Source: an uncultured Bacillota bacterium
Lineage (GTDB): Bacteria > Bacillota_I > Bacilli_A > RFN20 > CAG-288
Direction of reading: 5' to 3'
Length of the DNA stretch: 64,000 nt
Assembly: GCA_949284445.1 (NCBI GenBank)
Contig: CASDVP010000004.1
Span: forward strand, 1-64,000
Of the stretch, positions 1 to 64,000 are shown piece after piece. The notes beneath the pieces were generated by a model. It did not search any database. It saw only the letters and a program-made list of their open reading frames with translations, and had not been told where the DNA came from. Every line of letters begins with the position of its first letter. Positions within the stretch are counted from its first letter, which is position 1. The translations under genes were made by a program, and so were the position numbers.

Positions 1-84
1 CATATCAAAGATATCAAGTGGTATTCAGCGTATTATTTCAGAGACTTGCTACCTAATATTCCAAGCTTACCTACCAACACTTAA
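1..84 (+). CDS. C-terminal end of an unidentified protein (cut by window edge)
   Basis: The first reading frame is open from base 1 to a TAA at 82-84 and encodes 27 residues ending in Pro-Ser-Leu-Pro-Thr-Asn-Thr. It is rich in Trp, Tyr and Phe, and reads like a real C-terminus rather than random AT-rich translation. The next gene is convergent, and an A/T hairpin with a T-run follows at 208-237, which fits a gene end here. I do not recognise the family, and the short length means it could still be chance. Confidence 0.35.
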   Translation, partial: HIKDIKWYSAYYFRDLLPNIPSLPTNT

Positions 85-207
85 CTGGAATAACATTAAG
101 TAAAAAAAGATCATATCGCTATAGTTGATATAACTATCTTATGTGTATTTTACATACGTTAATTAATCTAAATATTATACTGAATGAAAATAATGACATT
201 GAACATT

Positions 208-237
208 CTTATATACAAAATATAAGTTGTATTTTTT
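208..237 (+). terminator. AT-only hairpin with T-run between convergent genes
   Basis: CTTATAT (208-214) pairs with ATATAAG (220-226) over a 5-nt loop and is followed by TTGTATTTTTT. It lies in the 181-nt gap between a gene end at 84 and a convergent gene end at 266. The stem contains only two G-C pairs, so strength is doubtful. The rest of 85-265 shows nothing else I can support. Confidence 0.4.
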
Positions 238-265
238 AAAATAAGAAATTTTATATTTGTAGTAC

Positions 266-1102
266 TTATTCTAGATAGATGTCTTTTAATTGTATGATCT
301 CTTCCGATGAAAAATGAAGAGCTTCATTAAAATAGTTATTCAATGACTGATAATTAGTCTTAATTGCTTTGAAAGCGGCTCTTAACCAGTTGTCTCTCAC
401 TCCAGCAATGGCTTTGACACTTGATATTAAAATTTCATCTTTGACCTGATATGTTTCACGCAGCAGTTTTTCACGCTCTTCAGCTTTCTTCTTTGTAAAG
501 ATATTAGTCATCAAATAGTCTGATAAAACATCTGAGAAAGAAACTCCTAATATGCTTAAAAATAAAGCACTAGCGATGCCAGCTCTATCTTTACCATCTG
601 CACAATGAAAAAAGACAGATCCTTTCTTGTTTCTCAACAATGTTTTAAAGAATAAAGAATAATGTTTTTGACCGAATTCAGACAATACAAATTCCTCATA
701 GACGCTTTCCATAGCGATAGAGATATCCCCGATCGGACTGAGTTGATAGATATAAGAGATGATTCCAGATAGACTCTTATCATCGATATGATAATCCAGA
801 TGTTCAGCTTCTGTTCGATTGTTGAGATCTTCTGCTATCGGACAAGGGATATATTCACAGCTAGGGATTTTCTTATCAGGGCGAGAAGAAGCTTCTCGCG
901 GACTTCTTAAATCGATATCAAAAGAAGGATGATAATTGTCGACTAAATAAGCGATGTCTTCTTCAGATAAACGATATAAGGCGTCGGTTCGAAGAATCTT
1001 CTTATACTTTACTGTTTTACCATCGACAGTTTTATAACCGCCTAGATCACGAGTGTTGATCGTTCCTGATAAAGGGATTCGTTTGCTTAATGTGCTTTCC
1101 AT
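266..1102 (-). CDS. Tyrosine/serine protein phosphatase, DSP-like (IphP/MptpB type)
   Basis: This 278-residue protein has the P-loop phosphatase signature His-Cys-Ala-Asp-Gly-Lys-Asp-Arg (about residues 166-173), in which Cys is the nucleophile and Arg binds phosphate. The N-terminal part (residues 10-25, NTRDLGGY) matches the start of the bacterial tyrosine/serine phosphatase family that includes IphP and MptpB. No signal peptide or membrane segment is visible, so it is probably cytosolic; the substrate (phosphoprotein or phosphoinositide) cannot be told. There is no Shine-Dalgarno sequence; a TATAAT lies 7 nt before the ATG, suggesting leaderless translation. It sits just after the terminator of the heat-shock operon, so it is likely transcribed separately. 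Confidence 0.85.
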   Translation of the reverse strand: MESTLSKRIPLSGTINTRDLGGYKTVDGKTVKYKKILRTDALYRLSEEDIAYLVDNYHPSFDIDLRSPREASSRPDKKIPSCEYIPCPIAEDLNNRTEAEHLDYHIDDKSLSGIISYIYQLSPIGDISIAMESVYEEFVLSEFGQKHYSLFFKTLLRNKKGSVFFHCADGKDRAGIASALFLSILGVSFSDVLSDYLMTNIFTKKKAEEREKLLRETYQVKDEILISSVKAIAGVRDNWLRAAFKAIKTNYQSLNNYFNEALHFSSEEIIQLKDIYLE

Positions 1103-1109
1103 AGAAACT

Positions 1110-1115
1110 ATTATA
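1110..1115 (-). promoter_or_regulatory. -10 box of the phosphatase gene, leaderless arrangement
   Basis: On the minus strand TATAAT ends 7 nt before the ATG at 1102, and the sequence between has no Shine-Dalgarno motif. Transcription would start at or next to the A of ATG. The -35 region falls inside the U-tract and hairpin of the preceding terminator and shows no good hexamer. Confidence 0.5.
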
Positions 1116-1148
1116 AAAAAGAAAAGGTCACTTTTCCAAGTGACCTTT
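1113..1148 (-). terminator. Rho-independent terminator of the hrcA-grpE-dnaK-dnaJ operon
   Basis: A perfect 11-bp stem, AAAGGTCACTT (1123-1133) with AAGTGACCTTT (1138-1148), has a 4-nt loop. Read on the minus strand it runs into TTTTCTTTTTTATAA. It lies 3 nt past the dnaJ stop codon. Its U-tract overlaps the -10 box of the downstream phosphatase gene. Confidence 0.9.
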
Positions 1149-1151
1149 GAT

Positions 1152-2300
1152 TTATTTTCTGCCCGTGAACTTATGTTTTAGCCAGTCCATTACGGAAGTA
1201 GGTTTCTTATCTTCGATATCTGCAAATTGCTGAATCAATTCTTTTTGAGATTGGTTTAAACTCTTTGGGAATTTGATATTAACTGTGACGTATTGGTTGC
1301 CTTGCTTACCGGATGGTAGTTTAACACCTTGATTAGCCATCTTTAAAATGGTATTGCCTTCAGTACAAGGTGGTATCACTAAATCACAATCTCCCCAGAT
1401 CGATGGAACAGTGACAGTCGCACCTAATAAAGCATCGGTGAATGAAATCGGTGCAGAGATATAAATATCGGCGCCTTTTCTGGTGAAAGTGGTGCTAGGA
1501 GCGACTTGAATTTGAAGAATCAAATCACCATTAGGACCGCCGTTGATACCAGCATCACCTCTTCCTTCGATGCGGATGTTATCACCTGTATCGACACCTT
1601 GTGGAATATTGACGGTTATAGTTTTAGAAACCTTGACTCTACCAGCACCATGACAAGTCGGACATTTAGTTTTGATGTGTTTACCAGTGCCGCCGCAATC
1701 TGGGCAAGTGTTCTCGGTTTCCATCATTCCGAATATCGTGTTAGATCTCGTGCGGACTCTACCACGACCACGGCAGGTCGGGCAGGTTTCGATATCGTTA
1801 GGAGTTTTCGCACCTGTTCCATGACAATCTGGACAAGTTTCAACATAATCGAGAGGAATATCGACTTTATACCCCTTGATGGCTTGATCGAAGGAAAGAT
1901 TGATTATCATCCTTCTATCACGACCTTTTTGAGGAACATTGCTTCTAGCTGAACGTCTTCCTCCACCAAAGAATTGGGAGAAGATATCACCTAGATCTCC
2001 GAAGTCAGACATATCGGCTTGACCAAAATTACCAAAGCCGTTAAAGCCGCTAAAACCATTAGCGCCATTATTATCAAAGGCTGCATGACCGAATTGATCA
2101 TATTGAGCTCTTTTTTGTGGATCGCTTAACACTTCATATGCTTCAGTGATCTCCTTGAACTTATCAGCAGCTCCTGGTTCATGGTTCAAATCCGGATGAT
2201 ATTTTTTGGCTAGTTTACGATATGCGCTTTTGATCTGGTCACTAGTAGCTGTTTTATCAACTCCTAAAACCTCATAGTAATCAGTTTTAGTTTCTGCCAT
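1152..2300 (-). CDS. dnaJ: Chaperone DnaJ (Hsp40)
   Basis: This is the co-chaperone that delivers substrates to DnaK and stimulates its ATPase. The 382 residues show the full type I order: a J domain with His-Pro-Asp at residues 35-37, a Gly/Phe-rich linker (about 75-115), four CxxCxGxG zinc repeats ([32 protein letters not shown], about 155-220) and a C-terminal substrate domain. The start is preceded by AAAGGAGG. It is the last gene of the operon. A stable hairpin in the dnaK-dnaJ gap (2330-2349) may lower its expression relative to dnaK, and a strong terminator follows the stop. Confidence 0.98.
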
Positions 2301-2329
2301 GTATTAACGCCTCCTTTCTGAAAGAAGAA

Positions 2330-2349
2330 GCCCGGTATTAAAACCGGGC
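2330..2349 (-). terminator. Intercistronic hairpin between dnaK and dnaJ (possible attenuator)
   Basis: GCCCGGT (2330-2336) pairs with ACCGGGC (2343-2349) over a 6-nt loop. On the minus strand it is followed by TTCTTCTTTC, an interrupted U-tract. It sits between the dnaK stop and the dnaJ ribosome-binding site, and may act as a partial terminator or an mRNA-stabilising 3' end for dnaK. Confidence 0.6.
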
Positions 2350-2361
2350 AAATCAGATATT

Positions 2362-4236
2362 TTACTTATTGTCGTCTTTCTTCTCAGTGAAGGTGGCATC
2401 GACGACGTGTGGATCTTGTTGATCAGTGCCAGTGTGTTGTTCTTGAGTGCTACCAGCAGTGTTAGTCGAAGAGTTAGCTTGAGCTTGAGCAGAGGCTTGA
2501 TAAACTTGGTTAGCAATCTGTTGTAATTCAGCTAATTTAGCTTTGACACCAGCGATGTCATTCTTATCTAAGAGAGCTTTGATCTCATCTCTCATCTTAG
2601 TAGCAGCTTCTTTAGTCTTCTCATCGACAGGATGTTCTTTATCATCTAACTGTCTATCGATCATATTGATGAGCTGCTCAGCCTCATTTCTTGTATCGGC
2701 TTCATCTTTTCTCTTGTTATCAGCCTCTTTATTAGCTTCAGCTTCTTTGACCATTCTATCGATCTCTTCTTTAGAAAGACCAGCAGAGTTGGAGATGGTG
2801 ATATGTTGTTCTCTGTTAGAATCTAAGTCTTTAGCAGAAACAGAGACGATACCGTTGACATCGATAGAGAAGGTGACTTGAATACGAGGTTCACCTCTTC
2901 TAGCAGGACGGATGCCATCAAGTTTGAAACGACCTAAGAACTTGTTATCGGTAGCCATCGGTCTTTCACCTTGATAGACTTGGATTTCCACACCGGGTTG
3001 ATTATCTTCGGCAGTGGAGAAGATCTGTTGTCTAGTTGTAGGAATAGTGGTGTTTCTAGGAATCAATGGAGTCATGACACCACCGAGAGTTTCGATACCT
3101 AAAGTCAGAGGTGTGACATCGAGCAAGACGACATCGTTGATATCACCACGGATGACACCGCCTTGGATAGCAGCACCGACAGAGACAGCTTCATCAGGGT
3201 TGACGGATTGATTAGGTTTCTTACCGTTATTGAGTCTGGTGACTAAATCGACGACAGAAGGCATTCTGGTGGAACCACCTACTAAGATGATATCGTTTAA
3301 TTCGCTGACAGATAACTTAGCATCAGCTAAAGCTTTTTCAAATGGAATACGGCAACGATCGAGCAAATCAGCAGTGAGTTTTTCAAAGTTAGCTCTGGTC
3401 AAGGTAGTCTCAAAGTTGACAGGAGCACCATCTTTAAAGCCGATATAAGGTAATGAGATGATCGTTTCAACTTGTGAAGAGAGGTTGATCTTAGCTTTTT
3501 CAGCTTCATCTCTGAGTCTTTGCAATGTCGGACGATCTTTCGGATTATTTTCATCGATCAAGATACCGCATTGTTTATTGATCTCTTCGATGAGCCATTT
3601 CATGATATGTCTATCCCAATCATCACCACCTAAATGGGTATCACCAGAAGTGGATAAGACTTCAAATGTACCATCACCGATATCAAGGATAGAAACATCC
3701 AAAGTACCACCGCCTAAATCAAAGACCATGATACGACCGGATTTCTTAGAATCCATACCATATGCTAAGGCAGCAGCGGTAGGCTCAGAGATGATTCTGA
3801 CGACATCAAGGCCGGCGATTGTACCTGCGTTTTTAGTTGCGCTTCTTTGATCATCATTGAAGTAAGCAGGGCAAGTGATGACTGCTTTTTTGACTGGGAA
3901 ACCTAAATATTTTTCAGCATAAGTTTTCATATAAGAAAGAATCTTAGCTGAGATTTCCTCAGGTGAGAAATCTTTATTTATACAATTGATATGAACAGTT
4001 TCTCTTGTACCCATCTTTCTCTTGATGGAATAGACAGTGTCAGGGTTTGTCAAAAGCATACGTTTAGCTGCGTTTCCGACAATCTCCTCACCATCAGCCT
4101 TAAAAGCAACGACTGAAGGGCATGTATTAGTGCCTTCGGGTGAAGGGATAACTTTTACAGTTTTGTCCTCTTGCATGTAAGAAACGACTGAGTTTGTAGT
4201 ACCTAAATCAATACCTAAAATCACTTCTTTAGCCAT
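2362..4236 (-). CDS. dnaK: Chaperone DnaK (Hsp70)
   Basis: ATP-dependent protein-folding chaperone of 624 residues, the usual length for a Gram-positive DnaK. The nucleotide-binding domain begins with [11 protein letters not shown] (residues 8-18) and carries the phosphate loop [10 protein letters not shown] (about 173-182). The substrate-binding beta domain follows (about 360-480), including the [14 protein letters not shown] segment, then an alpha-helical lid and a Gln/Thr/Ser-rich disordered tail. It sits third in the operon, 2 nt from grpE. Control is expected through HrcA at the CIRCE-like sites upstream of hrcA. Confidence 0.99.
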
Positions 4237-4238
4237 AA

Positions 4239-4916
4239 TTACTTATCCTCCTTTGTGGTATTTTCTTCTTTTTTAACTTCGTTTGTATCTTCTTTCTTAT
4301 CAGCTTCTTCTTTCTTTTCTGGCTCATTAGCTTCAACTGGCTTCTTAGTTATGATGACACCAGCTGAACGTAAGAGATGTTCATGAAGCTTATAACCTTT
4401 TAAGAAAGTTTCAGCGACCAAATTATCTTTTTCACCTTCGACAGTTGAGAAGGCTTCCATCAGATGAGGGTTGAATTCTTCACCGATCTTCGGATTGATG
4501 ATTTCAACGCCTAATTGTTTCAAAGAGTTGAGGAATTTGGAATGAATCATCTTGAAGCCGGAGACATAATTTTTGATCTTCTCATCCTGTGGTTCATTCT
4601 TTAACGCCATATCGAAGCTATCTAGAACAGGAATAAGCTCTCGGATTGTAGAAGAGATGGCATAACGCTTGAATTCTTGATTCTCTTTTTCAACTTGTTT
4701 ACGAGTGTTAGCCATATCAGCATAGACGGTGTAATATTTATTCTCCCAATCTTTGGCTTCTTTCTCTTTTTCTTTGCTGACTTTCAGAACTTCTTCATAA
4801 TTTTGATTGAGTTCATCAAGCTGCTTTTTGACGGTTTCGAATTCTTTTTTATAATCGATTTCTTCAGCAGGTGCATCAGCTTTTTCGCTTTGCACTTCTT
4901 TCTTTTCTTCGCTCAT
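4239..4916 (-). CDS. grpE: Nucleotide exchange factor GrpE
   Basis: GrpE releases ADP from DnaK. The 225-residue protein has a long, highly charged N-terminal coiled coil (about 20-85), then the conserved GrpE core with [15 protein letters not shown] and a C-terminal beta domain (hydrophobic, with [14 protein letters not shown]). A Glu/Lys-rich tail of about 35 residues extends beyond the usual end of the family and is probably disordered. Its start overlaps the hrcA stop by 4 nt (ATGA), so the two are translationally coupled. Confidence 0.96.
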
Positions 4917-6019
4917 TTTCTTCCTCCTTTCTTGACGGATTTATGAGATTTATTCGGCTTTATTTCTTCTGGTTCACTGATAGGGACTAGAGCGGTATCA
5001 TTGTTTTCTTTTCCAAAGTAGCGATTGAGCATGAAGACGACGTATTCAAGCGCTGATAAGATCTTCTTATAGTCCATCCTTTTCGGACCGACTATCGCGA
5101 TCTGATCACGATCGTTGATAGCTTTAGAGACGATAGCTAAATCGCCGTGTTGTTCATTAGTGAAACCGACTTTTACGCTTCCTAAGTCATCGTTATGAGA
5201 TATTCCGTGTTCTAAGGAAGTCGGATCTTCCAGAGCATCTACTGCTTGCATAAAGGCTTGACTATCATCAGAGAACTCTGGAAGTGAGAGAAGATTTTTC
5301 TTTCCATAAACCGTGAAACGTTTTTTAGCAAAACCGACTAAGGCTTCTAAGAAAGCTTTCATCAAGAATTCACCTGATTGACCAAAGCTTTTGGCAATAA
5401 CTGGTGCTAATAGACGCGCTTTGCTTTGAAGCTCAGAAATTTTACTTCCTGATAATCGTTGATCTAAGAGTTTGACTGCTGAACTGCAAGCGTTGAATGA
5501 GAGACCAGTGTTCGGAAGAACAAAGGTCTTTTTTTCAACATAGCCAGAGTCAGTTATGAAGATTCCCATCGCTGTTGTTTCAGAGAGCTGTAATAGTTGA
5601 ACAGAGATCAAGTGCTCTTCATCAGCTTTTGGACCTAAGACAACTGTTGCCATGTTAGTCAGTTCAGAAAGCATCTCACATGACTTCGATAACACTTCTT
5701 CGACTGATTGAGTTTTAGAATCGAGCACTCGTTTGAACTCGCGTTGAAATTCCATATCGACGCTGTTCATCAAGGCGCTCTCATCTAAATGATCTAGATA
5801 ATATTGGTAGCCTTTAGCAGAAGGAACACGACCAGCAGAGACATGTGGCTTTTCGATCAAACCTTCTTTTTCTAGTTCTACCATCGTATTGCGGATGGTG
5901 GCAGGAGAACAATTCAAAGGATACTTCTCTAAGAGAGTTTTAGAACCGACTGGAGAAGCTGTCTTCACAAATTCTTCAACGATGCCTTTAAGAACTAAAT
6001 CTTTGCGTGTCAAGTTCAT
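4913..6019 (-). CDS. hrcA: Heat-inducible transcription repressor HrcA
   Basis: HrcA represses class I heat-shock genes by binding CIRCE. The 368-residue protein begins with the typical winged helix (LTRKDLVLKGIVEEFV, then CSPATIRNTMVELEKEG and the wing HVSAGRVPSAKGY, residues 1-75). This is followed by the HrcA dimerisation/GAF-like region and ends in a short Lys-rich tail. The ATG at 6019 has AGGAG 6 nt upstream. It is the first gene of the operon, and the two CIRCE-like elements in front of it indicate autoregulation. GroE, the usual partner that keeps HrcA active, is not in this window. Confidence 0.97.
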   Translation of the reverse strand: MNLTRKDLVLKGIVEEFVKTASPVGSKTLLEKYPLNCSPATIRNTMVELEKEGLIEKPHVSAGRVPSAKGYQYYLDHLDESALMNSVDMEFQREFKRVLDSKTQSVEEVLSKSCEMLSELTNMATVVLGPKADEEHLISVQLLQLSETTAMGIFITDSGYVEKKTFVLPNTGLSFNACSSAVKLLDQRLSGSKISELQSKARLLAPVIAKSFGQSGEFLMKAFLEALVGFAKKRFTVYGKKNLLSLPEFSDDSQAFMQAVDALEDPTSLEHGISHNDDLGSVKVGFTNEQHGDLAIVSKAINDRDQIAIVGPKRMDYKKILSALEYVVFMLNRYFGKENNDTALVPISEPEEIKPNKSHKSVKKGGRK

Positions 6020-6032
6020 ATGTCACTCCTGA

Positions 6033-6058
6033 TTAGCACTCTTTGTTTCAAGTGCTAT
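6033..6058 (-). promoter_or_regulatory. CIRCE operator, proximal copy (8-nt spacer)
   Basis: One arm is a perfect TTAGCACTC (6033-6041). The other is AAGTGCTAT (6050-6058), 7 of 9 matches to GAGTGCTAA. The spacer is 8 nt rather than the canonical 9. It lies between the -10 box and the hrcA ribosome-binding site, the normal CIRCE position in the 5' leader. Confidence 0.85.
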
Positions 6059-6062
6059 TCAT

Positions 6063-6090
6063 ATTATAGCTAAGGATTTAGCAATTTCAA
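6063..6090 (-). promoter_or_regulatory. SigA-type promoter of the hrcA operon
   Basis: On the minus strand, -35 TTGAAA (6085-6090) and -10 TATAAT (6063-6068) are separated by 16 nt. Transcription would start near 6056, inside the proximal CIRCE element. The -35 box lies within the distal CIRCE-like repeat. Confidence 0.8.
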
Positions 6091-6104
6091 GCTATGATTG
6101 CTAA
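6078..6104 (-). promoter_or_regulatory. Second CIRCE-like operator overlapping the -35 box
   Basis: TTAGCAATT (6078-6086), a 9-nt spacer and GATTGCTAA (6096-6104) have the exact 9-9-9 geometry of CIRCE and match TTAGCACTC/GAGTGCTAA at 15 of 18 arm positions. The outer 7 bp of the arms are perfectly complementary. Binding here would block RNA polymerase at the -35 element. Confidence 0.6.
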
Positions 6105-6242
6105 TTCACTCTAATTTTTTAACTTTATTCAGTAAGTTTTTATCTTTATGGCTGACGATATTAAAAGATTATTTCAAAATTATGGCTTAGTAAAATTGTT
6201 CTATTCAACATGAAAGTTTGATATGAAATTTAAATTTGATAG

Positions 6243-6251
6243 TGTTATATT
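6243..6251 (+). promoter_or_regulatory. Extended -10 box, leaderless start of the 6258 gene
   Basis: TGTTATATT reads as an extended -10 (TG, one base, TATATT). It ends 6 nt before the ATG at 6258, and no Shine-Dalgarno motif lies between. No convincing -35 is visible, as is usual for extended -10 promoters. Confidence 0.45.
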
Positions 6252-6257
6252 GATGAT

Positions 6258-7133
6258 ATGAAGAAAATTTCGCGGTTCATACCTCTTTTTAGCGGATCTG
6301 TTTTATGTCTATTAAACATATTGTTTATCTGCCTTTTATATATGGGCAAACTAAATAAAAGCCTAGTGTATTTTATATTCGGTTTATCGCTTGTGATATC
6401 GATAAGTTTTGTCATTTTTTGCTACCTGAAGAGAAGAAGTCAAAACCCGCATCTGAAAAGCAGTATTGTTCTAACCTTGATCAGTGTTTGCCTTTCCTTT
6501 GTCTTGGTCTTTACGGATACTTCTTCAGATAGATTTATAATTCAAGAAAAAGAAGCTGTATTGCAGTTAGATGAAGTTAAAATCACGCCGGTTTCTGAAG
6601 CTTCTTTCGTGAATAATAGTGATATTAAAACCAGTGATTATCCGTATGTAGTCAATGAGAATGAATTCGTATCAGAGAATGAATACCTCAAGTTTAATTC
6701 TTATTTATATCGTGTAGGTGAATATGAAGATCATTATGTATTTGAATATCTCGTCAGAATTGAAATAGAGGAATCATTCATATTTAAAAAGAACGACTCT
6801 TTATACATCTCCTCATTTCATTCGACACTAGCATATCCGTCTAGTTTCTGTCATCTGTATTTGAATGATGATTTGACTAATAGTTATGAGCCGGATTTTA
6901 TTGGTAGAGACTATATACGGTATCAATTTCCGATCAAAAACGTAACATCGATCACTGCTAATTATTTCTTCATCGCGACAGAGACTTCAAACGTCACTAC
7001 AAAATATATTCACAATCAAAATCTTTTTTATGATTCATTACCTTTTGGACATGAAGAGATCAAGCATTTACCTATCAACAGCTATCATGCTTTTTCAACT
7101 GAGCCGATCACTGTTCCAGCTTTAAAACTTTAA
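6258..7133 (+). CDS. Unidentified membrane protein with C-terminal extracytoplasmic domain
   Basis: I do not recognise this 291-residue protein. Three hydrophobic helices are clear (about residues 10-29, 37-56 and 69-86), with a basic Lys-Arg-Arg loop between the second and third. They are followed by about 200 residues of soluble sequence rich in Tyr, Phe, Asp and Asn, which the charge pattern places outside the cell. No catalytic motif is visible. It stands alone between divergent hrcA and convergent mtaB, and its stop overlaps the mtaB stop. The start has an extended -10 box 6 nt upstream and no ribosome-binding site. Confidence 0.75.
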   Translation: MKKISRFIPLFSGSVLCLLNILFICLLYMGKLNKSLVYFIFGLSLVISISFVIFCYLKRRSQNPHLKSSIVLTLISVCLSFVLVFTDTSSDRFIIQEKEAVLQLDEVKITPVSEASFVNNSDIKTSDYPYVVNENEFVSENEYLKFNSYLYRVGEYEDHYVFEYLVRIEIEESFIFKKNDSLYISSFHSTLAYPSSFCHLYLNDDLTNSYEPDFIGRDYIRYQFPIKNVTSITANYFFIATETSNVTTKYIHNQNLFYDSLPFGHEEIKHLPINSYHAFSTEPITVPALKL

Positions 7134-8365
7134 ATACTGACTTTATAGAAAGTGTCGATGATATCTTTATCAGATTCGACAGTGATATTTAAATAATTTT
7201 CACTATAACCTCGATATGTGGAATCCGAAATCTTTTCTTCGATCAAAACTTTGAGCGTTCTATTTTTTAATGATCGACGATATTCAGCTTCGTTCTGCTG
7301 AGATAGTTCGATGAGTCTTCTCACTCTCTCTTGCCGGATATTTTTTGAAACACTGCCTTTTAAGGTGCTAGCTTTTGTAAATGGTCTTTCTGAATAGGGA
7401 AAGGCATGGATGCGCATAAAGTGATGCTTTTTAAGGAAATCATAAGTCTGTAAAAAGTCTTCTTCGGTTTCAGTAGGAAAGCCGGTGATCACATCTGTTG
7501 ATAAAGCAGGGTTATCTAGATGCGCATTGATCAATTCGATTTTTTTAGCAAAATTTTCAAGCGAATACTTGCGGTTCATCAATTTTAAAATCCGCGGTGA
7601 ACCTGATTGTAAAGGAATATGAAAATGAGGGCATAATCTATCAGAATATTTTTCAAATAAAGAAATGTACTCTTCATCGATTTGACTGGCTTCGATCGAG
7701 GAAACACGTAAACGGTAATCATCGAAAGGCAAGTTAGCTAGGTCGTTTAACAGATGTTTTAAATGATAGCTTTTATTTTCAGGATCAAAATATGAACCGG
7801 TATCTATGCCGCCGATAACCAATTCTTTATAGCCATTAGCCAATAAAGCTTTAGCTTCCGCAATTATGTCTGCTTTTTTTCTAGAGCGAGAGTTGCCTCT
7901 TGTATATGGAACCACACAATATGAGCAAAAGTTATTGCAGCCATCTTGAACTTTTAAATAAGCCCTAGCGATGTGTTCACCTTTTTTGATCGCTAGACCA
8001 TCATCATAGGTGAAATGCCTTGAATCCATATCGACTAAATCTCTTTTCTTCAAGCAATCTAAAAGTTCAGATTTTTTACTATTTCCTAAGACATAACTGA
8101 CTTGAGGAATGTTTAAATAATCTTCTTTATGGATCTGAGAAGAGCATCCCATGACGATTATTTTGCTTTCAGGATGTTTACGTGCTATCTCATGCACGCG
8201 TTGGCGATCCTTTCTCTCTGCTTCGGAAGTGACTGCACAGGTGTTGATGATATAGATATCAGCATTCTCACCTTCTTCTAAGCCTTGCTTTAGAAGCTTT
8301 TCTCGCACGGCTTCAGACTCATAAGCGTTAACCTTGCAGCCTAATGTATAAATTTTAAAAATCAT
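7130..8365 (-). CDS. mtaB: tRNA t6A37 methylthiotransferase MtaB (YqeV type)
   Basis: Radical-SAM enzyme that converts t6A to ms2t6A at position 37 of tRNAs reading ANN codons. The 411 residues show the MTTase N-terminal domain with three cluster cysteines (TLGCKVN, INTCAVT, MGCSS), the radical-SAM CxxxCxxC (CNNFCSYC, about 143-150) with GGIDTGSY and FPTETEEDF further on, and a short C-terminal TRAM-like region. The TLGCKVNAYES start distinguishes it from MiaB. It overlaps the upstream 257-residue ORF by 4 nt. Both Fe-S clusters could be supplied by the Suf operon in this window. Confidence 0.93.
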   Translation of the reverse strand: MIFKIYTLGCKVNAYESEAVREKLLKQGLEEGENADIYIINTCAVTSEAERKDRQRVHEIARKHPESKIIVMGCSSQIHKEDYLNIPQVSYVLGNSKKSELLDCLKKRDLVDMDSRHFTYDDGLAIKKGEHIARAYLKVQDGCNNFCSYCVVPYTRGNSRSRKKADIIAEAKALLANGYKELVIGGIDTGSYFDPENKSYHLKHLLNDLANLPFDDYRLRVSSIEASQIDEEYISLFEKYSDRLCPHFHIPLQSGSPRILKLMNRKYSLENFAKKIELINAHLDNPALSTDVITGFPTETEEDFLQTYDFLKKHHFMRIHAFPYSERPFTKASTLKGSVSKNIRQERVRRLIELSQQNEAEYRRSLKNRTLKVLIEEKISDSTYRGYSENYLNITVESDKDIIDTFYKVSI

Positions 8366-9135
8366 TTTGATAATCGCTTTTCTTTCTTTTTATTTCTGCG
8401 GTTTACAAGCGTGATGATTTCGTCATATAAATCTGATGATATCAGATCTAAATCTTTCAAGGAATCGATGAATTTTTCTTTATCACCTTTATAATAATGT
8501 TCCATCAAAATTTCTAATCGCTCTAAAAGTTCATCTTCGTGTCTGTTTTTTAAGCGGTCATCAAAGATCGGAATTTCGACATCTAATCCGCCTTGATCGT
8601 TGATGACAAAAATAGTTTGAAAACTGATATGATAAAAAGCTTGTGAGTGCTTGTCGTGATTAGAGAGCTTAACTAGTCTTGTAAAACTCGAATCAAATGG
8701 TAATAAATTATAATATTCAAAAGGATCGATCAATGATGATTCTTTATCGATGACTAAGGAATTATATGGAAAAGACTGCAGTGATGCCAATTCGTTTTGA
8801 TATCTCAAGTTGATCTGGGGAGTGTAAGTGGGAATATAGATTTTAACACCTTCATATTCAAAGAAAGGTAGACCATCAAAAATAGTTTTTAATAGAACTG
8901 ATGAATTCAATTGCTCTGACGTATATCTTTTAATAGCATTATCAAGCTTTGCTTTGTTGGATAATCCCTGTAAAATGATCACGCTTTTGATGATCGAAAA
9001 CAAAGAAGAGTTATCGTTGAATCTCGCTAAAGAAGCGTTGAACAAGGTAGCGTTATGATCATAATAAAACTGCTCTAAACTGTTCGCAGAATTTTTGGGA
9101 TTAGCCCAAATGAGATATGAGAACAAATTTTTCAT
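8362..9135 (-). CDS. Unidentified 257-residue protein in the trmB-mtaB operon
   Basis: I do not recognise this protein. It is soluble, begins with an aromatic-rich stretch (LFSYLIWANP), has a mixed alpha/beta middle and ends in a strongly basic Arg-Arg-Asn-Lys-Lys-Lys tail that could contact nucleic acid. AGGTGAT precedes the ATG. It lies 11 nt after trmB and overlaps mtaB by 4 nt, so it is co-expressed with two tRNA-modifying enzymes. That position hints at an RNA-linked role, but nothing in the sequence proves it. Confidence 0.75.
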   Translation of the reverse strand: MKNLFSYLIWANPKNSANSLEQFYYDHNATLFNASLARFNDNSSLFSIIKSVIILQGLSNKAKLDNAIKRYTSEQLNSSVLLKTIFDGLPFFEYEGVKIYIPTYTPQINLRYQNELASLQSFPYNSLVIDKESSLIDPFEYYNLLPFDSSFTRLVKLSNHDKHSQAFYHISFQTIFVINDQGGLDVEIPIFDDRLKNRHEDELLERLEILMEHYYKGDKEKFIDSLKDLDLISSDLYDEIITLVNRRNKKKEKRLSK

Positions 9136-9146
9136 CAGTCTATCAC

Positions 9147-9776
9147 CTATTGTTTTTTCTTTGCGATGATCACGTTGATATCGACACCTTTTTCCCGGAA
9201 TTTAGTCTCATATTCAGTCGTTGGTAAATAATCGGTTTGCTCGGAATAAAAAGGAGAAATGACTTTAAAATCAAAAGCTTGGAATTCTTTGAAATACTCT
9301 TGGCTATCCATGAATAAGTCGACATTATCAGTTCGGAAATAGAGAGTGCCATCCTTCTTTAAAATGCGATAATATTCTTTCAATCTAGTCGGATAAGTGA
9401 GACGGCGGGATTTCTGCTTTTTCTTAGGCCAAGGATCAGGAAAATTGATATAGATATCAGATAATTGTTCATCTGAAAACAGTGGAAATATCCTTTCGAT
9501 AGGAGCGTTTAAAAATAAAAAATTAGTCTGTTTATCTTTAAACTCACTCGCCTTTTTGATCGCCGAAGCAAAAGCATTTTTAGAGATTTCCACACCTAAA
9601 AATTTTCTTTCTGGCCATCTAGCAGAACAGGATAAAAGAAAAGAACCTAAACCAGAACCGATTTCTAAATCGGTGAATTGCTTTAAGGTATCCAGTTCAA
9701 GCGTCTCGAGATTTTTACCTATATCTTGATTTTCTAATAAGACTCTGTCAGTCCATTTTCGATGGCGTAATCGCAT
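9147..9776 (-). CDS. trmB: tRNA (guanine-N7)-methyltransferase TrmB
   Basis: Class I SAM-dependent enzyme that makes m7G46 in the tRNA variable loop. The 209 residues carry the SAM motif LEIGSGLGSFLLS (about 36-48), the family signature INFPDPWPKKK (about 108-118) with the following Arg-Arg-Leu, and the C-terminal TEYETKF substrate motif. Length is normal. It follows pepV directly, with AAAGGA before the ATG. Confidence 0.96.
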   Translation of the reverse strand: MRLRHRKWTDRVLLENQDIGKNLETLELDTLKQFTDLEIGSGLGSFLLSCSARWPERKFLGVEISKNAFASAIKKASEFKDKQTNFLFLNAPIERIFPLFSDEQLSDIYINFPDPWPKKKQKSRRLTYPTRLKEYYRILKKDGTLYFRTDNVDLFMDSQEYFKEFQAFDFKVISPFYSEQTDYLPTTEYETKFREKGVDINVIIAKKKQ

Positions 9777-11186
9777 TTATTTATCCTTTCGTAAATATTC
9801 AGATAAGGCATCAATAGCATGGGCATAAATTTGCATATTGGCGAAGAAATCACTGACTGGGAAGAACTCATCATCACCGTGCATCTTATAATCTCTATTA
9901 GGAAATTGTGCACCGAAAGCAACTGTATTTTTGCTTTCTCTTGAGTAGGTACCACCACCGATAGCTAAAGGCTTAGATTCATAATCTCCAGTCTCTTCTT
10001 GATAGGATTTCAACATCGTTTGAATGAATTCAGATTTAGGATCAGCGATAAATCCGATGGAACCACCTAATAACTCGACTTCACTTCCAGTGTTTAAAGT
10101 CACATTCTTGATGACTGTATCGATGTTAAAAGCAGGTGAAAAACGAGTGTTGACAAAGAGCACTAAATGCTTGCCGTCAAATGCGATCTTACCGACGTTA
10201 TAGGTTGTGCAATCGAAATACTCATCGCGATAGTTTCCTTTGAAGGCCTCACCTTTTCCATCTTTATAATCATCATAAATATCTCTTAAGAGTTTGATGT
10301 CAAAGAGATGACCTAAGAAATTTAGCATATGTAATCCAGCGTTTACGCCGTTATATGGCATAGATCCATGATAAGGAACACCGATGAATTCTAAGGTGTT
10401 ATCAAAGTATTTGATCTTCACTTCCGGATGCTTTTTAGTGTATTTATCTAATAATTCTTCAACCAGTTTTTTGTCAGCTTGCACTTCGCATTTAGCTTCG
10501 GCTAAGACGATGTTTAAGGCATCTCCAATCTGGAATGGTTTTATGTGATCAGAAGCGATATCATAACTAGCTTTATATGAATAGATGGACTTTTCACCAT
10601 AAATGAGAGGATAGTCAGCATCTGGAGAGAAACCGATAGTCGGATAACCTTTCTTTAAAACATGGAAGTAATGTTCTAAGCAAAGAGAATCGCGTTCTTC
10701 ATTTCCACCGAAGAGAAAACGTAATTTATATCCGCCTAATCTCTTTTTATCCATCAAGGCTTTGACGGCATAAAGACAGGCGATAGCTGGTCCTTTATCA
10801 TCGGATACTCCGCGACCATACATGATGTCATTATCGATAGTAAGACTGAACGGTTGATGTACCCAATTCTTCTCTTTGACTGGAACAACATCTAAATGGG
10901 CATAAATATCAAAAGTCTTATCACCTTCACCAAATGATAGTTCAGTCACATAGTTATCACAGCGATCGACATGAAAGCCGAGTTCTTCACCTTTTTTAGC
11001 GATATAGGAGAGAGCATTTTCAACCTCTTGTCCGAACGGTTTATCAGCCGTGATCGTTTTTTCATCATGAACTGATGGGATCTGGATCAGTTCTTGTAAA
11101 GTTTTAAGAGCTTCTTTTTCATAAGGCTTGATCAAATCTTGATAAGCCGTCTTATTGACATTGATATCTTTGATATTTTCGTTCAT
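9777..11186 (-). CDS. pepV: M20 family dipeptidase (PepV/Sapep type)
   Basis: Zinc dipeptidase that releases amino acids from short peptides in the cytosol. The 469 residues contain the M20 metal ligands in order: IYAHLDVVPVKE (His, then Asp), YGRGVSDDKGP (bridging Asp), GGNEERDS (catalytic Glu and ligand), DADYP, and a C-terminal MHGDDE His. The insertion domain between the two halves is the long lid typical of PepV. I place the start at the ATG at 11186, preceded by AGAAAGG, rather than the in-frame ATG 21 nt upstream, which has no ribosome-binding site and overlaps the preceding gene. Confidence 0.92.
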   Translation of the reverse strand: MNENIKDINVNKTAYQDLIKPYEKEALKTLQELIQIPSVHDEKTITADKPFGQEVENALSYIAKKGEELGFHVDRCDNYVTELSFGEGDKTFDIYAHLDVVPVKEKNWVHQPFSLTIDNDIMYGRGVSDDKGPAIACLYAVKALMDKKRLGGYKLRFLFGGNEERDSLCLEHYFHVLKKGYPTIGFSPDADYPLIYGEKSIYSYKASYDIASDHIKPFQIGDALNIVLAEAKCEVQADKKLVEELLDKYTKKHPEVKIKYFDNTLEFIGVPYHGSMPYNGVNAGLHMLNFLGHLFDIKLLRDIYDDYKDGKGEAFKGNYRDEYFDCTTYNVGKIAFDGKHLVLFVNTRFSPAFNIDTVIKNVTLNTGSEVELLGGSIGFIADPKSEFIQTMLKSYQEETGDYESKPLAIGGGTYSRESKNTVAFGAQFPNRDYKMHGDDEFFPVSDFFANMQIYAHAIDALSEYLRKDK

Positions 11187-11191
11187 ATATT

Positions 11192-11650
11192 TTACCTTTC
11201 TAACCATGAAGGAAATTCGGCTTCTTCAGGGACTAAATCAGCGACCAGCTCCATTAAGACAGGATGCTTCTTTAATTCCGTCAAACTGATTTTATTCTCA
11301 GCATAAGTCGCATCGCTTAATAAAACCGAGATAGAGACATATTGAGATGTGGACTTGGTGCTTTTAGCTTCTTTTAAGGTGGCTAAGAACTTATCAGTTC
11401 TCGGGGATAAATATCGTTTGATCGTCTTACGACTGACATAATATCTCCAATGTTTCATCAAAGGCCAGATCTTACCTTTCAAGGCTTTTACAGTTGTTTC
11501 TGAGCAATCATCTTTTGAATAATCATAGGATATTTGAGCGCCCATCTCGCCGAGATTATCATTTATTATAAACAGGTGAGTCATGTTATCTTTTTTTGAA
11601 TAATACAGATAAGTGATGATGACCATTGTCAGTTTTTTTTCTGTAGCCAT
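11192..11650 (-). CDS. Unidentified 152-residue protein upstream of pepV
   Basis: I do not recognise this protein. It is predicted soluble, with a beta-rich N-terminal half and a helical C-terminal half ending in a Glu/Pro-rich stretch (LVPEEAEFPSWLER). It has a strong ribosome-binding site (AAGGAGG, 5 nt from ATG) and is the first gene of the run leading through pepV, trmB and mtaB. No catalytic motif or metal-binding pattern is evident. Confidence 0.7.
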   Translation of the reverse strand: MATEKKLTMVIITYLYYSKKDNMTHLFIINDNLGEMGAQISYDYSKDDCSETTVKALKGKIWPLMKHWRYYVSRKTIKRYLSPRTDKFLATLKEAKSTKSTSQYVSISVLLSDATYAENKISLTELKKHPVLMELVADLVPEEAEFPSWLER

Positions 11651-11724
11651 ATTGTCCTCCTTAGAAAACGTATAATAATTTTAAATAAAAATTATTAAAA
11701 ATTGAATAGATAAGCTTAAAACCT

Positions 11725-12243
11725 TTAAATAGGTTTACTGTTTTGATCGATTTGCAGATAATTTTGATATGTGGTTTCATCATAGCAACAAAAGACGATG
11801 TGAAACTCATAATCAGGATTGGAGATCATAAATTGACGGACAGTTTTTATAGCGATCTCAGCAGCTTCTTTTGAAGGATATCGATAAGCGCCTGTTGAAA
11901 TAGCTGGAAAAGCGATGGAATGAATGTCATGTTTCATGGCGAGAGTCAAACAGTTTATATAGCAATCTCGAAGAGCGATAGCATCGCTATCAAGTCCATA
12001 ATAGATCGGACCAACCGTGTGAATGATATACTTACATTTTAAGCGATAGCCTTTAGTGAGCTTGGCTTCTGAAGTGTGACAACCGTTTAATGAGAGGCAT
12101 TCTTTTAATAAGTCAGGCCCAGCTTTTTTATGGATAGTGCCATCGACACCACCGCCTCCTAATAACGATTCATTAGCAGCATTCACTATCGCATCGAGCT
12201 CTAACTCAGTGATATCACCTTTGATGATTCGATAATCAGACAT
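11725..12243 (-). CDS. Macro domain protein (ADP-ribose / O-acetyl-ADP-ribose hydrolase type)
   Basis: A single macro domain of 172 residues. The ADP-ribose-binding elements are visible: GDITELELDAIVNAANESLLGGGGVDGTIH as two adjoining blocks (about 8-37), then VGPIYYG and ISTGAYRYP (about 110-118). This pattern resembles the MacroD / YmdB class, which removes ADP-ribose from proteins or deacetylates O-acetyl-ADP-ribose. An open frame extends upstream through a tRNA gene, but the true start is the ATG at 12243, directly behind GGAGG. It stands alone behind a tRNA terminator; no sirtuin or ADP-ribosyltransferase partner is adjacent. Confidence 0.93.
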   Translation of the reverse strand: MSDYRIIKGDITELELDAIVNAANESLLGGGGVDGTIHKKAGPDLLKECLSLNGCHTSEAKLTKGYRLKCKYIIHTVGPIYYGLDSDAIALRDCYINCLTLAMKHDIHSIAFPAISTGAYRYPSKEAAEIAIKTVRQFMISNPDYEFHIVFCCYDETTYQNYLQIDQNSKPI

Positions 12244-12253
12244 ACATCCTCCG

Positions 12254-12282
12254 AAAATAAAAAATCTGAGAATGATTCTCAG
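12254..12282 (-). terminator. Terminator of tRNA-Leu(CAA)
   Basis: CTGAGAA and TTCTCAG form a 7-bp perfect stem with a 3-nt loop (12266-12282). On the minus strand it is followed by ATTTTTTATTTT. It lies 16 nt past the tRNA 3' end and just before the macro gene, so some read-through into that gene is possible. Confidence 0.85.
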
Positions 12283-12298
12283 AATATTTATCATATAA

Positions 12299-12383
12299 TG
12301 CCTTCGGCCGGACTTGAACCGGCATGGCTTATCAGGCCAGTGGATTTTGAGTCCACCTTGTATACCAATTTCAACACGAAGGC
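12299..12383 (-). tRNA. tRNA-Leu (anticodon CAA)
   Basis: The minus strand folds as a complete class II tRNA of 85 nt. The acceptor stem is GCCTTCG/CGAAGGC with discriminator A. The anticodon stem GTGGA/TCCAC carries the loop CTCAAAA (anticodon CAA, reading UUG). There is a long variable arm, and a T arm with GGTTCAAGTCC. The 3' CCA is not encoded. Confidence 0.97.
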
Positions 12384-12397
12384 AAATCGCAAAAGTT

Positions 12398-12403
12398 ATT
12401 ATA
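12398..12403 (-). promoter_or_regulatory. -10 box of tRNA-Leu(CAA)
   Basis: TATAAT on the minus strand lies 14 nt upstream of the mature tRNA 5' end. A weak TTAAAT is present 18 nt further upstream as a possible -35. Confidence 0.5.
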
Positions 12404-12528
12404 ACAAATCGCGTGCTCAATATTTAAGCATTTTTTTCATTAGATTTCAAATATTTATTTATAATAATTATAGACTTTTGATGAAAGTCGCTTTGTTATA
12501 GAATTATTATCAATTAAGGACTCTGAAA

Positions 12529-13452
12529 ATGAATATAAAATATGGTTTATTAGACTTGATCGGTGAAACACCATTGATCAGTTTAGAAAATATAAAAAAA
12601 AGATATCATTTAAAATCAGATATCTATGCAAAAGTAGAACGAACTAATCCGACAGGCTCGATCAAAGATCGGGCTGCTAAGCAGATGATTTTAGATGCTC
12701 TAGAAGAAAAAAAGATTGATAGTGATACCATTTTAGTCGAACCTACATCAGGAAATACCGGTATCGGTTTAGCTGCTATAGCCGCTTATTTGAAGATGAA
12801 ATTAGTAATTTTTATGCCGTCTAATTGTTCGATTGAAAGAATCAAGATGATGAAAGCATATGGTGCCGAAGTCATTTTAACACCAGCTGATAAAGGTATG
12901 TCAGGAGCTGTCGAGGCTAGTGAAGAATATGTCCATGAACATATGAATTCTTATGTTGTAGGTCAATTCACTAATCCTAGCAATCCAAAGGCGCATTATC
13001 TAACGACAGCACCAGAGATTTATCGAGATTTGGATGGAAAGATCGATTGCTTTATAGCTGGCTTTGGAACTGGTGGCACCTTAACAGGAGTAGCTAAATA
13101 TCTGAAAGAGAAGAATCAAGAGATTAAAACTATCGGGGTCGAACCGGCTTCCTCGTCTTATGTTTTAGAAAAGCGATCGGGCCCTCATAAAATACAAGGG
13201 ATCGGTGCAGGTTTTCAACCTTCGAATTTAAAGCTCGAATATGTGGATGAGGTTATGTCCATCACTGATGAAGAAGCTTATGAATTCACACGTATTCTAG
13301 CAAGAGAAGAAGGTCTGTTATGCGGAATATCTTCTGGATGCAATCTTTGTGGTGCGATCAAAGTCGCTAAACGATATGAAAATAAAAATATCGTCACTGT
13401 TTTCCCAGATAATGGAGAGAGATATCTATCGGTGGAAGGATTATATGAATAA
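12529..13452 (+). CDS. cysK: Cysteine synthase (O-acetylserine sulfhydrylase)
   Basis: PLP enzyme that makes cysteine from O-acetylserine and sulfide. The 307 residues have the PLP lysine in PTGSIKDRAA (about residue 46), the substrate loop EPTSGNTGIGLA (about 75-86), the phosphate-binding GFGTGGTLTG (about 182-191) and the C-terminal GISSGCN. AAGGA precedes the ATG. It overlaps cysE by 8 nt, giving a two-gene cysteine operon whose products are known to form a complex in other bacteria. The NPTGS form in place of the common NPGGS is a minor variation. Confidence 0.95.
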   Translation: MNIKYGLLDLIGETPLISLENIKKRYHLKSDIYAKVERTNPTGSIKDRAAKQMILDALEEKKIDSDTILVEPTSGNTGIGLAAIAAYLKMKLVIFMPSNCSIERIKMMKAYGAEVILTPADKGMSGAVEASEEYVHEHMNSYVVGQFTNPSNPKAHYLTTAPEIYRDLDGKIDCFIAGFGTGGTLTGVAKYLKEKNQEIKTIGVEPASSSYVLEKRSGPHKIQGIGAGFQPSNLKLEYVDEVMSITDEEAYEFTRILAREEGLLCGISSGCNLCGAIKVAKRYENKNIVTVFPDNGERYLSVEGLYE

Positions 13453-14272
13453 CGAGATCACAAAAAATCTTATCGCCTCTTTTGATGAGAGGAAGAAGGA
13501 AAATCACTTTTGCTTTGATAAAGGACTTTTCTATTCGTTTTTGTTTGAAGTCAAAAAGTTACTTGTTCTAGATTTTCTAGAATCTGATTATTCTTCTGAA
13601 GAGGTTCAAAAGCTAGTTGAAAAAGTCAGAAATAAACTTGATAGAATCCTTGAAGATTCCGGTGTTGGTGATATCGATACAAAAGTTGAATTTTTTATGA
13701 GCTCGCTAGTGGAAATCCGTAAACTTTTATTAGGGAGTGCAGAGGCGATTTTAGAAGGCGATCCGGCTTCTGATTCGATTCAAGAAGTCATCTATTGCTA
13801 TCCAGGTTTTTATGCGATAAGCAATTATCGTATCGCCCATCTCTTTTATCAGATGAACTTGAGATTTTTAGCCCGATTGATAACTGAAGACGCCCATCGC
13901 TCTACCGGTATTGATATCAATCCCGGCGCTCAGATCGGGAAACGCTTCTTCATAGATCACGGAACCGGTATCGTCATCGGTGAGACATGTGTGATAGGAA
14001 ATAACGTCAAGCTTTATCAAAGCGTGACACTCGGTGCTTTATCATTGAAAAAAGGTAATCTGTTAAAAGGTCATAAACGTCATCCGACTATCGAAGATAA
14101 TTGCACTATTTATTCTTCAGCGGCTATCTTTGGTGGAGATACCATCATCGGTGAAGGGTCCACCATCGGAGCCAATGTTTTCTTGACTCACTCCGTTCCT
14201 AAACATTCATTAGTTTATTTAAACAAAACTGATATCACTATCATCCCTAAAAAAGATACAGATAAGGATTAG
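13445..14272 (+). CDS. cysE: Serine O-acetyltransferase
   Basis: Makes O-acetylserine from serine and acetyl-CoA, the substrate of CysK. The 275 residues have an alpha-helical N-terminal domain (1-135) and a left-handed beta-helix of hexapeptide repeats, with GIDINPGAQIGKRFFIDHG and GIVIGETCVIGNNV holding the catalytic Asp-His pair. The helical domain makes it longer than the short EpsC form. The open frame runs further upstream inside cysK, but the ATG at 13445 lies behind GGAAGGA and matches the start of the family. Its stop overlaps the convergent CNNM gene by 4 nt. Confidence 0.93.
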   Translation: MNNEITKNLIASFDERKKENHFCFDKGLFYSFLFEVKKLLVLDFLESDYSSEEVQKLVEKVRNKLDRILEDSGVGDIDTKVEFFMSSLVEIRKLLLGSAEAILEGDPASDSIQEVIYCYPGFYAISNYRIAHLFYQMNLRFLARLITEDAHRSTGIDINPGAQIGKRFFIDHGTGIVIGETCVIGNNVKLYQSVTLGALSLKKGNLLKGHKRHPTIEDNCTIYSSAAIFGGDTIIGEGSTIGANVFLTHSVPKHSLVYLNKTDITIIPKKDTDKD

Positions 14273-15612
14273 TTTTCTTCTTTCTCATCAGGATTTTCAA
14301 TCTTAGTGACTAACAGCTTTTCAACTGCACCGTTTTTATCTACCGCGATGACTTTTATTTGATAGTCATCCAAAGAAACTGTGTCGTTGACCTTAGCAAA
14401 CTTATCATCTAATAGTTCGATGATATAACCACCAATAGTCACATATTCGGTGTCAAGCTTTTCATAATCGATGTTTAAAAGATCGCAAAAGTCTTCAAGT
14501 GTCAGTGAACCATCTATGATGTAAGAACCATCTTTTTTAACTGAATATCGTGCTTCTGGATCATCTTTCTCGTCCCAGATTTCACCGACTATTTCTTCAA
14601 GAATATCTTCCATAGTGATGACGCCTTCGACACCGCCGTATTCATCCATGACGATTGCAAAATGTTCTTTCTTCTTTTTGAAGACTTTTAAAATGTCGTT
14701 GATCTCTGTTGAACGCGGGAAACGAAGTGGTGTTGAGAGAATTTTTCGCAATGATATATTTTCTTTTTTGATTTTAGCGACCATCAGTTCTTTGCTTCTT
14801 ACATAGCCGATGATGTTGTCAATAGTGCCTTCATAAACAGGAAGACGGCTGTTTTTATAAGTTTTAGGATCGTTGATGATGCTTTCTAAATCATCGTCGA
14901 CATCGATGGCGTTGAGATCCACACGAGGAGTCATGACTTCATATGCTTCAGTGTGGGTATATCTGATCGTTTCATGAAGCAGATTAGCCTTTTCTTCATC
15001 GACTTGACCATGGTCTTCAATATCATCGACCATCTCATGTAAATCGTCTTCATTTATGACGATATCATCGACATGTTTGATGATAGGCTTAGAGACTAAT
15101 TCTCCTAAAGAAGAAACAATGAAAGTTATAGGTAAGAACAAATATCTGAGAAAATCTAAAACTCTTGAGTATAAAATCGTCAATTTAAAGTTATAGATTT
15201 TACCGATCGATTTGGCGGTGATCTCACCGAAAACGATTTTTATAACTAAACAGAGCATCGAAGCGATAAGACCCCAGGTTTCAGCTGTGTTTGCTAAATC
15301 TTTAGCGATGATACCAGTGTCAGATAAGACGATGTAAGCTAAATTGACACCGATCAAGGTAGAAAGAGAATCGAGACCTGCATTGACAGTATCGTTGCAT
15401 AAAAGGATGGTAGAGATCGTTTTTGAATAATCAACAGATAGTTTTTTAGCTTTTAAAAGACTGCGGTTTTTCGGTTTTTTTTCAAGCTCTTTATCGAGAC
15501 GAAAGATATCGACCGATCCATATGCCATGTCTGATGAAGAGAAGAAAAAGCTGAGAATGAAAAGGATGACTAAGACGATGCTATAAACGATCACTAATGT
15601 CTCGCGGTTCAT
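14269..15612 (-). CDS. CNNM/CBS domain membrane protein (CorC/HlyC family), second copy
   Basis: This 447-residue protein belongs to the family of Mg2+ export and homeostasis proteins often labelled hemolysin-related. The N-terminal CNNM (DUF21) domain has four hydrophobic segments (about 5-26, 60-100, 110-130, 145-165). A CBS pair follows (about 220-340, with VMTPRVDLNAID and VVMDEYGG-type motifs), then a C-terminal CorC/HlyC domain (about 355-440). It overlaps the upstream paralogue by 4 nt, so both are co-transcribed and may form a heteromer. Transport substrate and direction are inferred from the family only. Confidence 0.9.
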   Translation of the reverse strand: MNRETLVIVYSIVLVILFILSFFFSSSDMAYGSVDIFRLDKELEKKPKNRSLLKAKKLSVDYSKTISTILLCNDTVNAGLDSLSTLIGVNLAYIVLSDTGIIAKDLANTAETWGLIASMLCLVIKIVFGEITAKSIGKIYNFKLTILYSRVLDFLRYLFLPITFIVSSLGELVSKPIIKHVDDIVINEDDLHEMVDDIEDHGQVDEEKANLLHETIRYTHTEAYEVMTPRVDLNAIDVDDDLESIINDPKTYKNSRLPVYEGTIDNIIGYVRSKELMVAKIKKENISLRKILSTPLRFPRSTEINDILKVFKKKKEHFAIVMDEYGGVEGVITMEDILEEIVGEIWDEKDDPEARYSVKKDGSYIIDGSLTLEDFCDLLNIDYEKLDTEYVTIGGYIIELLDDKFAKVNDTVSLDDYQIKVIAVDKNGAVEKLLVTKIENPDEKEEN

Positions 15613-16721
15613 GCTTGTTCTCCATTTTTAATAGGTGCTTCATCGATATCATCAACTAATTCTTCTAAAATATCCTCCATAGAAATGACACCGATAAATT
15701 GATTGTTTTCTTTCACGATTCCTAGATGTACTTTCTCACTATTAAGAGCGTCAAATGCTTCATCTAGTGGTAATGAAGCATCTAAAAAGACAGCGGGTTC
15801 TAATATGGATGGTACGCTGAGATGTTTATCTTTAGCATATTCTTCAAAGTAGATTTTCGTGACGAGAATACCGATGATATTATCAGGTTCACCATCATAA
15901 ATAGGAATGCGTGAAAAATTAGTTCTTAAAATGACATCATTGATCTTTTTAGTGGTTAAATCATTGATGCTCAACGAAAAGACTTTCTCTTTAGGTGTAT
16001 AAACTTTTTTAACAGCTAATGTATCGAAAGAAAAAACGTTATCTAATATCTGTGTTTCATCTTTTTCAAAAAGCTTTTCTTCGATATCTTCATCGTCATT
16101 AGTCTCATCGTTAACTGCTAAAGAAACGGAATGTAAAATATCTTCTTTAGATAACAAGTTTTGATCTTTGACTTTGAAAAGCTTATGAACCAGTTTTAAG
16201 AAAGATCTGAAAATGAAAATGATTGGGAATAAAAGGATTTCAGTGATGATGACAGGATAAGTTAAAAACACAGCCATTTTATTAGGCATGGCTTTAGAGA
16301 TGATTTTAGGAACAGTATCCGAGACGACATAGATCAAGAAAGCCATCACAACTGTTGAAAGAACAGCCTCTACACCATCACCGAGACCATAGATTTCACA
16401 AATGTTATAAAATAGCATGGCTGAAAGGAATGACATCAATGTTTGAATGATGTTATTTCCAACCAATACTGTTATTAAAGTACCATCGAAATGATCGACT
16501 AAGCGAGTGACTAATTTAGCAGTTCGATTTCCTTTAGCTGCTAAAGATTTAAAATGATATTTATTACAATTAGAGAAGGCATTTTCACTAGCGGAATAAA
16601 GCGCACTTATCAATAGAAGAATAGCGATGATAACCCAGCAAACCCATAACGGCATTCCCCAAACAGTAGGGTTTACAACTGTCTGAGAATTTTGAAGGCA
16701 AGGACTACTGTCTATGTCCAC
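15609..16721 (-). CDS. CNNM/CBS domain membrane protein (CorC/HlyC family), first copy
   Basis: Paralogue of the next gene, 370 residues. The N-terminal CNNM domain has four hydrophobic stretches (about 27-48, 85-105, 120-142, 150-180), then a CBS pair (about 245-365) ending in ISMEDILEELVDDI. It lacks the C-terminal CorC/HlyC domain that its partner has. The start is GTG at 16721, with AAGGAG 10 nt upstream. The two sit in one operon, so a paired complex with only one CorC domain per pair is possible. Confidence 0.88.
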   Translation of the reverse strand: MDIDSSPCLQNSQTVVNPTVWGMPLWVCWVIIAILLLISALYSASENAFSNCNKYHFKSLAAKGNRTAKLVTRLVDHFDGTLITVLVGNNIIQTLMSFLSAMLFYNICEIYGLGDGVEAVLSTVVMAFLIYVVSDTVPKIISKAMPNKMAVFLTYPVIITEILLFPIIFIFRSFLKLVHKLFKVKDQNLLSKEDILHSVSLAVNDETNDDEDIEEKLFEKDETQILDNVFSFDTLAVKKVYTPKEKVFSLSINDLTTKKINDVILRTNFSRIPIYDGEPDNIIGILVTKIYFEEYAKDKHLSVPSILEPAVFLDASLPLDEAFDALNSEKVHLGIVKENNQFIGVISMEDILEELVDDIDEAPIKNGEQA

Positions 16722-16774
16722 GGTTGGTGCTCTCCTTAAATAGCACGTAAATAAATTATATCAAAAAATAAATT

Positions 16775-16798
16775 AAAAAAAAGCCCATATATGATGGG
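16775..16798 (-). terminator. Terminator of tRNA-Pro(CGG)
   Basis: CCCAT and ATGGG (16784-16788 with 16794-16798) form a short GC-containing stem. On the minus strand it is followed directly by GCTTTTTTTTAATTT. Confidence 0.85.
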
Positions 16799-16815
16799 AC
16801 AAGAATTTCAAAATA

Positions 16816-16889
16816 TTGAAGCGATGGGATTTGAACCCATGACCTCTTGGTCCCGAACCAAGCGTGCTACCAAGCTGCACCACGCCTCA
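16816..16889 (-). tRNA. tRNA-Pro (anticodon CGG)
   Basis: Complete 74-nt cloverleaf on the minus strand. The acceptor stem is TGAGGCG/CGCTTCA with one G-T pair and discriminator A. The D arm is GTGC/GCAC, the anticodon stem CTTGG/CCAAG with loop TTCGGGA (anticodon CGG), and the T arm ATGGG/CCCAT. No CCA is encoded. It reads CCG, a codon expected to be rare in this AT-rich genome. Confidence 0.96.
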
Positions 16890-16902
16890 ATTTAGCTTCA
16901 AA

Positions 16903-16931
16903 ATTGTATCACTAGTAGGGGTAAAAAGCAA
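16903..16931 (-). promoter_or_regulatory. Promoter of tRNA-Pro(CGG)
   Basis: On the minus strand, -35 TTGCTT (16926-16931) and -10 TACAAT (16903-16908) are 17 nt apart, 13 nt upstream of the mature tRNA. The same hexamers and spacing occur at 58014-58042. Confidence 0.65.
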
Positions 16932-16943
16932 GACAAGACATGC

Positions 16944-16973
16944 AAAAAGGGGGATTTTTATGTTCCCCCTTTT
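16944..16973 (-). terminator. Terminator of the 752-residue membrane protein gene
   Basis: GGGGGA (16949-16954) pairs with TCCCCC (16964-16969), extended by four A-T pairs. On the minus strand it runs into TTTTTGC. The stem has A and T runs on both flanks, so it could work in both directions. It ends 12 nt past the gene's stop. Confidence 0.85.
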
Positions 16974-16985
16974 AATACTGATCGA

Positions 16986-19244
16986 TTATTCGCCTTTCTT
17001 TTCTTCGTTGGTTTTAGATTGCTTGTTCTTTTTAGCTAAATCTCTGATAGAAGTGATCTTTTGAGGTTGCTTAGTACCAGATAATGGTTTAGTAGGTTTG
17101 ACAAGTTTGCCTTGAGTAAGATTGGTGTAACCAGCTTTTTTGTTTTCTTCTTCACGTTTTTTAGATAACCAATCGGTGTTAGAGCCTTGGTTGACGTAAA
17201 CAGGATTGACGACAGGTTGAACTTTGGTGACGCCTTTAGCAAAGGCGTCAGCAGCAGTTAATTCACCTTCATAAGTCTTGACACGATATTGCTTTAAGTC
17301 GAATTTGACTTTCTTAGCTTCAACTGGCTTGATATCAGGTCTAGCACGAGAACTGATAGCATGTAAAGGACCAGAGATAGCAGCGAGTTTCTTCTCTTCT
17401 GCTTTTTCCTCAACGTTTTCATCTTTTCTTTCGATTGGTGCGACAGGAGTGATAACCTGTTTCTTGGGCTCAACAGGTTTGATAGCTGGTGTTGCTTCGA
17501 CTTCGTGTGCTTCACCTAAATCGACTGGTTCTTCTTTAGCGATCGTCTTGACAGGGACATAAACGACTCTAGGAGCTTTGGGTTTTGCGGTAGGGACTTC
17601 ACGATGAGCGTTATTGGTGACTGTTTGTCTTGCTTCATAACGAGAGGCTCTTTCACCTTCTTCGACGACAGGTTCTTGTTCGATAATCGGATTGACTTTA
17701 TCTTCATCTTTCAAAGCATTGACAGCGATGACCGTAGCTTTATCTTCTGCTTTCTCAGCAGGTTTATCACTTTCTGCTTCAACAACTGGCTGCTTTTCTT
17801 CAACTTCTTCAGCTTTCTTCTCTTCAACTTTTTCTTCAACTGGTTGTTCTTTCACTTCTTCATGAACGATTTCAGTGACTACTGGTTCTACTATTGGCTC
17901 AGGTTTAGTTTCTACAGTGATATCTTCGAGCTTTTCTTCGGCTTTTGGAGCTTCTTCCTTAGGCTCTTCAACTGGCTTTTCTTCAACTGGTTGTTCAACA
18001 GCTTCTTTAGCAGCTTCATCCCAAGGAGTTTCACCGATTTCATTGATGCCAGGTAATACTTTGACAGGTTGAGATACTGGTTCTAAGCTTTCAGCGATCT
18101 GCTTAGCGCGTTCAGCATCTTTCTCTTCATTAGGAGTATGACCTACAGCAGCTAATGCTTTTGGCTCTAAAGAATTTAAGATAGTGTCAACATCTGATTC
18201 ATATATTCCAGGTAATGCATTACAAGGGACGTTATTGAATCTATCTAAGGCATTAAGGATAGCGATTTCTCTAGAAGTAGGTTGGATGTCTTTGAGTTCT
18301 TCACGACTGATGATCTTTTTAACTTTTTCTTTTAATTCTTCATCAGCAGAAGCTTTTTCTTCTTTTGCGACGACTGAAGCAGAATTGATTTTATCGATTT
18401 CATCAGGTCTTGCCATGAAAACAGGAGTACCGATCTGAACTGCAGCGGGAGCAGCAATCGCAGGAACGGTTTCAGGAATGATGTTTTCATCTTCATTAAC
18501 AGCAGTTTCAGCTTGACTGTAAGAAGCAACAACAGCAGGTTTCTTCTTAGGATTGCCGCCAGCGAGTGAAATGATGTGAAGGATGATATAGATGACTAAG
18601 AAGACGACAAACACCCAGAAAATAGCAGCTAAGAAGCTAGCGCTTGCTTGTGTTCCAAAGAAGGATAAAACATGGAGCGGTTTTCCATCGGCAAATAAAT
18701 TATTAGATAAATAGCTGAAACTATTATCGATCCAATTGACGATATCACCTAATTCTTTTTGGAAAGCGAAGGCGATTAAACTGCCAAATAAGACGAACAT
18801 CATCAAGAAATTGATAACTTCTAAAACATATCTATGAGTTTTATTAGCTTTTCTCTTCAATCTGACATGTCCGATAGCCATGAATGGGAAGTAGCATAAA
18901 ACGAATCCCAAAACAAAAATCATATAGTAAATAAAGGAGTAGACGACAGCGCTATAGAATAAAGAAGTTTCGCTGCCGATAACGAATGGCCAAGGCAATG
19001 AATATGCGGTGACAAAGTGCTCATGGACATAAGTGGTGAAGGCACCATTTTCTAAAGCGGCAGAACCTAATTCTTGACCTGCAGCTTCCATGATGAAATT
19101 AAATAGAGGAGTGAAGATGATGACGGCTCCAGCGACACCGATTAATAATAAGATGACTAAAAGAATAGTGAAAACAAGACTAGCAGCACGTGGCTTCAAT
19201 TTTTCTTGTTTTCTTTTAGCGGCTACATTTGTTTGTTTGCTCAT
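16986..19244 (-). CDS. Large membrane-anchored protein with long acidic/Pro-rich tail, unidentified
   Basis: I do not recognise this 752-residue protein. The first 235 residues carry four hydrophobic helices (about 23-52, 98-120, 143-163, 203-230). From about 235 to 640 the sequence is low complexity, dominated by Glu, Lys, Val, Pro and Ala, with many irregular copies of VEEK/PVEE-like units; it is predicted disordered and cytoplasmic. The last 110 residues are basic and look more ordered (VKFDLKQYRVKTYEGELTAADAFAKG split over 648-690), ending in a Lys-rich tail. GGAGG precedes the ATG. It is monocistronic. A scaffold or cytoskeleton-anchoring role is conceivable but unproven. Confidence 0.8.
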   Translation of the reverse strand: MSKQTNVAAKRKQEKLKPRAASLVFTILLVILLLIGVAGAVIIFTPLFNFIMEAAGQELGSAALENGAFTTYVHEHFVTAYSLPWPFVIGSETSLFYSAVVYSFIYYMIFVLGFVLCYFPFMAIGHVRLKRKANKTHRYVLEVINFLMMFVLFGSLIAFAFQKELGDIVNWIDNSFSYLSNNLFADGKPLHVLSFFGTQASASFLAAIFWVFVVFLVIYIILHIISLAGGNPKKKPAVVASYSQAETAVNEDENIIPETVPAIAAPAAVQIGTPVFMARPDEIDKINSASVVAKEEKASADEELKEKVKKIISREELKDIQPTSREIAILNALDRFNNVPCNALPGIYESDVDTILNSLEPKALAAVGHTPNEEKDAERAKQIAESLEPVSQPVKVLPGINEIGETPWDEAAKEAVEQPVEEKPVEEPKEEAPKAEEKLEDITVETKPEPIVEPVVTEIVHEEVKEQPVEEKVEEKKAEEVEEKQPVVEAESDKPAEKAEDKATVIAVNALKDEDKVNPIIEQEPVVEEGERASRYEARQTVTNNAHREVPTAKPKAPRVVYVPVKTIAKEEPVDLGEAHEVEATPAIKPVEPKKQVITPVAPIERKDENVEEKAEEKKLAAISGPLHAISSRARPDIKPVEAKKVKFDLKQYRVKTYEGELTAADAFAKGVTKVQPVVNPVYVNQGSNTDWLSKKREEENKKAGYTNLTQGKLVKPTKPLSGTKQPQKITSIRDLAKKNKQSKTNEEKKGE

Positions 19245-19562
19245 GTTGAGACCTCCGTCTAATGATTAAAAAACCATAGATCCCTATAAATCTACTTTAG
19301 TTTAGCACTACATAAAAACTTTTTGCAATTATTATTTAAAAAAAATCAAAAAAACTTAAGAAACAACTTTTTAGATTGATGACGATAGCAACAAGTAGTG
19401 TTGAAAAGAAAAACCTACTAGTTGAGAAATAATCTAGTAGGCTTTTCATGTGCTATTCAATGGAATTTATTGGTTTATTTATATTTATAATGTAAAATAA
19501 GCAGGTGTTTTTTTCAATCTTTATCAAATATTATTTAATTTAATATTTCTTGAGGTACATAT
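19245..19562. other. 318-nt divergent intergenic region
   Basis: This separates two divergent genes. It contains the GGAGG ribosome-binding site of the minus-strand gene at its left end, a perfect 8-bp hairpin flanked by A and T runs (19414-19441), and TGAGGT before the plus-strand HAD gene at its right end. I see no open frame and no clear promoter hexamers. A terminator-like hairpin between divergent promoters is unexpected and could end a short transcript. Confidence 0.5.
19414..19447. terminator. Terminator-like hairpin in a divergent gap
   Basis: CCTACTAG (19414-19421) pairs perfectly with CTAGTAGG (19434-19441) over a 12-nt loop. AAAAGAAAAA precedes it and CTTTTC follows it. It could terminate a small plus-strand RNA starting after about 19300, or a minus-strand RNA that would run toward the 752-residue protein gene. 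Confidence 0.45.
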
Positions 19563-20300
19563 ATGATTAAAAATGTAAAAGCTGTTTTCTTTGATTGTTG
19601 GGATACTCTGATCAGTTTTAAGATGAAAACTGCAACTTGGAATACAGATTGTTTAAAAAGACATTCTTTAAATTCAAAACAAGTTGATTGGAAGGCTGTC
19701 AATGCCTTTGCAGATGATTTTTTGAACACCTATATCTGTAGCGGCAGTTTATATGAGATTCAAGCTGAGCAATTTTTAAATTTGCTTGTCATCAATTTTA
19801 AATTGGAGCTTGATTGCTCTATCTCAGAGTGTGTGCATGAAATACTTTCAAGCCTAAGCCCCACAGCTGTTCCTTTAGTGGATGCTTTTTTAAATCTTTT
19901 AAATAGAGATGGTATTTATCATGCTGTCTTATCTAATACGATTTATGATAGTGATGATACTTTTAAGCTGATCAATAAATTATTACCTGATAACGGATTG
20001 CAGTTTTTCTTAGGATCTGCTGAAATCGGTGTGAAGAAACCGAATAAATTATTTTTCGAAGCGGGATTAAATAAATCAGGTATTAAAAAAGAAAATGCGA
20101 TCTATATCGGTGATTCATTTTATGCGGATATCAACGGAGCCTTTTCTGCTGGGTTCAATAATGTGATTTGGTTAAATCCTACTAGAAAAGATGCTGCTTC
20201 TTTTGCAAAGTTTATCGATTATAATAAGATTTCTTTTATAGATGTTTCTTCTTTCAAGGATGTCATTAAACTATATGAGGGCGGTAGATTATGGAAGTGA
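19563..20300 (+). CDS. HAD superfamily hydrolase
   Basis: A haloacid-dehalogenase-type phosphatase of 245 residues. Motif I is FFDCWDTLI (nucleophile Asp and acid/base Asp, about 9-17). A helical cap follows. Motif II is LSNT (about 119-122), motif III Lys is in VKKPNKLFF (about 157), and motif IV is YIGDSFYADI (about 178-187). The Trp two residues before the second Asp is unusual, but motif I is intact. The substrate is unknown. It overlaps the acyl-ACP thioesterase gene by 10 nt, which suggests a link to fatty-acid or phospholipid precursors. Confidence 0.9.
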   Translation: MIKNVKAVFFDCWDTLISFKMKTATWNTDCLKRHSLNSKQVDWKAVNAFADDFLNTYICSGSLYEIQAEQFLNLLVINFKLELDCSISECVHEILSSLSPTAVPLVDAFLNLLNRDGIYHAVLSNTIYDSDDTFKLINKLLPDNGLQFFLGSAEIGVKKPNKLFFEAGLNKSGIKKENAIYIGDSFYADINGAFSAGFNNVIWLNPTRKDAASFAKFIDYNKISFIDVSSFKDVIKLYEGGRLWK

Positions 20301-21040
20301 ATTTAAATAGTCTTCTTTTTTACAAAAGAGAATTTCATGGTCAAAACATTGATGATAATGGTAATCCATCTTTGTTTGAAATTTTTGATAATTTTCAAAA
20401 AGCTGCGATTCCGCATGCGGATCTTTTAGGCTTTGGAAATAGTTTTTTACAATCACATAATCTTTTGATAGTGATTTGTCGTATGAAAATTCAATTTTAT
20501 AAACGATTTCATCAAGGTAAGAAGTATACATTAGTCACCTTTCCTTTTTATCCCGATAAAATACATGTCTATCGTGATGCGATTATCTTTGATGATAGAA
20601 ATGAGAAAGTAGCCGCATTGTCATCACTTTGGGTGATGTTAGATCGTGTTCGTCGAAGAATTACATTGATGACTGAATTACAACATGTATGTGATAAGTA
20701 TCATGATGAAATGAAAAATCTCAGTCGAGTTTTTCCAGAAGGGTTGATTTCTTTACAATTTTCATTGTCTTCAGATTCAGAATTAAAAAGTAAGTCATAT
20801 GTTGTCACTGAAAGTGATATTGATGTTAACCATCATCTCAATAATGCAGTTTATGCCAAAATTTTAGATGATTTTAAACATGATGGCTGTTTTAAATCAG
20901 TTGAGATTAATTTTGATAAAGAATGTTTGTTAGGAGAGACTTTACTCACTTATCGATATTCTGAAGACACTTGTGATCAATTTATCGGTTATAAAGAAGA
21001 TAAAAGCATTTCTTATAAAGCACAAATCTTTTACTATTGA
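20291..21040 (+). CDS. Acyl-ACP thioesterase (FatA/PF01643 family)
   Basis: Hydrolyses acyl-ACP to release free fatty acid. The 249 residues show the tandem hotdog layout: an N-terminal hotdog with FDNFQKAAIPHADLLG (about 31-46) and a second with TESDIDVNHHLNNAVYAKI split near 176-194, where the Asp-x-Asn-x-His-x-Asn-Asn catalytic pattern is conserved. The start lies inside the end of the HAD gene with GAGGGCGG upstream. In bacteria lacking full fatty-acid synthesis this enzyme often sits alone; no fab genes are nearby. Confidence 0.9.
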   Translation: MEVNLNSLLFYKREFHGQNIDDNGNPSLFEIFDNFQKAAIPHADLLGFGNSFLQSHNLLIVICRMKIQFYKRFHQGKKYTLVTFPFYPDKIHVYRDAIIFDDRNEKVAALSSLWVMLDRVRRRITLMTELQHVCDKYHDEMKNLSRVFPEGLISLQFSLSSDSELKSKSYVVTESDIDVNHHLNNAVYAKILDDFKHDGCFKSVEINFDKECLLGETLLTYRYSEDTCDQFIGYKEDKSISYKAQIFYY

Positions 21041-21059
21041 TGAACAAAATATCTCTATT

Positions 21060-21075
21060 CAACTAATATTAGTTG
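21060..21075 (+). promoter_or_regulatory. Perfect 16-bp palindrome abutting the comFA start codon
   Basis: CAACTAATATTAGTTG is exactly self-complementary and ends 1 nt before the comFA ATG at 21077. It contains TAATAT, which could be the -10 box (7 nt from ATG), with TGAACA 17 nt upstream as a weak -35. There is no Shine-Dalgarno sequence. The arrangement suggests an operator covering the -10 box of a leaderless mRNA. Confidence 0.5.
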
Positions 21076-21076
21076 T

Positions 21077-22219
21077 ATGGGAAATATATTTGTTTGTCCA
21101 AAATGTGGTAATTCAGATCCACGCTATATCGGATTTATTAATGGAAAACCTTATTGCAGATTATGTTTGTCTTTTAAAGGCGAAGATGCCAAAAAGGATT
21201 ACCGCATAAAAAAGAATATAAAGTTAACGTTAGACTATCCATTGAGTGCGAAGCAGAAGAAGATTTCTGATGAAGTAGTCACCTGTTTAAAAGAAAAGAA
21301 GAATGTTTTGATTCATGCTGTGACAGGTGCTGGGAAGACCGAACTTGTTTATAAAGCGATCGAAATGTATCTTTCACTTGGACTTCACGTCGGTTTTGCT
21401 ACTCCCAGAAAAGATGTTGTCATCGATCTCAAGCCAAGGATTCAAGAGGCTTTTAAAGATGCGCGTGTCATAGCAGTATATGGTGAGCACACTAAAAGAT
21501 TGAATGGTGATATCATCGTTTTAACAACCCACCAACTTTATCGGTACAATCATTATTTTGATCTTCTTATATTAGATGAAATAGATGCTTTTCCTTATGC
21601 GGGTAATAGACTGCTACAAACTTTTTTCTATAATTCAGTTCGAGGAAATTATATTTTGTTAAGTGCAACGCCTTCTACTGAAATTTTAGATAAAATGAAA
21701 CGTGAAGGAAGAGTCCTTGAACTTTTTGAAAGATATCATAAAGGTAAGCTTATAGTTCCAAAGGTGATTGAAAAACCTGAGTATTTTTTAATTGCGACTT
21801 GCTTGAAAGAATTAAAGAGATTTATCACACTAAAGAAACCAGTTTTCATATTTGTTCCTACTATAGAAACAGGTAAAAATCTTTTTAAACTTTTATCATT
21901 ATTTATAAAAGATGGTAGTTTTGTTTCTTCACAAGAAGAGATGAGAAAAATCGATATAGAAAAGTTTAAAAATGGGGATCTTAAATACCTTGTAACAACA
22001 TCTATTTTAGAGCGTGGAGTCACAGTGAAAGATTTACAAGTCATCGTTTTTGAGGCGGATAATTATATCTATAACAAAGAGACACTGATTCAAATAGCTG
22101 GAAGAGTCGGTAGAAAAATAGGTGCTACAAATGGAGAAGTATTGTTTATAGCTTCGGATATTTCTAATGCGATGCAAGAAGCGATTGAAGACACCAAAAG
22201 ATACAATGAACATCGATGA
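21077..22219 (+). CDS. comFA: ComFA-like DEAD-box DNA translocase
   Basis: Superfamily 2 ATPase that in competent Firmicutes helps pull single-stranded DNA into the cytosol. The 380 residues start with a four-cysteine zinc finger (CPKCG and CRLC, residues 7-35). Walker A is AVTGAGKTE (about 82-90), the DEAD box is DEID (about 172), motif III is LSATPS (about 200), and helicase motifs V-VI include TTSILERGVT and QIAGRVGR (about 345). It is shorter than the Bacillus homologue (about 460). It overlaps comFC by 4 nt. No other competence genes are in the window. Confidence 0.93.
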   Translation: MGNIFVCPKCGNSDPRYIGFINGKPYCRLCLSFKGEDAKKDYRIKKNIKLTLDYPLSAKQKKISDEVVTCLKEKKNVLIHAVTGAGKTELVYKAIEMYLSLGLHVGFATPRKDVVIDLKPRIQEAFKDARVIAVYGEHTKRLNGDIIVLTTHQLYRYNHYFDLLILDEIDAFPYAGNRLLQTFFYNSVRGNYILLSATPSTEILDKMKREGRVLELFERYHKGKLIVPKVIEKPEYFLIATCLKELKRFITLKKPVFIFVPTIETGKNLFKLLSLFIKDGSFVSSQEEMRKIDIEKFKNGDLKYLVTTSILERGVTVKDLQVIVFEADNYIYNKETLIQIAGRVGRKIGATNGEVLFIASDISNAMQEAIEDTKRYNEHR

Positions 22220-22839
22220 AATATTGTAAGATTTGTTTTCAGCCTATCAAAACTACTCCTCTAAGATTTTTTATCGAAGATGAGCCTCTGATATGCGATA
22301 GCTGTTTATCTAAAATCTATGTTGATTTGCATAGAAGGAAGCATTATGGAGCTTCGATTCTCTTTTTGTCGACCTATACAGGTGCTTTAAAAGACTGGTT
22401 GTTTCAATATAAAGAAAATTTAGACATCGAATTAGCACCTGTATTTTTATATCTATTCGTTCCAATATTAAAGTTTTTGTATAGGAATTATCTTTTCATT
22501 CCATTACCTTCATCTGAAGATAAAGAGAGTAAACGAGGTTTTTCTCATTTGGAAGAGATGCTAAAAAGTCATCATTTCAATTACATCAAGGCATTTAGAA
22601 AAAATGATGTTGAGCAAAAAGAAAAAGGAAGGACAGATCGCTATGAAGACGAGGGGATAACCTTGATGATTGATCCTGAAAAACTCATGGATAAAAAGAT
22701 CATTTTATTCGATGATGTTTTCACAACAGGTAACACTTTTAAATCTTCATTAGATTGTTTAAAAAAGATAAAGACAAAAACTGTCAAAGGATTAATACTA
22801 CTAGATAATCATTTTATAGAACAGAGAAAGTTAAAATAG
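22216..22839 (+). CDS. comFC: ComFC/GntX-like phosphoribosyltransferase-domain protein
   Basis: Partner of ComFA in DNA uptake. The 207 residues begin with a two-pair cysteine finger (CKICF and CDSC, residues 4-30), followed by a PRTase fold with the PRPP-binding loop IILFDDVFTTGNTF (about 170-183). The overlap with comFA indicates a single operon. The known partnership with ComFA and the fused operon make the assignment firm; whether the cell is naturally competent cannot be told. Confidence 0.92.
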   Translation: MKYCKICFQPIKTTPLRFFIEDEPLICDSCLSKIYVDLHRRKHYGASILFLSTYTGALKDWLFQYKENLDIELAPVFLYLFVPILKFLYRNYLFIPLPSSEDKESKRGFSHLEEMLKSHHFNYIKAFRKNDVEQKEKGRTDRYEDEGITLMIDPEKLMDKKIILFDDVFTTGNTFKSSLDCLKKIKTKTVKGLILLDNHFIEQRKLK

Positions 22840-22910
22840 ACATTTTTTTTCTGATAATAAAAATGTTGCATTGATTTTGAATAAATTATCTTTCTAATCA
22901 TAACCTTTGT

Positions 22911-22938
22911 TTAATAAATAACTAATATTTTATATAAT
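22911..22938 (+). promoter_or_regulatory. Promoter of the gdpP operon
   Basis: TTAATA (22911-22916) and TATAAT (22933-22938) are 16 nt apart, about 27 nt upstream of the gdpP ATG. TGGAG precedes that ATG. Confidence 0.5.
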
Positions 22939-22964
22939 ATATAAGTTTACTGGAGATTTGAGCC

Positions 22965-24995
22965 ATGTTTAAATTGCTTAAAATACAACGATTACTTATC
23001 ACTCTGTCTTTGATCATCGAGTTTATCGCCATAGGGATATTAGCTCTTTTGATTGTGTTTGTTCCTTATGATGGGTATCCGATTCTGACTTTAGTTTTTT
23101 TAGCTATTTTTGCTTTATACAATACGATTATTTCTATTCTTTTTAACTACTGGATTCAAAAGAAAAAAGGAACGACTGAAACCTCATCCGCTGAGATCAT
23201 CGGTAATGACATTGATGAAGCATATAGGTTCGGTGGTGTCGGCTTAGTCGTCATCGATGTTAATAATGTCGTTATGTGGGCGAATGATTTTATTCTCAGC
23301 TGTTTTCCAGATATCGTTGATAAGCCGATCACTGATACATTTTCCGCAGTCAGCAGTTTATTAAATAACGATACTAGTGATGATAAAGGTGAAAGAAAAT
23401 ATGTCATCGATAAAATCTTCGTCGATAATCATTACTTCAGTGTCGAATATTTAAAAGATGCTCGTCTATTCATTTTCAAAGATACTCAAGATAAGGAAAA
23501 TTTAAATCTAGATAATAAAAAGCAAGCACCTGTCGTCGGTTATATCGCGATAGATAATTATTATGATGTTCAGATGCAAGTTTCAGATGATGCTAAATTC
23601 AATGATGCATTATCTTCAGTAAGAAATCTGATCACTACTTTCGGTTCGACTTATAAAGCTCTTTTGCGAAGTGTGAAAGATGATCGCTATCTCTTCGTCA
23701 CTACCTTTGAAAATTATGAAGCGATGTTCCAAGCAAAGTTTAATGTCGTGGATAAAGTTCGCAGTCTTATGAAAGATGGATTCACGCTATCAATCGGTGT
23801 CTCGTTTGGCTTCCCTGAATTTGCTAAATTGACTGAACTAGCTTCTTCAGCATTGGATGTTGCTCTTTCTAGAGGAGGCGATCAAGTAGTCGTCTATCCT
23901 TTCAGTAATGAGATGATTTATATCGGCGGTAAAACTGAGCTAAAGCCGAGTAGAAATAGAGTTAAAATCAGAACTATGTCTAATTCTTTCTTGACAACTA
24001 TTCGCAGCTATCAGAAAGTTCTCATCATGGGACATACGAATGCAGATTTTGATTCTATCGGTTCTTCTTTAGGCGTTTACTTATTATGTAAATATGCGAA
24101 AGTTGATGCTCGAATTTGTTATGAGGAACAACTGGTTGAGAGCAAATGCCGCATCGCTATCAACAGCAATTACGATCGCAAAACTGAATTTGAACATATT
24201 TTTGTCAATTTCAAGCAGGCTGGCGATTATTTAGATGAGAATACCTTATTGATAATCGTCGATCATAATAATCCGAATATCACGATGTTCCCGATGATTT
24301 TGGACAAAGCTGAGCACATCGCTTTGGTCGATCATCATCGACCAGGGTTACAGACGATCGAAAATCCGATATTCAATTGTGTTGATCCTTCCGCTTCTTC
24401 AACTTCTGAGATTCTCACTTCATATATCACTTATAATGTCGAAGATATTTTTATCGATAAGAGAACAGCTACTTTCTTATTAGCTGGTATCACAATGGAT
24501 ACACATAATTTCAAAGATAAAGCCTCTATAGCTACTTTTGAAGCGGCAAGCCAATTGAAATCCTATAATGCTGATTCCGCTAAGGTGGATGACTTCTTAA
24601 AAGAAGATTACGAAGAATATAAGCAGAAAATTTTGATTTTGAATTCTTCGGAGATTCCTTATCGTGGTGTCTTAGTAGCCAAAGCACCTGATGATGAGGT
24701 CATCGCTTCTGTCATGTTAGCTTTAGTAGCTGATGATGCTATTCAAATTCGCGGTGTTCAATGCGCATTAGCTTATGGAAGGATAGATGAACACACGATC
24801 AAAGTATCGGCGAGATCAGATGGGACGATCAATTGTGGTGTTCTGATGGAAAAATTGGGTGGTGGAGGTCATTTTGCTATGGCAGCTGCGACCTTCACTG
24901 ATCAGACGATAGAAGAAGCAAAACAGAAAATTTATAAAGTTCTTGAAGATTATTTAGATGATGCTCGTTCTAGCACCATGAAAGGAGATAATTAA
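22965..24995 (+). CDS. gdpP: Cyclic-di-AMP phosphodiesterase GdpP
   Basis: Membrane enzyme that cleaves c-di-AMP to pApA and so sets potassium and cell-wall homeostasis. The 676 residues contain two N-terminal transmembrane helices (about 10-30 and 37-60), a PAS domain (about 85-160), a degenerate GGDEF domain (about 180-310) and the catalytic DHH-DHHA1 module with GHTNADFDSIG, VDHNNP and DHHRPG (about 350-470) and a C-terminal GGGGHF. It heads the run gdpP-rplI-dnaB-walJ-rlmH with 1-2 nt gaps or overlaps. gdpP-rplI-dnaB neighbours are conserved in Bacillus near the origin. Confidence 0.95.
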   Translation: MFKLLKIQRLLITLSLIIEFIAIGILALLIVFVPYDGYPILTLVFLAIFALYNTIISILFNYWIQKKKGTTETSSAEIIGNDIDEAYRFGGVGLVVIDVNNVVMWANDFILSCFPDIVDKPITDTFSAVSSLLNNDTSDDKGERKYVIDKIFVDNHYFSVEYLKDARLFIFKDTQDKENLNLDNKKQAPVVGYIAIDNYYDVQMQVSDDAKFNDALSSVRNLITTFGSTYKALLRSVKDDRYLFVTTFENYEAMFQAKFNVVDKVRSLMKDGFTLSIGVSFGFPEFAKLTELASSALDVALSRGGDQVVVYPFSNEMIYIGGKTELKPSRNRVKIRTMSNSFLTTIRSYQKVLIMGHTNADFDSIGSSLGVYLLCKYAKVDARICYEEQLVESKCRIAINSNYDRKTEFEHIFVNFKQAGDYLDENTLLIIVDHNNPNITMFPMILDKAEHIALVDHHRPGLQTIENPIFNCVDPSASSTSEILTSYITYNVEDIFIDKRTATFLLAGITMDTHNFKDKASIATFEAASQLKSYNADSAKVDDFLKEDYEEYKQKILILNSSEIPYRGVLVAKAPDDEVIASVMLALVADDAIQIRGVQCALAYGRIDEHTIKVSARSDGTINCGVLMEKLGGGGHFAMAAATFTDQTIEEAKQKIYKVLEDYLDDARSSTMKGDN

Positions 24996-24996
24996 T

Positions 24997-25455
24997 ATGA
25001 AAGTTTTGATGAAAAAAGATTTAAGAAAAGTTGGGAAGAAAGGTGAAGTAGTCGAAGTTTCTGACGGCTATGGAGCTAATTATGTGATCCCTCAAGGCTA
25101 TGGTGTCTTATTCACTGAACAAGCCAAAAAAGCTTATGCAAAAGAGGTTGAAATCGAAAAACAAGAAGAAGCTAAGCGAGTTTTAGAAGCTCAAAAATTA
25201 GCTGAGAGATTAAAAGGCATCACTCTAGAATTTGAAGCTCCAGCTGGCAGAAGAGGCGAGATGATCGGTAATATTTCTTTCAAAGAGATTGCTGAGACCT
25301 TGAAGAAAAAATATGATATCAACGTCGATAAAAAGATGTTGGTCGAGAAGAATGTTTTAGTCAACGGCTTTGGCAAAACCTCGTTGAAATTAGAGCTTCA
25401 TAAAGGCGTTTTTGGCGAAGTTAATATCCATGTTTCTTTAAGAGAGAAAAAGTAA
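24997..25455 (+). CDS. rplI: 50S ribosomal protein L9
   Basis: Ribosomal protein of 152 residues with the N-terminal L9 signature KVLMKKDLRKVGKKGEVVEV (residues 2-21), conserved GYGANYVIPQGYG, the long connecting helix and the C-terminal domain. It lies 1 nt after gdpP. AAAGGAG precedes its ATG. Confidence 0.98.
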   Translation: MKVLMKKDLRKVGKKGEVVEVSDGYGANYVIPQGYGVLFTEQAKKAYAKEVEIEKQEEAKRVLEAQKLAERLKGITLEFEAPAGRRGEMIGNISFKEIAETLKKKYDINVDKKMLVEKNVLVNGFGKTSLKLELHKGVFGEVNIHVSLREKK

Positions 25456-25456
25456 A

Positions 25457-26899
25457 ATGCCTGATAATAAAATAGATTTATCAGAAATATCGATTCTATC
25501 GAAGATTTTGTCTGATACTACATCGAACACTTTATTGACAGCGGCGACTCAACTCACCCCTGAAGATTTTATGGATTCCAGAAATAGACTTCTGTTCCAA
25601 ACCTTTTTAGAGATGGATAAAAAACAGATGGTCATCGATATTCCTAATACTTTAAACGAGCTGACTAATTTAAAATTGCTAGATGCTATCGGCGGTATGC
25701 CATATCTTAACACGATCGTTGAAAAAGGTATTGGTATCGCACCGGTTGAAAACTATATCGATACGATTAAAGATAAATCTTTGCTTAGTAAATTTTTAGG
25801 CACCTTAACAAATATCACTAAAAATGCTAATGAAAAACCTATCACTGATATAAGTGATTTCATCGGAGAAGCTGAAGCTAATATTTTGAAAGTCACTCAG
25901 CAAAGACGTGTCGCTGATGTCGCTAATATGAGCACGATTTCTGATGATATCATCACCAATTTAGTCAAACAGACAGATGAGTTTAAATCTAAAGGAAAAA
26001 GACCTGATGGCATCACTGGTCAAGAGACTGGTTATGCGGAATTAGATCGCTTGACTAGAGGTTGGCAAAAAGGTGCGATGATCGTTGTCGGTGCACGTCC
26101 TTCTGTCGGTAAGACTGCTTTCGCCTTGAATTTGATCTATCAGGTGGCCAAGAAAGGTGTCCCTGCTATTTTATTCACTTTGGAGATGAGCACTCGTGAA
26201 GTCGCTATGCGTCTTTTAACTTTAGTTTCTAATCTCACCTCTGACGAGATCAATTCATTGTCCTATCTTCACGGCTCGACTAAGGAAGCGATTTTAGTGG
26301 ATCCTCAGACTGATCAAGATACAGCTATCGCTCAAAAATTGCAGAATGGCTTGATAGAATTATCTCAACTTCCGATTTTTATCGATGATAATCCAGGTGC
26401 TAAAATTTTGGATATCATGGCCAAGTGCAAAAAGTTGAAGAATTTGATACCGAATGTCGGTCTCATCGCCATCGATTATTTAGGCTTGATCTCTGGTTCT
26501 GGTAGAAATGATAATCGTCAATCCGAAGTCTCAGAAATCTCACGTCAAATCAAATTGATGGCTAAGAGCTTAGAAATACCGATCGTCGCTTTGACACAGC
26601 TCAACCGTGATACTGAAAAACGTGATAATCATCGCCCGCAGATTTCCGATATCAGAGATTCCGGTTCTATCGAACAGGATGCCGATATCATCATGATGCT
26701 TTACCGTCCGGATTATTATTCAGCTGGCAATAAAAAAGGCGATGATATCTTGGCTGAGCAACCGGATAACTCGAGTCCGATTTCTGAAGTTGATGTCAGC
26801 ATAGTCAAAAACCGTAATGGGCGTCTAGGTGATCTGAAATACATCTTTGATAAAGCCCATTGCTCATTCAATATCGTAGAAGAAGACCATGATTTTTGA
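25457..26899 (+). CDS. dnaB: Replicative DNA helicase DnaB (DnaC in Bacillus)
   Basis: Hexameric helicase that unwinds the replication fork. The 480 residues show the N-terminal DnaB domain (about 8-110), a linker, and the RecA-like domain with Walker A GARPSVGKTAFAL (about 213-225), Walker B VGLIAIDYLGLI (about 337) and the conserved SDIRDSGSIEQDAD (about 396-409). It lies 1 nt after rplI and overlaps walJ by 11 nt. The 480-residue length is normal, so no intein is present. Confidence 0.98.
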   Translation: MPDNKIDLSEISILSKILSDTTSNTLLTAATQLTPEDFMDSRNRLLFQTFLEMDKKQMVIDIPNTLNELTNLKLLDAIGGMPYLNTIVEKGIGIAPVENYIDTIKDKSLLSKFLGTLTNITKNANEKPITDISDFIGEAEANILKVTQQRRVADVANMSTISDDIITNLVKQTDEFKSKGKRPDGITGQETGYAELDRLTRGWQKGAMIVVGARPSVGKTAFALNLIYQVAKKGVPAILFTLEMSTREVAMRLLTLVSNLTSDEINSLSYLHGSTKEAILVDPQTDQDTAIAQKLQNGLIELSQLPIFIDDNPGAKILDIMAKCKKLKNLIPNVGLIAIDYLGLISGSGRNDNRQSEVSEISRQIKLMAKSLEIPIVALTQLNRDTEKRDNHRPQISDIRDSGSIEQDADIIMMLYRPDYYSAGNKKGDDILAEQPDNSSPISEVDVSIVKNRNGRLGDLKYIFDKAHCSFNIVEEDHDF

Positions 26900-27647
26900 T
26901 GTTATTTCTTCTGGCTCCAAAGGCAATGCCACTTTAGTCATCTTTCATGACACAGTGATCTTGATCGACTTTGGCATATCTAAAAAAAGAATCGTTAACG
27001 CTTTAGCTGAATACGGGTTAGGTTTTTCAGATATCGATGCTTTTTTGATCACTCACAATCATTCTGATCATGCTTCTGATGCTTTTAATGCGCCTGTCGA
27101 TAAACTGTTTTCTTCTAATGAAAATCTACCTAAGAATGTGATGGTATTAAAAGACCATCTTTTAAAGCCTTATCAAACTTTGCAAATTAAAAACATGGAG
27201 ATTTGTACAATACCATTATCGCATGATGCTAAAAACACACTCGGTTTTGTCATCAAAGGCGGTGATGAAAAACTAGTCTATATAACAGATACTGGTTTTA
27301 TCCCGGAAAAAGCATTTCCTTATTTGATAGGAGCAACTTATTATATTTTAGAGAGCAATCACGATCCTAAAATGTTATACGAATCCTCAAGACCTGATTA
27401 TCTTGTGAAAAGAATCGTTTCTGATTATGGTCATCTCTCAAATATCGATTGTGCATATTATCTTTCTACTTTTATCACTAGTGACACTAAAGAGGTGGTC
27501 TTAGCGCATTTATCTGAAGAGTGTAATACTCCAGAAATCGCTTTGAGCACTTATGAAAAAGTCATGATGGAACAGCTAGCATATTTACCGGATGTAGAAG
27601 TCAAAGTTGCAAGCGCTCATGATTCAACAAAAGGTGGGCAGAGATGA
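26889..27647 (+). CDS. walJ: MBL-fold metallohydrolase WalJ (YycJ)
   Basis: Metallo-beta-lactamase-fold protein of 252 residues, with SGSKGNATLV near the N-terminus and the metal motif THNHSDHA (about 55-62), plus further His and Asp ligands (LSHDAKN, ITDTG, SNHD). It matches YycJ/WalJ, which has exonuclease-like activity and is linked to replication and cell division in Firmicutes. Unlike in Bacillus there is no walKR next to it; here it is fused into the dnaB operon. Confidence 0.9.
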   Translation: MIFDVISSGSKGNATLVIFHDTVILIDFGISKKRIVNALAEYGLGFSDIDAFLITHNHSDHASDAFNAPVDKLFSSNENLPKNVMVLKDHLLKPYQTLQIKNMEICTIPLSHDAKNTLGFVIKGGDEKLVYITDTGFIPEKAFPYLIGATYYILESNHDPKMLYESSRPDYLVKRIVSDYGHLSNIDCAYYLSTFITSDTKEVVLAHLSEECNTPEIALSTYEKVMMEQLAYLPDVEVKVASAHDSTKGGQR

Positions 27648-28117
27648 ATATCCGTTTTATCATTCCTGGCAAAAACAGATCTGATAGTTTAAGCGACCTT
27701 TATGCTGATTATTTAAAAAGAATCAGTAAATATGCTAAAGTCACTCTTCAATATATCAAAGAAGAAACACCTAAATCAGATTCGCAAAAAGATATACTCA
27801 TCGCCCTTGATAATGAAGCCGCAGTCGTTTTGAAATCATTGAAGAAAGACGATTTTTTGATATTATCTGACATTCATAGTTCTATGTTAGATTCTAAAAA
27901 CTTTGCTAGTCAGATGGAAAAGATCTCTCTCACTAATACTAATTTAGTCTTTTATATCGGTTCATCAAACGGTATTTCAGATCGCTTGAGAGAACGGGCA
28001 AACTTTTCATTTTCTCTTTCAAAATTGACTTTCACCCACTACCACGCTTTATTGCTCGTATTAGAACAGGTCTATCGATCTTTTTTGATCAGAAATAACA
28101 AGCCATATGATAAATAG
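27644..28117 (+). CDS. rlmH: 23S rRNA pseudouridine1915 N3-methyltransferase RlmH
   Basis: Small SPOUT methyltransferase acting on pseudouridine 1915 of assembled ribosomes. The 157 residues are the full family length and contain the SAM knot elements FYIGSSNGIS (about 105-114) and the C-terminal LTFTHYHALLLVLEQVYRSF region near 125-145. It overlaps walJ by 4 nt and ends the operon. A tRNA-Gln promoter begins immediately after its stop codon. Confidence 0.96.
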   Translation: MNIRFIIPGKNRSDSLSDLYADYLKRISKYAKVTLQYIKEETPKSDSQKDILIALDNEAAVVLKSLKKDDFLILSDIHSSMLDSKNFASQMEKISLTNTNLVFYIGSSNGISDRLRERANFSFSLSKLTFTHYHALLLVLEQVYRSFLIRNNKPYDK

Positions 28118-28146
28118 TTGACAAATCAAAGCTGAGATTTTATATT
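28118..28146 (+). promoter_or_regulatory. Promoter of tRNA-Gln(CTG)
   Basis: A perfect consensus -35 TTGACA (28118-28123), 17 nt, then TATATT (28141-28146). The mature tRNA begins 15 nt further on. The -35 box starts on the base after the rlmH stop codon. Confidence 0.85.
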
Positions 28147-28161
28147 TTTAATGCTCGTTAT

Positions 28162-28233
28162 TGGGGTATAGTCAAGCGGTAAGACAACAGTCTCTGAAAC
28201 TGCGATGCATTGGTTCGAATCCAATTACCCCAG
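28162..28233 (+). tRNA. tRNA-Gln (anticodon CTG)
   Basis: A 72-nt cloverleaf with acceptor TGGGGTA/TACCCCA, the U1-A72 pair typical of tRNA-Gln, and discriminator G. The anticodon loop is CTCTGAA (anticodon CTG, reading CAG). The T arm is ATTGG/CCAAT. One pair in the anticodon stem (27-43) is an A-C mismatch. CCA is not encoded. With gatCAB in the genome it may be charged through Glu-tRNA-Gln. Confidence 0.93.
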
Positions 28234-28251
28234 AGATTGAAATCAAATGTT

Positions 28252-28297
28252 CCTCGTCATCTCCTTGGATGTTCTAAGGATATGACGAGGATTTTTA
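28252..28297 (+). terminator. Terminator of tRNA-Gln(CTG)
   Basis: A 15-bp stem with one mismatch: CCTCGTCAT and CTCCTT (28252-28266) pair with AAGGAT and ATGACGAGG (28276-28290). The loop is 9 nt and ATTTTTATTTT follows. Confidence 0.92.
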
Positions 28298-28320
28298 TTT
28301 TGACGAAGTAGGTGGTTTAT

Positions 28321-28971
28321 TCATTCTGAAGAGACCTGCTTATTTTGTATCTCAACAATAGTGTTTGCAATGTCATGGATCAGTTGTTGATTGCACTCTA
28401 TCGGATATGAGAATATCGTTTCTTCTAAATCACTGAGATTGATAACAGTTGGTTCCTCTATAGAACTGATATCACTTTTGATAAAGACGATTAGAGAGTG
28501 AAAGAGAGATTCTCTTTCATCATAGGTAAGATAGATACCGTTATCTTTTAACAAGTATAATAATGACCTGATATGACCTTCATTTTGTTTTACTGGTGAA
28601 TAAAAAGGTGGATTGTTGTTACCATTAGGTAAAATTTGTATATAGTGTTCATAATCATATTTATGGATACTACCTATATAGTTCTTAGTCTCTATGGCAA
28701 AGATACCTCGCTTACTAAAAAATATATGATCTATCTCATGTCTCTTATCATATTTGTCGTGAAATAGAAAATTGTTAATCAGAATTTCATCTTCATCTTT
28801 AAATTGATTGATACACTTAGAAACTAATTGCTCACCAAATTTGCCTTTAACCTTATTACGCTTTTCTTTCTGAATCTTTGCCTGCTTTGCGCCGTGCTTG
28901 AGCAAAAATATGATGAAGAGCCAAATAAGGAAAGGAATAAGAACTGATAAAATGATTATCCCGATGATCAT
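28321..28971 (-). CDS. NERD domain protein with N-terminal membrane anchor
   Basis: This 216-residue protein has one strong transmembrane helix (about 2-25), a basic stretch, and a NERD (nuclease-related) domain. The domain's restriction-endonuclease-like core is visible as EIDHIFFSKRGIFAIETKNYIG split over about 79-100, with the Asp and the Glu-x-Lys positions kept, so nuclease activity is possible. The C-terminal part is unassigned. It is monocistronic, convergent with the tRNA-Gln unit and divergent from the ABC genes. No Shine-Dalgarno better than ACAGG is seen. Function of such anchored NERD proteins is not established. Confidence 0.85.
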   Translation of the reverse strand: MIIGIIILSVLIPFLIWLFIIFLLKHGAKQAKIQKEKRNKVKGKFGEQLVSKCINQFKDEDEILINNFLFHDKYDKRHEIDHIFFSKRGIFAIETKNYIGSIHKYDYEHYIQILPNGNNNPPFYSPVKQNEGHIRSLLYLLKDNGIYLTYDERESLFHSLIVFIKSDISSIEEPTVINLSDLEETIFSYPIECNQQLIHDIANTIVEIQNKQVSSE

Positions 28972-29063
28972 AAGCCTGTTTTAACTCTGTTTCATTATTC
29001 GATAAAGTTATACAAAATGATCTCTTTATCACTATAATTATATTATTCTTTGAGGATTATAAA

Positions 29064-29768
29064 ATGGCTTTTATCGAAGTTAAAAACTTAACTAAAGATT
29101 ACGGCAGTGAAAAAACTACATTGGTCCATGCTTTAAAGAACGTCTCTTTTTCGATAGAAGAGGGCGAATTTGTCGTCATTTTAGGAGCTTCTGGTGCTGG
29201 TAAGACCACTCTGTTAAATCTGTTAGGTGGTATGGATAATGCCACTAGTGGTAATTATATTTTTGATGGAAAGGATATCGCTTTAGCTGACGCGAAAACG
29301 CTCGAAGATTTTAGAAGGAATGACATCGGTTTTGTTTTTCAATTTTATAATTTACTCAACAACTTAACCGCTTATGAAAATGTGGATTTAGCTGCTTCAA
29401 TCGTCAAGAATCCCTTGGATACTAAAGAAGTATTAAAAGAAGTGGGATTAGCTGAGAGAAGCAATAATTTTCCAGGTCAATTATCTGGAGGTGAGCAACA
29501 GAGAGTTTCAATCGCTCGTGCTATTGTTAAGAATCCAAAACTTCTCCTATGTGATGAACCGACTGGTGCTCTAGACTCTAAAACTGGAACATTGATAATC
29601 AAGCTGCTCTATTCTTTATCTGTCAAATTTAAGACGACTGTTTTGATCGTTACACATAACTCTTCATTAGCTCAAGCAGCAACCCGACTTATTCGGATCG
29701 GCGATGGTCAGATTTTAGAAGATAAAAAATTAGAACGTAAAGAAAACTTGGATGAGATAGAATGGTAA
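29064..29768 (+). CDS. ABC transporter ATP-binding protein (MacB/LolD class)
   Basis: The 234-residue ATPase has Walker [17 protein letters not shown] (about 39-54), the Q-loop FQFYNLL, signature [15 protein letters not shown] (about 139-153), Walker [14 protein letters not shown] and the switch His in VTHNS. The Q-loop and signature resemble the LolD/FtsE/MacB class, which works with FtsX-type permeases by mechanotransmission instead of moving substrate through the membrane channel. It overlaps the permease gene by 7 nt. Substrate unknown. Confidence 0.95.
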
Positions 29769-32209
29769 AAAAGTGTAATACATCAATTTTATTATTAAAA
29801 AATCTTTTGCGTTCTTTGTGGAAGAACTGGAAACAGCTGATATCTATTATCGCTATTTCTTTTTTATCGATCTGTTTATTCAGCGGTTTGACTTCTAATG
29901 CTAACAATCTGCAGGAACGTGCTGATTATTTATATGCACAAACCAATTATGCTGATCTCTATGTGACGACAACTTCTTTGACTGCTGATGAAAAGAAAAC
30001 CATCTCTGAATATCCTGAGATCGAAAAGATGGAGGAAAGATTATATTTACCTGTTAACAATGGTGGTAGCATTCTATATCTCGTCGGCGCTGATAATGAC
30101 TCCACTATCTCTACTCCGCTATTAATAGAAGGTAAAAGAGGATTGGTATTAACAGATACCTATGCTCAGAATCGTGATTTAAAACTCGGTTCTAATATCA
30201 CTCTTAGCATCGATTCTTCATATATTCCAATAGATGATAAAATTAAGCAACTAGCTAGTCTGCTCGTCAAAAATGGAAAGGACGATATTTTAAACTCGAG
30301 TAAGATTTCGATTCAATTTGAGGTTACTGGATTGATGTATCATCCAGAAGCTGTTCAAAATTCAACTTTTTCTCTTTCGACTGCTTATGCTGATTCTGAC
30401 TATTTAATCAATCAAATAATTGCAGTTCTTAATGAAAATTATAATCTTGATTTAATCACTTCCTTAGCTCAATTATTCGGATATGATTTTGATTTAGAGA
30501 CTATGCTCAGTGATCTTTATTCAAGTTTGACCAATCAACTAGTCATCAAGAGTTCAAAAACAGACGTTGTTAAGGAAAAGATTCAACAGGAATTATCTGA
30601 AAGTCAATTAGTCTCTTGTTCTTTAGGAACTGAGATGTCTGAATACAAAGAATTAAAGCAAGAATGTGATCAAGCGATGGCTTTGACTTTTGTCTTCCCA
30701 GTGATTTTCTTTTTGGTTTCAGTTTTAGTCATCTTAACAACCCTATCTCAAATGATCATCAAAGAACGATCACAGATCGGCGCCTTAAAAGCTATCGGTG
30801 TTCCTAAATATAAAATATATATCCATTACACTCTTTATGGTGTTGTTTTGTGTTTTATCGGTGCGCTTCTAGGCTTTTTTATCGGTCCATTATTCATACC
30901 AAAAGTTTTAGGTATCAAGTATCAGATTTTATGGGACATTCCTGATCTGCCTATCAAATTTTTCTATCCCTTAACTCTGTTGATAGTGTTTATTATTTTA
31001 GCCTTATCAGGTCTTTGCGCTTTTGTTATGTCATATCATGTGATCAAGGAAAAACCATGTGATACTTTACGACCTAAAGTGAGCAAAATAAAGGTTAAAC
31101 CTGTCAATGAAAATTCCTTCTTTCAGAAGCATTCCAGCATCGAGATGAGAATGGCGTTTAGAAACATTTTTCGAAATAAAGGAAAATCCTTGATGGTCAT
31201 TTTGGGAACATTGGGTTGTTCAGCTTTATTAGTGTGTGGATTCGGTATCATGGATACTTTGAATTACGATATTTCATTAGACTTCAACACTAATCAAAAG
31301 TTCGATGTTGTAGCCGTGACTGATGAAGATAAAGACAAATTTTTAGAAGGTGTTAATGATATGCCGGAAGTTGAAAGAGCAGAAGCTTATTACAGCATTT
31401 CAGTCATGGTTAGTTATGAAAGTCAGGTGAATACTGATCTGATTCTCTTAGAAGAAAATTCCGATTATTTTTTGATTCCTGTCGGTGTGGATGCAGGTGT
31501 TAGTATCGATAAGACAACCGCCGAACAGCTCGGGGTTAATACTGGTGATGAAGTAAAAATAGTCATGAACGGACAAGTCTATAATAAAAAAGTGACTCAT
31601 ATTTTTAAATCCTCTTTTTTGCGCGGGATTTATGATTTACAAAAGAATTATTCTGGTGAGCTAGGCACACCATCTAGCTACTATATCAATCTGAAAGATG
31701 GCGTTGATTTAGGGACTTTTAAAAAGGAATTGAAATCCGATTTTAATATCCTTTCTTTGATGAGCAAAAAGGATGTGTTAAAAGAAGCAGATAATATTTT
31801 ATCGACTATTTCAACCATGACTGACATCGTTAAAATATTCGCGATTCTTCTATCTATCGTAGTCATTTATAATTTAACTAGTTTGAATATCGCTGAAAGA
31901 TCTCGTGATATTGCGACGATGAAAGTTTTAGGCTTCCACTATAAAGAGATTTCAAAGACTCTGACGTATGAGATCATGCTAGATGTTTTAGTCGGTTCTT
32001 TAATCGGTGTGTTTGTAGGTTATCCCTTGATGGTTTTAGTATTAGTTGTGAACCAAACTAATCTTTTAACATTCATCTATCATATCCAATGGTACACTTA
32101 TCTTTTGGCTTTTGTGATCGCATTTGTCGTCTCGCTTTTAGTATCGCTTGTTCTCAATCTCAAGAGTAAAAAAATCAACATGACGGAATCTTTAAAATCG
32201 ATCGAATGA
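29762..32209 (+). CDS. FtsX/MacB-type ABC permease
   Basis: An 815-residue permease with two FtsX domains. Helix 1 is at about 21-43, followed by a large extracytoplasmic domain, then three helices (about 310-335, 360-380, 400-425). A second half begins with a helix near 475-495, another extracytoplasmic domain, and three more helices at the C-terminus. The conserved LKAIGVPKYKI-like and MKVLGFHYKEI coupling motifs precede each FtsX core. With the overlapping ATPase it forms a type VII ABC system for lipid, peptide or antibiotic export; the exact role is unknown. Confidence 0.92.
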   Translation: MVKKCNTSILLLKNLLRSLWKNWKQLISIIAISFLSICLFSGLTSNANNLQERADYLYAQTNYADLYVTTTSLTADEKKTISEYPEIEKMEERLYLPVNNGGSILYLVGADNDSTISTPLLIEGKRGLVLTDTYAQNRDLKLGSNITLSIDSSYIPIDDKIKQLASLLVKNGKDDILNSSKISIQFEVTGLMYHPEAVQNSTFSLSTAYADSDYLINQIIAVLNENYNLDLITSLAQLFGYDFDLETMLSDLYSSLTNQLVIKSSKTDVVKEKIQQELSESQLVSCSLGTEMSEYKELKQECDQAMALTFVFPVIFFLVSVLVILTTLSQMIIKERSQIGALKAIGVPKYKIYIHYTLYGVVLCFIGALLGFFIGPLFIPKVLGIKYQILWDIPDLPIKFFYPLTLLIVFIILALSGLCAFVMSYHVIKEKPCDTLRPKVSKIKVKPVNENSFFQKHSSIEMRMAFRNIFRNKGKSLMVILGTLGCSALLVCGFGIMDTLNYDISLDFNTNQKFDVVAVTDEDKDKFLEGVNDMPEVERAEAYYSISVMVSYESQVNTDLILLEENSDYFLIPVGVDAGVSIDKTTAEQLGVNTGDEVKIVMNGQVYNKKVTHIFKSSFLRGIYDLQKNYSGELGTPSSYYINLKDGVDLGTFKKELKSDFNILSLMSKKDVLKEADNILSTISTMTDIVKIFAILLSIVVIYNLTSLNIAERSRDIATMKVLGFHYKEISKTLTYEIMLDVLVGSLIGVFVGYPLMVLVLVVNQTNLLTFIYHIQWYTYLLAFVIAFVVSLLVSLVLNLKSKKINMTESLKSIE

Positions 32210-32390
32210 TTTAAATAGCAGGTAGTATCAACTAATTTTAAGACTTTAATCTATTGTTAATTTTAAACTGATAATAGAGTGATCATTCAGACTTAAAGCC
32301 TTTTATGTATGATATTGAAATAGCAATTTTAAACTGAAAAAAAGAAGTGATTAAAAAGCTCTTTTTAAGCTAAAAAATAGACGTCAATTT

Positions 32391-32399
32391 TGCTATAAT
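32391..32399 (+). promoter_or_regulatory. Extended -10 promoter of pcrA-ligA
   Basis: TGCTATAAT is a perfect extended -10. Transcription would start near 32406, which is downstream of a TTG at 32401 that would otherwise extend the frame. This fixes the pcrA start at the ATG at 32422. Confidence 0.7.
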
Positions 32400-32421
32400 T
32401 TTGAGGAAAGAAAATATACCT

Positions 32422-36743
<4,322 letters not shown>

Positions 36744-36748
36744 TAGTA

Positions 36749-36777
36749 TAGATATAATAAATATTATTTATTATAAT
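36749..36777 (+). promoter_or_regulatory. Probable promoter of gatCAB
   Basis: TAGATA (36749-36754) and TATAAT (36772-36777) are 17 nt apart. The gatC ATG with AGGAG lies 29 nt downstream. The surrounding sequence is nearly pure A/T, so other hexamer choices exist. Confidence 0.4.
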
Positions 36778-36806
36778 TTTATCTTGTTAAATTTTAGGAG
36801 CTTATC

Positions 36807-37124
36807 ATGATAAAGATCACAAAAGAAGTTATTGAAAAATGCGCTTCAAATTTGATGTTCACTTTAACACCTCAGCAAACCGACCTGATTTATGAGGAAT
36901 TTTCTACAGTTTTAGCTCAGATAGATTTTTTGAAATCGATACCTGGTGTTGACACCGTCGAACCGATGACTTTTCCATATAAAGATCATCAGAAAACCAT
37001 GCGTGAAGATAAACCATGTAAACCATTAGCTTCTAAAGATGCATTAGCTAATTGTCATACAAAGCTTGGTAATCAAGTCAAACTTCCGAAAGTTGTAGGT
37101 AATCAAAATGACCAAATGGAATAA
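36807..37124 (+). CDS. gatC: Asp/Glu-tRNA amidotransferase subunit C
   Basis: Small subunit of 105 residues that stabilises the GatCAB complex. The N-terminal helices (ITKEVIEKCASNLMFTL, residues 3-19) and the VDTVEPMTFP segment (about 51-60) match GatC. It is followed by gatA with a 17-nt overlap. Confidence 0.9.
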   Translation: MIKITKEVIEKCASNLMFTLTPQQTDLIYEEFSTVLAQIDFLKSIPGVDTVEPMTFPYKDHQKTMREDKPCKPLASKDALANCHTKLGNQVKLPKVVGNQNDQME

Positions 37125-38565
37125 ACACAGCATCTCATATCTGCATGATGCTTTAGTTAAAAAACAAGTCACTCCTCTAGAATTAGTAGAGGATTGTATC
37201 AAAGGCGTTCAAGAGGATGATTGCAATTCTTTTGAGGCAACCGCATTTGATGAAGCAAGAAAAGCCGCCAGTCAGATCACTGAGATCAAAGAAGATGAGT
37301 ATTTAAAAGGCATACCTTTTTTAGCTAAGGATAATTACTCGACTAAAGGGATTGAAACCACCGCTTCTTCTAATATCTTAAACGGATATGTGCCGCTTTT
37401 TGATGCGACTGTGATCTCAAAATTAAAAAGAGCAGGAATGATTTTAGTCGCTAAAACCGCAATGGATGAGCTAGCGATGGGCGGAACTGGAACATCTGGT
37501 CATAAAGGTGTTACTTGTAATCCCTATGATCATGAAAGAATAATCGGAGGTTCCTCTTGTGGTTCTGCTAGCAGCATGGCTTTAGGTATCGCCTCTTTAG
37601 CTCTCGGTTCTGATACCGGTGATTCGGTGAGAAAACCAGCTAGTTATTCGGCAACTGTCGGCTTCAAACCGACTTGGGGAAGAATCTCCCGCTTCGGTCT
37701 CTTTCCATTTGCACCATCTATGGATACCATCGCCTATTTCACAAGAAATGTCTTAGATGCTTCCTATGTTCTTTCAACCATTGCTGGAAAAGATGCTAAA
37801 GATATGTCTTCTTCTTCCAGAAAGAAAGAACATTATCAAGATTATGTTGTAAACAAAAGAACTTTAAAAAAGATCGGCTATTTTAAAGCCGTTGATGATG
37901 CTATTGAAGATGAGAGATTGAAAGCTAAATATCATGAACTCCTTGATAAATTGAGGAGTCGTGGATACGAAGTCGTCTGTTATGATTATCCAGTCGATTT
38001 ATTAAACGCACTCTATCCGACCTACATGATCATTTCATGTGCGGAAGCGACATCTAACAATGCTAATTTAGATGGCATTCGTTTTGGACCGATGGCTGAA
38101 GGCTCACCAAAAACTTATGAGGAATACATGAAAGAATGCCGTACTAAAGGTTTCTCTGAACTCATCAAGAGACGTTTTGTCATCGGCTCTTTCTCACTGT
38201 TATCACAAAATCAATTCGAAATGTTTTCACGCGCTCAGAAAGCACGTCGTCTGATCGTTGATAATATGAATAAATTCTTTGATGGATTAGACTATTTGAT
38301 CTTGCCAGCCAGTTATTCTAAACCTAAAAAAATCACTGAATTATCTACCGCTTGGTCAACTAAACCTGATTTCTTAGATAACATTTTAGGACTTGGTAAC
38401 TTCGGTGGTTTCCCATCAATCACTTTACCGCTGATGTTTGAAGATGGATTGCCTTTTGGCATCAATGTCACCGGTCGCACCTTCGAAGATGGTTATGTTT
38501 TAGGAATGGCTAAAGAAATCGAAGATATCACCGGATTAAAAGATTTGGTCAAGGAGGATAAGTGA
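37108..38565 (+). CDS. gatA: Asp/Glu-tRNA amidotransferase subunit A
   Basis: Amidase-signature subunit that releases ammonia from glutamine for transamidation of Glu-tRNA-Gln and Asp-tRNA-Asn. The 485 residues keep the catalytic Lys (FLAKDNYSTKG, about 71-81), the cis-Ser (IIGGSSCGSASS, about 147-158) and the nucleophile Ser (GSDTGDSVRKPAS, about 170-182). Two glycines of the usual signature are replaced, by Cys (GSSGGS to GSSCGS) and Asp (DTGGS to DTGDS), and the usual Arg-Gln-Pro is Arg-Lys-Pro. The catalytic residues themselves are intact. It lies 1 nt before gatB. Confidence 0.93.
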   Translation: MTKWNKHSISYLHDALVKKQVTPLELVEDCIKGVQEDDCNSFEATAFDEARKAASQITEIKEDEYLKGIPFLAKDNYSTKGIETTASSNILNGYVPLFDATVISKLKRAGMILVAKTAMDELAMGGTGTSGHKGVTCNPYDHERIIGGSSCGSASSMALGIASLALGSDTGDSVRKPASYSATVGFKPTWGRISRFGLFPFAPSMDTIAYFTRNVLDASYVLSTIAGKDAKDMSSSSRKKEHYQDYVVNKRTLKKIGYFKAVDDAIEDERLKAKYHELLDKLRSRGYEVVCYDYPVDLLNALYPTYMIISCAEATSNNANLDGIRFGPMAEGSPKTYEEYMKECRTKGFSELIKRRFVIGSFSLLSQNQFEMFSRAQKARRLIVDNMNKFFDGLDYLILPASYSKPKKITELSTAWSTKPDFLDNILGLGNFGGFPSITLPLMFEDGLPFGINVTGRTFEDGYVLGMAKEIEDITGLKDLVKEDK

Positions 38566-38566
38566 G

Positions 38567-41138
<2,572 letters not shown>

Positions 41139-41141
41139 TAT

Positions 41142-42227
41142 ATGAATACTGAAGGCTTTGATTATGATATCTATTCCCTTTCATCTTATGATTATTATTT
41201 ACCTGAAGAATTGATCGCTCAATCTCCGGTCGATAAACGAGATGAATCGAGATTGTTAGTTCTTAATAAAAGCACTGGCAAAATTACTGATGAACAGTAT
41301 TTTTATAATATCAAGCATTATTTGAGAAAAGGTGATGTTTTGGTCAGAAATAATACCAAGGTCATCCCTGCTAGGCTTTTAGGTGTAAAAAAAGAGACTC
41401 ATGCTCATGTTGAACTTCTTCTTTTACACGAACTTCCAGATCAGAAAGATGTTTGGGAATGTTTAGTCGGTAATGCACGAACTGTCAAAGTTGGAACAGT
41501 GGTTGCTTTTGGTCCTAATGACGAATTATTAGCGACGTGTCTTGAGGTTAAAGAAGAAGGATTGCGTATATTTAAATTTGATTATCAAGGCATCTTTTTA
41601 GAAGTTTTAGATAGTTTAGGAAAAATGCCATTACCGCCCTATATCCATAAACAATTAGGGGATAATTCCCGATATCAGACTGTTTATGCAAAAATCGAAG
41701 GCTCAGCAGCAGCTCCTACAGCTGGTTTTCATTTCACTCCTGAATTATTCAAAGAATTACAAGAAAAAGGAGTTGAAGTTTTAGATATCACTCTTCATAT
41801 CGGATTAGGCACTTTTAGACCTGTGAAAAGCGATGATATCCGTGAGCATGATATGCATTCGGAATATTATCATATGGATAAAGATACAGCCGAAAAACTG
41901 AACAAGGCTAAAGAAGAAGGCCGAAGAATCATCGCCATCGGTACGACCTCGACTAGAACTTTAGAAACGATAATGAGCAAGTATCACACCTTTAAAGAGT
42001 GTGCTGGTGATACTAAACTCTTCATTTATCCAGGCTTTAAGTTTCAAGCTATTTCTGGGTTGATCACTAATTTTCATTTACCGAAGTCAACATTAGTGAT
42101 GCTTGTTTCGGCGTTTGCTTCACGCGACTACATTTTAAACGCCTATGCACATGCGGTGAAAGAGAAGTATCGCTTCTTCTCATTCGGTGATAGCATGTTT
42201 ATCACAAACGATGATGAGAGATTATAA
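41142..42227 (+). CDS. queA: S-adenosylmethionine:tRNA ribosyltransferase-isomerase QueA
   Basis: Adds the ribosyl part of SAM to preQ1 in tRNA to give epoxyqueuosine. The 361 residues contain the conserved [20 protein letters not shown] (split near 20-39), [13 protein letters not shown] (about 187-199), [10 protein letters not shown] (about 214-223) and the C-terminal [19 protein letters not shown] region. GAGAGGA precedes the ATG. It is about 15 residues longer at the N-terminus than most homologues. It overlaps queH by 14 nt. Confidence 0.97.
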
Positions 42228-42867
42228 TCAAGAATTTAAAAATTTTATTCAGAAAATCAAAGATGCTAAACCGAAGCCATCCTTATTTTTGCATGCTTGC
42301 TGCGGTCCGTGTTTAGCATTTCCTTTATCGATACTAGCTCCTTATTTCGATTTGACAATCGGTTTTATCAATCCGAATATCCAACCGGAAAGCGAATATC
42401 AAAAAAGATTGTTCAATCTAGAAAAACTAGTCAAACATTATAGCGATGATGAGCATTTTTCTGCTCGCGTCGTTTTGATCAATGAACCGTTTGAGGAATA
42501 CAAAGAACTTTTTAAGAATCGCGCTAACGATTATGAAGGTGGCAAAACTTGTTCCCTTTGCCATGCCTATCGTTTATCGCAAGCCTATCGTTATGCTGAA
42601 AAACATCATTTTGATTATTTCACCACTGTTATGACTGTCTCTTGTAAAAAGCCATCTAGGGAACTCAATGAATTAGCTGAACGATTAGAAAAACAATATC
42701 ACACGAGATATATTTATTCAGATTTCAAAAAAGAAGATGGTCAATTAAAAGGGATTAAGATCGCTAAAAGGTATGAGATTTACAGGCAGAATTATTGCGG
42801 CTGTCTCGTCTCTTTAAAAGAGCGTGAGGAATTTGTTAATCGACGTAAAGCTTCTTTAATCGGATAA
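42214..42867 (+). CDS. queH: Epoxyqueuosine reductase QueH
   Basis: Metalloenzyme that reduces epoxyqueuosine to queuosine, replacing the cobalamin-dependent QueG. The 217 residues show the QueH cysteine sets [13 protein letters not shown] (about 20-32), [10 protein letters not shown] (about 102-111), SCKKPSRE and YCGCL near the C-terminus, which bind Fe-S and metal. I place the start at ATG 42214 (42211 is also possible), within the end of queA. The tgt-queA-queH run without queC/D/E/F here is consistent with salvage of preQ1 or queuine, or with biosynthesis genes elsewhere. Confidence 0.93.
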
Positions 42868-43630
42868 AGGCTTTCTCAGCTTCTTCGTTATCATTAAATC
42901 TGAGTTTGATCGTCTTACCAGTCAGTGATATTTGTGTCTTGTTTTTCTTACCGAAATATTGTCTTCTTTCTCTTTCTAAATCTCTGACCGAGAGTTTGTT
43001 GGCTTTTAATTCTTCAAATAGTTGCTTTTGTTTTTCTAATGGCAGATCTAATAAGGCTCTTCCTTCACTATATGATAATTGGAAAGAATTCAATGCCTGT
43101 TTGAGAAAATCAGGCAGATTGAGAAGCCGTTTAAGATTTTTTTCTTGTGCTAAAGAAATATTAGCTTCTTTAGCTATTTCGGTATCAGAATAATGATATT
43201 TTTTATTCAGCATATAAAAGCAATGAGCTTTTAAAAGAGGGGAATCGTTTTCAGCTATTATGTTTTCGATGATGTAGGAGACTTTTCTCTTATCGGTCAG
43301 ATTGATCAAGAAACACGGCACCTTGTCCAATCCTAATTTTTTAGCTAAGAGATAACGCTTGGATCCATTGATGATCTCAAAGCCTTTTTTATGTTTGACA
43401 ATAATTAAAGGATATAGAAGGCCATCTTTTTTGATGGAATCTTGAAGTGAAGAGTAAGAATCTAAATCGTAATATTTTTCTTCATATAAATCCGAGAGGA
43501 ACAATTCATCAAGAGAATAAAAAATACCCTTTTTTTCTTGTAAACTTTTTTCGACTTCTTCAACTAATGAATAACGCTTGTATTTTTCGATCAGTTGATC
43601 AAGTTCAGTTCTTCTCTTTTTTTTCGACAT
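42836..43630 (-). CDS. parB: ParB-family partition protein (divergent)
   Basis: This 264-residue protein has the ParB N-terminal domain (about 30-115) and a helix-turn-helix (YSDTEIAKEANISLAQEKNL, about 152-171). The usual CTP-binding motif GERRxR is replaced by GSKRYLLA, and ENLQRxDLNP by ENIIAENDSP, so CTP binding and clamp closing may be altered or lost. A C-terminal dimerisation segment follows. It overlaps parA by 26 nt and its end overlaps the convergent queH end. No full parS palindrome (TGTTTCACGTGAAACA) was seen by eye in the window. Confidence 0.88.
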   Translation of the reverse strand: MSKKKRRTELDQLIEKYKRYSLVEEVEKSLQEKKGIFYSLDELFLSDLYEEKYYDLDSYSSLQDSIKKDGLLYPLIIVKHKKGFEIINGSKRYLLAKKLGLDKVPCFLINLTDKRKVSYIIENIIAENDSPLLKAHCFYMLNKKYHYSDTEIAKEANISLAQEKNLKRLLNLPDFLKQALNSFQLSYSEGRALLDLPLEKQKQLFEELKANKLSVRDLERERRQYFGKKNKTQISLTGKTIKLRFNDNEEAEKAFIRLKKLYVD

Positions 43631-44393
43631 AAGCCATGACCTCTCTAGCTAATGACATATAGGCTAAAGAACCTGAGGAACCAGGTTTGTATTGATTGAC
43701 AGGAAGACTTTTAGCGATGGCTTCAGGAATGGATACATTTCTTGGGATGATGGAAGTGAACACGTGATCTCTGAATGAGTTTCGGACTTCTTGAGCGATA
43801 TCAGTAGAGAGCTTGGTGCGCGGATCAAACATCGTCAGAAGCAGACCCATGATTTCAAGATCATGATTAGAATTTCTTTGCACTTGGCTGACAGTGGCTA
43901 GTAATTGTGCTAACGCGTCTAAGGCGAAATATTCGCATTGAACAGGCACTATTAAACTCATGGCGGCTGTCAAAGCATTTAAGGATAAAAAGCCTAAAGA
44001 AGGCGGGCAATCGATGATGATAAAGTCATAAAGCTGGGCCTCTTTATCATTCAATCTTTCTTTCAATAAAGAAATTTTTGGCTCTTGATTGTTATTTATC
44101 AGAGTCGATTCAACCATGGCTAAAGAAAGGTTAGCAGGTATCAAATGAATATTATTAAACGGAGTTTTTTTGATGACTTTTCTTAGTTCAGCAGTCCCGA
44201 GGAGTAAATCAGCAGCTGTCCTTTTTAACACAGTCGGATCGATGCCGATAGCCTGTGAACAATTACCTTGAGGATCTAAATCGATCAGTAAAATTCGTTT
44301 GTTATAACGGGATAGAGAAGAGGCTAAGTTATATGCGGTGGTGGTTTTACCAACCCCGCCTTTTTGATTAGTGATAGTTATAATTTCAGTCAT
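43605..44393 (-). CDS. parA: Chromosome partition ATPase ParA (Soj)
   Basis: Walker-type ATPase that binds DNA as an ATP dimer and is driven by ParB. The 262 residues have the deviant Walker A KGGVGKTTTAYNLA (about 10-23), the LIDLDPQGNCSQAIG motif (about 36-50) and Walker B FIIIDCPPSLG. Length is typical of chromosomal Soj. The ATG at 44393 has no Shine-Dalgarno sequence; an extended -10 (TGCTAAAAT) ends 7 nt upstream, so the mRNA is probably leaderless. Chromosomal parAB usually lies beside mnmG-rsmG; here mnmG is 9 kb away. Confidence 0.94.
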   Translation of the reverse strand: MTEIITITNQKGGVGKTTTAYNLASSLSRYNKRILLIDLDPQGNCSQAIGIDPTVLKRTAADLLLGTAELRKVIKKTPFNNIHLIPANLSLAMVESTLINNNQEPKISLLKERLNDKEAQLYDFIIIDCPPSLGFLSLNALTAAMSLIVPVQCEYFALDALAQLLATVSQVQRNSNHDLEIMGLLLTMFDPRTKLSTDIAQEVRNSFRDHVFTSIIPRNVSIPEAIAKSLPVNQYKPGSSGSLAYMSLAREVMAYVEKKEKN

Positions 44394-44400
44394 ATTATTT

Positions 44401-44409
44401 ATTTTAGCA
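44401..44409 (-). promoter_or_regulatory. Extended -10 box of parA, leaderless arrangement
   Basis: On the minus strand TGCTAAAAT (extended -10) ends 7 nt before the parA ATG. The intervening AAATAAT cannot serve as a ribosome-binding site. The -35 region has no clear hexamer. Confidence 0.55.
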
Positions 44410-44442
44410 TAGCTAATGTGATATCTTAAGAAAATGTTATTC

Positions 44443-44471
44443 TTGAAAAGAGAGTAGCAAACTACTATATT
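44443..44471 (+). promoter_or_regulatory. Promoter of the lipoprotein pair
   Basis: TTGAAA (44443-44448), 17 nt, TATATT (44466-44471). A short inverted repeat, AGTAG-N4-CTACT (44453-44466), sits in the spacer and could be an operator. GAGGAGGA precedes the downstream ATG. Confidence 0.65.
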
Positions 44472-44519
44472 AGTAAGGATTATTCTCTGTGATTAAGCTA
44501 TTCAACGAGGAGGACACAC

Positions 44520-46553
44520 ATGAATAAAGGGACAAAGGCCTTTTCCTTAGCGATGAGTGTGATACTTATCGCTGGTGTTCTAGCTTCCTGTAGCACATCC
44601 GAATACACTTATCCGGACGCTTCATGGAAGGACAATGTCATCGTTAACATCGGTGGCAAAGAGTACACCTATGATGAGATTTATAAGTTGTTTGATGGTG
44701 AACAAGCTTCTGCACAAGCTTATTACAACACTGCCAAAAATGTTTTGGCTCAAATTGTGACACCTGTCAACTCTGCTATCACCAGTTATGTCAATGGTCA
44801 GATCGATGACCAAGAACAGACTTGGAAAGATAACGCAGAAACCAACAACACTTCTTATAAAGAGGAGCAAGAAACTACTTTTGAAGAAGAAAATGTCGAT
44901 AATATGGACGAATATCGTGCAAAATTGATCGCCCAAAGACAGAATGAAGTCAATTCAAATTCTTATTATATCGATACTTTAAGCGATGATGCTGATGGCG
45001 GCTACTATTATATTTCTAAAGCCGACGCACAAGAATTTGTTGAGAAATCTGCACCATATCATGTTTCACATGTTTTGGTCCAATTGGATGCTGAGTCCAC
45101 TGCTAGCGGATCCGGTATTTGGGATGGTCATATCTCAAGCACCGATGCCCAACAGATCTTCACTGTTGTTTCTGCTTTATCTTCAACGACTACTTTCGGT
45201 AATGTCGCTAGAGACTACTCTGATGATTCTTCTTCAGATTCCTATGGTGATTTAGGCGGCTCATCCGGTGCAGCTTTGACCAAAACCACCAGTTATGTCA
45301 ATGAATTTAAATTAGGTATTTATGCCTATGATGCTTTTATCAATCCGGAAACTAAGGATGATGAAGAATTAAAAGTTTCTTTACAAGTTCCTGGTGCTAC
45401 TTCTGGTGAAGGTCACGATAGCCCTGTTGCTACAGATATCGCTTCTACTGAAATTGGACAAGGAAAAGCCTATGGTATCCCGGTCTCTGTCGCTTTTAGA
45501 CTCGGATATGTCGCTAATCAAGAAAACGCTGATAACGGACAGAACGTCTCTTATACTTCTGAGACACAATATCCTAGAAATATCTTGTTTAACAACTATT
45601 TCAATAATCACTCCGTCTCTTTCATCTATAACGATCAAGATGAGTATGCAGCAAACTTCTTAAAGGATGTCAACGCTGTCTATGGTAAGAGCTATACTCA
45701 GATCAGCGAGATGAGAGCTGAAGCTGCTTCTAATCCGGCTTTGATGAGCAGAATCAATGAATACGATTATGTCATGGCTCAATTCGGTCGTATTTCTGAT
45801 ACCAAATTTAAGACAGTCAATAATGTCTCTAATAATTTAGTTGCCTATACTTATACTGATAGCACCTCCACCACTGCTGAAATTTCTGCTCTCAGCGGTA
45901 GCAAAAAAATCTTGGTCGATGAATACGGAGATCCGATCATCGTCACCAGAGCTGGTTCCGGTTCTACTTCTGATGGCTCTGAAAGTTCTGGATATCAAGG
46001 TATCCACTTCATCGTCGTCAAGGAAAATCCTTTTGTTGATAAAGAGAACTCTTATAAATATTGGAGAGTCAACGTTCCTTCTAATGATAGCGATGCTACT
46101 GAAGCTGACTCCTTCGATTACAACACTCATCCATCCTATGTCAATTACGTGAGAGCTGATCACGATTCCAATACCACTTATAACACTCGTATTGAAAATG
46201 TTCGCACTTCTGTAAAAGGCTCCGATGCTAACTATGATTTCAAACTCTTCGAAAAGAACCTTGCTAGTTATCAAGCTAACCACGGCGGAACCTCTTTCTA
46301 TGACGCTTTAGGCGACAATAAAGATGAGATCCAAAGTTTGATTGAAAATTATATCCAATTCACACGTGAGAGCAGCGAAACAAGCAATATCAAGAGTTTA
46401 AATGATTCTTGGGTAACCTATATCCAACAACTCAACCTCTTTGAAGATTATGCACCTAAGAGAGTAGTTCCTACTGTTTGCGTCTCTTACTTCCAAAGCG
46501 GCTCTTATGGTCAAAACGGAGAAATGGAGGCTCTTTGCCATGTTGAAAGATAA
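44520..46553 (+). CDS. Lipoprotein with parvulin-like region (PrsA-type foldase candidate)
   Basis: This 677-residue protein has a lipoprotein signal (basic start, hydrophobic helix, lipobox Leu-Ala-Ser-Cys with Cys24). After a SurA/PrsA-like helical region, residues about 175-290 resemble a parvulin prolyl isomerase: APYHVSHVLVQLD, then ARDYSDDSSSDSYGDLGG. An Asp/Ser/Thr-rich insert and a C-terminal region follow. It is more than twice the length of Bacillus PrsA, and some parvulin catalytic residues are not obvious, so activity is uncertain. It ends inside the next lipoprotein gene (14-nt overlap), forming a pair. Confidence 0.8.
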   Translation: MNKGTKAFSLAMSVILIAGVLASCSTSEYTYPDASWKDNVIVNIGGKEYTYDEIYKLFDGEQASAQAYYNTAKNVLAQIVTPVNSAITSYVNGQIDDQEQTWKDNAETNNTSYKEEQETTFEEENVDNMDEYRAKLIAQRQNEVNSNSYYIDTLSDDADGGYYYISKADAQEFVEKSAPYHVSHVLVQLDAESTASGSGIWDGHISSTDAQQIFTVVSALSSTTTFGNVARDYSDDSSSDSYGDLGGSSGAALTKTTSYVNEFKLGIYAYDAFINPETKDDEELKVSLQVPGATSGEGHDSPVATDIASTEIGQGKAYGIPVSVAFRLGYVANQENADNGQNVSYTSETQYPRNILFNNYFNNHSVSFIYNDQDEYAANFLKDVNAVYGKSYTQISEMRAEAASNPALMSRINEYDYVMAQFGRISDTKFKTVNNVSNNLVAYTYTDSTSTTAEISALSGSKKILVDEYGDPIIVTRAGSGSTSDGSESSGYQGIHFIVVKENPFVDKENSYKYWRVNVPSNDSDATEADSFDYNTHPSYVNYVRADHDSNTTYNTRIENVRTSVKGSDANYDFKLFEKNLASYQANHGGTSFYDALGDNKDEIQSLIENYIQFTRESSETSNIKSLNDSWVTYIQQLNLFEDYAPKRVVPTVCVSYFQSGSYGQNGEMEALCHVER

Positions 46554-48258
46554 AAAGAAAAATTTTTCCTTATTTTTATCAGGAATCGCTCTTTTCACAT
46601 TAGCTTCCTGTAGCACTGAACAGATCAAATTGCCTTCTGATTACAGTGAGAATCTCTTCCCTAATTTAACCGGTGATGTCGTTCAAGACACCAAAGAAGA
46701 ATATTATGATAATTTGACAAGTTCTGATAGCGTCTATGAGAAGACTTTAAACCAAGCTTTATTAAAGCTTTCAACTATCGCTCACGATAATAATGGTGGA
46801 ACAGATGGCTCTGATGTCGTCAATGTCATCAACGACAATTATGAGGGTTCTGTCGCTGATGGAACTTATCCATCAGTTTCCGATGCTGATAACCTTTTAC
46901 ATCGCGCTGAGAATGATCTCTTAGGCATTTCCAAAAACGGAACTTATGAAGAAGATAATCTCTTCAAAGAAAAGCTTTATGTCGATTCTTTAAAGAGAGC
47001 CTTCACCCTTCCTGAAGATCCTTTGACTGATAATCCAGATCCTGCTGGTGTTTTAGTCACCCCTGACTTGAAATTCGATGATGTATTCCAAGGCAAAAAA
47101 GATGCCTATGTGAAATACATGGAAAAGTATCTCTATGATGATATGCGCATCAATTATTTAGTCGCCGAATACATCTATGAAGTCTCTTATTCTTCGATCG
47201 GTAACTCCAATGCTAGAAATGTTGAAATCATTTCTTTGACTGATCGTGAAGATCAACCCGGTGCTGCTAAAGCCTTATTAGATGCTTACGTCAACGATTA
47301 TGTTTTCGGTGATAAAGGCAGTGATGATGGATTTAAAATTCTTTCTAGATTATGGAAAGGTATCACTCAAGAAGTCGCTGATAACATCGATCAAGGCGAT
47401 GAAGATCCTGACCAATATTCAGATAGATATGATTCTGTCAAGCTCAGTTCTGAAGAAGAAAATTGGATGAAAGATCATCATCTCATCGTCGATTCTGGCG
47501 AAGATAGCACTTATACCTACTATGGAACTTTAGCGGGTAAAGTTGTCGATGATCAAAAGAAACTCATCGATGGTCAAAATAACATGAACTTAGCTGATAC
47601 TTCCTTAGAGTCCTCTTATACCGGTTCTTATACATATGATTTCACCACCGGTGTCAGACGTGCTATCGATGATATCGCGACCAGTGATTTAGTCACTAAT
47701 GGCATCTATTTACAAAGCGATGGTGTCAGCGGTATTCCTTCCTCGATCTCTGAGCGTATTTTCTCTACTAATATCACTATCAAGAAAGATGAGATCAATA
47801 ATATGAAAGCCAATCCTGGAACCAATAATTTTGATATCACCACTTATGGTAATGATGGTTATCGTTATCTGACAGTTCCTAACACTGTTGCAACCCCTGG
47901 TTCTGGTGATACTCTCACTCCTGATGATATCATCTTCTATGATAAAGATTCTCGCACTTATTATTTAGTCAGAATCTTAGATGTCGTCAACACTCAATCC
48001 ATGTCTAAAAATAGCACCATTTCTGTCTACGATACTGAAGCTAAGAGAGAACAGATCGGTAGAGAAGTCGCTTATGTGATGTCTACCACTGGTTCTTATA
48101 AGACTGAAGCTATCGTCTATTGGCTCAGAAGAGTCAGAGATATCAAGTATTCTGATGACGGTTTCTTAGAATATATGAAATCTAATTATCCTGAACTCTT
48201 CCGCACTGAATCTCCTTACGACGATGAGGAAAAGTATCCGACAATCACTCTTCAATAA
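46540..48258 (+). CDS. Second large lipoprotein, unidentified (possible chaperone partner)
   Basis: This 572-residue protein also has a lipobox Leu-Ala-Ser-Cys with Cys at residue 24, in the same register as its neighbour. The rest is soluble, Asp/Ser/Tyr-rich and predicted mostly helical, with a C-terminal YDKDSRTYYLVRILDVV segment reminiscent of the end of SurA/PrsA proteins. No recognised catalytic motif is present. I place the start at ATG 46540, which has GGAGG upstream, rather than an upstream ATG at 46507 inside the previous gene. A strong terminator follows. Confidence 0.78.
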   Translation: MLKDKKKNFSLFLSGIALFTLASCSTEQIKLPSDYSENLFPNLTGDVVQDTKEEYYDNLTSSDSVYEKTLNQALLKLSTIAHDNNGGTDGSDVVNVINDNYEGSVADGTYPSVSDADNLLHRAENDLLGISKNGTYEEDNLFKEKLYVDSLKRAFTLPEDPLTDNPDPAGVLVTPDLKFDDVFQGKKDAYVKYMEKYLYDDMRINYLVAEYIYEVSYSSIGNSNARNVEIISLTDREDQPGAAKALLDAYVNDYVFGDKGSDDGFKILSRLWKGITQEVADNIDQGDEDPDQYSDRYDSVKLSSEEENWMKDHHLIVDSGEDSTYTYYGTLAGKVVDDQKKLIDGQNNMNLADTSLESSYTGSYTYDFTTGVRRAIDDIATSDLVTNGIYLQSDGVSGIPSSISERIFSTNITIKKDEINNMKANPGTNNFDITTYGNDGYRYLTVPNTVATPGSGDTLTPDDIIFYDKDSRTYYLVRILDVVNTQSMSKNSTISVYDTEAKREQIGREVAYVMSTTGSYKTEAIVYWLRRVRDIKYSDDGFLEYMKSNYPELFRTESPYDDEEKYPTITLQ

Positions 48259-48282
48259 ATTCGATTAAAAGCTTAAAATATA

Positions 48283-48311
48283 GGAGAAGGTGAAACAGCC
48301 TTCTCCTTTTT
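48283..48311 (+). terminator. Terminator of the lipoprotein pair
   Basis: GGAGAAGG (48283-48290) pairs perfectly with CCTTCTCC (48299-48306) over an 8-nt loop and is followed by TTTTT. Confidence 0.93.
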
Positions 48312-48332
48312 ACAATCGGAGGTTTATCAAAA

Positions 48333-48743
48333 ATGGAATCTTGTGTGTTCTGTAAAATCGCACGCGGTGAAATACCGTGCTATAAAGTTTACGAAGATGA
48401 TATCTGCTTAGCTTTTTTGGATATCAATCCTGCTAATAAAGGTCATACTTTAGTTTTACCGAAAGAGCATTTTCGAGATATGACTACTTGCCCCAAAGAT
48501 ATTTTGGCTCATCTGTTCTCGATCGCTCAGCTCATCGCCCAAGCTCAAATCTCGCAGCTTGGGGCGACAGGTATCAATGTCATCACCAATGTCGGTGCCT
48601 CTTCTGGTCAAACAGTCATGCACTTCCATATTCATGTCATCCCTCGTTATGATGATGATGGACTGAAATTATCATTACCTCCGCAGAAGATCGGTGAGCA
48701 TGATCTGCTCTTATTAGCCGACTCTATCCGCAAAGGCATCTGA
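48333..48743 (+). CDS. HIT family nucleotide hydrolase
   Basis: This 136-residue protein of the HINT/Hit branch hydrolyses nucleotide phosphoramidates or dinucleotides. It begins CVFCKIARGEIPCYKVYED, conserves DINPANKGHTLVLPKEH, and has the histidine triad HFHIHVIPR (about 101-109). GGAGG precedes the ATG. It lies between the lipoprotein terminator and the suf promoter, so it is transcribed on its own or by read-through. Confidence 0.95.
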   Translation: MESCVFCKIARGEIPCYKVYEDDICLAFLDINPANKGHTLVLPKEHFRDMTTCPKDILAHLFSIAQLIAQAQISQLGATGINVITNVGASSGQTVMHFHIHVIPRYDDDGLKLSLPPQKIGEHDLLLLADSIRKGI

Positions 48744-48760
48744 TTTTATTATCATATTTC

Positions 48761-48789
48761 TTGCTCAATATCTCTATTCTATTTAAAAT
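48761..48789 (+). promoter_or_regulatory. Promoter of the suf operon
   Basis: TTGCTC (48761-48766) and TAAAAT (48784-48789) are 17 nt apart. The sufC ATG follows 26 nt downstream behind TTAGGAGG. No obvious IscR- or Fur-like operator is visible. Confidence 0.6.
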
Positions 48790-48815
48790 AATAGACGTTT
48801 CTTTTAGGAGGCGGT

Positions 48816-49625
48816 ATGAAAGAATTATCTATCCAAAATTTATCTTGCCGAGCTGAAACAAATCTGATCTTAAAAGGTGTGAATTTGACTGTTCATGCTG
48901 GTGATTGTTTAGCTTTATTAGGTCCTAACGGACACGGTAAATCCACGTTGTTAAACACCTTGATGGGCTCACCGCATTATCAGGTGGTCGAAGGTCAAGC
49001 TCTTTTGGATGGTGAAGATATTTTAAAACTGACTCCTGATCAAAGAAGCAAACGCGGAATGTTTTTAGCGTTTCAGAATCCTCCGGATGTCCCTGGTGTG
49101 ATCACGATGGATTTCTTCAGATCTGCTATCAATTCACATCAAGATAAACCTATTTCTCTTTATAATTTTTATAAAGAGACCACCAAAGCGTATGAGCAAG
49201 TCGGTTTAAATTCTAATATGGCTTCTCGCACCTTGAATGACGGTTATTCAGGAGGTGAGAAGAAACGCAATGAAATCTTACAGATGCTGCTTTTAAAGCC
49301 TAGTTTAGCATTTTTGGATGAGATCGATTCAGGATTAGACGTCGATGCTCTTAACCTCATCGCTAAAGTCATCACTGACTTGCGTCAACAAGGGACGACT
49401 TTCATCATCATTTCTCATTATGATAAGCTTTATGATCTCATCAAACCTAATCGTTCGGCCATCATCGTCGATGGTAGGATCGCTCTAGAAGGTGACTTTT
49501 CACTCGCTAAAAAAGTTTCTGAGGAAGGTTATTCTTTCTTAGAAAGAGACTATCATATCAGTATCGAGAAGAAAGAACAGACTTCTATCGGTACTTGTGC
49601 TGTTAAGGAGACGGTTACTAAATGA
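48816..49625 (+). CDS. sufC: Fe-S cluster assembly ATPase SufC
   Basis: ABC-type ATPase that drives conformational change of the SufB-SufD scaffold. The 269 residues have Walker A LLGPNGHGKSTLLNTLMG (about 33-50), the SufC-specific signature GYSGGEKKRNEILQML (about 145-160), Walker B LAFLDEIDSGLDVD and ISHYDKL. It overlaps sufD by 4 nt and is the first gene of sufC-D-S-U-B. Confidence 0.97.
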   Translation: MKELSIQNLSCRAETNLILKGVNLTVHAGDCLALLGPNGHGKSTLLNTLMGSPHYQVVEGQALLDGEDILKLTPDQRSKRGMFLAFQNPPDVPGVITMDFFRSAINSHQDKPISLYNFYKETTKAYEQVGLNSNMASRTLNDGYSGGEKKRNEILQMLLLKPSLAFLDEIDSGLDVDALNLIAKVITDLRQQGTTFIIISHYDKLYDLIKPNRSAIIVDGRIALEGDFSLAKKVSEEGYSFLERDYHISIEKKEQTSIGTCAVKETVTK

Positions 49626-50287
49626 TCTCTTCTATTAAAAATCCTGTCTTACAAAAAGAGGTCAACATCTCTTCAGATCAAACACTCGCTTATTTATTCA
49701 CTGAATTATCAAGTGGTGAATATCATTTTATTGTTGAAGAAGATCAAAATTTAGATCTGACGTTGATCGACCTTTCTGATTGTGGATTCACATTCAAATT
49801 GTTGTTTGATCTGAATCGCAATGCCCATCTGAATCTTTCCATAGCTTCGTTTCAGTATGCTGATTCAGATAAAACTTTTGATATCTATGTCAAACATATC
49901 GGTGATGCTTCGACCTCCTTGGTTAAATTTGCTGGAATAAATTCTTCAGCAAATAAATTGACTTTTATCGGCACATCGCTGATCCCTAAAGGTGTTAAGA
50001 AAACTGAAACGCGTCAAGAAGGTAAAATCAACAATCTTGCTGAATCAGCTAGAAGCGAAGTCTCACCTATCTTGTTGATCAACGATAATGATGTAAATGC
50101 TTCTCATGGTGCAGCTTTAGGCTCTTATAATCCTAACGCTCTGTTTTACTTGATGTCGCGTGGACTATCCTTAGAAGAGAGTCAAAAGCTGATCATCAAA
50201 GGGACCTTGTCTCCGATCATCAGCAAATTACAGGATGAGAATTTGATCAAAGAAGTCAATGATTTCTTTCAGGATAAAAAGATATGA
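49622..50287 (+). CDS. sufD: Short SufD-like Fe-S scaffold subunit
   Basis: This 221-residue protein carries the SufBD C-terminal signature (LLINDNDVNASHGAALGS, about 157-174, and [17 protein letters not shown], about 180-196). It is about half the usual SufD length (roughly 430) and lacks the N-terminal helical domain; the gene is intact and starts with a 4-nt overlap, so this is a compact form rather than a frameshift. It would pair with full-length SufB. Coupled on both sides to sufC and sufS. Confidence 0.88.
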   Translation: MISSIKNPVLQKEVNISSDQTLAYLFTELSSGEYHFIVEEDQNLDLTLIDLSDCGFTFKLLFDLNRNAHLNLSIASFQYADSDKTFDIYVKHIGDASTSLVKFAGINSSANKLTFIGTSLIPKGVKKTETRQEGKINNLAESARSEVSPILLINDNDVNASHGAALGSYNPNALFYLMSRGLSLEESQKLIIKGTLSPIISKLQDENLIKEVNDFFQDKKI

Positions 50288-51513
50288 TCGATCCTTATAA
50301 AATCAGGGAAGATTTTCCCATGTATCAAAAACATGGTGGAAAATTCGGTGATAAACCTCTTATCTATTTAGATAATGCAGCGACGACTTTTAAACCATAC
50401 TCTGTCATCAAAGCTTTAGAACATTACTATGAAGATATCACTGCTAATGCTCATCGCGGCGACTATGCTTTAGCCCATGAAGTCGATGTGGCTTATGAAG
50501 GTGCGAGAACGAAAGTTGCTGAGTTCATAAACGCTCGCCCTGATGAGGTCGCCTTCACTTCTGGCGATAGCATGGCTTTAAATCAGATCGCCTTTGGTTT
50601 AGGTGAAAGTCTTAAACCTGGAGATGAGATATTACTTTCTGAAGCCGAACACGCGTCTAATATCTTACCTTGGTTTATGGTCGCTAAAAGGACTGGTGCG
50701 ATAATTAAATATCTGCCTTTTAAACAAAATCGTGTTGATTTAAACGATGTCAAACAAGCGATCACTGATAGAACTAGAATCGTTTCTTTAGCGATGGTCA
50801 GCAATGTTCTCGGTTATTTATTGCCTATCAAAGAAATCGCTGAGATCGCCCATCAGCATCAGGCGCTCATGGTCGTGGATGGTGCTCAATCTGTACCACA
50901 TATAAAAACTGATGTCAAAGACTTAGATATCGACTTTTTAGCTTTTTCTGGTCATAAGATGTTAGGACCTACCGGCATCGGTGTGATGTATGGTAAAAGA
51001 AAGCTCTTAGATAATATGCCTCCTCTTCTATATGGCGGTGAGATGAATGCGAGATTTAAAGCGGATGGATATGTGTCTCTTGAAGAACCACCTTTAAAAT
51101 TTGAAGCAGGAACTCAAAATATCGCTGGTGCTTTAGGCTTAGCAGCTGCTTGCGATTATTTAAGACAGTTCTCATTTGAAGAGATACATGCTCATGAATT
51201 AAAGCTCAAACGTCTAGCGGTCGAAGGCTTGTTAGCTAATGGCAATGCCGAGATTTATAACAGTGATAATGATACTGGCATCATCACATTTAATATCAAA
51301 AATGTTTTTTCACAAGATGCAGCTACATATTTAGCAGATAAAGGTGTATTTGTCAGAACCGGTCAACACTGCTCTAAGTTGACACCCGATATCATTCACA
51401 CTGATAGCACTATCAGAGCCAGCTTTTATATTTATAATACTGTCGAAGATGTGAAGGCTTTGGTTGAAGCTTGTAAACATGCGGAGGATTTCTTAGATGT
51501 CTTTTTCAATTAA
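50284..51513 (+). CDS. sufS: Cysteine desulfurase SufS
   Basis: PLP enzyme that releases sulfur from cysteine. The 409 residues have LDNAATTFKP (about 29-38), the His region NAHRGDYALA, the PLP lysine in AFSGHKMLGPTGIG (about 220-233) and the active Cys in VRTGQHCSK (about 358-366), the short-loop class II type that needs SufU. It overlaps sufU by 17 nt. Confidence 0.97.
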   Translation: MIDPYKIREDFPMYQKHGGKFGDKPLIYLDNAATTFKPYSVIKALEHYYEDITANAHRGDYALAHEVDVAYEGARTKVAEFINARPDEVAFTSGDSMALNQIAFGLGESLKPGDEILLSEAEHASNILPWFMVAKRTGAIIKYLPFKQNRVDLNDVKQAITDRTRIVSLAMVSNVLGYLLPIKEIAEIAHQHQALMVVDGAQSVPHIKTDVKDLDIDFLAFSGHKMLGPTGIGVMYGKRKLLDNMPPLLYGGEMNARFKADGYVSLEEPPLKFEAGTQNIAGALGLAAACDYLRQFSFEEIHAHELKLKRLAVEGLLANGNAEIYNSDNDTGIITFNIKNVFSQDAATYLADKGVFVRTGQHCSKLTPDIIHTDSTIRASFYIYNTVEDVKALVEACKHAEDFLDVFFN

Positions 51514-51946
51514 TGATCCGATGATGATGAGAGAAATCATCTTAGATAATTATCAAAATCCCAGAAATTTTGAAGAAGTTAAGGATCCTAGATACATCAC
51601 TATCCACATGGATTCCGCTTCTTGTATTGATGATATCTATGTCTATGTTCTCTTTGAAAATGGAATAGTTAAAGATTGCAAATGGTCTGGCAAAGGCTGT
51701 GCTATTTCTTCGGCTTCAACTTCTATCATGACTGAAATGGTCAAAGGAAAGACAGAAGAAGAGGCTAAGAAGATGATGGCTGAATTCAATAAGATGTTAG
51801 CTAGTGAAGACTACGATGAAGAGCTTTTAGCTGAGGCTAATTGCTTTAAAAACGTCAATCGACAGCCTTCTAGAATAACCTGTGCTAATATCTCTTGGCG
51901 CGGGTTAGAAAAAGCGATGAAAGAAGAGGATCAGAAGCATGAATGA
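51497..51946 (+). CDS. sufU: Zinc-dependent sulfur transfer protein SufU
   Basis: Takes persulfide from SufS. The 149 residues contain the IscU-fold cysteines: [13 protein letters not shown] (about 41, with Asp nearby), [12 protein letters not shown] (about 66-77) and the C-terminal [11 protein letters not shown] (about 125-135), with the GKGCAIS and insert spacing of SufU rather than IscU. It lies between sufS and sufB, as in Bacillus. Confidence 0.95.
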
Positions 51947-53351
51947 AGAAACTGAAAAAGTTTTTTTTGATGACGACAAGAGAGCAGAATATGAGTTTCG
52001 TGATCAAGATGTCTCGATTTTTAAAACTCCTAAAGGCTTAAATGCTGATACTGTCAAGATCATTTCTAAGCTGAAAGATGAACCTGCTTTTATGCTCGAT
52101 TTTCGCTTGAAAAGTTTAGATGAATTTTTTAAACATCATCAGCCGACTTTCGGACCTGATTTAAGTTTCATCAACTTTCAAGATTTCACTTATTTTACGA
52201 GAGTCGCTGATAAGATTAACACATCTTGGGATAAGGTTCCACAGACGGTCAAAAACACTTTCGAAAAGCTCGGTATACCGGAGGCTGAACAAAAGTTTTT
52301 AGCTGGTGTCACCACTCAATATGAATCAGAAGCTGTTTATTCAAACATGTTAAAAGAAGTCGACGATAAAGGTGTGATCTTTTTAGACACTGATACCGGA
52401 TTGAAACTTTATCCAGAAATATTTAAGAAATATTTTGGTAAATTAGTCCCGCCGACTGATAACAAATATGCGGCTCTTAACTCCGCTGTGTGGTCAGGTG
52501 GAAGTTTTATATATGTTCCTAAAGGTGTGAAACTTGATAAACCTTTACAGTCTTATTTCCGCATCAATAATAAGCGATCTGGTCAGTTTGAAAGAACTTT
52601 GATCATCGTTGATGATGATGCTGAATTGAATTATGTTGAAGGCTGCACCGCACCGATGTATTCCGAAGAATCTCTCCATGCGGCCATAGTTGAAATCTAT
52701 GTCGGAAAAAGAGCTAAGATGCGCTATACCACTATTCAAAATTGGTCTGGTTCGATTCTCAATCTGGTGACACAAAGAGCGATCGTCGATGATGATGGCT
52801 TGATGGAATGGGTGGATGGAAATATCGGTTCTAAGCTTTGCATGAAATACCCTTGTTGTGTCTTAAAAGGAAAAAGGTCTCATGGCTCGACGATTTCGGT
52901 AGCTGTAGCTGGTGCTAATCAGTTCCAAGATACCGGAGCTAAGATGATTCATATCGGTGAAGAATCGACCTCTTCTATCATCTCTAAATCGATCTCCAGA
53001 AATGGTGGTACTAGCAATTTTAGAGGAAGCATTTCGATAGCTAAGACAGCTTTGAATTCTAAAGCTCATGAAGAATGTGATACCTTAATATTAGATGATA
53101 AATCTTTCTCTGATACCATTCCTCATAACGTGGTTCTCAATTCATCATCATATCTTGAGCATGAAGCTTCTGTCTCTAAGATCAATGAAGATCAGCTGTT
53201 TTATCTGATGAGTCGCGGATTATCTAAGCAAGAAGCTACTCAGATGATCGTCATGGGATTCTTAGAGCCCTTCAGCAAAGAGCTTCCGATGGAATATGCG
53301 GTCGAACTCAATCAGCTCATCAAATTAGATATGTCAGGTTCAATAGGTTGA
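51939..53351 (+). CDS. sufB: Fe-S cluster scaffold protein SufB
   Basis: Main scaffold on which clusters form. The 470 residues contain [14 protein letters not shown] near the N-terminus, [23 protein letters not shown] split near 188-210, and the C-terminal beta-helix ending with [18 protein letters not shown]. The family Cys residues, including [18 protein letters not shown], are in place. The frame overlaps sufU by 8 nt and ends 4 nt before mnmG. Confidence 0.97.
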
Positions 53352-53355
53352 TATT

Positions 53356-55233
53356 ATGAAAGAATATGATGCGATAGTTGTCGGTGCTGGTCATGCTGGT
53401 GTAGAAGCGGCTAGTAGCCTTTATCATTTACACAAAAAAGTTTTGTTGACTTGTCTGAATTTTAAGATGGCTTCTAACATGCCTTGTAATCCCTCAATCG
53501 GTGGTTCAGCTAAAGGCATCGTCGTCCGTGAGATCGATGCTTTAGGTGGTATAATGGGCAAATTAGCGGACCAAAAAGGCTCTCTTTTACAGATGAAAGT
53601 GCTAAACACTTCTAAAGGTCCAGGAGTCAGATGCCTAAGAGCGCAAGAAGATAAACGCGGTTATCCTCGAAATGTTCAAAATTATTTAAAAACATTAAAT
53701 GGTTTAGATATCTTAGAAACCGAAGTGAAAGAGATCGTCATCGAAGATCAGAAAGTCGCTGGAGTTTTGATTTCAGATGGCAGCTTTATCAAAGCTCGGG
53801 CAGTCGTTTTAGCTACTGGAACTCATATGGAAGCCCATATCTTAAGAGGGCATCAGATCAAGGAAGAAGGTCCTGATGGTGAAAAACCAAGTCATGGCTT
53901 ATCTAAATGTTTACAGAAGTTAGGACTGCACATCTTGCGTTTAAAAACTGGAACTCCGCCTCGACTAGATCCTAAGAGCATCGATTATTCCCAGATGGAA
54001 GTCGAAGAAGGTAGCGATGGTGAAAACGCCTTTTCTTATGACACGACTTCTTTTATGAAAAAAGAAGATATGATCAAATGCTATCTGACTTATACGAATG
54101 AAAGAACGCATCAGATAATACGAGAACATCTCCGTGATTCCGCTATGTATGGTGGTGTTGTCAAGGGTGTTGGACCGAGATATTGTCCATCCATTGAAGA
54201 TAAAGTGGTCAGGTTTGCTGATAAACCACGTCATCAATTATTTCTGGAGCCTGAATCATTAGAATTTGAATCGATCTATCTTCAAGGTTTTTCAACATCA
54301 ATGCCGATTGATGTTCAAGAGGAGATGGTTCATTCTCTAAGAGGTTTAGAAAAAGCTAAGTTCTTAAAATATGCCTATGCTATCGAATATGATGCTATTG
54401 AACCTACTCAATTCGATCACTCATTGATGGTTAAAAGCATTCCAGGTCTATTTATTTCTGGTCAAATCGCCTGTACTTCTGGATATGAAGAAGCAGCTGC
54501 GTTGGGGTTGATGGCCGGTATTAACGCCTCTCGTTATCTCGATTCTTTACCACCTCTTATTTTAAGAAGGGATGAAGCTTATATCGGAATCATGATCGAT
54601 GATTTAGTGACGAAAGGAACTAATGAACCTTATCGATTATTGAGCGCTAGAAGCGAATATCGATTGCTTACTAGAAGTGATAATGCTGATAAAAGATTGA
54701 TAGACAAAGGTCATGATGTCGGGCTAGTTTCTGAAGAGAGATATCAGAGACTAAAAAAGCGTAATGATCTTGTATTACAAGCTATCGAATTGTTAGATAA
54801 AACACAAGTTGGTTCTAATGAAAAAGTTATTAAAATATTAGAAAATTATGGATATTCTAAGCCAAATGGCAATGAAACATTAAAACATATCTTAAAAAGG
54901 CAAAACATCACTTATGACAAATTATCTGAAGCGGTTGATGGACTTGTAAAACTAGATAAAGAAGAAGCCTTAAAATGTGATATCGAAGTCAAATATGAAG
55001 GCTATATTCAGGCGGAACTTAAAGAGGTCAAGAGAAGAAATGAATACGAGAATCTAGTTCTTCCTGATGATATCGATTATAAACATTTAGATGGTTTATC
55101 TTTAGAGGCCAGGGAGAAACTTTCTCTTTTAAAGCCTAAAACTTTAGGTGAGGCTTCTCGCATCACCAACGTCCATCCATCTGATATCGATGTTCTATCT
55201 TTCTTTGTGAGACAAAAATATCATCGTCAGTGA
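53356..55233 (+). CDS. mnmG: tRNA uridine-34 5-carboxymethylaminomethyl modification enzyme MnmG (GidA)
   Basis: FAD protein that with MnmE modifies U34 in tRNAs ending in A or G. The 625 residues have the Rossmann motif VVGAGHAGVEAASSLY (about 8-23), the CNPSIGGSAKGIVVREIDALGG stretch (split, about 47-68), LKTGTPPRLD, the FISGQIACTSGYEEAAALGLMAG region and the C-terminal tRNA-binding helices. It is about 630 in most bacteria, so full length. Located directly after sufB, with no independent promoter evident. Confidence 0.97.
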   Translation: MKEYDAIVVGAGHAGVEAASSLYHLHKKVLLTCLNFKMASNMPCNPSIGGSAKGIVVREIDALGGIMGKLADQKGSLLQMKVLNTSKGPGVRCLRAQEDKRGYPRNVQNYLKTLNGLDILETEVKEIVIEDQKVAGVLISDGSFIKARAVVLATGTHMEAHILRGHQIKEEGPDGEKPSHGLSKCLQKLGLHILRLKTGTPPRLDPKSIDYSQMEVEEGSDGENAFSYDTTSFMKKEDMIKCYLTYTNERTHQIIREHLRDSAMYGGVVKGVGPRYCPSIEDKVVRFADKPRHQLFLEPESLEFESIYLQGFSTSMPIDVQEEMVHSLRGLEKAKFLKYAYAIEYDAIEPTQFDHSLMVKSIPGLFISGQIACTSGYEEAAALGLMAGINASRYLDSLPPLILRRDEAYIGIMIDDLVTKGTNEPYRLLSARSEYRLLTRSDNADKRLIDKGHDVGLVSEERYQRLKKRNDLVLQAIELLDKTQVGSNEKVIKILENYGYSKPNGNETLKHILKRQNITYDKLSEAVDGLVKLDKEEALKCDIEVKYEGYIQAELKEVKRRNEYENLVLPDDIDYKHLDGLSLEAREKLSLLKPKTLGEASRITNVHPSDIDVLSFFVRQKYHRQ

Positions 55234-55727
55234 ATTTGACCATATAACGAATACATCACAAAAGGTGATTTATCTAACTGATAGATATCGTTGACAAAAC
55301 CAAGTTTTTTGAGCAAAGCTTGGCTTTTCAAGTTGTTTTTATCAACTATTGCGACCACATTCATCTCTGGAAAGGATCTATCCAGATATTGAAGCAAGGC
55401 TTTTAAAATTTCTGTCGCATAGCCATGCCCTTGGCGATCTGATTTGATCGCATAGCCTAGAACGTATTCAGTCGCATGTTTTTCTAAATAGATCTCACCT
55501 ACTAAGCGATCGCTTTTTAGATAGCTGACTGCGTAGGCATAAGCCCCATTATCCAACGGCGTTCTTGAAGAAGAATGTTTGATCAGATAATTGATCTCTT
55601 CAGCATTTATTTTTCCCCAATACATATATTTGCCGATGTTCGGATCGAGATAAAGGCGCAATAATTCCTGACCTTCTTCCTCATAGAAATTGCGAAGTCG
55701 CAATCTTTTAGTGGTTAAAATTTCCAT
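55227..55727 (-). CDS. GNAT family N-acetyltransferase (RimJ/RimL-like)
   Basis: The 166-residue protein starts ILTTKRLRLRNFYEEEGQEL, the typical opening of the RimJ/RimL ribosomal-protein acetyltransferase group, and carries the acetyl-CoA motif AIKSDRQGHGYATEIL (about 92-107) and VDKNNLKSQALLKKLGF (about 128-144). Target unknown. Its ATG overlaps the stop of the preceding LOTUS/DUF3825-like gene (TGATG), so the two are translationally coupled. Its end overlaps the convergent mnmG end by 7 nt. Confidence 0.9.
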   Translation of the reverse strand: MEILTTKRLRLRNFYEEEGQELLRLYLDPNIGKYMYWGKINAEEINYLIKHSSSRTPLDNGAYAYAVSYLKSDRLVGEIYLEKHATEYVLGYAIKSDRQGHGYATEILKALLQYLDRSFPEMNVVAIVDKNNLKSQALLKKLGFVNDIYQLDKSPFVMYSLYGQIH

Positions 55728-57487
55728 CAGTCTTCGATCTCACTCGGGTTTAAAAAAGTATGGTCTAAAGGTGATATCAGTCTTGCGTTAACATAACATT
55801 GCTTGAGAGTTAATATGGTCTGTCCTTGATAATTTCCGATTTGATTGTGTTCTACTAAAAGGACAGCCTGAACGCCTTTTTTAGTATCAAACACTAATGG
55901 AAGCATCATCGACATCACATTTCTAGTAGGAAAGAATGAAGGAAGAGCGAGACGATAGTCTTGTTCTACCATTCTTTTTGACCGTTCAATAGTTGTGAAC
56001 AAAGCGGAATGTAACAGGTTATATAAAAGATTATTTTTTTGAACAGCTTCAGATAATTTTTTATATAAAAATTGTTTTTTGTATTCACTATTTGCAGATA
56101 TCACTTTGCATAACAGTTGATACTCTGATTTGAAAGGTGTGAAGATAGTTTTTAAGAAATCAATTGGAAAACGATCTAAATTATCGTTTATGATATGCTC
56201 AAAATCTGGAAAGATTAATGAGTTAGGATCAAAGAAAGCATCTTTAATGTCAGTTAAATATTTGGCTTTTTTAGGTAAAGGGTTGAAGCTTTCGACGATG
56301 GTTTTTCCTAAGCCTTTTGATCCTGCGATTGCAAAACCTTCAAACAAGTAGGGAAGTGAAGAATCTTTAAGATTGTTTTTTTGAACGACGCCATAAATAG
56401 CTTGATAATCATCAGTGACTAAACCGGTGTTGAAAGCTCCGAAGCCAGTGCTGTTGTTAAATATGAATAGCTTCTGTTTCCAAATGGTTGCAAAAGTATA
56501 TTGGAGATAGATTTTCAGAATGATATATTCATCTTTTGAATGACGATAGCACCACTTCTCTTTTTTTGCTAGAGCTGCTAAATCTCGGATGCTTTTCTCA
56601 TAATCTGGAAATTGAATGGTTTCTTTTAAAGCATCTTTAGCTTTGATCTCTTCATCTCCGACATAATTTAAAAAGTATTTGTAACTGCAATTATGATCTG
56701 CAGATTTGATAGCACCTATCAATTTTTTTCCTGTTCTTGTTTTGAAAGATAAAGGGAAGATGATATTGTCTTCTTTTGGCTTGGCTGCTTTTTGTTTAAC
56801 TGCGTTTTGATAATCTTTTAAAATCAGTTTTTTTAATGATTCATCATCTAATCCTAATGAACACATCTCTTTTAAAGAGGTCAGTATCTTTTGAGGGATA
56901 AAGAAGGCAGGATTTGCTTCTTTATTTAGACTTTGTTTTTGAATTATATTTTTAGATTTAGGAGTATCAGGCTTGAAAGGTTTTATTTTAACCATCAATT
57001 GTTTAGTGCTGTTCTGAGTAATCTCTTTTATTGAAAGATATTCGGTGAGATTTAATAACAGATTCTTCATCTGTTTAAATCCATAGGCTTTGTAATTGAT
57101 TTGATGGTCTAATAAATATTTTGAGACTAATGCCATCGGAAAGTTTTGTTCAGGTGGAAAATAAGAGATCAGTAATTTATATATTTTTTTCTTTTCTTTA
57201 GCATCAAATTTTAGTTTCGAAATTGTATCTGCTCTTTTTTCCTTTTTCTCTTCGAAACCGTGGAATAAAACAGTGTGATGTTGGCCTTTTGCATCGACTT
57301 TTCTTATTGTTAAAAATTCCTGTAAATCTTGTAAGAGGGATAGCATGTTTTTGTAACCGAATTCTTTCGGATTAAGCCCATGTTCTTTTAAATAAACTTC
57401 GGTTTGGGCTAATGGGATAACTGAATTTTTTTTAAAGTCTTCAGCAAATAGACCATAAATGTTTAATTTGTCTTGTTTAGTTAACAT
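55727..57487 (-). CDS. Two LOTUS-like (OST-HTH) domains plus a DUF3825-like domain
   Basis: This 586-residue protein has no transmembrane segment. Two N-terminal repeats (about 2-64 and 93-156) share the pattern of an aliphatic helix, a hydrophobic-Pro-hydrophobic turn, then a Tyr-Gly-Phe/Tyr-Lys-x-Met block (FGYKNMLSLL, YGFKQMKNLL) that matches the OST-HTH/LOTUS RNA-binding fold. From about 290 to the end it resembles DUF3825, with EKWCYRH, GAFNTGLVTDDYQAIYGV (about 355-372) and FEGFAIAGS. A linker region (about 230-280) is unassigned. The ATG at 57487 follows AAAGGA; an upstream TTG (57502) lacks one. Domain names are from remembered family patterns; biochemical activity is unknown to me. 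Confidence 0.7.
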   Translation of the reverse strand: MLTKQDKLNIYGLFAEDFKKNSVIPLAQTEVYLKEHGLNPKEFGYKNMLSLLQDLQEFLTIRKVDAKGQHHTVLFHGFEEKKEKRADTISKLKFDAKEKKKIYKLLISYFPPEQNFPMALVSKYLLDHQINYKAYGFKQMKNLLLNLTEYLSIKEITQNSTKQLMVKIKPFKPDTPKSKNIIQKQSLNKEANPAFFIPQKILTSLKEMCSLGLDDESLKKLILKDYQNAVKQKAAKPKEDNIIFPLSFKTRTGKKLIGAIKSADHNCSYKYFLNYVGDEEIKAKDALKETIQFPDYEKSIRDLAALAKKEKWCYRHSKDEYIILKIYLQYTFATIWKQKLFIFNNSTGFGAFNTGLVTDDYQAIYGVVQKNNLKDSSLPYLFEGFAIAGSKGLGKTIVESFNPLPKKAKYLTDIKDAFFDPNSLIFPDFEHIINDNLDRFPIDFLKTIFTPFKSEYQLLCKVISANSEYKKQFLYKKLSEAVQKNNLLYNLLHSALFTTIERSKRMVEQDYRLALPSFFPTRNVMSMMLPLVFDTKKGVQAVLLVEHNQIGNYQGQTILTLKQCYVNARLISPLDHTFLNPSEIED

Positions 57488-57908
57488 TTGGGTCCTTTTC
57501 AATTTTTGGATGATTTAAATAAAAGTTTTACATCCGTTTAAATTATATAGTCATACATACGAAATTTAAAGAAAATAAATAAAACAGTTTATTGTTTTGT
57601 AGATTAGATTTAAGATAAAAAAAGAGAATGTGATTAATCTTTATCTGACTTAATCACCAAAGGATAGGAAGTATCTAACAGCCTATATAGTACGCCAAGA
57701 ATCAGTATTTAATGTTCTTGGCATGTTTAGAAAAATGCGCGATGTTTTCATAGGACATAAATTGTTGAAACAGCTATTAAGTATTATTGGAATATAAGAG
57801 CGATTAATAAAGAACGATTAAAATATTGCTCTGAAGCAAGTATAAAGAATCAGAAGTTGTATCAAATATTAAAAAAAGCCCATGAATCTGGGCGAATGTT
57901 CTATCAAA
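57488..57908. other. 421-nt gap with hairpins and possible coding remnants
   Basis: It holds the promoter region of the minus-strand LOTUS/DUF3825 gene (TATAAT with an upstream TG-rich element near 57543-57551), an inverted repeat TGATTAA-N12-TTAATCA (57631-57656), a perfect hairpin GCCAAGAA-N13-TTCTTGGC (57694-57722), and two overlapping open stretches on the plus strand between about 57655 and 57908 in different frames, without start codons or ribosome-binding sites. The tRNA-Leu terminator closes the gap. Origin of the middle part is unclear. Confidence 0.4.
57871..57893 (-). terminator. Terminator of tRNA-Leu(GAG)
   Basis: GCCCA (57878-57882) pairs with TGGGC (57889-57893) over a 6-nt loop. 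On the minus strand it runs into TTTTTTTAATA. Confidence 0.88.
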
Positions 57909-57988
<80 letters not shown>

Positions 57989-57999
57989 ATAGCTAAAAA

Positions 58000-58029
58000 A
58001 TTATATCTCTCTCTTGCTTCATAAATCAA
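58000..58029 (-). promoter_or_regulatory. Promoter of tRNA-Leu(GAG)
   Basis: On the minus strand, -35 TTGATT (58024-58029) and -10 TATAAT (58000-58005) are 18 nt apart, 11 nt upstream of the mature tRNA. It interleaves with the plus-strand promoter at 58014-58042. Confidence 0.65.
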
Positions 58030-58042
58030 GAAAAAATACAAT
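58014..58042 (+). promoter_or_regulatory. Promoter of the metallopeptidase gene, leaderless arrangement
   Basis: TTGCTT (58014-58019), 17 nt, TACAAT (58037-58042), with the ATG only 8 nt further on and no Shine-Dalgarno motif. Both hexamers and the spacing equal those of the tRNA-Pro promoter. Its -35 lies between the -10 and -35 of the divergent tRNA-Leu promoter. Confidence 0.65.
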
Positions 58043-58050
58043 AATTTGCA

Positions 58051-58752
58051 ATGAAAGATTCTGAATTGATTGGAAAACGCACTTATTATTTAAAGAATGG
58101 TGAACAATTTAGCGTTTATTTAGAAAGAGCTAATGGTATAAGAACATTAGTGTCTTTAAGACCGCAATACGGTCATTTAGTCGCTTATATCAAACCTGAT
58201 GTGAATGTCATGATCATCGATAAATTAATCAATAGTTTTATCAAGAAAAATCCAGGTGCTTTTTTAAACCGTGACTTTATGGTTGATGATCAATTTGTAT
58301 TTATAAAAGGTATTAGAAAATTGATCACTGCTAATTTAAAAAATAAGAATAATCATGACTTTTTTTATGTTCCCAAGTCCTATGATGTGATCAACGCATA
58401 TAAAAAACAGTTCATAGATTATGCATATCAAAGGACATGTCAGTGGGCTGAAAAGATGGAAATTCCTTTTGATGGCTATAAGATTAAAGCTGGTCGTTTC
58501 ATCTCTATCTATGGTAATTGCTGCCCGAGCCTCAAAACCATCAAATATGATTTTCGTTTATTTGCTTATATACCTGAAGTTTTTGATGCGATTATAATTC
58601 ATGAATTATCGCATATAATCTATTTGAATCACTCTTCTAAATTTTATGATTTGGTTTATAGATATTGTCCGGAATATGATCGGAAATTTGATATGATTAA
58701 AAAAGGTTGGTTTAGGGGAGAACTAGATGATGGTAAAAGTGATAGAAAGTAA
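58051..58752 (+). CDS. YgjP-like (M48-type) metallopeptidase-domain protein
   Basis: The 233 residues end in the YgjP/DUF45 zinc-peptidase core: IHELSHIIYLNHSSKFYDLVYRYCPEYDRK in two blocks near 190-220, with HELSH as the metal-binding and catalytic site and the downstream Asn-His-Ser for the third ligand. No signal peptide, so cytosolic. Members of this family have been linked to cleavage of small substrates or UTP, but the function here is unknown. It overlaps the downstream RNA methyltransferase by 26 nt. The start appears leaderless. Confidence 0.88.
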   Translation: MKDSELIGKRTYYLKNGEQFSVYLERANGIRTLVSLRPQYGHLVAYIKPDVNVMIIDKLINSFIKKNPGAFLNRDFMVDDQFVFIKGIRKLITANLKNKNNHDFFYVPKSYDVINAYKKQFIDYAYQRTCQWAEKMEIPFDGYKIKAGRFISIYGNCCPSLKTIKYDFRLFAYIPEVFDAIIIHELSHIIYLNHSSKFYDLVYRYCPEYDRKFDMIKKGWFRGELDDGKSDRK

Positions 58753-59449
58753 AGAGAATTCTTTTTATAAAGAATTGCTCAAGCTAAAAAAAGGTGATGC
58801 TGAAAAAGGCTTATTTTTAGCTGAAGGCGATGATCTATTTGTAGAAGCTAAAAAAGCTGGTGCTGTAAAAGGGATCATTTTGCCTTTACAAAAATATGGG
58901 ACAGTTAATGATACAAACATCGATGTTTATTTCTTAAAAGAACATCTCTATCGTGAATTAGCTAGCTACAAATCTTTACCACCTGTCATCAGCATCTGTC
59001 AGAAATCATATGATTCTGAATTCGGTGATCGCGTCATATATTTAGATGGTGTCCAAGATCCGGGAAATTGTGGAACTATCATCAGAACGGCATTAGCATT
59101 TTCATATTCAGCAGTGGTCTTATCAAAAGATGCTGTTTCATTGTATAATAATAAAGTGATTCAAAGTACTAAAGGTGCTTTGTTTCATCTATCGATTGGA
59201 AGAGAAAGTTTAGAGGTGCTGAAATCGATGGGATATAACATCTACTTGACTACTTTGTCTGGCGTAGATGAAAAGAAGATCACTTCATTACAAGAACCGT
59301 TTTGTCTCGTGTTCGGTAATGAAGGAACTGGTATCCGGAAAGAACATTTAGGTATGGGAAAGCAGCTTAAGATTTCTATGAATGGTATAGATTCTTTAAA
59401 TGTTGCAGTCTCTAGTGGCATCTTCATGTATCGCTTCCAAAAGGAGTAA
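58727..59449 (+). CDS. SpoU/TrmH-family RNA 2'-O-methyltransferase
   Basis: This 240-residue SPOUT enzyme carries the three SpoU motifs: DGVQDPGNCGTIIRTA (about 104-119, motif 1), LVFGNEGTGI (about 193-202, motif 2) and LNVAVSSGIFMYRF (about 224-237, motif 3). An N-terminal substrate-binding domain with LFLAEGDDL precedes it. The form is that of the 23S rRNA/tRNA group; the exact nucleotide cannot be told. The start is ATG 58727 or 58730, behind GGGGAGA. It is 2 nt from the following hydrolase gene. Confidence 0.93.
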   Translation: MMVKVIESKENSFYKELLKLKKGDAEKGLFLAEGDDLFVEAKKAGAVKGIILPLQKYGTVNDTNIDVYFLKEHLYRELASYKSLPPVISICQKSYDSEFGDRVIYLDGVQDPGNCGTIIRTALAFSYSAVVLSKDAVSLYNNKVIQSTKGALFHLSIGRESLEVLKSMGYNIYLTTLSGVDEKKITSLQEPFCLVFGNEGTGIRKEHLGMGKQLKISMNGIDSLNVAVSSGIFMYRFQKE

Positions 59450-59451
59450 GA

Positions 59452-60390
59452 ATGGCGGAAAAACCACAGGTTATTAAGGAAGTAAATCCTAGCTTCCACA
59501 GCGCTAAAACTGAGAAGAAAACTGCTTTGTTGTGCACTAATGGATTTCAAAATGCTGATATCCATGATGCTACTAATATGATCGAATATTTTAAGCAGAA
59601 TTTTGCTTCTGATTTTTCAGAATGTGTGGTTGTTCCTGTCCAATTATTTCATCCAGCCGATAAAAAGACGCATCATGCACATCTTTATGAAGAAATTTTA
59701 GAAAATGCGATCAAAAAATATATTGCGGATGGTTATGATATCATTCTGATGGGATATTCCTTTTCAGCTTCTTTGGCTGCCAAATTACAATATAAGTATT
59801 CAAAATATATAAAGAAATTAATACTTGTCGCTCCTATATATGACACTATTGTTAACGGGATGATCAATGGCTACATTCAATATGTCATAAAGTTTCATAA
59901 GCTGTGCAAGAAATATGGTGCCAGAGTAGCTAAAGCCATGGGTAGAAACACTACTAAAGGCATGATCGGTCTTCTTTTATCAATATTGAAATCTATTTTG
60001 TGCTGTCGTGGATATTACAAAAAAATCACTTGTGATACTTTGATATTAAGAGGTGATAAGGATGAGTTATGCAACACTCATTCCATCAAAAAAATCCGTT
60101 CACATTTAAAAGTTAAAAATGTTTTATATCGCTATCCTTCAATGGATCACGGCATGTTAAAGACCATTCGTGACAACAAAGTCGCCTATGAAGATATATT
60201 ACATTTTGCTTTTGGAACGCCTTTCATCGCTGAGACTGAAGCTTTAGCTGTCGATGAAAGATCTAAAGCTGAACAGATGAAAATTAAATATGATGTCGAT
60301 GGTGAGCCGATCCCGACATTTTTAGAGATTTTCAATCAGCTTGACCCGCATGCCGAAGATGAGAGAAAACAAGACCAGGAAGCCTTATAA
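59452..60390 (+). CDS. Alpha/beta hydrolase
   Basis: A 312-residue protein with the alpha/beta-hydrolase fold. The nucleophile elbow is GYSFSAS (about 100-106, Ser), the acid segment LRGDKDELC (about 196-204, Asp) and the catalytic His MDHGML (about 228-233). No signal peptide. An acidic C-terminal extension of about 60 residues (DPHAEDERKQDQEAL at the end) is unusual. The substrate, ester or peptide, is unknown. It is co-directional with the rRNA methyltransferase. Confidence 0.85.
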   Translation: MAEKPQVIKEVNPSFHSAKTEKKTALLCTNGFQNADIHDATNMIEYFKQNFASDFSECVVVPVQLFHPADKKTHHAHLYEEILENAIKKYIADGYDIILMGYSFSASLAAKLQYKYSKYIKKLILVAPIYDTIVNGMINGYIQYVIKFHKLCKKYGARVAKAMGRNTTKGMIGLLLSILKSILCCRGYYKKITCDTLILRGDKDELCNTHSIKKIRSHLKVKNVLYRYPSMDHGMLKTIRDNKVAYEDILHFAFGTPFIAETEALAVDERSKAEQMKIKYDVDGEPIPTFLEIFNQLDPHAEDERKQDQEAL

Positions 60391-60487
60391 ACTTGGTTTA
60401 TATAAATACTTCTTTTTATTAGTAAAGATAATTTAAATTATTTATAGTAAAATATGTTTTGTGTTGAAAATTGAGGAGATGATATTT

Positions 60488-63208
60488 ATGGAATTAAAGA
60501 AAACCTTATTGATGCCTAAAGGCACTTTCTCAATGAGAGCCAATCTTCCGCAAAAAGAACCGATTTTTGTCGAGAATTGGAAAAAAATGAATCTTTATGA
60601 AAAAATGCTAGCTAATCGTGATCCTCAAAAGCCTTTTTATCTTCACGATGGACCTCCTTATGCTAATAACGAGATTCATGCTGGACATGCTTTGAATAAA
60701 ATTTTAAAAGATATAATCATCCGTTCTAAAAACTTAGAAGGTTATTATGTTCCTTATACTCCTGGTTGGGACTGCCATGGTTTACCAATCGAACTTTGCG
60801 TCACTAAAGCTGGTGTCGATAGAAGAACGACACCACCAGTAGAGTTTAGAAAGAAATGTGCTTCTTATGCCTTATCACAAGTCGATAGACAGAGAACTCA
60901 AATGCTCGAATTAGGACTTGTCGGTGATTATGACCACCCATATTTAACTTTGGATAAAGAATATGAAGCTCATCAAGTAGAAGTTTTCCGTGATATGGCT
61001 TTGCAAGGCTTGATCTATAAAGGTTTAAAGCCAGTCAATTGGTCACCATCTAGTGAATCTGCTCTTGCTGAAGCTGAAATCGAATACAAAGATGTCAAAT
61101 CAACAACGATCTTTGTCAAATTCTTAGTCACGAAAGGTAATGACATAGTTTCTCCTGGAGATTATTTTGTCATCTGGACAACAACACCATGGACATTACC
61201 TGCAAATTTGGGCTTGTGCTTAAATCCGCGTTTCATTTATGGTCTCTATGACACTGATAAGGGACATTTAGTTTTCTTGAAAGACTTAGAAACGAGTTTG
61301 AAAGATAAATTACATCTCTCTAAAATGCAATTGCTCAAAGAATTCACTGGTCAACAGGTGGAAGGTGTCGTTTGTAAGCATCCTTTCTATGATCGTGATT
61401 CATTAGTCATCAATGATGATTATGTCACTTCTGATTCGGGTACTGGTGTCGTTCATATCGCTCCTGGACATGGTTTAGACGACTACCGTGTCGGAAAGAA
61501 ATATGGCTTACCACCGCTTTGCCCAGTCGATGATAAAGGCTATATGACTGAAGAAGCCGGCGAAGGATTAGCAGGATTATTTTATGAAGACTGCAATGCT
61601 AAAGTCTTAGAGATTTTAAAAGATAATGGCTCTTTATTAGCTAGTGAAGAGATCGTTCACGCCTATCCACATGATTGGAGAACTAAAAAACCGACCATCT
61701 TCAGAGCTACTAAGCAGTGGTTTTGCTCTATTTCAAAAATTAAGAATAAGCTGCTTGAAGAAGCCGATAAAGTAGCATTCATCCCTAGTTGGGGTAAACA
61801 AAGACTTAAGAATATGTTAGAAAACCGTGATGATTGGTGCATCTCTCGTCAAAGATTATGGGGTGTTCCGATTCCGATCTTTTACGGTGAAGATGGTGAA
61901 CCATTATTAGACAAAGTTCTCTTTGATCACGTGATTGAATTATTCAAAGAATACGGCTCTAACATCTGGTATGAGAAAGAAGCTAAAGATTTATTACCAG
62001 AAGGCTACTCTTCTGTTCATTCACCTCATGGTTTATTCACTAAAGAGAAAGATATCATGGATGTCTGGTTTGATTCTGGCTCCTCTTTCTTAGGCAGCGA
62101 TATTGCTTTAGGTCATCCATTCCCTGCAGATGTCATCTTAGAAGGAAACGATCAATATCGAGGCTGGTACAATTCTTCGATGATTCTTTCGGTTGCGACT
62201 AGAGGTGTCACACCTTATAAACAGGTTCTTACCCATGGCTTCTTAGTCGATCAAAACGGTGAGAAATTCTCCAAATCTAAAAAGAATGGTATCGATCCTG
62301 CAACCATCTGCAAAAACTTCGGTGCGGATATTTTGAGATTATGGACCACAACAATCGATTATTCGACCAGTGAAATCCGCTTATCACAAGATCTTTTAAA
62401 GACGGTTAGTGATGAATATCGTAAGATCAGAAATACCTTTAAATTCATGTTAGCTAATCTATTAGATGATGATGAAGGACACGGTTTTGATCCTCATTAT
62501 CAACCAGAAAAATTATCCTTGATAGATGAGATGGTTTTAAATAAACTTCATCAAGTCTTAATCGATGTTAAGAAAGGCTATGACACCTATAATTTCAGTG
62601 CTAGCAGCGATGCGATCACTAATTTCTTGATCAATGATTTGAGCTCATTCTATCTCGATTTATCTAAGGATACTTTATATTGTGAAGCTAAAGACTCACC
62701 TGCTAGAAGAAATGTCCAATATGTCATCCATCAGATCGTTAAAGATTTGACTATCGCCTATTCACCGATTTTGTGCTTCACAATGGAAGAGATTTATTCC
62801 TATTTGACTGATGAGAAGAAAGAATCAGTTGCTTTAGAGGATTATCCATCTGATTTAACAGTCGATGAGAAACTTTCTGATAAATATCAAATATTATTGA
62901 ATCTCAAATCTCATATCAATAGCGTTCTTGAACCTCTTAGAAAAGATGGAACAATCGGCTCCAATAGTGAAGCTCTCGTCTATTACTGCCCTGATGCAGC
63001 TGAAAAAGAACTGATCACTGAGATGGGAGAAAAAGAGGTCGCTAGACTCTTACTCGTTTCCGAGTTTATTGTTTCTGATGAAACTAAAGCTATGAAACAT
63101 CCAGGTGTCAAGTGCGATCGCTGCTGGAACTATTTTAACGATGTGACTGAAGTCGAAGGCAGTCATCTCTGCTCCCGCTGCTTACATGCTTTAGGAGAAG
63201 ATAAGTGA
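60488..63208 (+). CDS. ileS: Isoleucyl-tRNA synthetase
   Basis: Charges tRNA-Ile. The 906 residues have the HIGH-equivalent PPYANNEIHAGHALNKI (about 56-72), the CP1 editing domain with TTTPWTLPANLGL (about 229-241), the KMSKS loop EKFSKSKKNG (about 591-600), and a C-terminal zinc finger CDRCWNYF and CSRC. I chose ATG 60488 behind AGGAG; two in-frame ATGs upstream (60461, 60479) lack a usable site. No T-box leader is present in the 97-nt upstream gap, unlike in many Firmicutes. Overlaps lspA by 4 nt. Confidence 0.97.
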   Translation: MELKKTLLMPKGTFSMRANLPQKEPIFVENWKKMNLYEKMLANRDPQKPFYLHDGPPYANNEIHAGHALNKILKDIIIRSKNLEGYYVPYTPGWDCHGLPIELCVTKAGVDRRTTPPVEFRKKCASYALSQVDRQRTQMLELGLVGDYDHPYLTLDKEYEAHQVEVFRDMALQGLIYKGLKPVNWSPSSESALAEAEIEYKDVKSTTIFVKFLVTKGNDIVSPGDYFVIWTTTPWTLPANLGLCLNPRFIYGLYDTDKGHLVFLKDLETSLKDKLHLSKMQLLKEFTGQQVEGVVCKHPFYDRDSLVINDDYVTSDSGTGVVHIAPGHGLDDYRVGKKYGLPPLCPVDDKGYMTEEAGEGLAGLFYEDCNAKVLEILKDNGSLLASEEIVHAYPHDWRTKKPTIFRATKQWFCSISKIKNKLLEEADKVAFIPSWGKQRLKNMLENRDDWCISRQRLWGVPIPIFYGEDGEPLLDKVLFDHVIELFKEYGSNIWYEKEAKDLLPEGYSSVHSPHGLFTKEKDIMDVWFDSGSSFLGSDIALGHPFPADVILEGNDQYRGWYNSSMILSVATRGVTPYKQVLTHGFLVDQNGEKFSKSKKNGIDPATICKNFGADILRLWTTTIDYSTSEIRLSQDLLKTVSDEYRKIRNTFKFMLANLLDDDEGHGFDPHYQPEKLSLIDEMVLNKLHQVLIDVKKGYDTYNFSASSDAITNFLINDLSSFYLDLSKDTLYCEAKDSPARRNVQYVIHQIVKDLTIAYSPILCFTMEEIYSYLTDEKKESVALEDYPSDLTVDEKLSDKYQILLNLKSHINSVLEPLRKDGTIGSNSEALVYYCPDAAEKELITEMGEKEVARLLLVSEFIVSDETKAMKHPGVKCDRCWNYFNDVTEVEGSHLCSRCLHALGEDK

Positions 63209-63819
63209 ATTTTATAAATAAGTATCGCTTTCAATTAAAAATCGTTTTGTTTTCTCTTTTGCTTGCGATTTTGCTCGTTTTAGATATCATCACTAAATAC
63301 ACCGCCTTTAATAATTTGAGTCAGTATGAAGCAGTCACTGCTATACCCTATCTTTTCAACTTCACTTTAGTCTTTAACAAAGGCGCTGGTTGGGGAATGT
63401 TCGAAGATCAAAAATGGTTTTTGTGTACGGTATCGGCAGTTTTAGGAACAGCGATTCTTGGATTTTTAATCTATAGATTCAAGAAGTTAAGACTACCGGT
63501 TATCATCGCTTTAGTCTTGATGGTCGCTGGCGCGTATGGAAATCTCATCGACCGAATAGGTTATGCTGCTTCTTTAGGTATTTATAAAGAAGGTGTTGTC
63601 GATTTTCTTCAATTCGCTTTTTGGACTTCATTTCCTGTGTTTAATCTCGCTGATTCCTATCTTGTCATCGGTATTTTTATTCTGATCATCTATGCGATAG
63701 TGCTCTTTATCAATGAACATTTTTATAACAAGAATAAAGTTAAATCCGAACCTGAATTGAGCGATGAAGACTTGGCTAAAAGAATCACTGAGAAGAAGGA
63801 TGAAATAAACCATGAATAA
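63205..63819 (+). CDS. lspA: Lipoprotein signal peptidase LspA
   Basis: Aspartic membrane protease that cleaves lipoprotein signals after diacylglyceryl transfer. The 204 residues show four transmembrane helices (about 10-30, 68-88, 97-115, 145-170) and the two catalytic Asp regions GNLIDRIGYAASLG (about 113-126) and FPVFNLADSYLVIG (about 147-160). The start is GTG at 63205, inside the end of ileS. A charged C-terminal tail of about 30 residues is longer than usual. It would process the lipoproteins at 44520 and 46540. Confidence 0.97.
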   Translation: MNFINKYRFQLKIVLFSLLLAILLVLDIITKYTAFNNLSQYEAVTAIPYLFNFTLVFNKGAGWGMFEDQKWFLCTVSAVLGTAILGFLIYRFKKLRLPVIIALVLMVAGAYGNLIDRIGYAASLGIYKEGVVDFLQFAFWTSFPVFNLADSYLVIGIFILIIYAIVLFINEHFYNKNKVKSEPELSDEDLAKRITEKKDEINHE

Positions 63820-64000
63820 AGTTGAAGAACTGATTGCAAACGAAAGCGGAAGATTAGATGTTATCATCAGTAAAGCGTTAAATATTTCCAGATCGCAAGT
63901 TGCTAAGTCGATCAAAGCCAATCAAGTTTTGGTCGACGGCAAAGTCATCAATCAAGCTTCTTATAACGTTAAACCAGTCCAAAAGATTCTGTTCACACAA
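63812..64000 (+). CDS. RluD-type 23S/tRNA pseudouridine synthase, N-terminal S4 domain (cut by window edge)
   Basis: The frame opens at ATG 63812, 8 nt before the lspA stop, and runs through the window end for 63 codons without a stop. The sequence RLDVIISKALNISRSQVAKSI (split near 13-33) and VLVDGKVINQAS are the S4 RNA-binding domain that opens RluD-family pseudouridine synthases. lspA-rluD is a standard neighbour pair in Firmicutes. The catalytic domain lies beyond the window. Confidence 0.9.
   Translation, partial: MNKVEELIANESGRLDVIISKALNISRSQVAKSIKANQVLVDGKVINQASYNVKPVQKILFTQ

Follow-up and report, generated by a model that had tools for sequence, protein, structure and literature searches.

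An enlarged PrsA-derived lipoprotein pair, probably a two-gene extracytoplasmic foldase, in an uncultured order of Bacilli

The stretch of DNA analysed here (the window, 64,000 nucleotides) encodes two successive large lipoproteins, LIP1 and LIP2, and raises the question of whether the pair constitutes a two-subunit extracytoplasmic folding complex, as the original prediction proposed from a parvulin-like region in the first protein. The reading frames proved to be as described, with 677 and 572 residues, a lipobox with Cys24 in each protein and 14 nt shared between the two frames; the 572-residue LIP2 begins at ATG 46540, while the earliest start in the same frame lies at 46507. Cys24 is invariant in the homologue alignments of both proteins and the genome encodes Lgt and LspA, the latter within the window at 63262-63699. 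Both proteins are predicted to be exported by Sec and lipidated at Cys24.

Gene order and expression signals

The locus comprises the following features.

44443..44471, + strand: promoter-like TTGAAA-17-TATATT upstream of LIP1 (10/12 match, ending 48 nt 5' of the ATG)
44507..44513, + strand: Shine-Dalgarno-like GAGGAGG of LIP1 (from sequence)
44520..46553, + strand: LIP1, 677-residue lipoprotein, enlarged PrsA-type parvulin
46526..46530, + strand: Shine-Dalgarno-like GGAGG of LIP2, within LIP1 (from sequence)
46540..48258, + strand: LIP2, 572-residue lipoprotein, enlarged PrsA-derived paralogue without active-site histidines
48282..48312, + strand: intrinsic-terminator-like hairpin in the LIP2-HIT spacer, kept in relatives
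48333..48743, + strand: HIT (HinT-like), the usual third gene of the locus (NCBIfam M_plasma_HinT match)

The two genes, whose frequent separation in relatives would have spoken against the original prediction, do stay together. In all 81 genomes where both were located the matched stretches lie on one contig and strand, and the genes adjoin in 74/74 contig loci with both called and in 20/20 loci from two other Bacilli families, no separated pair being found in any of these three sets. The overlap of the reading frames is present in 51 of the 74 relatives. A promoter and a terminator belonging to the pair had also been predicted. The 10/12 site makes a plausible promoter candidate, but the 17 promoter-like sites in the LIP1 upstream region do not exceed the 12.6 +/- 3.9 expected from shuffled sequence. 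The terminator is well borne out: the hairpin AGGAGAAGG/CCTTCTCCT followed by T's, which a simple terminator scan marked on the minus strand only, has counterparts in the LIP2-HIT spacers of relatives, in 46 of the 52 shorter than 300 nt (48 of 54 once two long spacers are included), while base-shuffled spacers average 0.05. The HIT product matches M_plasma_HinT at E 1e-28 with 100 bits, below the curated cut-off of 130. Direct repeats in the LIP1 and LIP2 genes are short and the genome has one copy of LIP1; on these two grounds a reading of the locus as a repeat or antigen array was dropped.

A predicted divided parvulin domain in LIP1

The parvulin-like region of LIP1 comprises HVSHVLVQLD (residues 181-190) and YGDLGG (242-247). 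Taken alone, the window protein gives only sub-threshold Pfam matches (Rotamase_3, E 0.01; Rotamase, E 0.021), but 19 of the 31 members of the LIP1 homologue set A1, the window protein not among them, match Rotamase_3 (PF13616) at E <=0.01 with a best value of 2.5e-9, and these family-wide matches make the assignment secure. The LIP1 family profile matches PDB parvulins at E 1e-6, and PF00639, found in 27 of 59 genomes searched, falls in the LIP1 gene in 26 of the 27. Comparison with a profile of PrsA proteins of other Bacilli gives 99.8% (E 1.4e-29; reversed control 0.1%). The window protein matches none of the NCBIfam PrsA models and no more than 7 of the 31 A1 members match any one SurA, PrsA or PPIase model listed (E up to 1; best 1.6e-7), so that LIP1 is a divergent PrsA-type parvulin and not a canonical PrsA. 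PDB sequence searches with single LIP1 or LIP2 proteins gave nothing useful.

The AlphaFold model of LIP1 (pLDDT 84.8, pTM 0.85; residues 1-60 mostly of low confidence) assigns residues 176-504 to a parvulin fold, split by about 200 inserted residues.

44670..45050, + strand: LIP1 N-terminal helical domain (PrsA/SurA-like chaperone), residues 51-177 (AlphaFold; aligns with PrsA)
45045..45341, + strand: LIP1 parvulin part 1, residues 176-274, with H184 and D236 (alignment, model)
45342..45938, + strand: LIP1 insertion in the parvulin, residues ~275-473, with RN...N...N (alignment, model)
45939..46031, + strand: LIP1 parvulin part 2, residues 474-504, with H496 (alignment, model)
46170..46499, + strand: LIP1 C-terminal helices, residues 551-660 (model)

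An isomerase-like fold, the absence of which would have spoken against the original prediction, is thus present: the model aligns with the PrsA parvulin fragment 6xd8 across 176-504 (Z 5.4, 91 residues, rmsd 2.3, 29% identity). Part 2 aligns by sequence alone with a non-significant probability of 0.1%, so the interruption of the domain rests on the model. At the level of the whole chain the LIP1 model aligns with Bacillus subtilis PrsA 4wo7 (Z 7.6, 236 residues, rmsd 10.7) and with the SurA structures 1m5y and 2pv3 (Z 5.5-5.7, rmsd 12-14), and both the LIP1 and LIP2 models align with the PrsA structures 4wo7, 5htf and 9ibn. The top match of LIP1 is residues 50-616 of Mpn444 (9gn0; Z 8.5, 350 residues, rmsd 7.9, TM-score 0.29). 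Best Z values of 7-8 are common also for models with no clear match, and the Foldseek E-values are weak (best 8e-3 for LIP1 and 5e-3 for LIP2, none below 0.001).

Among 69 LIP1 homologues the active-site residues are retained almost throughout (H184 in 66, D236 in 68 and H496 in 67). They are named by equivalence to those of Staphylococcus aureus PrsA, whose histidines may, according to the study of that protein, be either catalytic or structural (PMC2678132); their retention is therefore not proof of activity in LIP1. Both histidines are kept in 0/15 ordinary-sized PrsA proteins of family f20 and in 8/9 of family f25, and the loss in f20 indicates that catalysis is not constant in the lineage. 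Within the insertion the RN...N...N motif (residues 353-362) is near-invariant in A1, a set not chosen on this motif.

LIP2 and its link to PrsA

The original prediction gave LIP2 a SurA-like flavour confined to its C-terminus. The relation is real but was understated, the model and profiles indicating that LIP2 itself has a PrsA-derived fold. In the structural ranking for the LIP2 AlphaFold model (pLDDT 83.9, pTM 0.83), 10 of the top 12 rows carry PrsA, SurA or PPIase in their titles, and the remaining two, 3nrk and 9a7d, we take to be relatives. The alignment with 4wo7 has Z 7.2 over 247 residues (rmsd 6.2), the ranking falls to Z 3.3 at row 13, and Mpn444 residues 730-1295 follow weakly at rank 24 (Z 2.8). 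Over residues 224-235 and 470-483, no alignment column has histidine in more than 2 of 69 proteins. With the active-site histidines absent, LIP2 is a PrsA-derived fold and is not termed an active PrsA.

47215..47241, + strand: LIP2 residues 226-234, interpreted as the counterpart of parvulin strand 1, lacking a conserved His (model, alignment)
47956..47985, + strand: LIP2 residues 473-482, interpreted as the counterpart of the last parvulin strand, lacking a conserved His (model, alignment)

Direct comparison of each protein with PrsA, informative for LIP1, fails for LIP2, which matches no PrsA model in Pfam, NCBIfam or the PDB by sequence and reaches 1.3% in the profile comparison. Pfam and NCBIfam searches on 32 LIP2 members found no family common to more than 4 of them. 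Profile A4 gave three rows against the PDB (best E 0.025), which we judged to be chance. LIP1 and LIP2 compared by hhalign without their signal peptides give 0.2%, and an earlier value of 96% was discarded since it covers only the lipoprotein signal and approximately the first 80 residues. The relation of LIP2 was consequently traced through PrsA-prime.

In the two other Bacilli families the same locus, mostly ahead of a HIT gene, holds a PrsA of ordinary size and a PrsA-prime of 281-333 residues. PrsA and PrsA-prime compare at 99.4% (E 5.5e-22; reversed control 0.2%), and LIP2 and PrsA-prime at 93.8% (E 1.7e-7; reversed control 0.3%). Smaller members within the order (families f2, f4 and f6; 11 proteins, some chosen by position only, beside LIP1 or before HIT) provide intermediates that match LIP2 at E 5.4e-41, PrsA-prime at 4.4e-18 over 272 columns and PrsA at 9.5e-9. 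The PrsA-prime profile also matches LIP2 genes directly in five genomes of this order, with E-values, calculated for one genome, of 8.5e-7 (G049), 5.1e-6 (G041), 1.6e-5 (G048), 1.6e-4 (G095) and 2.7e-4 (G031). On these profile comparisons LIP2 is joined to PrsA by a chain running through the smaller members and PrsA-prime.

Function and relation to known systems

The reading that we favour, with a probability of roughly 0.7, is that LIP1 and LIP2 are a duplicated, enlarged and divided PrsA-derived extracytoplasmic foldase encoded by two genes. A tandem duplication in an ancestor would have given PrsA and a degenerate PrsA-prime, and in this order of uncultured Bacilli insertions would then have enlarged both copies to about twice the usual size. 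Once exported and lipidated, both proteins would be tethered to the membrane on its outer side. LIP1 would combine helices at its C-terminus with a helical chaperone cradle and a prolyl-isomerase domain that keeps its active-site residues despite the insert, while LIP2, with the same body plan, would most likely be the non-catalytic chaperone half. The two may form a heteromer in place of the PrsA homodimer and act on newly exported proteins, and a functional tie to HIT may exist.

In Gram-positive bacteria PrsA, generally depicted as a small homodimer, is a central folding factor. The pair resembles the PrsA of Bacillus, Listeria, Staphylococcus and Enterococcus in being lipoproteins with helical chaperone and parvulin domains and, in LIP1, the H/D/H residues. 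As originally noted, both are far larger than Bacillus PrsA, at 677 and 572 against about 290 residues (the NCBIfam PrsA model has 287 positions). They differ further in the splitting of the LIP1 parvulin and in the use of two adjacent genes, the second lacking the histidines. The Gram-negative chaperone SurA shares the parvulin-containing chaperone body plan but is soluble, periplasmic and free of a lipid anchor, and we know of no paired gene for it. PpiD of Escherichia coli is a parvulin relative. PpiD and YfgM form a heterodimer of two exported membrane-anchored proteins that is reported to work as one unit near the Sec translocon (PMC9643414), an arrangement that the proposed LIP1-LIP2 pair would resemble, although PpiD and YfgM each have an N-terminal transmembrane segment.

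Alternatively, both proteins may be PrsA-derived and yet act separately, LIP1 as a foldase and LIP2 in a new role such as substrate binding or surface structure, with adjacency reflecting co-expression. The far divergence of LIP2 and its loss of histidines would fit such a division, which we nonetheless consider unlikely given that the pair adjoins in every genome of this order, and every locus of the two other families, where both genes were located, that the genes overlap in most relatives and that the like-placed products of Mycoplasma hominis form a surface complex, P60/P80 (PMC539234).

These M. hominis proteins underlie a second and still less likely alternative, in which LIP1 and LIP2 would be counterparts of the P80/P60 surface antigens, engaged in host contact or signalling with HIT, and the parvulin fold would be a relic. 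The order of large protein, smaller lipoprotein and HIT is indeed that of P80/P60/HinT (hitABL operon; NF045833, NF045835, NF045834), the HIT product matches M_plasma_HinT, and P80 binds HinT in M. hominis (PMC1173108). The N-terminal profile match of LIP1 to P80 is weak (73%, E 3e-5, against 53%, 2% and 0.2% with other profiles), and P60 is unsupported as a homologue of LIP2 (0.1%). P80 of M. hominis is signal-anchored and not a lipoprotein, unlike LIP1 with its lipobox, and the P80 and P60 proteins of two loci show no Pfam parvulin. These mycoplasma proteins match NF045833 and NF045835 strongly; LIP1 and LIP2 match neither, nor do these models appear among the families listed for their homologues (25 of 28 for LIP1, 25 of 27 for LIP2), and we do not file the pair as P80/P60. 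The near-universal retention of the LIP1 active-site residues argues against a relic, and the conserved terminator ahead of HIT against tight co-expression with it. The link to P80/P60 consists of gene position and the weak P80 profile match. That the two are unrelated lipoproteins resembling parvulins by chance, as the sub-threshold Pfam matches of the window LIP1 and the lack of a family for LIP2 might suggest, is highly improbable in view of the Rotamase_3 matches of LIP1 relatives, the LIP1-PrsA comparison and the PrsA-like form of both models.

Returning to the divided foldase, we tentatively propose, at somewhat less than even odds, that P80-P60-HinT and a like-placed pair in family f11 descend from the tandem PrsA/PrsA-prime of Bacilli, of which LIP1-LIP2 would be an enlarged version keeping the active-site residues. 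Kinship of the f11 pair to LIP1 and LIP2 is suggestive only: by profile, the second protein compares with LIP2 at 45.7% (E 2e-4) and the first with LIP1 at 5.4%, or 13.8% with a combined profile. Matches of the LIP1 and PrsA-prime profiles to single sequences in the f11 loci (E 4e-5 to 1e-4, small set) were set aside, since a score of 3e-5 was also reached by a protein encoded elsewhere in one of the f11 genomes (L265). Mpn444, an essential lipoprotein of Mycoplasma pneumoniae, is one long chain as against the two LIP proteins, and is absent from the LIP profile matches in PDB sequence searches. Our literature search found no paper on its structure and nothing relevant on PrsA-translocon work in M. 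pneumoniae; in the titles and abstract openings covered, with subscription journals thinly represented, neither a PrsA/PrsA-prime pair nor P80/P60 as PrsA relatives was mentioned.

Most of the searched genomes of this uncultured Bacilli order carry a two-gene version of PrsA of twice the usual size. The active-site histidines are kept in one member and gone from the other, and the isomerase of LIP1 carries an inserted domain. The P80/P60/HinT complex was described about 20 years ago and its role is not settled in the literature examined; the present locus offers a testable function for it. If the proposed descent is true, mycoplasma P80-P60-HinT would be a translocation-coupled folding machine and not an antigen of unknown function, and Mpn444 might represent both halves fused.

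The lipoprotein gene pair and its neighbourhood

Two adjoining lipoprotein genes, LIP1 and LIP2, precede a HinT-like gene (HIT) in the window, whose relevant features are:

44520-46553, + strand: LIP1, 677 aa, ORF with a lipobox (Cys24) and a purine-rich ribosome site upstream
46540-48258, + strand: LIP2, 572 aa, ORF with a lipobox (Cys24) and a purine-rich ribosome site upstream
48282-48312: hairpin terminator with T's, between LIP2 and HIT
start 48333: HIT gene, 3′ of LIP2
63262-63699: LspA, lipoprotein signal peptidase, within the same window as the pair

The original prediction, right in substance, described two lipoproteins with a Cys24 lipobox and overlapping genes; both ORFs are found and overlap by 14 nt. 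Lgt and LspA genes are both present in the organism's genome. The terminator claimed after the pair is likewise borne out, since a hairpin followed by T's precedes HIT and is kept in 46 of 52 motif-located LIP2-HIT spacers shorter than 300 nt (mean for base-shuffled spacers, 0.05). The hairpin sequence differs among relatives yet the hairpin is retained, and LIP2 and HIT remain neighbours. As for the promoter ascribed to the pair, a matching site is present but does not rise above the background of the surrounding region in a promoter-site scan.

A genome search of the organism's order, uncultured Bacilli, placed LIP1 in 102 and LIP2 in 85 of 117 genomes. The pairing count used 101 listed LIP1 genomes, G082 being left out; both genes were placed in 81, where the matched stretches (not gene ends) share contig and strand in 81/81, separated by -10 to 2,738 bases. 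Both were labelled in 35 of 40 mapped loci and are neighbours in every one of the 35 (HIT labelled in 33/40). The adjacency check proposed earlier did not find the genes apart. Of 20 genomes with LIP1 only, 10 were examined at locus level: a labelled LIP2 lies beside LIP1 in seven, and an unlabelled ORF of 419-479 aa occupies its position in the other three.

Among 80 of the 151 confirmed genome-contig loci, 77 yielded a LIP1 call, 77 a LIP2 call and 74 both. The two overlap in 51 of these 74 and are 1-31 nt apart in 18. The remaining five show larger gaps under the start rule used; in four of them the LIP2 frame opens between -55 and 13 nt relative to where LIP1 ends, and in the fifth at 205 nt. 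HIT lies 3′ of LIP2 in 69 of the 77 loci having LIP2 (54 by motif, 15 further by tblastn), and the eight where it was not found have less than 1 kb of sequence past LIP2. Record titles are mostly uncultured Bacilli and Erysipelotrichaceae, with Candidatus Alloenteromonas, Onthovivens, Scatoplasma and Fiminaster, taxa that we take to be GTDB order RFN20; one locus (L160) comes from a MAG titled Staphylococcus epidermidis, probably wrongly.

Three loci of one family of the order (L072, L074, L097; f4) carry additional tandem copies of LIP-type genes with no HIT labelled nearby, the series in L072 being LIP1-like, LIP2-like, LIP1-like and another ORF. Antisense open frames of 794 and 779 aa at the expected LIP2 and LIP1 sites (L062 ~2535, L099 ~3390) are probably a codon-usage effect. 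In L067 (6719-8480), YhaM-like and RecX-like genes lie 3′ of HIT in the opposite direction, and similar-sized ORFs occur at the corresponding place in other loci; prsA, yhaM and hit lie close together in Bacillus.

Relationship of LIP1 and LIP2 to PrsA

On sequence and model evidence LIP1 is a PrsA-type parvulin, its domain split by an insertion in the predicted model. Parvulin matches of the window LIP1 alone fall below threshold. Among 31 family members, 19 match Rotamase_3 (PF13616; best E 2.5e-9) and 15 match Rotamase (PF00639), and the family profile retrieves PDB parvulins including PrsA and SurA. PF00639 matched 27 of 59 genomes searched, once per genome, with none at threshold in the window organism's own genome; 26 matches lie within already located LIP1 genes and the other, in G029, is a 684-codon frame without a LIP1 match. 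In the AlphaFold model (69 sequences; pLDDT 84.8, pTM 0.85), 91 residues can be superposed on a parvulin fragment of PrsA (rmsd 2.3, identity 29%), and as these are spread over residues 176-504 the domain is interrupted in the model. Staphylococcus aureus PrsA H146, D194 and H239, taken as the active-site reference from PMC2678132, correspond to H184 (conserved in 66 of 69 LIP1 proteins), D236 (68 of 69) and H496 (67 of 69). The parvulin-like character foreseen for the first protein is thus upheld by the Rotamase_3 matches, the fit to PrsA and the retained H/D/H residues.

The stretch between residues 268 and 494 spans 129-268 residues in the family (median 180; 226 in the window). Within the insertion R353, N354, N358 and N362 are near-invariant in A1, a LIP1-family alignment not chosen on them; their invariance in a second alignment, A3, carries no meaning because the RN...N...N motif was its search pattern. 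They lie in PRNILFNNYFN (residues 352-362; window 45573-45605). One A1 member matches a Listeria-Bacteroides repeat.

LIP2 received no family name from the sequence libraries searched, and Foldseek on its own was weak. In its model (pLDDT 83.9, pTM 0.83), 10 of the first 12 structural rows are titled PrsA, SurA or PPIase, with Z ≤3.3 from row 13 on, and Bacillus subtilis PrsA (4wo7) is matched over 247 residues (Z 7.2, rmsd 6.2). The SurA-like flavour predicted for LIP2 understates this resemblance. Profile comparisons, with signal peptides removed (reversed-alignment controls 0.0-1.1% throughout), gave no direct match of LIP2 to PrsA. LIP2 matched PrsA-prime, a protein found beside ordinary-sized PrsA in Bacilli families f20 and f25, at E 1.7e-7 in three colinear pieces (93.8%, 46% and 7%) with LIP2 insertions in between. 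Eleven bridging second proteins from f2, f4 and f6 (299-486 aa after trimming, some chosen solely by position) gave a profile matching LIP2 at E 5.4e-41, PrsA-prime at 4.4e-18 and PrsA at 9.5e-9. LIP2 lacks the active-site histidines, His reaching ≤2/69 sequences in every column of both strands examined. Taken from profiles and model, LIP2 is PrsA-derived.

Ordinary-sized PrsA pairs and the mycoplasma operon

HIT loci of f20 and f25 present PrsA of 321-363 aa adjoining PrsA-prime of 281-333 aa. Twenty-four loci were considered, 4 via the HIT search and 20 via the PrsA-prime match list (49 genomes of these families had a match). All 20 of the latter have PrsA and PrsA-prime side by side; HIT follows directly in 15, after an intervening ORF in one, is divergent in one and was not seen in three. 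LIP1 matches PrsA at E 1.4e-29 and PrsA-prime at 1.9e-7, and PrsA matches PrsA-prime at 5.5e-22. PrsA-prime has the active-site histidines in 0/24; the ordinary-sized PrsA has both in 8/9 f25 and 0/15 f20 proteins, which counts against a simple story, and in f20 loci (e.g. L233, L234) both proteins may, judging by sequence, be non-catalytic.

In f22, loci selected by HinT matches have a 701-735 aa and a 398-594 aa protein before HinT in 20/20 examined, identified by NCBIfam as P80 and P60 in the two tested. In f11, a family that we guess to be spiroplasma/mesoplasma-like, 15 loci were selected by HIT. Immediately before HIT, 14 of them encode a large protein of 726-980 aa and another of 548-809 aa; other ORFs intervene in the fifteenth (L263). 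Divergent suf-type genes lie upstream in the 14, as in many loci of the order and of f20/f25. The pair is absent from the one f29 locus examined. LIP1 matches P80 at 73% (E 3e-5; other profiles 53%, 2% and 0.2%) and LIP2 matches the second f11 protein at 46% (E 2e-4), with no match of LIP2 to P60. The best structural match of the LIP1 model is Mpn444, a Mycoplasma pneumoniae lipoprotein (PDB 9gn0; Z 8.5 and rmsd 7.9 over 350 residues, within positions 50-616 of the chain), and the LIP2 model matches its other half (730-1295) at Z 2.8, which weakly suggests that Mpn444 is a fusion of LIP1-like and LIP2-like halves. By gene position, LIP1-LIP2 and mycoplasma P80-P60 likely share descent, unproven by sequence. 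In Mycoplasma hominis a single operon carries P80, P60 and HinT; at the cell surface P60 and P80 form a complex, and HinT is bound by P80 (PMC1173108, PMC539234).

A putative heteromeric folding system

LIP1-LIP2 is a variant PrsA system that has undergone duplication, division and enlargement. PrsA is exported by Sec, lipid-anchored and acts in folding after translocation, and by homology the same steps would apply to the pair. LIP1 and LIP2 would form a heteromer in which each partner offers a chaperone surface and LIP1 an isomerase surface as well. The overlapping genes, constant pairing and parallel enlargement fit such a heteromer, each falling short of proof, and the case may be likened to the many duplicated homomers that have turned into heteromers having one inactive subunit. 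The enlarged PrsA pair is of moderate interest by itself, and would be of greater interest if it explained the mycoplasma complex.
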